This document shows, piece after piece, positions 1 through 33,250 of a stretch of DNA of 33,250 nucleotides; position 1 is the first letter of the stretch; every line of letters begins with the position of its first letter. The position numbers were made by a program, and so were the translations under genes. Origin of the DNA: Acidobacteriota bacterium (GTDB taxonomy: Bacteria > Acidobacteriota > Terriglobia > Bryobacterales > JACQDG01); contig JACQDG010000034.1 of the NCBI GenBank assembly GCA_016201185.1, positions 1-33,250 of the forward strand, written 5' to 3'. The notes beneath the pieces were generated by a model. That model searched no databases. It had not been told where the DNA came from and saw nothing but the letters and a program-made list of their open reading frames with translations.

Positions 1-2
1 CT

Positions 3-233
3 CCCAGCCACACGCTGGAGCTGATCGGGCAGATGAAGCGCGAGAATATAAAGGCGATCTTGGTCGAGCCCTATTTCGACCTGCGCACGCCGGAATCCAT
101 CGCTCGCATGACCGGGGGCACGGTGCTGGTCATGCTGCCTTCCGTGGGCGGAGTGAAGGAAGTGAAAGATTATTTTCAATTGTTTGATTACGATATCAAT
201 TTACTGACCGGCGTTTTTGCCCGCGTGAAGTAG
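3..233 (+). CDS. Metal ABC transporter substrate-binding protein (ZnuA/MntC-like), C-terminal part, truncated by window edge
   Basis: Frame is open to the window start (PSHTLELIGQMKRENIKAILVEPYFDLRTPESIARMTGG...). It resembles the C-terminus of cluster 9 metal-binding ABC proteins and lies directly upstream of a metal ABC permease. Confidence 0.75.
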   Translation, partial: PSHTLELIGQMKRENIKAILVEPYFDLRTPESIARMTGGTVLVMLPSVGGVKEVKDYFQLFDYDINLLTGVFARVK

Positions 234-241
234 GAGGCCCC

Positions 242-1126
242 ATGGATATGCTGTCATTCTTGCTGCCGCCGTTTATCGCCAGCCTGATCCTGACCGGGAT
301 CCACGCCTACCTCGGCGTGCACGTGGTGGAGCGGGGCGTGATTTTCGTGGACCTGGCACTGGCCCAGATTGCCGCCCTGGGAACCACCGTGGCCTTGCTC
401 TATGGCATGGACCCGCACAGCCAGGCCACCTATTGGGTCAGCTTGACATTCACCTTTATCGGCGCGGCCGTCTTCGCCACGATTCGCGGCTACCGGGCGC
501 GCATCCCCCAGGAGGCGATTATTGGAATCTCCTATGCTGTGGCTTCGGCGGCGGCCATCCTGGCGATGAGCAAGGCCGTCGGCCAGGCCGAGCACCTCAA
601 GGAAATGCTGGTCGGCAACATCCTCACCGTGTCCTGGACCGAGGTCAAGAAGACAGCCGCGCTGTACGGCGCCATTGGGCTGTTTCACTACCTGTTCCGG
701 CGCAAGTTCCTGCTCATCTCCATGGATCCCCGGGCAGCCGAAGAGGAGGGCATCTCGGTGCGCTTCTGGGACTTCTTGTTTTATGCCTCGTTCGGCTTCG
801 TGGTCACCTCCTCGGTGGCCATCGCCGGAGTGCTGCTGGTGTTCTGCTACCTGATCGTGCCGTCAGTCGCGGCCATGCTGTACGCGGAGCGGATCGGACC
901 GCGACTCGCTATCGGCTGGACGATGGGAACGCTGGTTTCGGCCCTCGGTGTGTTCCTTTCCGTCAAGATCGATCTGCCGACCGGCGCCACCATGGTGTGC
1001 ACGTTTGGGATTGTGCTGGTGTTGATGGCTGCCATCCGCGGGACAGTGATGCGGGCGCTCGGAAGAATGAACCAGGTGGAGGCCAAGGCGGCGCCGGTGG
1101 CGAGCCAGTCGCAGTTGCGGGGCTGA
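242..1126 (+). CDS. Metal ABC transporter permease (ZnuB/MntB family)
   Basis: 294 aa multi-TM protein with 'HAYLGVHVVERGVIFVDLALAQIAALG' and 'VLLVFCYLIVPSVAAML', typical of ABC-3 family permeases. RBS-like AGGAGG lies just upstream. Confidence 0.9.
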   Translation: MDMLSFLLPPFIASLILTGIHAYLGVHVVERGVIFVDLALAQIAALGTTVALLYGMDPHSQATYWVSLTFTFIGAAVFATIRGYRARIPQEAIIGISYAVASAAAILAMSKAVGQAEHLKEMLVGNILTVSWTEVKKTAALYGAIGLFHYLFRRKFLLISMDPRAAEEEGISVRFWDFLFYASFGFVVTSSVAIAGVLLVFCYLIVPSVAAMLYAERIGPRLAIGWTMGTLVSALGVFLSVKIDLPTGATMVCTFGIVLVLMAAIRGTVMRALGRMNQVEAKAAPVASQSQLRG

Positions 1127-1183
1127 AAGCGGGCGCCGTCGCAGCGCCTCAATTTGGAGTAACATTGAAGAAGGCGCTTCCCG

Positions 1184-1438
1184 ATGACGAGAAAAGTCAA
1201 ACTGATCGTTGAAAGGCACGAAGACGGTTATATCGCCTACCCGCTTGGCTTGCGTGAAGGGGTTGCTATTGTGGGTGAAGGAGACACTTACGAAGAGGCT
1301 CTGGCTGACGTCACCTCGGCCGTCCGTTTTACCCTCGAAACCGCCAGGGAAGACGAAGTTTTTGACGATGAATTGTCCGTGCTTGAGGCCGTCGTCACTG
1401 AAGCCGAGGTGCCCGTAGGTATCAAAGTTCCCGGTTGA
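1184..1438 (+). CDS. hicB: HicB-like antitoxin
   Basis: 84 aa, '[48 protein letters not shown]', a HicB-type partial RNase-H-like fold; followed by a HicA-like frame. Confidence 0.8.
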
Positions 1439-1655
1439 TGCCCCGAGGGCAAGGGTTATTAGGGCTTTTGAGCTGCTTGGATTTCACATAGTACGAGAAG
1501 GGAACCACATCGTCATGCAGCGCGAGGGTCCCAAGGGCGATCGAACTACATTGACGCTGCCCAACCATCCGAGAATCAAGGCTTCCACGCTGCGCGGCGC
1601 TTGTTCACAGGCGGGCCTTCTCCGAAACGAGTTCCTGAAAGCCTATCAGCAGTAA
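1419..1655 (+). CDS. hicA: HicA-like mRNA interferase toxin (no canonical start codon)
   Basis: Manual translation: (V)[77 protein letters not shown]. HicA family features: LGF..VREGNH, LPNH..IK.STLR. Overlaps the hicB 3' end. The expected start position reads GTA, so the ORF caller missed it. Confidence 0.75.
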
Positions 1656-1660
1656 TTCCT

Positions 1661-1684
1661 GGGCTCAAGGCGGTTCATGAGCCC
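1661..1684 (+). terminator. Hairpin just after hicA (terminator-like, no U-tract)
   Basis: GGGCTCA-AGGCGGTTCA-TGAGCCC: perfect 7-bp stem, 10-nt loop, starting 6 nt after the hicA stop. No T run follows. Confidence 0.35.
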
Positions 1685-1743
1685 TCCTGAAGGGATGTTG
1701 TCTTAAGCAACACACCTATTGTTGTTGATGGAGCTTCTGGGGT

Positions 1744-1761
1744 GCCAAACTCTCGTTTGGC
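1744..1761 (+). promoter_or_regulatory. Short perfect inverted repeat in the leader of the kinase array
   Basis: GCCAAAC-TCTC-GTTTGGC about 70 nt upstream of the PK1 start. Confidence 0.35.
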
Positions 1762-1827
1762 TAGTGTAAGATGGGGGATTGCAATTCTCTTGCTTGCTGA
1801 GTTCACGCACCTCGTGGAGGACGGCTA

Positions 1828-4257
1828 ATGGCCATTAGCGCGGGGACCCAAATCGGCCCCTATGAGATTGTTGCGCCCATCGGGGCGGGAGCCATGGGAG
1901 AGGTGTACCGGGCCAAGGACGCGCGGCTCGGGCGGGAAGTGGCTGTTAAGGTTCTGCCGCCCGCGCTCTCTTCCGATCCGGACCGGCTCCGCCGCTTCGA
2001 GCAGGAAGCCCGGGCCGCCGGGATGCTGAACCACCCCAACATTCTGGCCATTTACGATATTGGGACCTACGAAGGTTCCCCCTATCTGGTCTCGGAGCTG
2101 CTGCAAGGCGAGACCCTCCGCGACCGCCTGGGCGGCGCGGGTATAGGTCTCCGTAAGACCGTTGACTATGCCCTGCAGATCGCCCGCGGCCTGGCCGCCG
2201 CCCACGAGAAGGGCATCACCCACCGGGATCTCAAGCCGGAAAACATCTTCATAACCAAAGACGGCCGGGCGAAAATTCTCGATTTCGGCCTGGCCAAGCT
2301 GACCCGGCCGGAGGCGCTGGGCGGCGACGGCAGCAACGCTCCCACCATCGACGGTCAGACCCAGCCCGGCGCTATTCTGGGCACGGTCGGCTACATGTCG
2401 CCCGAGCAGGTACGCGGCCAACCGGTTGACCACCGCTCGGACCTCTTCACCTTCGGGGCCATCCTCTACGAGATGATCTCCGGCCGCAAGGCCTTCCGCG
2501 GGGCATCGGCGGTGGAGACGATGAACGCCATCCTGAAGGAGGAGCCGGAGGAGCTTTCGGCCATTAACCCGAACTCGCCGCCGGCCCTGGAGCGAAACAT
2601 CCGGCATTGTCTGGAGAAGAACCCGGAGGAGCGGTTCCAGTCGGCGCGCGATGTGGCGTTCGACCTGGAGGCGCTGCTGGGTGCGCTCGGTCCTACCACT
2701 ACGGTCATGCCGGTGGAGGGCGGACGGAAGACCAGTTCCGGAGTGGCGGCGGTGATTGGCGCGGCACCGGAAGTGGGCAAGCGCCGGCTCGCCACCCTGG
2801 CCCTGGCCGGCGTGGCCTTGCTCGCCCTTTACACTATCGGCGTGGGCTTCTTTGTCAGCGCCCGCAGCGGGAATTCCGGCCCGCCTTCGTTCCACTTGCT
2901 CACTTTCCGCCGCGGCACCATCCTTTCGGCCCGCTTCGCTCCCGACGGCCAGACCATCGTTTACGGCGCGCGCTGGGACGGCAGTCCGTTCGAGTTGTTC
3001 TCCACGCGCCCCGAAAGCCCCGAATCCCGCTCGCTCGGTTTTCCCGGCACGGAGATCCTGGCCATTTCACCCTCCGGCGAGATGGCTATCTCCTCCGGGC
3101 GGCATCCTGTGGGCGGCTTCGTCTACAGCGGTACGCTGGGGCGGGCTTCGCTGGCCGGCGGCGCTTCGCGCGAAGTCCTCGAGGATGTCCAGCAGGCCGA
3201 CTGGGCGCCGAACGGAAGCAGCCTGGCCGTGGTGCGGAATGTCGGCGGGCGAAACCGCATCGAGTTTCCCGTCGGCAAGATCCTCTACGAGACGGCCGGG
3301 TGGATCGGCAACCCGCGCGTCTCGCCCCAGGGTGACCTGGCTGCCTTTATCGATCATCCGGTCCAGGGCGATGACGGCGGGACTGTGTCGGTCGTTGATC
3401 TGAACGGAAAGAAGAGAATTCTTTCCGGCGGCTGGGTGAGCACCCAGGGCCTGGCTTGGTCGCCCAAGGGGGATGAGGTCTGGTTCACGGCGACCAGAGT
3501 CGGGGCGGCCCGCGCCCTCCATGCCGTCTCCCTGGCAGGCAAGGAGCGCCTGGTGGCGCGGGTGGCGGGCATCATGACCCTCCTTGACATCTCGCGCGAC
3601 GGGCGGGCCTTGATGACCATGAGCAATGAGAGGCAGGGGATTATCGCTCAGCCCCCCGAGGAGACCAAGGAACGCGACCTGTCGTGGCTCGATGCTTCCG
3701 GTATTCGCGACATTTCCCCAGACGGGCGGGTAGTGCTCTTCAGCGAAAGCGGGGAAGGCGGCGGCGCCACTTACACTATTTATATTCGTAAGACAGACGG
3801 CTCGCCCGCGGTGAAAATCGGCGAAGGGATGGTGCAGAGGCTTTCGCCCGACGGAAAGTGGGCGTTGGCGATCACCTACGGCACTTCCAACCCGCAACTG
3901 GTTCTGTTCCCGACCGGGCCGGGCGAGCCAAAACCGCTGGTGGACGGGAGCATTCGCTACCAAGCGGCGGCCTGGTTTCCCGACGGGAAGCGGGTGGCGT
4001 TCATTGGCAACGAGCAGAGCCATGGATCACGACTCTACCGGAGCCTCTATCTATACCGGCGCGGTGAATTGCCCACCAAGGCCTACCGGCTCGATCTTGC
4101 GAGCGGGAAGAAGGAGCTGTGGAAGCAGTTCATGCCGGCGGACCACGCCGGGGTGGATAATCTATCCCCCATTCTCGTGACGCCCGACGGCAAGGCTTAC
4201 GCTTACACATATAGCCGGGCCCTATCCGACCTGTACCTGGTCGAGGGAGTAAAGTAG
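1828..4257 (+). CDS. PK1: membrane Ser/Thr protein kinase with C-terminal TolB/WD40-like propeller (shortened propeller)
   Basis: [46 protein letters not shown] near 'LATLALAGVALLALYTIGVGFF'; repeated '[11 protein letters not shown]' blades. GGAGG RBS 8 nt upstream. Confidence 0.95.
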   Translation: MAISAGTQIGPYEIVAPIGAGAMGEVYRAKDARLGREVAVKVLPPALSSDPDRLRRFEQEARAAGMLNHPNILAIYDIGTYEGSPYLVSELLQGETLRDRLGGAGIGLRKTVDYALQIARGLAAAHEKGITHRDLKPENIFITKDGRAKILDFGLAKLTRPEALGGDGSNAPTIDGQTQPGAILGTVGYMSPEQVRGQPVDHRSDLFTFGAILYEMISGRKAFRGASAVETMNAILKEEPEELSAINPNSPPALERNIRHCLEKNPEERFQSARDVAFDLEALLGALGPTTTVMPVEGGRKTSSGVAAVIGAAPEVGKRRLATLALAGVALLALYTIGVGFFVSARSGNSGPPSFHLLTFRRGTILSARFAPDGQTIVYGARWDGSPFELFSTRPESPESRSLGFPGTEILAISPSGEMAISSGRHPVGGFVYSGTLGRASLAGGASREVLEDVQQADWAPNGSSLAVVRNVGGRNRIEFPVGKILYETAGWIGNPRVSPQGDLAAFIDHPVQGDDGGTVSVVDLNGKKRILSGGWVSTQGLAWSPKGDEVWFTATRVGAARALHAVSLAGKERLVARVAGIMTLLDISRDGRALMTMSNERQGIIAQPPEETKERDLSWLDASGIRDISPDGRVVLFSESGEGGGATYTIYIRKTDGSPAVKIGEGMVQRLSPDGKWALAITYGTSNPQLVLFPTGPGEPKPLVDGSIRYQAAAWFPDGKRVAFIGNEQSHGSRLYRSLYLYRRGELPTKAYRLDLASGKKELWKQFMPADHAGVDNLSPILVTPDGKAYAYTYSRALSDLYLVEGVK

Positions 4258-4269
4258 GAACCTTCGGCC

Positions 4270-6873
4270 ATGCTGGCAGCCGGGACGAAACTTGGCCCTT
4301 ACGAGGTGCTGGCTCCCCTGGGCGCCGGCGGCATGGGTGAGGTTTACCGGGCCAGGGACGCCAGGCTCGGGCGGGACGTGGCCATTAAGGTCTTGCCGCC
4401 GGCCCTCTCCTCCGATCCGGATCGGCTCCGCCGCTTCGAGCAGGAAGCCCGCGCCGCGGGCATGTTGAACCACCCCAATATCCTCGCGGTCTACGACATC
4501 GGCACCCACGAGGGCGCTCCCTACCTGGTTTCCGAGCTGCTGGAAGGCGAAACGCTGCGGGACCGCTTGAAAAGCGGGGCACTAAGTCTTCGTAAGACCA
4601 TCGACCACGGCCTGCAGATGTCCCGTGGCCTGGCCGCAGCCCATGAGAAGGGCATCACGCATCGCGATCTCAAGCCGGACAACGTTTTCGTTACCAAGGA
4701 CGGCCGGGTGAAGATCTTTGATTTCGGCCTGGCCAAGCTGACTCGGCCGGAAGCGGAGTTCAAGGAAGGATCCAACGCGCCGACCTTGGGAGACCAGACC
4801 CAGCCCGGCGCCATCCTGGGGACCGTGGGCTACATGTCTCCGGAACAGGTGCGCGGGCAGCCGGTTGACCATCGCTCGGACATTTTCACTCTCGGCGCCA
4901 TTCTCTACGAAATGATTTCCGGCCGGCGGGCTTTCCAGCGAGGCTCGTCGGTGGAGACCATGAACGCGATCCTTAACGCCGAGCCGCCGGAACTGACGGC
5001 CGCGGACAACGTAATTCCTCCGGCGCTCGAGCGGCTCGTGCACCACTGCCTGGAGAAAAGCCCGGAGGAGCGCTTCCAATCCGCGCGCGACATTGCCTTT
5101 GATCTGGAGACGCTATCGGCAATCACGGGCGCTACCACGACGGTGATGGCTCCCCTCGCCGCGCCGGAAGGCCCGGCAGCGGCCGCGCCGGCCCCGGTCC
5201 CCAAGTGGCGGCGCATGCTGATGCAGGCCCTGGTCATTCTGGCGGTGCTGGCTGGCGGGTTCATTGTAGGCCAGCGCTTTGGTACAGCGCCTCCTCCTTC
5301 TTACCAGTTGCTCACGTTCCGCCGCGGCTCGATCCTTTCAGCCCGCTTTGCCCCCGACGGTCAGACGATCGTCTACGGCGCCAGTTGGGATGGCAACCCC
5401 GTCGAGGTCCTCACGACTCGCCCCGAAAGCCTGGAGTCGCGCTCCATTGGCCAGCCGGCCACCGAGATTCTCTCTATTTCTCCTTCCGGCGAGATGGCCA
5501 TCTCGCTGGGCCGGCATGGTGCCGGGCCTTTCCTTTATAGCGGGACACTGGCGCGGGCGTCGATCGTCGGCGGCGCTTCGCGAGAGATTCTCGAGGACGT
5601 GCAACAGGCCGATTGGGGACCGGACGGGGCCAATCTTGCCGTCGTGCGGGGCGTCGCAGGACGCAACCGCCTCGAGTACCCTGTTGGGAAGACGCTCTAT
5701 GAGACGGCGGGGTGGATCGGCCACGCGCGGGTCTCACCCAAGGGCGATCTGGTCGCCTTCATCGATCATCCCGTGGTGGGCGACGACGGCGGGGAGATTG
5801 CGGCCGTGGACCTCGCCGGGAAAAAGAAGACGCTTTCCAGCGGCTGGATCAGCGCCATGGGCCTGGCCTGGTCTCCGGGTGGAAGCGAGATTTGGTTCAC
5901 CGCGACACGCAGCGGCAGCGGGCGTGGTATTCATGCTGTTTCTCTCTCCGGGAAAGAGCGCTTGGTCACCAGGATCGGCGGCACGCTGACCCTTCACGAC
6001 ATCTCGCGCGAGGGACGCGTTCTGCTGACACGGGACAGTCAACGACAGGGGATTATCGCTGCTGCGGGCGGCGAAAACGAGCGGGATCTTTCCTGGCTCG
6101 ATTTTTCCGGGGTTCGTGACATTTCACCGGACGGCAAGACGATCCTCTTCAGCGAGACCGGAGAAGGCGGCGGCTCGACCTACGGCCTCTACATTCGCAA
6201 GACCGACGGCTCGCCCGCCGTGCGGATCGGTGAGGCCGGCGCCATGGGCCTTTCTCCTGACGGGAAGTGGGCGCTGGGGATCGCACGGCGTAGAGGGGGA
6301 GCTCAAATGGTTCTTTTTCCGACTGGGCCCGGGGAGCCGAAGCCGCTCCCGCGCGATGCGCTCAACTATCAGTCGGCCAGGTGGTTTCCCGATGGAAAGC
6401 GGTTCTTCATTACAGGCCACGAGCCGGGGCATGCCACCAGACTCTACGTTAAAGATCTGAATGGGGGCCAGCCACGCCCATTCACACCAGAGGGAACGAC
6501 CGGGCACTTGTCTCCTCCTTCGCCCGATGGGCGGTTTGTTCTCGCCAGAAACCCGGGGGGAAAGTCTTTTCTTTATCCGGTGGAAAACGGGGAGCCTGTC
6601 CCGATTCCGGCGTTTTCGTCCGGGGACCAAACTGCCGGATGGAGCGCCGATGGCCGCTCCATTTACGTGTACCGTCGGGGGGAGTTGCCCACGAAAGTTT
6701 ATCAACTGGATCTGGCGACGGGCCGGAAGGTGCTTTGGAAACAGTTCATGCCTGCCGATCCCGCCGGGGTCGATGCTCTTTCTCCCATCATCGTAGCGCC
6801 TGACGGCAAATCCTATACTTACACCTATAATCGGATGCTCTCGGACCTGTACTTGGTCGAAGGACTGAAATAA
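4270..6873 (+). CDS. PK2: membrane Ser/Thr protein kinase with C-terminal TolB/WD40-like propeller
   Basis: 867 aa; complete kinase motifs ([28 protein letters not shown]), TM, propeller; paralogue of its neighbours. Confidence 0.95.
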
Positions 6874-9482
6874 TGCTCGCCGCCGGAACCCAGCTCGGCC
6901 CTTACGAGGTCCTCGGGAAAATCGGCGCCGGAGCCATGGGCGAGGTCTATCGCGCCAAAGACGCTCGCCTGGCTCGGGAAGTAGCCATTAAGGTTCTTCC
7001 AGCCGCTTTCGCCGCCGACCCCGACCGGCTCCGCCGCTTCGAGCAGGAAGCCCGCGCCGCCGGCATGTTGAACCACCCCAACATCCTCGCCATCTACGAC
7101 ATCGGCACGCATGAAGGCTCCCCTTACCTGGTTTCCGAACTGCTGCAAGGCGAGACCCTGCGGGAGCGGCTGAAGGCCGGCGCGCTAGGCCTTCGTAAGA
7201 CCATCGAATACGCTCACCAGATCGCCCGGGGTCTCGCCGCCGCCCACGAGAAAGGCATCACCCACCGGGACCTCAAGCCAGAAAACATCTTCATCACCAA
7301 GGACGGCCGGGTGAAAATCCTCGATTTCGGCCTGGCCAAGCTGACCCGGCCGGAGGCGCCGAGCGGAGAGGGCAGCAGCGCCCCGACCCTGGGCGGGGAA
7401 ACCGAGCCGGGGGCGATCTTGGGCACGGTCGCTTACATGTCGCCGGAGCAGGTGCGGGGCCGGCCGGCCGATCATCGCTCGGACATCTTCACCTTCGGGG
7501 CCATTCTCTACGAGATGCTGGCGGGTAAGAGGCCCTTCGGGGGCGAATCGGCGGTGGAGACGATGAGCGCCATTCTCAGGGAGGAGCCGCCGGAGCTTTC
7601 CGCCACTAATCAAAATGTCAACCCAGCCTTAGAGCGGATCATCCGGCACTGTTTGGAGAAGAGTCCGGAGGAGCGGTTCCAGTCGTCGCGGGACATTGCT
7701 TTTGACCTGGAGATGCTGTCCGGTGCGATAGGCCCGACCACGGTGATGCGGGCCATCGAGGAGTCCGCGGCGGCCGCCCCGGTAAGCGCCGCGCCGATCG
7801 CGCCAAAGCGCCGGCTGGTGCTGGCATTCGTCGGCCTCTCTTTTCTCGCCCTGTTCGGCATCGGGATGTACCTCGTCGGCGCGCGGAGCGGCAAGACATT
7901 GCCCCCTTCTTTCCACCTGCTCACTTTCCGTCGCGGAACGATCAATTCCGCCCGCTTCGCTCCCGACGGCCAGACGATCGTCTACGGGGCAAGGTGGGAC
8001 GGCAACCCGCTCGAGCTTTTCTCCACGCGACCCGAAAGTCCCGATTCGCGATCGCTTGGACAACCCGGCACCGAGATTCTGGCCATCTCCTCTTCGGGCG
8101 AAATGGCTCTTTCGCTCAAGCGGCATTTCTCCGGGGCCTTCATGGGGAGCGGAACGCTGGCCCGGGCGTCGTTCGGCGGCGGCGCTTCCCGCGAAGTAAT
8201 GGAAGATGTTCAACTGGCTGACTGGGGGCCGGACGGCGCAGGCCTCGCGGTGGTTCGCACCGTCGGCGGTCGAAATCGCCTCGAGTTTCCCATCGGGAAA
8301 ATGCTCTATGAAACCGCCGGCTGGATCAGCCATCCGAGGGTCTCGCCGACGGGCGACCTGGTCGCCTTCATCGACCATCCGGCGATTGGAGACGACGGGG
8401 GAGCGGTCGCTGTAGTGGACTCCGGCAGCAAGGCGAAAACCTTGTCCTCCGGGTGGATCAGCGTCCAGGGTCTCGCCTGGCGCCCGAGCAGCGGCGAGAT
8501 CTGGTTTACAGCCACCAAGGTGGGCGGCGCACGCGCTCTCCATGCCGTATCGCTTGCGGGACGGGAACGCCTGTTGGTTAGGGTGGCGGGACCCCTCACC
8601 CTGCACGATATCTCGCGCGAAGGACGAGTCTTGATGACGCGCGACAACGCCCGCCAGGGAATGGTGGCTCTCCCTCCCGGCGAGACTCAGGAACGCGATT
8701 TATCCTGGCTGGACTGGTCGCTGGTCACCGGCATTACGCCCGACGGCAAGACGCTCCTCTTCTGCGAGACCGGCGAGGGCGGCGGAGCGGCCTACGGTCT
8801 ATATATTCGGAAGACCGACGGCTCTCCGGCGGTGAAGATCGGCGAGGGCTGCGGAACGGGACTATCGCCCGACGGGAAGTGGGCTTTGTCGATCACCTCC
8901 ACTAGTTCTGCGCCGCAGTTGGTTCTGTTTCCCACCGGGCCGGGCGAGCCGAAGACGCTTAAACGGGAAGCAATCAACTATCAAGGGGCGGCCTGGTTTC
9001 CCGACGGCAAGCGCTTGTTGATCGCCGGAAATGAGCAAGGCCATGCCGTGCGGCTTTACGTGCAGGACCTCGACGGGGGCAAGTTGCGCCCCATCACGCC
9101 GGAGGGGTTGACCAATCCATCCCTCCTGGTTTCGCCCGACGGCCGGTCTGTCCTCGGCCGGAGCCACGAAGGAAAATATTTCCTTTACCCGCTCGAGGGC
9201 GGGGAACCTCGTGCCGTCGGAGGTCTGGAGCCGGAGGATGTACCCCGACAGTGGAGCGCCGACGGCCGCTCCATTTATGTTCAGCGGCGCGGCGAGTTGC
9301 CCGCTAAAGTGTATCTCCTCGATCTTTCTACGGGGCGCAAAGAACTCTGGAAGCAGTTCATGCCCCCCGACCCCGCCGGGGTGGAAGGCCTGGCCCCTCT
9401 GCCGACGCCCGACGGTAAGGCGTACGCTTACAGCTATAACCGTGTTCTCTCCGAGCTTTACCTTGTGGAGGGAGTGAAATAA
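6873..9482 (+). CDS. PK3: membrane Ser/Thr protein kinase with C-terminal TolB/WD40-like propeller
   Basis: 869 aa; complete kinase motifs; ATG overlaps the PK2 stop (TAATG). Confidence 0.95.
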
Positions 9483-11900
9483 TGCTGGCGGCAGGATCTC
9501 AACTCGGTCCTTACGAGGTGCTGGGCAAGCTCGGCGCCGGCGCCATGGGCGAGGTCTACCGCGCCAAGGATTCCAGGCTATCCCGCGAAGTGGCCATCAA
9601 AGTCCTGCCGCCTGCCCTGTCTTCCGATCCCGACCGGCTGCGCCGCTTCGAGCAGGAAGCCCGCGCCGCCGGCATGCTCAACCACCCCAACATCCTCGCC
9701 ATTTACGACGTCGGCGCCCACGAAGGCTCGCCTTATCTGGTTTCCGAGCTGCTGCAAGGCGAGACGCTGCGAGACCGTCTGAAGAGCGGCGCCCCGGGTC
9801 TTCGTAAGACCATCGAGTACGGGCTTCAGATCGCCCGCGGCCTGGCGGCCTCCGGAGCAGGTCCGCGGCCAACCGGTCGATCATCGCGCTGATATCTTCG
9901 CCTTTGGCAGCATCCTCTACGAGATGATGGCCGGCCGCAAGGCGTTCGGGGGCGGATCGGCCGTGGAAACGATGAGCGCGATTTTGAAGGAGGAGCCGCC
10001 GGAAATCTCTGCCACCAATCAGAACTTCTCCCCTGCCCTGGACACTATCGTTCGGCACTGCCTGGAGAAGAGCCCGGAGGAGCGCTTCCAGTCGGCGCGG
10101 GACATCGCCTTCAACCTGGAGGTGCTGGCGGGCGCCGTGGGTCCTAGCACTACCGCCATGCCCATTGAGGGCGCTCGCAAGACGTCCTCGGGGATGTCCG
10201 TTGTAATGGCCCCCGCGCCGGCTCTCAAGAAGCGATACCTTGCGGCGGCGGCCTTGGTTGGGCTTGGCTTGCTCGCCACTGTGTTTTTCGCGGGACTGCG
10301 GCTTGGAAAAACTCCTCCCCCTTCGTTTCAACTGCTGACCTTCCGGCGCGGCACGATCCGCTCCGCGCGCTTCGCCCATGATGGCCCGACGATTGTCTAC
10401 GGCGCCTCCTGGAACGGTAACCAGGTGGAGCTTTTTTCCACACGCCCCGAAAGCCCCGATTCGCGCGCCCTGGGCTTCCCCGGCGCCGAGATCCTGGCCA
10501 TCTCCCCGTCCGGCGAAATGGCTATCTCGCTCGGGCGGCACATATTCGGACCCTTCATGAACACCGGCACCCTGGCCCGGGCAACGTTTGGCGGCGGCGC
10601 CTCGCGCGAGGTCCTGGAGGACGTGCAACAGGCCGACTGGGGGCCGGGCGGAAACACCCTGGCTGTGGTACGGAATGTCGGCGGTCGCAACCGGCTTGAA
10701 TATCCTATCGGCAAGGTGCTGTATGAAACCGCCGGGTGGATTGCCCATCCGCGCGTCTCGCCCAATGGAGACCTGGTCGCCTTCATTGACCATGCGGTCA
10801 TAGGCGACGACGGGGGAGGGGTCGCTGTCGTGGACCTCAGCGGGAAGAAGAAGACGCTTTCCGAAGGCTGGGTCACTGTCTGGGGCCTCGCCTGGTCCCG
10901 ACAGGGTCGGGACGAGATCTGGTTCACGGCAACCCGGGTTGGAGCGTCCCGCGCCCTCCATGCCGTCTCCCTTTCAGGGCAGGAGCGACTACTGCTGAGG
11001 GCGGCAGGAACTCTTACCCTCCACGATGTGGCGCACGACGGCCGTGTCCTGCTCACCCGCGACAACCAGCGGCAAGGAATAGTCGCTCTTCCACCCGGCG
11101 AAACCAAGGAGCGCGATTTATCCTGGCTTGATTGGTCCCTGCCCAGCGACATTTCGCCGGACGGCAAGACGGTCCTGTTCAGTGAAGCCGGGGAAGGCGG
11201 TGGAGCCACGTATGGCGTTTATCTCCGCAAGACTGACAGCTCGCCCGCCGTGAAAATCGGCGAGGGGTCGTCCCAGGGGCTTTCGCCGGACGGCAAGTGG
11301 GCGTTGTCGATCATCTCGACCAGCTCGGCGCCGCAACTGGTGCTGTTCCCGACCGGACCCGGCGAGCCGAAACCACTCGAGCGCCAGGGTATGAATTATC
11401 ACGGTGCGTGCTGGCTTCCCGACGGGAAACGCATCGCCTTCGCGGGCAACGAGCCGGGTCGGGTGGTGCGGATTTATGTGCAAGACCTGGCCGGGGGCAA
11501 GCCGCGCCCCATCACGCCGGAAGGGGCTACCGTCGCGCTTATACTCGTTTCCCCGGATGGCCGCTCTGTGATCGGACGCGCCGCTGACAGGAAGTACTAT
11601 CTATACCCGGTGGAAGGCGGGGAGCCCCGCGCTATTGCCGGCCTGGCTCCGGAGGATAGGCCCACGCAGTGGAGCGCCGATGGCCGCTCTCTTTACGTGC
11701 ACCGGCGCGGGGAGTTGCCGGCCAGACTCTATCGGCTGGATCTCTCGACCGGGCGCAAGGAACTCTGGAAACAGTTCATGCCCGCCGACGCGGCCGGCGT
11801 GGAAGATGTTACCCCCATTCCGACGTCCGACGGCAAGGCGTATATGTACGGTTACATGCGAGTGCTCTCTGAGCTTTATTTAGTTGAAGGGGTCAAGTAA
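9482..11900 (+). pseudogene. PK4: receptor-kinase paralogue with about 200-bp deletion and frameshift in the kinase domain
   Basis: Frame 1 (9482..9892) has the N-lobe up to 'QIARGLAA' then runs out of frame to a stop. From base 9852 a second frame continues '[25 protein letters not shown]...' to 11900. The HRD, DFG and activation-loop segment present in all paralogues is absent. Confidence 0.85.
9924..11900 (+). CDS. PK4 distal ORF: kinase C-lobe tail + TM + TolB-like propeller (possible reinitiation product)
   Basis: 658 aa open frame with intact TM and propeller; ATG at 9924 lies about 30 nt after the premature stop at 9892. Confidence 0.5.
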   Translation: MMAGRKAFGGGSAVETMSAILKEEPPEISATNQNFSPALDTIVRHCLEKSPEERFQSARDIAFNLEVLAGAVGPSTTAMPIEGARKTSSGMSVVMAPAPALKKRYLAAAALVGLGLLATVFFAGLRLGKTPPPSFQLLTFRRGTIRSARFAHDGPTIVYGASWNGNQVELFSTRPESPDSRALGFPGAEILAISPSGEMAISLGRHIFGPFMNTGTLARATFGGGASREVLEDVQQADWGPGGNTLAVVRNVGGRNRLEYPIGKVLYETAGWIAHPRVSPNGDLVAFIDHAVIGDDGGGVAVVDLSGKKKTLSEGWVTVWGLAWSRQGRDEIWFTATRVGASRALHAVSLSGQERLLLRAAGTLTLHDVAHDGRVLLTRDNQRQGIVALPPGETKERDLSWLDWSLPSDISPDGKTVLFSEAGEGGGATYGVYLRKTDSSPAVKIGEGSSQGLSPDGKWALSIISTSSAPQLVLFPTGPGEPKPLERQGMNYHGACWLPDGKRIAFAGNEPGRVVRIYVQDLAGGKPRPITPEGATVALILVSPDGRSVIGRAADRKYYLYPVEGGEPRAIAGLAPEDRPTQWSADGRSLYVHRRGELPARLYRLDLSTGRKELWKQFMPADAAGVEDVTPIPTSDGKAYMYGYMRVLSELYLVEGVK

Positions 11901-14515
11901 TGCTGGCCGCGGGGACACAACTCGGCCCTTACGAGGTGCTCGGCCAACTTGGCTCGGGCGGGATGGGCGAGGTGTACCGCGCCCGCGACCCCAGGATCGG
12001 GCGTGACGTGGCCATCAAGGTACTCCCTTCCGCCTTCGCCACCGACGCCGATCGCCTGCGCCGCTTCGAGCAGGAAGTGCGGGCCGCCGGGGCCCTCAAT
12101 CATCCCAACGTTCTGATTATTTATGACGTCGGCGCCTACAACGGATCGCCCTACATTGTCTCGGAGCTGCTGGAGGGCGAGACGCTCCGCAGCCGGTTGG
12201 GTGGCGGGGCGCTTCCGCTGCGTAAGGCGATCGACTGCGCGCAGCAGATCGCTCGCGGGCTGGCCGCCGCTCACGATAAGGGCATCACGCACCGCGACCT
12301 GAAGCCGGAAAACATCTTTATCACCAAAGATGGCCGCGTCAAGATTCTGGATTTCGGCCTAGCCAAGCTGACCCGGCCGGAGTCTGGCGTGCAGGAAGGG
12401 CCGGACGCGTCGACCATGGGCGGCCAAACCGAGCCGGGCGCGGTGCTGGGAACGGTGGGCTATATGTCGCCCGAGCAGGTGCGGGGCCAGCCCGTCGACC
12501 ACCACTCGGACATCTTCGCTTTCGGCGCCATCCTTTACGAGATGATCTCCGGCAAGCGCGCCTTTCGAGGCGCTTCGGCCGTGGAGACGATGAACGCCAT
12601 CCTGAAGGAGGACCCCCCGGATCTCACCGCTACTAATCAAAGCCTGCCGCCCGCCCTGGAGCGCATCGTAAGGCACTGCCTGGAAAAGAGCCCCGAGGAG
12701 CGCTTTCAGTCGGCGCGGGACATCGGCTTTGACCTGGAAATGCTGTCGGGCGTCATAGGCCCGACGACCGTGCTGCGGGCGATGGAGGACGTCCCGGCGG
12801 TCGCTGCTGCCCGCGTGGCGCAACCCGTCTCCAGAAAACGCCGCCTGGCCATGGCGCTGGCCATGCTGGCCCTGCTCGTCCTGTGCAGTGGCGCTACATA
12901 TTTGGCCGGTGTGCGCAGCGGAAAATCGCCGCCGCCTTCGTTTCACCTGCTCACGTTCCGGCGAGGATCGATCTATTCGGCCCGGTTCGCTTCCGACGGC
13001 CAGACGATCGTTTACGGCGCGAGTTGGGACGGCAAACCCGTCGAGATCTTCTCCACCCGGCCGGAGAGCCCCGACTCGCGCGCTCTGGGATTTCCCGGCA
13101 CGGACATTCTTGCGGTCTCCCCCTCCGGCGAGATGGCAATTTCCCTCCACCGTCATTTCTTTGCGCCTTTCATCAGCAGCGGCACGCTGGCCCGCGCCTC
13201 ACTGGCGGGCAGCGCTTCCCGCGAGGTTCTGGAAGATGTCCAGCAGGCCGACTGGGGTCCGGACGGCTCCAGCGTGGCCGTGGTGCGCTTTGGCGGCGGG
13301 CGCAATCGGCTCGAGTTGCCGATAGGCAAGGTGCTCTACGAAACGGCCGGATGGATCAGCCACCCGCGCGTCTCCCCTCGGGGCGACCTGGTCGCCTTCT
13401 TCGATCATCCGGTCGTAGGGGATGACGGCGGGGCAGTCGCGGTGGTTGACCTCGACGGTAAGAAAAGGATTCTTTCCAGCGGCTGGCTCAGTGCTATGGG
13501 CCTCTCCTGGCCCCGACAGGGCCGGGACGAGGTTTGGTTCACTGCCACCCGATCAGGTCTGGCTCGCGCACTCAATGCGGTATCGCTTGCCGGGCAAGAG
13601 CGCCTCTTGGCCAGGGCCCCGGGGACCTTGACGCTTCACGACATTTCCCGCGACTGGCGCGCCTTGGTCGCTCGAGATTACCCGCGGCAGGGAATTATCG
13701 CCCTGGCGCCGGGCGAAACAAAGGAGCGCGATTTATCCTGGCTCGACTTTTCCGTTCCCCGGGACCTCTCCGCCGATGGACGAATGTTGCTGTTCGATGA
13801 AACGGGAGAAGGCGGAGGAGCGACCTATGCCGTCTATATTCGCAAGACGGATGGTTCGCCCGCTGTGCGGATCGGAGAGGGTATCGCTTTGGGATTCTCA
13901 CCGGATGGCAAGTGGGCTCTGGCAATGACCCAGAGTTCCGGGAACCAGCTCACCATGTTCCCCACGGGGCCTGGAGAGTTGAAGCGGCTTCCACGCGAAG
14001 GGATCGACTATCAATGGGCAAGCTGGTTTCCGGATGGAAAGCGTCTCCTCGTCGCGGGGAGCGAGCCCGGCCACGGGGTACGCCTTTATGTGCAGGACCT
14101 TTCGGGAGGGAAACCTCGCGCCATCACGCCGGAGGGAATCAGCATCCGGGGCTCGGCAGTCTCGCCTGATGGCCGCGCGATCATTTGCCGCAACCCGGAC
14201 GGAAAGTATTTCTTATACCCTGCTGACGGAGGAGAGCCTCGTTCCATCCCCGGCCTCGGTCCGGAGGAGCTTCCCTCTCAGTGGGGCGCCGACGGCCGCT
14301 CGCTCTACATATTCCGGCGGGGCGAGCTGCCCGCCAGGGTCTATCGGCTGGACCTTTCCACCGGACGCAAAGAGCTTTGGAAACAGTTTATGCCCGCCGA
14401 TCCCACCGGGGTGGATGGAATCGGCCGCCCCATCGTGACAGTGGACGGCAAGTCTTACGTTTACAACTATGCTCGTATCCTCTCCGAGCTTTACGTGGTG
14501 GAAGGCCTGAAATAA
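11900..14515 (+). CDS. PK5: membrane Ser/Thr protein kinase with C-terminal TolB/WD40-like propeller
   Basis: 871 aa; [32 protein letters not shown]; start overlaps the PK4 stop (TAATG). Confidence 0.95.
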   Translation: MLAAGTQLGPYEVLGQLGSGGMGEVYRARDPRIGRDVAIKVLPSAFATDADRLRRFEQEVRAAGALNHPNVLIIYDVGAYNGSPYIVSELLEGETLRSRLGGGALPLRKAIDCAQQIARGLAAAHDKGITHRDLKPENIFITKDGRVKILDFGLAKLTRPESGVQEGPDASTMGGQTEPGAVLGTVGYMSPEQVRGQPVDHHSDIFAFGAILYEMISGKRAFRGASAVETMNAILKEDPPDLTATNQSLPPALERIVRHCLEKSPEERFQSARDIGFDLEMLSGVIGPTTVLRAMEDVPAVAAARVAQPVSRKRRLAMALAMLALLVLCSGATYLAGVRSGKSPPPSFHLLTFRRGSIYSARFASDGQTIVYGASWDGKPVEIFSTRPESPDSRALGFPGTDILAVSPSGEMAISLHRHFFAPFISSGTLARASLAGSASREVLEDVQQADWGPDGSSVAVVRFGGGRNRLELPIGKVLYETAGWISHPRVSPRGDLVAFFDHPVVGDDGGAVAVVDLDGKKRILSSGWLSAMGLSWPRQGRDEVWFTATRSGLARALNAVSLAGQERLLARAPGTLTLHDISRDWRALVARDYPRQGIIALAPGETKERDLSWLDFSVPRDLSADGRMLLFDETGEGGGATYAVYIRKTDGSPAVRIGEGIALGFSPDGKWALAMTQSSGNQLTMFPTGPGELKRLPREGIDYQWASWFPDGKRLLVAGSEPGHGVRLYVQDLSGGKPRAITPEGISIRGSAVSPDGRAIICRNPDGKYFLYPADGGEPRSIPGLGPEELPSQWGADGRSLYIFRRGELPARVYRLDLSTGRKELWKQFMPADPTGVDGIGRPIVTVDGKSYVYNYARILSELYVVEGLK

Positions 14516-17118
14516 TGCTGGCTGCCGGAAGCCAACTCGGCCCTTACGAGGTGCTGGGCAAGCTCGGCTCGGGCGCCATGGGTGAAGTCTACCGCGCCAA
14601 AGACGCCCGCCTCGCCCGCGAAGTGGCCATTAAAGTCTTACCACCCGCCTTCGCTGCCGATCCCGACCGCCTCCGCCGCTTCGAGCAGGAAGCCCGCGCC
14701 GCCGGCATGCTTAACCACCCCAACATCCTCGCCATCTACGACATCGGCACGCACGAAGGCTCTCCCTACCTGGTCTCCGAGCTGCTGCAAGGTGAGACGC
14801 TGCGCGATCGGCTGAAGAGCGGCACACTGGGGCTTCGCAAGACTATCGACTACGGCCTGCAAACCGCTCGGGGCCTGGCGGCGGCGCACGACAAGGGCAT
14901 CACCCACCGCGACCTGAAGCCGGAGAACATCTTCCTCACCAAGGACGGCCGGGTGAAAATCCTCGATTTCGGCCTGGCCAAGCTGACCCGGCCGGAGGCC
15001 GGAGGTAGAGAGGGGAGCAACGCTCCGACGATTGATGCTGAGACCCAACCCGGCACGCTTCTGGGCACGGTGGGCTACATGTCGCCGGAGCAGGTACGGG
15101 GCCGGTCGGCCGATAGCCGTTCCGACATCTTCGCGCTGGGCGCGATTCTGTACGAGATGTCCTCCGGCCGCCGGGCTTTTGCCGGCGAGTCGGCCGGGGA
15201 CACCATGAGCGCCATTCTGAAGGAAGACCCGCCGGAGATCTCTGCCACCAATCAGAACTTCTCCCCCGCCCTGGACCGCATCATCCGGCACTGCCTGGAG
15301 AAGAGCCCGGAGGAGCGGTTCCAGTCGGCGCAGGATATCGCGTTCAACCTGGAAATGTTGTCCGGGGCGATAGGGCCCACGACGGTGATGCGGGCCATGG
15401 AGGAGCCTTCGGCGACCGCCCCCGCGAGCGCGCCACGGCCTCTCGTGCGCCGCCTTCTTGTTCCGATCCTGGTTGCCCTTGGCGTGCTAGTCGGGCTTGC
15501 CGTTGGCCTTCGCTTCGGCAGGACGACTCCGCCTTCGTTTCGTCAACTCTCTTTTCGCCGCGGCCGGATTCTCTCGGCCCGTTTTGCTCCCGACGGCCAC
15601 ACCATCGTTTACGGCGCCGCCTGGGACGGTCGGCCGGTGGAACTGTTCTCGACTCGCCCGGAAAGCCCCGAGTCGCGGCCGCTGGGGTTTCCCGCCACGG
15701 AAATTCTGGCCATTTCTCCCACCGGCGAGATGGCTATCTCGCTGCGCCGGCGTTCCCTGTCGCCGCTCGTCAGCACCGGAATGCTGGCCCGCGCGTCGCT
15801 GGCCGGCGGCGCGCCCCGGGAAGTACTCGAAGATGTCGAGCAGGCAGACTGGGCGCCGGATGAGAGCAACCTGGCGGTGGCGCGCGAAGTCGGCGGCCGA
15901 AACCGTCTGGAGTTTCCCATCGGCAAGGTGCTTTACCTGGCGAGCGGGTGGATCAGCCACCCGCGCGTCTCACCCCAGGGCGACCTGGTAGCCTTCATCG
16001 ATCACCCGGTGGTGGGAGACGACGGCGGGGATGTGGCCGTTGTCGATCTGGCGGGCAAGAAAAAGACGCTCTCGAGCGGGTGGATCAGCAACATGGGTCT
16101 GGCCTGGTCGCCAAAAGGGGATGAGGTGTGGTTTACGGCGACCAGGGTCGGCGGAGCGCGCGCCCTCTACGCCGTTTCCCTCGGCGGAAAGGAGCGCGTG
16201 GTGGCCAGGGTGACCGGGCCGCTGACGCTCGACGACATCGCCCGCGACGGGCGCGTGCTGGTCACTCACGACAACGGGCGGGAGGGAATGATCGGTCTGG
16301 CGCCCGGCGAGAAGGAGGAGCGCGATCTGTCCTGGCTCGACTTTTCCGCGGCTCGCGACCTTTCGCCCGACGGCAAGACGGTGCTGTTCGACGAAAGCGG
16401 AGAAGGCGGCGGGGCCACCTATAGCGTGTATATTCGTAAGACCGACGGCTCGCCCGCCGTACGCATCGGGGAAGGCAACGCGGCCGGGCTTTCCCCTGAT
16501 GGCAAGTGGGCTTTGTCCATTAACTCTCACGGCCCGACCCGGCAACTGGTTCTGCTGCCCACCGGAGCAGGGACGCCGCAGTCGCTCCCCCCTCAGGGAA
16601 TCCACTACCAATACGCGGCGTGGTTCCCTGACGGCAAGCGGCTGCTGATCATGGGGGACGAGCCTGGCCATGCCGCGCGGCTTTATATGCAGGACGTCTC
16701 CGGGGGCAAGCCGCGGCCCATCGGGCCGGAAGGAGTCACCGTGCCCCGCTTCCATCGTCCGGTTTCCTCGGATGGCCGCTGGTTCATCGGCCGCTCTGCC
16801 GATGGAAGATATTCGCTATATCCAGTCGAGGGCGGTGAGCCACGAGCAATACCCGGCCTGGCGCCGGAGGATGTACCCTTCCAATGGGGAGCCGACGATC
16901 GTTCTCTCTACGTTTCCCAGCGCGGGAAGCTGCCGACCAGCGTCTATCGCCTGGATCTCTCGACGGGGCGAAAGGAACTCTGGAAACAGTTCATGCCGGG
17001 GGATCCTGCCGGGATGGACGGAATCAGCAGCCCGTTGATGACGTCCGACGGCAAAGCGTATGTGTACGGGTACTACCGTGCGCTTTCCAAGCTTTATCTG
17101 GTCGAAGGGTTGAAATGA
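14515..17118 (+). CDS. PK6: membrane Ser/Thr protein kinase with C-terminal TolB/WD40-like propeller
   Basis: The track ORF begins at 14281, but homology of the N-terminus ([26 protein letters not shown]) and the TAATG overlap place the start at 14515. Confidence 0.93.
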
Positions 17119-17130
17119 AGGATTGAGGTA

Positions 17131-19701
17131 ATGCTGGCAGCCGGAACCCTGCTCGGTCCCTACGAGATCCTCGGCCATCTCGGCGAGGGCGGCATGGGCG
17201 AGGTCTACCGCGCCAAGGATACCCGGCTGGGCCGCAAAGTCGCCATCAAGGTCCTCCCCCGCGCTCTGGCCACCGATCCGGACCGCCTCCTCCGCTTCGA
17301 GCAGGAAGCGCGAGCCGTGGGGATGCTCAACCATCCCAACATCCTGGCCATCTACGACGTCCGCACCTACGAAGGCTCTCCCTACCTGGTCTCGGAGTTG
17401 CTGGAAGGCCAAACGTTGCATGCCCGGCTGGGCGGGGTGTCCGTGGGCCCCCGCAAGGCGATCGAATACGCGCTGCAGGTGGCGCGCGGCCTGGCGGCAG
17501 CCCACGACAAGGGCATCACCCACCGGGACCTGAAGCCGGAAAACATCTTCATCACCAGGGACGGCCGGGTAAAGATTCTCGATTTCGGCCTGGCCAAGCT
17601 GACCCGCCCGGAAACGCAGCAGGGCGGGCCGCCGACCGGCACCCACCCGGCCGCCCCCCGCACAGAGGCAGGCATCGTGCTGGGCACGGTCGGCTACATG
17701 TCGCCGGAGCAGGTGCGCGGCCACATCGCCGACCACCGCTCCGACATCTTCAATCTCGGCGCCATCCTGTACGAAATGTGCTCTGGGAAGAGGGCGTTCC
17801 GGGGGGAGGAGGCGGCCGAAACGATGCACGCCATTCTGAAGGACGAGCCGCCGCCCATCCCTGTCGCCCACCCGACGCTGTCCCCGGCCCTGGAGCGCAT
17901 CATCCGGCACTGCTTGGAGAAGGACCCGGAAAACCGCTTCCACTCGGCCCACGACATTGCATTCGATCTGGAGGCGCTCTCGGGGCCTTCCGGCCAGGCG
18001 GCGCTGGCATGGGCTCCGGTGCGCTCCCGACGGTTTGTTCTGCTGCTGGTTGCTGGCCTGCTGTCCGTCCTCACACTGGCAGTGGGACTTGTGATTGGCC
18101 AGCGCCTGGGGAAGGCGCCTCTTCCCACGTTTCACCAGCTCACCTTCCGCCGTGGCACGATTCTTTCAGCCCGCTTCGCTCCCGACGGGCAGACGATCGT
18201 TTACGGCGCAAGCTGGGACGGCAATCCGGTAGAGTTGTTTTCCACCCGCCCGGAAAGCCCCGACTCGCGTTCGCTCGGCTTTCCCGGCACGGAGATACTG
18301 GCCATCTCCTCCACCGGAGAGATGGCTATTTCTCTGGAGCGCCGTGTAACGGGATTCATCGGCGCCGGCACGCTGGCCCGGGAGTCGCTGGCCGGCGGCG
18401 CTTCCCGCGAGATCCTCGAGGACGTGCAACAAGCGGATTGGGGGCCGGCTGGGGCCAACCTCGCCGTGGTGCGCGAGGTATCCGGCCGCAGCCGCCTCGA
18501 GTTTCCTATCGGCAAAGTGCTCTATGAAACAGCGGGATGGATCAGCCATGCGCGGCTTTCCCCAAAAGGCGACCTCATCGCATTCGTGGACCATCCGGTG
18601 CAGGGCGACGATGGCGGGGCCATCACGATCGTGGATCTCGCCGGCAAGAAAAGCACTTTGTCCCGGGGATGGCTCAGCGCGCAGGGCCTCGCGTGGTCTC
18701 CCAAGGGCGCTGAAGTCTGGTTCACGGCGACCCGGTTTGGCTCCTCCCGCGCTCTCTACGCGGTTTCCGTCAACGGCCGAGAGCGCGCGGTGGCTCGCCT
18801 GGCCGGCATGCTGACCTTGCACGACATCTCCCGCGACGGCCGCGCCCTGCTGAGCCGTGAGAATCGCCGGCGCGGGCTGGAGGTTCTTCCGCCAGGCGAG
18901 ACCAAAGAGCGCGACTTGTCCTGGCTGGATTCGTCTTTGGTGCGGGACATTTCCCCCGATGGAAAAACAGTCCTGTTCGGAGAGTCCGGCGAGGGTGGAG
19001 GCGCCACCTATGCCGTCTATGTTCGCAAGACCGACGGCTCGCCCGCCGTGCGCATCGGGGAGGGCTCGGCGCAGGCGCTTTCGCCGGATGGGAAGTGGGT
19101 GCTGTCAATCACCTCGCAAAGCTCTTCGCCGCAACTGGTTCTCTTCCCCACCGGCCCCGGGGAATCGATTCCATTGGAGCGCCAGGGGATCAACTATCAG
19201 GCGGCAAGCTGGTTTCCCGACGGCAAGCGCATCCTGATTATGGGCAATGAGCCGGGCCACCCTGTGCGCTTTTATGTTCACGATCTCGAAACGGGCAAGC
19301 TCCGCGCCATCACTCCGGAAGGGGTCGCAGGCCCCCGGGTTTCCGTTTCGCCGGACGGAAAGCTTTTCGCCGCCCGCGGCGCCGATGGGAAGCTGGCGCT
19401 CTATTCCGTGGAAGGCGGCCAGCCGCGCGCCATCCCCGGCCTTGCTCCGGGCGATGTCCCCAGCCAATGGAGCCCCGATGGCCGCTCCCTTTACGTTTAC
19501 CAGCGCACGGAACTCCCGGCCAAGGTTTATCGTTTAGACTTGGCGACCGGCCGCAAGGAGCTTTGGAAACAGTTCATGCCCGCCGATCCGGCCGGGATCG
19601 ACGGCCTGGCCCCCATTCTCCGAACACCAGACGGCAAGTCCCACGTCTATTCCTACACCCGCCAACTCTCCGAGCTTTACCTCGTCGAGGGATTGAGGTA
19701 G
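17131..19701 (+). CDS. PK7: membrane Ser/Thr protein kinase with C-terminal TolB/WD40-like propeller
   Basis: 856 aa; [32 protein letters not shown]; divergent activation loop ([21 protein letters not shown]). Confidence 0.95.
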
Positions 19702-19717
19702 CCTTGCTTTACCCTCC

Positions 19718-22369
19718 ATGATTGGCAGGACTCTGGGGCATTACCGCATCGAGTCGAAGCTCGGCGAGGGCGGCATGGGCGCGGTCTACAAGGCCCGCGA
19801 CCTGCACCTGGACCGGGCGGTGGCCATTAAAGTCCTCTCCGCCGATGTGGTGGCCAACCCGGAGCGCAAGAAGCGCTTCGTGCAGGAGGCCAAAGCGGCC
19901 TCGGCCCTGAACCACCCCAACATCATTCACATCTACGACATTGACACAGGTGACGGCGTGGATTTCATCGCCATGGAGTACGTGGCTGGTCATGCGCTGG
20001 ACCATTGGATCGGCCGCAAGGGCCTCAACCTCCGCGAGTCGCTGAAGTGCGCCGTCCAGATCGCCGACGCGCTCGCCAAGGCGCACGCCGCCGGCATTGT
20101 GCATCGCGACCTGAAGCCGGCCAACGTGATGGTGAGCGAGGAGGGCCTGGTGAAGGTGCTCGACTTCGGCCTGGCCAAGCTGATGGAGGCTCCCGAGGCG
20201 GACGAGCAAGGAGCAACCCAGACCATAAGCTCTCCCCGGACCGAGGAAGGGACCATCCTGGGGACCATCTCCTACATGTCGCCGGAGCAGGCGGAAGGCA
20301 AGAAAGTGGACGCCCGCTCCGACATCTTCTCTTTCGGCGCCGTCCTCTACGAGATGATCACCGGCCGCCGGGCGTTTCAGGGGGAGTCGAAGGTGTCCAC
20401 GCTGTCGGCGATCCTCCACAAGGAACCGAAGCCGATCGGCGAGATTGTCGAGGGAGTACCCGGGCAGCTCCAGTGGCTCGTCTCACATTGCCTGCGAAAA
20501 AGCCCCGAGCGCCGCTTCCAGGGCATGGCCGACGTGAAGGTGGCCCTGGAGGAGATGAAGGAAGAGTCGGAGTCGGGAGCCAGCGGGCTGGTGGAGTTGA
20601 AACCGCGGCGTGCTTCGCGCCGCTGGATTTGGGCGGCCGCTGCGGTCCTAGCGGTATCAGTAATTGGCGGCGCTTTCTGGCTCCGCTCCAGCAGGCCCGG
20701 CCGCGAGGCGCCGGCTCTCAGGGTCGTACCTCTTACCAGCTTCCCCGGCCGGGAAAAGGACCCGGCTCTTTCTCCCGACGGCAGGCAGGTGGCGTATTCC
20801 TGGAACGGCGAAAAGCAGGACAACTTTGACATTTATGTGAAGCTGATCGACGCCGGCCCGCCGCTCCGGCTCACGACCAACCCGGCCGAAGATTCCAGCC
20901 CCGCCTGGTCCCCGGACGGCCGCTACATTGCGTTTCTTCGCAGCGCTGCCGGGGCCAATGAGATTCTCATGGTTCCTGCCCTGGGTGGCCCGGAGAGAAA
21001 ACTGGCACCTGCGTGGGTCATGTCTGGGCTTAGCTGGTCGCCCGACGGAAAATTCCTGGCGTTCCCCGACCAAACTTCGCCGCAGGAACCGTCCGCCATC
21101 TTCTCGCTGTCCATCGAAACCGGCGAAAAGCGCCGGCTCACTTCTCCCCCCGCCCAGTCTTACGGAGATCTCATTCCCGCCTTTTCTCCCGACGGCCGGA
21201 CCTTGGCCTTCGACCGCTTCCTGAATTTCGGCAACGAAGAAATCTGGCTCGTGCCGGTTGGAAACGGGGCTCCCCAGGACCGGCCGCGGCGCCTTGCCTC
21301 CGTTCCAGGAATTAACGGTCTGGCGTGGACCCCTGACGGCGGCAGCCTTGTGTACGGCTCCTGGCAAACTGGTCTGCGGAGAATTTCGGCGTCCGGAGGC
21401 GCGCCGGCGCGTTTGACAGCGGGCGGTGAGAACGCTTCGCAACCATCTCTTGCTCAAGTGGCAGTGGGACCCGGAGGACGTCCCGCTCTCCGCCTGGCCT
21501 ATGTCCAAAGTTTGCACGACAGCAACATCTACCGGGTCGCCGCAGCGGGAGCGTCGGCGAGAAAGGGCGCACCTGAAAAATTAATCGCTTCGACCCGGCA
21601 GGAAGATGAGCCGCAAATCTCGCCGGACGGCAAGAGAATCGTATTCTCCTCCGATCGCTCAGGAAGCCTGGAGATCTGGGTGAGCGACAGCGAGGGGCGG
21701 AATCCAGTCCAACTGACCTCCTTCGGCGGCCCGCCCGCGGGCAGTCCCCGGTGGGCCCCTGACAGCCGGCGCATCGCCTTCGACTGCACCAAGGAGGGTC
21801 ACAGCGACATTTACGTCGTGAGCGCGGACGGAGGCTTGCCGCGCCGCCTGGGAACGGACAACTCCGAAAAAGCGCGCCCGAGCTGGTCGAGAGACGGGAA
21901 ATGGATCTACTTCAGCTCGAAGCGAACCGGACCCTGGCAGATTTGCAAAATGCCGGCGGAGGGCGGCCCGGCCGTGCAGTTGACCAAGAAGGGAGGCCAC
22001 GAACCGTACGAGTCGGCCGACGGTAAGTTCGTATATTACGCCATGGATACAGGGCCCGGCATCTGGCGGGTTCCGGTCGAGGGCAGCTCCGGGGCAGAAG
22101 AGGCCAAGGTCTTGGAACAGGGCAGGCTGGGGGCCTGGGCCGTGGCCGAGCAGGGCATTTATCTACTACAGGCCGGCAAGGCCGGTCCCGAGATCCAGCT
22201 TTTCAGCTTTGCCACGCGGCGCCTGGGTCAGGTGGTAACTCTTCCGAATCAAGCCGAGGTAGCAGGGGATAATACCCATTTGGCCGTTTCTCCCGGGGCA
22301 CGCTGGTTCTTGTATGTCCAGAATGACCTGGCCGGAAGCAACATCATGCTGGTGGACAATTTCCGCTGA
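19718..22369 (+). CDS. PK8: divergent Ser/Thr protein kinase with C-terminal TolB-like propeller
   Basis: 883 aa; GEGGMGAVYKARD, HRDLKPANVMV, DFGLAKL, GTISYMSPEQ; propeller repeats of the 'SPAWSPDGRYIAF' type. C-terminus (SNIMLVDNFR) differs from the VEGxK ending of PK1-PK7. Confidence 0.95.
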   Translation: MIGRTLGHYRIESKLGEGGMGAVYKARDLHLDRAVAIKVLSADVVANPERKKRFVQEAKAASALNHPNIIHIYDIDTGDGVDFIAMEYVAGHALDHWIGRKGLNLRESLKCAVQIADALAKAHAAGIVHRDLKPANVMVSEEGLVKVLDFGLAKLMEAPEADEQGATQTISSPRTEEGTILGTISYMSPEQAEGKKVDARSDIFSFGAVLYEMITGRRAFQGESKVSTLSAILHKEPKPIGEIVEGVPGQLQWLVSHCLRKSPERRFQGMADVKVALEEMKEESESGASGLVELKPRRASRRWIWAAAAVLAVSVIGGAFWLRSSRPGREAPALRVVPLTSFPGREKDPALSPDGRQVAYSWNGEKQDNFDIYVKLIDAGPPLRLTTNPAEDSSPAWSPDGRYIAFLRSAAGANEILMVPALGGPERKLAPAWVMSGLSWSPDGKFLAFPDQTSPQEPSAIFSLSIETGEKRRLTSPPAQSYGDLIPAFSPDGRTLAFDRFLNFGNEEIWLVPVGNGAPQDRPRRLASVPGINGLAWTPDGGSLVYGSWQTGLRRISASGGAPARLTAGGENASQPSLAQVAVGPGGRPALRLAYVQSLHDSNIYRVAAAGASARKGAPEKLIASTRQEDEPQISPDGKRIVFSSDRSGSLEIWVSDSEGRNPVQLTSFGGPPAGSPRWAPDSRRIAFDCTKEGHSDIYVVSADGGLPRRLGTDNSEKARPSWSRDGKWIYFSSKRTGPWQICKMPAEGGPAVQLTKKGGHEPYESADGKFVYYAMDTGPGIWRVPVEGSSGAEEAKVLEQGRLGAWAVAEQGIYLLQAGKAGPEIQLFSFATRRLGQVVTLPNQAEVAGDNTHLAVSPGARWFLYVQNDLAGSNIMLVDNFR

Positions 22370-22427
22370 AGGAATTTGCCATCCCCACAAGCCGTTTAGG
22401 CCATAATAGACTCCCTGGAGGAAACCC

Positions 22428-23570
22428 ATGACTTCTGCCGCTCCCAAACCCTCGCGCCGCCATTTTGTGCAATCCGCCTCCGCCGCGGCCGGCTGGATGA
22501 TCGTCCAGCCCCAGTCCGTCCGCGGCTCGCAGGCCAACTCGGCCGTCGCCGTGGGCGTGATCGGCGTCGGCGGGCGCGGCACTTACGATGCCGGCATTTT
22601 CGTCAACGACCCGCGGGCCCGCGTCACCGCCCTGTGTGATAAGTTCGACGACCGGCTGGATGAAGGCGCCACCAAGCTCAAGCTCGAGAAGCCGGCCCTT
22701 TTCAAGGACTACGAAAAGCTGCTGGCCACCGGCGTAGACGCGGTTCTCATAGCCACGCCACCCTTCGAGCACCCGCGCATGTTCGAGGCCGCCGTCGAGG
22801 CCCGCAAGCATATCTACTGCGAGAAGCCCATGGGCGTGGACGTGGCCGGCTGCAAGCGGGTGATGGCCGCCGCCAAGAAGGCCGACCCCACCAAGAACAT
22901 CGCCGTCGGCTTCCAGCAGCGCTACGGCCCGGTGTACCTCGAAGCTTACCGGCGAATCCAGGAGGGCCAGATCGGCGAGCTCTCCGTGGCCCGTGGCGCC
23001 TGGATCGGCGGGAATCCTTTCAAGAAGAAGCCCTACCCCGATCCCGAGGTGGAGCATCTGCGCAACTGGTTTTGCTACAAGGACTACTCTGGCGACTTCA
23101 TCGTCGAGCAGGACTGCCACAACTTCGACGTGCTGCATTGGTTCCTCGGCGGGCTCCCCCTCCGCGCCGTCGGCTGGGGCGGCACCAAAGCGCGCACGGA
23201 GTTGGAGATCCTCGATCACCTCAGCCTGACCTTCGAGTTTCCCAACGGCCTGCACGTCAACTACGAGGCTAACCAGATCTCGCCGCCCGGCTTCAGCAAC
23301 GTCGGCGAGGAATTCACGGGAACCAAGGGAACAATCGCCACCTCGCGCGCCAGAATGATTCACTACAAAGGCCCTAACGACGCCGAGACCATCCAGTCCC
23401 AGCGCGACATCACCATCGACGCGATCGAGGACTTTCTGAGCCGCATCCTGAGTGGCAAGGTGGAAAACGTTGGTGTCCGCTCGGCCGAAAGCACGCTCAT
23501 CGCCATCCTGGGTCGCACGGCGATCTACACGGGCCGGGAGGCTAGCTGGAAGGAGATCGTGAACTCGTGA
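22428..23570 (+). CDS. Gfo/Idh/MocA family oxidoreductase with Tat-type signal
   Basis: SRRHFVQSASAAAGWMIVQP Tat-like N-terminus; VGVIGVGGRGTYDAGIF nucleotide-binding motif; 'YCEKPMGVDVAGCKRVM' (EKP motif). GGAGG RBS upstream. Confidence 0.93.
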   Translation: MTSAAPKPSRRHFVQSASAAAGWMIVQPQSVRGSQANSAVAVGVIGVGGRGTYDAGIFVNDPRARVTALCDKFDDRLDEGATKLKLEKPALFKDYEKLLATGVDAVLIATPPFEHPRMFEAAVEARKHIYCEKPMGVDVAGCKRVMAAAKKADPTKNIAVGFQQRYGPVYLEAYRRIQEGQIGELSVARGAWIGGNPFKKKPYPDPEVEHLRNWFCYKDYSGDFIVEQDCHNFDVLHWFLGGLPLRAVGWGGTKARTELEILDHLSLTFEFPNGLHVNYEANQISPPGFSNVGEEFTGTKGTIATSRARMIHYKGPNDAETIQSQRDITIDAIEDFLSRILSGKVENVGVRSAESTLIAILGRTAIYTGREASWKEIVNS

Positions 23571-23581
23571 ATCTCTCGGTA

Positions 23582-23604
23582 GTGTCTGAAAACTTTTCAG
23601 ACAC
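23582..23604. promoter_or_regulatory. Perfect 23-bp palindrome (operator- or hairpin-like)
   Basis: GTGTCTGAAAA-C-TTTTCAGACAC, 11-bp arms around one central base, 46 bp upstream of the Uma2 gene. Confidence 0.5.
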
Positions 23605-23649
23605 CGCCAATCTCTCCGGCGTCCGAGTCTTGAGTTAAACTAGAGCCAA

Positions 23650-24153
23650 ATGGCTGCTCATACCCAGATTTCGCCCGAGGAATACCTGCGGACGAGCTTT
23701 GACGGCCCCGACCGCGATTACCTGGACGGGGAAATTGTGGAGAGAAACGTGGGAGAAAACCCGCATAGCAAGGCCCAGGTGAATCTTGTTCTTCTCCTGC
23801 ACGATAAAGGCAAGAAAACGCCCCTTCATGTGCGCACGGAGTTGCGCATGCAGGTTACGCCCACTCGCTTTCGCGTCGCCGACGTGGCCGTCTACTCCGG
23901 CGAGGAGCCGAAGCAAAACGTCCCCTCCTCCCCACCCCTGATCACTATCGAGATTCTCTCCCGCGACGACCGTTATTCCGACATCCTGCAAAGATTCGAA
24001 GACTACGGCACCTGGGGGGTTCGCCACATCTGGTTTGTCGATCCCTGGCTTCGCAAGATTCACGTCTACGAGGCGGGTGCTCTCCGCGAAGTCCCTGCAT
24101 TCCGCATCCCGGAATACGAGCTGGAGATTTCTCCCGCCGAGATCTTCGGCTAG
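23650..24153 (+). CDS. Uma2 family endonuclease-like protein (DUF820)
   Basis: 167 aa; 'EEYLRTSFDGPDRDYLDGEIVER', 'RVADVAVYSGEEP', 'ITIEILSRDDRYSDILQRFEDYGTWGVRHIWFVDP' are typical Uma2/PD-(D/E)XK-like motifs. Confidence 0.92.
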   Translation: MAAHTQISPEEYLRTSFDGPDRDYLDGEIVERNVGENPHSKAQVNLVLLLHDKGKKTPLHVRTELRMQVTPTRFRVADVAVYSGEEPKQNVPSSPPLITIEILSRDDRYSDILQRFEDYGTWGVRHIWFVDPWLRKIHVYEAGALREVPAFRIPEYELEISPAEIFG

Positions 24154-24159
24154 GCCCGC

Positions 24160-27100
24160 TCAAGTTTCCTCAATGAAGGCCTTGTCCGCCGGGGGCAGCT
24201 TGTCGCCCGCCCGCGCGATCCATACATAAAGGGTGGGCAGCAGAAGCACGCTGATCAGCAGGGAGGACGTCAGCCCGCCCACGATCACACGCGCGAACGG
24301 CCGCTGCGAATCCGACCCGATCCCCGTCGAGACGGCCGCCGGCAGCAGGCCCAGGGTGGCCACCAGCATGGTCATCATGATGGGCCGCAGCCGCAGCGCG
24401 GCGCCCTCGATGGCCGCGTCTTCCACGCTGTGGCCGCGCGCCCGCAATTGATTGATGTGCTCCACCATAATGACGCCGATCTCCACCGAAACGCCGAACA
24501 GGGCCAGAAATCCCAGGCCGGAGGAAACGCTGAAATGCGTGCCCGTGACATACAGGGCCAGGATGCCGCCGATGGGCGCCATGGCCACGGTCATCAGGAC
24601 CAGGAAGGACCACTTGAAGGAATCGAAGGCGGAGTAAAGAATCAAAAAGATGACCAGCATCGTGATGGGCACGATCACAGCCAGCCGCCGGTTGGCGCGC
24701 TTCTGGCTTTCGTACTCGCCGGCCCAGTCCAGCCGGTATCCTTCCGGCAGCTTGACTTCTCGCTCCACGGCCCGCATCGCCTGTTCCACCGCGCTGCCGA
24801 GGTCCCTTCCCCGCACGCTGTACTTAATGGCGATGTAGCGGGAGTTGGCTTCCCGATAAATCATCGAGGCGCCGTCTTCCACCTTGATGTTGCAAAGTTG
24901 GCCCAGCGAGACGCGCTCGCCCGACGGCGCCGGCAGCCGGGTGTTGGCGATATCCTCCACCGTGCGCCGAAACGGCTCCTGGTAGCGGACCACCAGGTCG
25001 TAGCGCCGCTCGCCCTGCAGGATCTGGCCGACCGCCTTGCCGCCCACCGCCGTCTCCACGGCGTCCTGAATGTCGCTGACGTTGATTCCAAAGCGGTCGG
25101 CTTTGGCCCGGTCCACGATCAGGTTGACGTTAGGCTGGCCGGCCACGCGAAACACGCCCAGGTCGGCGATGCCGGGAATGGCTCTCATCACGTCCACGAT
25201 CTCATCGGCTTTCTGCTCCAACTGTTTCAAGTCGCTTCCATACATCTTCACCGCCAGTTGCCCCTTCACCCCGCTGACGGCCTCCTCCATGTTGTCGGCG
25301 ATGGGCTGCGAGAAATTCCAGAGCACTCCGGGAATCTTTTCCAAGTCCTGGTCCATGGCAGCAATCAGCTCCTCCTTGGTGCGGAACTGCCTGCGCCATT
25401 GCCCGCGCGGCCTGAGATCAACGAAGTATTCGGTGTTGAAAAATCCGGTGGCGTCAGTGCCGTCATCGGGGCGCCCGACCTGGCTGACGACCTGGGTAAC
25501 CTCGGGATACCTGGCAAAGATGAGGCGCGCGCGGCGGACGATGCGCTGGCCTTCGCCGGGGCCGGTGCTCGAGGCCAGTGTGCCACGGGCCCAGATGGCC
25601 CCTTCGTCCAGGTGCGGCAGGAATTCTGAGCCCACTGCGCCGCTGTAAGCCAGGAACAGGGAGCCACCCAGGCTCAGGATCGCGGCGCCGGCCGTGAACC
25701 TGCGATGACGGACGCACCAGCCGAGTTGGCGCCGGTAAAGCCTGGTGAGAAGCGCCAGAAACGGATTGCGCCACTCATGGATTCCTTCCTTGAACAGATA
25801 GCTCGCCAGCACCGGGGCAAGCAGCATGGCGAACACCAGGCCTCCCAGCAGGGCGAAGGCCACGGTCCACGCCATGGGGCGGAACAGCCGCCCTTCCACC
25901 CGCTGCAGCGTAAAGATGGGAAGGTAGGCGGTGATAATAATCAGGCGAGCGTAAAACACCGGCCGCTGCACCTCGTGGGCCGCCATGCTGATTTTCTTTC
26001 TAAGGGAGAGCGCGGGGCCGTTGGTGCGGCTCGCGTGGCGCAGAATGTTCTCCACCATCACCACCGAGCCGTCCACCACCATGCCGAAATCCAGCGCGCC
26101 GAGCGAGAGCAGGTTGGCGGGGATGTGGCGAAGGTCCAGCAGGATCGAGGCAAACAGCAGGGAAAACGGGATGGTGAGGGCCACGATCAGCGTGCTGCGA
26201 ATGTTGCCCAGAAAGAGAAACAGGACCGCCACCACCAGCAGGATCCCTTCCGTCAGATTATGCAGCACGGTATTGGTGGTGTAATGCACCAGATCGCCCC
26301 GGTCCAGATGCGGAACGATCTTCACGCCCGGCGGCAGCAAGTGCTCGTTCAGCTCCTTCACCTTATCGTGCACTGCGTCGAGCGTGCTGTCGAACTCTGC
26401 CCCCTTACGCATCAGGACGATGCCTTCCACCGCGTCGTTGTCGTCCACCACTCGCCCGCCTTCGTGATGAACGGCCTTGCCGATCTGCCCGAGCCGGATC
26501 TTCGGCCCCTGCGTCACCACCGCCACGTCGCGAACCCGCACCGGAACGCCCCCCTGGCTCTTCAGCACCGTGGCGCCGATGTCGTCGGTGTTGGTCATCA
26601 ATCCGATCGCCCGCACATTGAAGGCCTGCTGCCCGCGCTCGATAAAGCTGCCCCCGGCGTTCATGTTGTTGGCGGCCAGGGCCTGCTCCACCTGGCCGAT
26701 GCTCAGCCCGTAGGAGATCAGCTTGTTGGGGTCCACTTTGACCTGGTATTCGCGGGTTATCCCGCCGAAGCTCGAGACATCCACTACGTTCGGCACCGAC
26801 TTGAACTGCTTTTCGAGCACCCAGTCCTGCAGCGCTTTCAACTCCATCAAGTCGTACTTGGGATTGGTGCTGACCAGGGTGTAGAAGTAGATTTGGCCGA
26901 CGGGGCTGTAATCCGGGCCGAGCTGCGGGTTCAGGTTCGGAGGGAGGTTCACGAGCGATAGCTTTTCCAGCACTTGTTGCCGGCTAAGAAGATTATCCGC
27001 TTCGTCATCGAAGATCAGCGTGACGACCGAAAGCCCGAATAACGAGACTGAGCGCAGTTGCGTAAGGTGGGCGACGCCGTTAGTCTGGGTCTCGATGGGA

Positions 27101-27300
27101 ATGGTGACCTGCTGCTCCACCTCCTCGGCGGCGTGACCCGGCCACTGCGTGATCACCTGTACCCAAGTGTTCGCCACGTCCGGATACGCCTCCACCGGCA
27201 GGGTGTGGAACGAGTACACGCCCCAGATCAGCAGTAGCGCGCCTACCGCCAGGACCAGCAGCTTTTCGCGAAGGGCAAAATCGACTAGGTAGCGGAGCAT
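24160..27300 (-). CDS. czcA: CzcA/CusA family heavy-metal efflux RND transporter
   Basis: 1046 aa; 'ALDFGMVVDGSVVMVENILRH' HME-RND signature, multiple TMs, and 'VEAYPDVANTWVQVITQWPGHAAEEVEQQVTIPIE'. Confidence 0.93.
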   Translation of the reverse strand: MLRYLVDFALREKLLVLAVGALLLIWGVYSFHTLPVEAYPDVANTWVQVITQWPGHAAEEVEQQVTIPIETQTNGVAHLTQLRSVSLFGLSVVTLIFDDEADNLLSRQQVLEKLSLVNLPPNLNPQLGPDYSPVGQIYFYTLVSTNPKYDLMELKALQDWVLEKQFKSVPNVVDVSSFGGITREYQVKVDPNKLISYGLSIGQVEQALAANNMNAGGSFIERGQQAFNVRAIGLMTNTDDIGATVLKSQGGVPVRVRDVAVVTQGPKIRLGQIGKAVHHEGGRVVDDNDAVEGIVLMRKGAEFDSTLDAVHDKVKELNEHLLPPGVKIVPHLDRGDLVHYTTNTVLHNLTEGILLVVAVLFLFLGNIRSTLIVALTIPFSLLFASILLDLRHIPANLLSLGALDFGMVVDGSVVMVENILRHASRTNGPALSLRKKISMAAHEVQRPVFYARLIIITAYLPIFTLQRVEGRLFRPMAWTVAFALLGGLVFAMLLAPVLASYLFKEGIHEWRNPFLALLTRLYRRQLGWCVRHRRFTAGAAILSLGGSLFLAYSGAVGSEFLPHLDEGAIWARGTLASSTGPGEGQRIVRRARLIFARYPEVTQVVSQVGRPDDGTDATGFFNTEYFVDLRPRGQWRRQFRTKEELIAAMDQDLEKIPGVLWNFSQPIADNMEEAVSGVKGQLAVKMYGSDLKQLEQKADEIVDVMRAIPGIADLGVFRVAGQPNVNLIVDRAKADRFGINVSDIQDAVETAVGGKAVGQILQGERRYDLVVRYQEPFRRTVEDIANTRLPAPSGERVSLGQLCNIKVEDGASMIYREANSRYIAIKYSVRGRDLGSAVEQAMRAVEREVKLPEGYRLDWAGEYESQKRANRRLAVIVPITMLVIFLILYSAFDSFKWSFLVLMTVAMAPIGGILALYVTGTHFSVSSGLGFLALFGVSVEIGVIMVEHINQLRARGHSVEDAAIEGAALRLRPIMMTMLVATLGLLPAAVSTGIGSDSQRPFARVIVGGLTSSLLISVLLLPTLYVWIARAGDKLPPADKAFIEET

Positions 27301-27305
27301 CCTGG

Positions 27306-28460
27306 TTATTTCTGCTCGACGGCGCTCGAGAGTTGCAGGGCGTTGGCCACTACCTGATCGCCGGGCTCAAGCCCGCTCGGGATCTGCTGCCAGCCGTCGC
27401 GCATCATCGGCCCCGCCTGCACTTCGGTGCGCCGGAACTTGCTTCCGCCTTCCGGACGAAACACCCAGTCCTTGTCGTGCAGCCGCAGGACCGCTGTGGC
27501 AGGGATCGCCAGGCGGGTCTGGCTGCCTTGCGAGAGGAACGTCACCGTGGCGAACATGCCCGGCCGCAGCAGCCCGGTAGCATTGTCCAGCTCCAGACGG
27601 ACCTTGGCGGTGCGGGTGGCCGGATCGAGCACACGGGAAATGTTGCTCACGCGCCCTCTTAGCGGGCGATCCGGATAGGCGTTGAGGCGTACCTCGGCGA
27701 AGTCACCCCAATGCACCTGCCCCAGATTGTTCTCGTAGACGTCGCACAACACCCAGACGTGGGAAAGGTCGGCGATCGTGAACAGATTGGGCGAATTATC
27801 CAGGGATTTAACCCCTGCCCCGGCGGCCGTGTTCTGCTCGATGATGGTTCCCGTCACCGGCGCTTTGACTTCGATGACCGGCGATAGGTGGTCCTCACTG
27901 CCGCCAAGAATACGAATCCGCTCGGCCGCTGTTTCCACATCCACCTTGGCTTTCTGCTGGGTGTCTTCGGCCTGCTCGAAATCCTTTTGCGCCGTGGCGC
28001 CGTGGGAAAACAACAACTGCGCCCGCTCGAGCGACTTGCGCGCCAGAAGTTCGTCGGCCCGGGCTTTCTGATATTCCGCGATGGCCGCGGCCAGGTCGGT
28101 GCTGTGAATCCGCAGTAGCAACTGACCCTTGGTCACGTCATCGCCCAGCCTGGCCCGGATATCGATGACCCGGCCCCCGGACAACGAATTGACCGGGACC
28201 GTCCGGCTCACATCGGGCGCCACCGCGCCGTTCACCATCAACTCATTACGCGTGTTGCGCGCCTCGACCATGACCAGTGGAAACCGTTCCGCGTGGTCCA
28301 CTTCCACCGAGTTGAAATCCGGCGCAGGCTCGATCTTGACTGCCGCCGGGTCCGAAGCCGAGGCATTGACCCTCGGCTCCCGCTGGCAACCCGCCCACAC
28401 CAAGCCGAGCAGGCAGACCGCCGGCGCCGGCCATTTCCGAAGAGGAACAAGATTCTTCAT
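27306..28460 (-). CDS. czcB: Efflux RND transporter periplasmic adaptor subunit (CzcB-like, lipoprotein)
   Basis: 384 aa; lipobox-like LVWAGC; HlyD-like barrel and hairpin ('PVNSLSGGRVIDIRARLGDDVTKGQLLLRI', 'VKAPVTGTIIEQNT'). Confidence 0.9.
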   Translation of the reverse strand: MKNLVPLRKWPAPAVCLLGLVWAGCQREPRVNASASDPAAVKIEPAPDFNSVEVDHAERFPLVMVEARNTRNELMVNGAVAPDVSRTVPVNSLSGGRVIDIRARLGDDVTKGQLLLRIHSTDLAAAIAEYQKARADELLARKSLERAQLLFSHGATAQKDFEQAEDTQQKAKVDVETAAERIRILGGSEDHLSPVIEVKAPVTGTIIEQNTAAGAGVKSLDNSPNLFTIADLSHVWVLCDVYENNLGQVHWGDFAEVRLNAYPDRPLRGRVSNISRVLDPATRTAKVRLELDNATGLLRPGMFATVTFLSQGSQTRLAIPATAVLRLHDKDWVFRPEGGSKFRRTEVQAGPMMRDGWQQIPSGLEPGDQVVANALQLSSAVEQK

Positions 28461-29551
28461 GGAGTCACCTCCCGGCCCGCGGCCAGGCTCAATTGATTGA
28501 CCGCAGCCAGGTAGCTGCCAATCAGGTTTCGATAGTTCAGCTGCACATCGCGATAGGATTTCTGCGCGTCGAGAAACTCAAGAAGCGACGCTCCGCCGTT
28601 TGTGTAAGCGAACGAGACGGTTTCCCGCACCTCGACGGCCTGCGGCAGATAGCGGTCCCGGTAAGGCCGCAGCAAGGCGCGCACGGACTCCACTGAGGCG
28701 TACGCCGAGTCGACGTCGCGGTAAATAGTGGCCAGGAGCCCTTCCCGGAGCCGCTCCCAGCGGCGGATCTCAAGAGAAGTTCTCTCCTTCTCCCCCTGGT
28801 TGCGGTCGAAGATGCGAATGGGGATGGTCAAACTGAGACCCATGGTGTTGTCAGGTCCGGTGCGCTGGTATTCCAGACCAAGGATGGCGAAGCCGTCCAC
28901 CAGCCGCCGCTCGTTCATCAGGGACAGGAGGCCGATCTTGGCGGTGCGCAAATTGACCTGGGCGTTCAGCAGGTCGCTTTCGAACTGGACGCGCTGCAGC
29001 TCCACGCGGGCCAGGTCGGCGCGCGAAATATCGCCCGCCTTGAAACGCTCGCGATTCACATCGATCACATGGTCGTAGTACTTCAGGTTTTCCGTAGCCA
29101 GTTCCAGCACCGACTTGGCCTGCAGGGCGCGGACGAAGGCGTCGCGCAGGTTAAAAGTCAATTGCCGCTCCAGATCGGCCAGATCTGTCGTGGCGATCGA
29201 AGTGGCCAGGCGCGCACTTTCCACGCGCAGGCCGCGCTTGTTCCGGCGCTCCAGTAGCTGACCGATGTCGTGGGTCAATTGCGTGTTCTGGAACGGCGTC
29301 AGAGGATTCGGATTCAGAATGTGAAACTGGTCTTCCACGATCGACAGCACTGGGTTGGGCCGCAGGCCGGCGGTGATCTCATTGGCCCGTGACTCGTCCA
29401 CAAAGATCTGCGCAGCAAGCAGATTCGGATTGTTCTTGCGAAAGCGCTCGCGTACCTCCTCCCAGCTCAAGGGCTTCTGGGCTGGACAAATGCCCGAAAA
29501 CCCTGCCGCAATGAGAAGGCAGGCCAGCGCGCGCCAGCATCGGCGACGCAT
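28457..29551 (-). CDS. czcC: TolC-family outer membrane efflux protein (CzcC-like)
   Basis: Start assigned to ATG at 29551 (MRRRCWRALACLLIAAGFSGICPAQ, signal peptide) with a GGAGGAG RBS; the longer track ORF to 29686 is not needed. 4-nt overlap with the adaptor gene. Confidence 0.88.
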   Translation of the reverse strand: MRRRCWRALACLLIAAGFSGICPAQKPLSWEEVRERFRKNNPNLLAAQIFVDESRANEITAGLRPNPVLSIVEDQFHILNPNPLTPFQNTQLTHDIGQLLERRNKRGLRVESARLATSIATTDLADLERQLTFNLRDAFVRALQAKSVLELATENLKYYDHVIDVNRERFKAGDISRADLARVELQRVQFESDLLNAQVNLRTAKIGLLSLMNERRLVDGFAILGLEYQRTGPDNTMGLSLTIPIRIFDRNQGEKERTSLEIRRWERLREGLLATIYRDVDSAYASVESVRALLRPYRDRYLPQAVEVRETVSFAYTNGGASLLEFLDAQKSYRDVQLNYRNLIGSYLAAVNQLSLAAGREVTP

Positions 29552-29583
29552 ATCTCCTCCCACTAAGTCAGATGAAAAGGCGG

Positions 29584-30033
29584 CTAACCAAGAACAGCTG
29601 AAACGGGAGGAGCGCGGCCGACCGACGGCGTCAGATACCGCTCGTGGCTCAGGCGAATGGCGGAGCGAAATAGAGAGAAGAAACAAAGGGTAAGGCAGAG
29701 AGAATAGAAAATCGCAACCTGGAAGCTGCCCAGAGCTTCCAGCAGCCGCGCCAGGTGCAACGTGGGCTTCTCATCCGATTTGCCGGGCAGTGGTGTGCCG
29801 GCGCCGCCCCCGCTTTCCGTCGGAAACGAAAGGGTCCGAGACCAGGCCATATCGTCGCTGGCGGAAACACAGGGGAACAGAACAAACGCCGCAACCAGGA
29901 CACACGCCCCGCGGCGCAGCCTCACTCTGGCGCTTCCGGAGATCCTGGATCGAAACTCCAGCAAGCCGCAAGCGCCCAGAGCGGCGACCGCAATGAAAGC
30001 CCAGAGAAAATTGAGTGCCGCAGTGAAACTCAC
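29584..30033 (-). CDS. Small membrane protein of unknown function heading the RND operon
   Basis: 149 aa from a GTG start, two hydrophobic segments (FLWAFIAVAALGACGLL; GSFQVAIFYSLCLTLCFFSLF) and a C-terminal His/Arg-containing tail. Ends 33 bp before czcC on the same strand. Confidence 0.55.
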   Translation of the reverse strand: MSFTAALNFLWAFIAVAALGACGLLEFRSRISGSARVRLRRGACVLVAAFVLFPCVSASDDMAWSRTLSFPTESGGGAGTPLPGKSDEKPTLHLARLLEALGSFQVAIFYSLCLTLCFFSLFRSAIRLSHERYLTPSVGRAPPVSAVLG

Positions 30034-30115
30034 AATACTGTCAGAATACCAACGACCTCAGCCGCCCGTCAACACTCACGGGTGCGCGACATATTTGTGG
30101 ATGGCTGGGAACCCG

Positions 30116-30194
30116 GATTCAGAGCCGTGCGCGTGAGCAAGCGGTTTTCTGAAGGACACGATGAACCGCTCCTTGACAGTCGCGGCTCTGAACC
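30116..30194. repeat. REPIN-like inverted pair of about 31-nt repeat arms
   Basis: Left arm top strand GATTCAGAGCCGTGCGCGTGAGCAAGCGGTT; right arm reverse complement GGTTCAGAGCCGCGACTGTCAAGGAGCGGTT. Same length, with identical TTCAGAGCCG and AGCGGTT ends. Confidence 0.65.
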
Positions 30195-30227
30195 GAGCGT
30201 AGCGGTACGTTCGGACGCCGCATTGGC

Positions 30228-30629
30228 TTGGCGCTAAGCGACGAGCTGGGGTGGACCGCCCAGGGCTTGCCGACGCTGGAGAGAAAAAATAAGCAGGCCG
30301 ACCTGGAGGCGCTGGCCGCCCTGATTCGCCAGCACGGCGTGCGGCTGGTGATCGCCGGCAACCCCGTCCGGCTCAGCGGCGCTGAAAGCGCCGGGTCGCG
30401 CGCAGCCGCCGCTTTTGCCGAGCAGTTGCGCCGGCGCACGGGCCTCGAGGTCCGGCTGTGGGATGAGCGGCTGACCACGCGGGAGGCCTCCCGGGTGCTG
30501 CGCTCGAGCGGCATCAGCATTGCTAAGCGGGCCCGCGCCGTTGACCGCCTCGCCGCGGTATTATTGCTCGAAAGCTATCTCGACCGGGAAAGGGCCGCGC
30601 AGGGCCTCCTGGCCGATCAGCAACCGTGA
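30228..30629 (+). CDS. ruvX: RuvX/YqgF-like Holliday junction resolvase, N-terminus missing or degraded
   Basis: (M)ALSDELGWTAQGLPTLERKN...VIAGNPVRLSGAESAGSRAAAAFAEQLRRRTGLEVRLWDERLTTREASRVL...DRLAAVLLLESYL. The N-terminal MxxLALDxGxxRIG segment is absent; an in-frame TGA occurs at 30189-30191. Confidence 0.8.
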   Translation: MALSDELGWTAQGLPTLERKNKQADLEALAALIRQHGVRLVIAGNPVRLSGAESAGSRAAAAFAEQLRRRTGLEVRLWDERLTTREASRVLRSSGISIAKRARAVDRLAAVLLLESYLDRERAAQGLLADQQP

Positions 30630-31657
30630 CATTTCAACGAACTATCTGGATCCTGTTTCTCCTCGCCGCGGCGTTGTCCCTTTATGTCGCCCTCTCGATC
30701 GTCCGCCCCTATCGCGGCTTTTCCCCAGAGGCCTTCGTGAACCTCCGGCGAGGCGCCGGCTCGTTCGAAATCGCCGCTCAACTGGAGAACGCCGGCGTGC
30801 TTCGGTCCCAGTGGCCTTTCCTGCTGCTTCGCCTGCTGCGTCCCGGTTCGGTGCTGAAAGCCGGAGAGTACCGCTTCAACCGGCCCCTTTCCCCCCTCGA
30901 CGTCTACCGCAAGATCGCGCGCGGCGAGGTCTTCTATTACACCCTCACCGTCCCGGAAGGCTACAGCATGTGGGAGATCGCCGATGCGGTCGCGCGGACG
31001 GGTGTCATCTCGCGCGAAGCGTTCCTGCTCGAGGCCCGGAGGGGCGAGCGCGTGGCCGACCTGGCGCCCGGCGCGAAGACCCTGGAAGGATTCCTGTTCC
31101 CCGACACCTACCGCCTCACCCGGCGCACCACGGCCGAAGAGTTGGTGGGCCAGATGCTGAAGCGCTTCCGCGAGGTAGCGAGGCAACTGCCGCAAGTCCC
31201 CCAGCTGCTTGAGGCCGTAGTGCTGGCCTCGCTCGTCGAAAAGGAGACGCCGGCGGCGGCCGAGCGGCCGCTGGTGGCTTCCGTGTTCCGCAACCGCTTG
31301 CGCGTGGGGATGCCGCTCCAAAGCGATCCCACCGTGATTTACGCGCTGGAGCTGGCCGGGCGCTACCGGGGCGAGATTTTCAAGGACGACCTGGCGATCC
31401 AGAGTCCTTATAATACCTACGAACACCCCGGGCTGCCTCCCGGCCCCATCGCCAATCCCGGCCGTGCTTCGCTTCAAGCGGCCATTTCCCCGGCTGAAAC
31501 CAACTATTTCTACTTCGTCGCCGACAACAAGGGGGGGCATGTGTTTTCCGCCGACCTGGAGCGTCACAGCCGCGCGGTGGCCGGGTACCGCCGCGCCAAT
31601 GGCAAAAACGGCGCTCACCCTGCGGCCGGCGTCGACAAGAATGCCCGGCGCCGCTAA
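30626..31657 (+). CDS. mltG: Endolytic murein transglycosylase MltG
   Basis: 343 aa from GTG overlapping the ruvX stop; N-terminal TM; 'VPEGYSMWEIADAV', 'LEGFLFPDTYRL', 'LASLVEKET', 'VFRNRLRVGMPLQSDPTVIYAL', 'SPYNTYEHPGLPPGPIANPG'. Confidence 0.95.
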   Translation: MTFQRTIWILFLLAAALSLYVALSIVRPYRGFSPEAFVNLRRGAGSFEIAAQLENAGVLRSQWPFLLLRLLRPGSVLKAGEYRFNRPLSPLDVYRKIARGEVFYYTLTVPEGYSMWEIADAVARTGVISREAFLLEARRGERVADLAPGAKTLEGFLFPDTYRLTRRTTAEELVGQMLKRFREVARQLPQVPQLLEAVVLASLVEKETPAAAERPLVASVFRNRLRVGMPLQSDPTVIYALELAGRYRGEIFKDDLAIQSPYNTYEHPGLPPGPIANPGRASLQAAISPAETNYFYFVADNKGGHVFSADLERHSRAVAGYRRANGKNGAHPAAGVDKNARRR

Positions 31658-32303
31658 AAAGCCTTCGCGCAAAGCCCTTGTCGAGGAATACCTGCGCCGG
31701 AATCGTCCCGCTGAGATTGACGCCCCCGCCCTGGCCGCGCTTCGCCGCTACGTGATCGAGGGCCTGGGCGAAGGGGCCAGGGTCTCGAACCGCTACCTGC
31801 TCGACTTGCTGGAGTCGACCGATGTGCCCATCGCCCGCGAATTAGGTGGCCTGCCGCCGGACCTGCGCGGCCGGGTCCACTTCCACGATCTGGCCGCCGC
31901 CGAAGCGAGCCTCCGCGATCTGCTACAAGAAGACGAAATGGCTCGCGCCGCCGCCAACAGCCGGCGGCTGGAAGATTGCCGCCACGCCGTGCTCCAAGCC
32001 AAGGAACGCCTGGAGATGATCCTGCGCCGCGCCGGCCTGAGTCCCGCCAAGCGCGCCGAGAAGGCTGGCTGGAGTTGCGCAAGCGGGCGCTACAACAAGA
32101 ACAGCGCCGCTAAGCCCCGGTCGTGTAGTGGGCTCAGTTTCCGGATAGGGCCTCATGCGGTCGATGGTGTTCATCCGATCGTAAATCGAGCCTCACGAGC
32201 CTTAGGGAGGCAGGTTGAATATTTGTGGTGGAGTTGTCAAGATTGGGGGTTTAGAGTCTACGATGGACCGGCGCGAACCAAAATGGTGAGTCGAGGTGCG
32301 TGA
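31641..32303 (+). CDS. Conserved-looking hypothetical protein, C-terminus probably frameshifted
   Basis: ATG at 31641 (MPGAAKKPSRKALVEEYLRRNRPAEIDAPALAALRRYVIEGLG...). The plausible native end is in another frame (...GWLELRKRALQQEQRR*, stop 32111-32113). The tail to 32303 looks non-coding. Confidence 0.55.
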   Translation: MPGAAKKPSRKALVEEYLRRNRPAEIDAPALAALRRYVIEGLGEGARVSNRYLLDLLESTDVPIARELGGLPPDLRGRVHFHDLAAAEASLRDLLQEDEMARAAANSRRLEDCRHAVLQAKERLEMILRRAGLSPAKRAEKAGWSCASGRYNKNSAAKPRSCSGLSFRIGPHAVDGVHPIVNRASRALGRQVEYLWWSCQDWGFRVYDGPARTKMVSRGA

Positions 32304-32326
32304 GTTGAAGGCGATGAACATCTGCA

Positions 32327-33019
32327 ATGGCGCATGAAGACAAAGATCCGCAACTGCGCATAACGTCGGAGCTCTGGTGCTTTTTGCGAGCCTTCTCTGG
32401 TGATTGGATCGCAATTGTAAGCGGCGCCGCATCCGTGGTCCTGTCGATTCTCGCAGCATGGTCAAGAACCAATTTGTCCAGTTGGACATTCTGGGCTGCA
32501 GCCGGCCTCGCGTTTGTGACCGCTTCCTTCAGGGTCTGGGTAAAGGAGAACCGCGAGTTGACTGCATTTCTTCAAGAAAAGGCAGCCAGGATTGAAGTCC
32601 ATGGAATTCCGACCGTGGGTATCTACGGCGAAAAACACGACAGGCCGTATCTCATTCTGCCGGATGTGACCATCACTAACCCTGCGCGACGAACCGGCGT
32701 CAGTATCGGAGTGGAGATGTGGATGAAGATGATGGGCGGAGTAGAGGGCTATTGTGCTGCTGAAAGCTCCGCGCTGAAAGAGTGGGAAACAAACCGAGGC
32801 AACTACCGAAACCAGCATCTCTCGTTCCCCCTGAATTTGGAACCCCAGCACACCGTGAATGGATACATTGCGTGCGCTGTGCAGCGAGGTATTGCTTACG
32901 ACCGCCCCGTAGACCCAGAAAACGGTCTGCGCTACTTTCCTTGCCGAATTGAGTTTAAGGACTATCTCACGGAGCCCGTGGCGGTTATACATAAACAGGA
33001 GATCAAGTTTTACGTCTAA
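32327..33019 (+). CDS. Hypothetical membrane protein
   Basis: 230 aa; N-terminal hydrophobic helices (DWIAIVSGAASVVLSILAAW; WTFWAAAGLAFVTASF) followed by a soluble domain. Lower GC than the neighbourhood. Confidence 0.65.
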   Translation: MAHEDKDPQLRITSELWCFLRAFSGDWIAIVSGAASVVLSILAAWSRTNLSSWTFWAAAGLAFVTASFRVWVKENRELTAFLQEKAARIEVHGIPTVGIYGEKHDRPYLILPDVTITNPARRTGVSIGVEMWMKMMGGVEGYCAAESSALKEWETNRGNYRNQHLSFPLNLEPQHTVNGYIACAVQRGIAYDRPVDPENGLRYFPCRIEFKDYLTEPVAVIHKQEIKFYV

Positions 33020-33250
33020 TCTCGCTGTGGGTGGCTCGCCTGTTCCCGGTTGATGCCATTTGGCCGATTAGTCGGCTTCCTCGAAACTAACCCACAACCC
33101 TCCCTGTGCCCTTGCATCGCCTGCTAGAATAAATGTAAGAGGGGAAAGATTTTGTTCCCATTTCATCGCGGCGGGAGAAGCTGCTTTTAAAAACATTTTT
33201 TTGCAAACAAAGCCAATCCCGAGGTCGGACACTGGCTTGAGAAGAGGAGA

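Follow-up and report, generated by a model that had tools for sequence, protein, structure and literature searches.

Does this member of the Bryobacterales encode a RuvX protein without its catalytic N-terminus, or does the loss belong to the draft assembly in which it appears? The locus lies on a contig of 33,250 bp, which was analysed over its whole length (hereafter the window) and which is the entire contig C97 of a MAG (G000) of 3.64 Mb in 497 contigs, with a completeness of 65%. The ruvX (yqgF) body is placed at window positions 30228-30629 on the forward strand, TTG 30228 being the first start that can be annotated, with homology already from 30216. Read from 30192, the frame matched the Pfam RuvX family (PF03652) with 122 bits against a cut-off of 29.2, starting at position 11 of the 134-position profile, and the body scored 99.7 bits for TIGR00250 (cut-off 43.25). 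The initial annotation had pointed to an in-frame TGA supplied by the right arm of a repeat. Sequence and translation confirm this stop codon at 30189-30191 (+), the arms being located at 30118-30146 and 30164-30192. The accompanying observation that no ATG is available and that TTG 30228 is the best start is likewise correct, as this TTG is the earliest ATG, GTG or TTG of the frame, which is open for 133 codons from there.

The homology to RuvX sets in with the Arg codon at 30216-30218. Aligned by phmmer with solved YqgF/RuvX structures, the frame matches E. coli YqgF from residue 10, one residue past the catalytic Asp, and B. subtilis 1vhx from residue 13. The claim that the first-strand catalytic Asp (LxLDxG motif) is not encoded therefore stands: homology begins past this residue, and the codons upstream of it, including the catalytic position itself, consist of mobile element sequence. 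The Asp was present at this position in all 109 relatives examined. Like other RuvX/YqgF proteins (PF03652, TIGR00250; putative pre-16S rRNA nuclease or Holliday junction resolvase-like), the contig copy comprises the body from past the catalytic Asp to the C-terminus with the two other catalytic acids, namely the Glu of DER (DERLTT) and the Asp of the last helix (VDRLAA), and it shares the ruvX-mltG gene order. Unlike them, it has no start codon, no leader and no Asp-bearing first strand. On contig C97, the loss of the Asp-bearing N-terminus is real as sequence.

A protein made from TTG 30228 would be without the first strand and is predicted to have no nuclease activity. In a report on Deinococcus YqgF, exchange of a putative key catalytic residue (D22A) impaired activity on total RNA and abolished it on poly(A); judging by its position, D22 is presumably the first-strand Asp. 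One could nevertheless posit that the short gene is real and used, starting at TTG 30228 or ATT 30222 and serving a non-catalytic role, for example in binding, with neither first strand nor catalytic Asp. The 133-codon open frame and the retention of every other conserved residue are consistent with this reading, but inspection of the sequence before TTG 30228 revealed no purine-rich ribosome site, the missing strand belongs to the RNase H core, and none of the 109 relatives has given up the Asp. We consider such a use of the short gene very unlikely.

The remainder of the gene is well conserved. In comparison with the nearest relative, G001 of the same family, 132 codons gave a dN of 0.20, a dS of 1.22 and a dN/dS of about 0.17 (NG86, only approximate at such divergence), and the differences fell mostly on third codon positions (24/21/71 for first, second and third positions). 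All 24 conserved RuvX residues, defined as those found in at least 90% of the relatives, were kept, and the RuvX body is without sign of decay. That ruvX is a long-standing pseudogene in decay is extremely improbable: the missing start codon and leader would fit, but the low dN/dS and the absence of change at any of the 24 strongly conserved positions speak against it. Within the order, ruvX was found once per genome in 41 of 41 genomes searched. The suggestion that the organism uses another copy found no support, as a search of the 65%-complete assembly returned no second ruvX. Neither a peptide search with E-values up to 10 nor a degenerate DNA pattern yielded a usable N-terminal fragment of ruvX elsewhere in this incomplete assembly.

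The repeat had been described as a local inverted repeat. It proved instead to be the central part of a transposable element with dispersed copies, and the hairpin arms correspond to the internal palindrome of this element. What had been called a repeat arm is transposon and not ruvX leader. The element, a 3'-truncated MITE of 139 bp (about 191 bp if complete), spans 30080-30218 (+) and is recognizable by its left terminal inverted repeat (TIR) and by a core common to copies on contigs C448 and C52 of the same genome. The left TIR, GGGTGCGCGACATA (30080-30093, +), is found in exact reverse complement at the right end of the copies on C448, C52 and C316. Adjoining it at 30071-30079 (+) is AACACTCAC, the presumed left 9-bp target-site duplication, in line with duplications of this length in the relative G013. 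No right copy of AACACTCAC was seen, and no other copy of the element in G000 is followed by this 9-mer; a comparison of AACACTCAC with the right flanks of the other copies in this genome likewise gave no fit.

The last 89 bp of the element (30130-30218, +) form an exact dispersed repeat, identical to G000:C448:963-875 (blastn, 100% over 89 bp), and the last 47 bp of this repeat recur at the very end of contig C52 (blastn, 100% over 47 bp). Beyond the point where the window copy breaks off, the C448 and C52 copies continue for 52 bp, with one difference between them, to TATGTCGCGCACCC. The window copy is thus without the right 52 bp and the right terminal repeat that both of these copies possess. 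Dispersed copies are present on C448, C52 and C316, and the one on C448 has a target-site duplication of 9 bp. Since CTGAGTCGG is present on both flanks of the C448 element, C448 represents a genuine locus. The left end of this copy (G000:C448:875-975) is degenerate and without the usual terminal repeat, despite its two-sided target duplication. A miniature element of 62 bp, consisting of little beyond the two terminal repeats of this MITE family, was also observed at G000:C441:19828-19889.

Complete elements with these ends, 155-268 bp long, occur in relatives, and the G013 copies are bordered by the 9-bp target duplications mentioned above. In a further genome, G059, three near-identical insertion sequences of 1830 bp (L187, L188 and L189) have ends that match the MITE. 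They encode a transposase of 468 aa that belongs to the ISKra4 family (NF033572, 306 bits against a cut-off of 205), and this insertion sequence is a likely source of transposase for such MITEs. The window MITE is non-autonomous and has its terminal repeats in common with an ISKra4-family insertion sequence. It resembles ISKra4-related MITEs in its terminal repeat and differs from them in lacking the right 52 bp, the right terminal repeat and the right target duplication.

The junction between MITE and ruvX lies at 30218/30219: identity with C448 and C52 stops at 30218, where the MITE breaks off with its last 52 bp missing, and ruvX sequence follows immediately. From 30219 onward the sequence corresponds to ruvX from about codon 17-18, as numbered on the G001 start. 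Up to seven bases (CGGACGC) may be common to both sides, a possible microhomology of 3-7 bp; since the ruvX sequence before the junction is lost, only the Arg codon is certain as common junction sequence.

According to our analysis, this junction was probably made by a draft-assembly mis-join or a collapsed gap at the multi-copy element. The assembler would have entered the exact 89-bp repeat from the side of the czc cluster and left it into a ruvX fragment through a few common bases, and the join would have omitted the remaining MITE sequence, any intervening DNA and the start of ruvX. We favour an artefact because the break falls exactly at the end of the exact repeat, beyond which C448 and C52 agree for 52 more bases, save the one difference, to the TIR. 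Two of the three other copies in G000 (C52 and C316) are situated at contig ends, as are copies in G001 and G056, and the genome is a fragmentary, incomplete draft, all of which further argues for an artefact. So do the undamaged body of a gene that is single-copy in the 41 genomes, the universal Asp among the relatives, and the czc cluster, which was found beside ruvX in none of 25 relatives. In a published test on one species, IS/MITE repeats were the main cause of breaks in short-read assemblies and were located at two thirds of the gaps (PMC5771137). The present locus resembles those Porphyromonas gingivalis short-read drafts in having a multi-copy short element at the junction, with other copies at contig ends, and differs in that the suspected mis-join lies inside a gene of a MAG (PMC5771137).

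Most likely, therefore, the start of ruvX is missing through a wrong join in the assembly or, failing that, through a deletion of very recent date, and new biology is less likely than either; given a wrong join, the organism would most likely possess an ordinary full-length ruvX, absent from the draft. The initial annotation had considered a probably essential gene to be broken. The loss of the N-terminus holds as sequence, but brokenness is not established, since the body is undecayed, the MAG is fragmentary, and the junction falls exactly where an exact dispersed repeat stops, other copies of which terminate contigs. Against a mis-join, no other contig was found with the N-terminus of ruvX, although G000 lacks a third of the genome, and two other deletions of about 200 bp on the contig could be real deletions in this lineage. 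Moreover, 3-7 bp is less than a plain de Bruijn join needs (k of at least 21), so that either the reads carry the junction or it was made during scaffolding or gap closing.

Should the junction be real, the insertion of a MITE upstream of ruvX would have been followed by illegitimate recombination, and the resulting deletion, extending from a point in the MITE 52 bp short of its right end to a point within ruvX, would have removed the right end of the MITE, the leader and the start of ruvX. The gene would then be recently broken, and the cells might use a copy outside the assembled 65%, tolerate the loss, or represent a minority variant. We regard this course of events as possible, yet doubtful. 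Deletions adjoining mobile elements are common, the junction is clean sequence with its possible microhomology, and there are private deletions of 213 bp and 203 bp in two kinase paralogues of the contig. However, transposase-made deletion ends normally lie at the TIR, whereas the break is inside the MITE; the undecayed body means that the deletion would have to be very recent; and the affected gene is the only ruvX of the assembled genome and present in all 41 relatives. Helicobacter pylori and Acinetobacter baylyi are reported to survive the deletion of yqgF with slow growth, whereas the gene is described as essential for E. coli, Mycobacterium tuberculosis, Salmonella and Deinococcus (PMC9601230).

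The kinase paralogues are part of a tandem array at 1828-22369 (+), in which eight genes, named from sequence, encode serine/threonine kinases with WD40/PD40-like propeller domains; seven of the eight are close paralogues. The first paralogue (1828-4257, +) has its private deletion of 213 bp at about 4037, in frame and in the C-terminal propeller region. The private 203-bp deletion in the kinase/beta-propeller paralogue at 9482-11900 (+) is out of frame. Located at about 9849, it removes the HRDLKPEN catalytic loop and DFG and leaves the open reading frames 9482-9892 and 9924-11900. Both may be genuine losses in genes that are redundant, or they may represent further collapsed gaps.

The genes around ruvX were inspected as well. 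Downstream, mltG/yceG (30626-31657, +; Pfam YceG, 274 bits) is the conserved neighbour, and the order ruvX-mltG was found in 25 of 25 relatives compared. On the other side, the MITE sits at 30080 upstream of the czc cluster, and its left flank is formed by a small gene (29584-30033, reverse strand) upstream of czcC on the same strand, with weak homologues near czcC-like genes (L180, L181). A promoter-like site of the leftward czc cluster (30043-30072, reverse strand; 9 of 12 matches in a consensus scan, function putative) lies just outside the left end of the MITE. An open frame running in from upstream (29755-30237, +) was dismissed, because it lies in a different frame, ends at 30237 and runs antisense to the small gene. 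In G001, the only other genome of the same family, ruvX is preceded by a galK-like gene and two small genes (named from sequence); the galK-like gene had no match in G000, and a search for a czcC homologue in G001 gave weak matches only. Gene order upstream of ruvX is not conserved between families. Given this poor upstream conservation, the czc neighbour alone proves nothing, and the neighbours cannot decide whether the contig is chimeric.

MITEs with the ends of an ISKra4-family insertion sequence in genomes of the Bryobacterales type are a small and ordinary addition to what is known. The locus is also a caution, in that a core gene of a MAG seems to have lost its catalytic end at precisely the base where a multi-copy mobile element breaks off. 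For gene-loss calls of this kind, the reads should be consulted before any biological conclusion is drawn. A real junction would constitute a natural test of the need of RuvX for its first catalytic Asp. That it is both real and fixed, that this is the sole ruvX, and that the cell lives with a RuvX lacking the first strand and catalytic Asp, initiated at a non-ATG codon beside a transposon remnant, is highly improbable. Were this so, the essential role of RuvX in this organism would not need the catalytic Asp.
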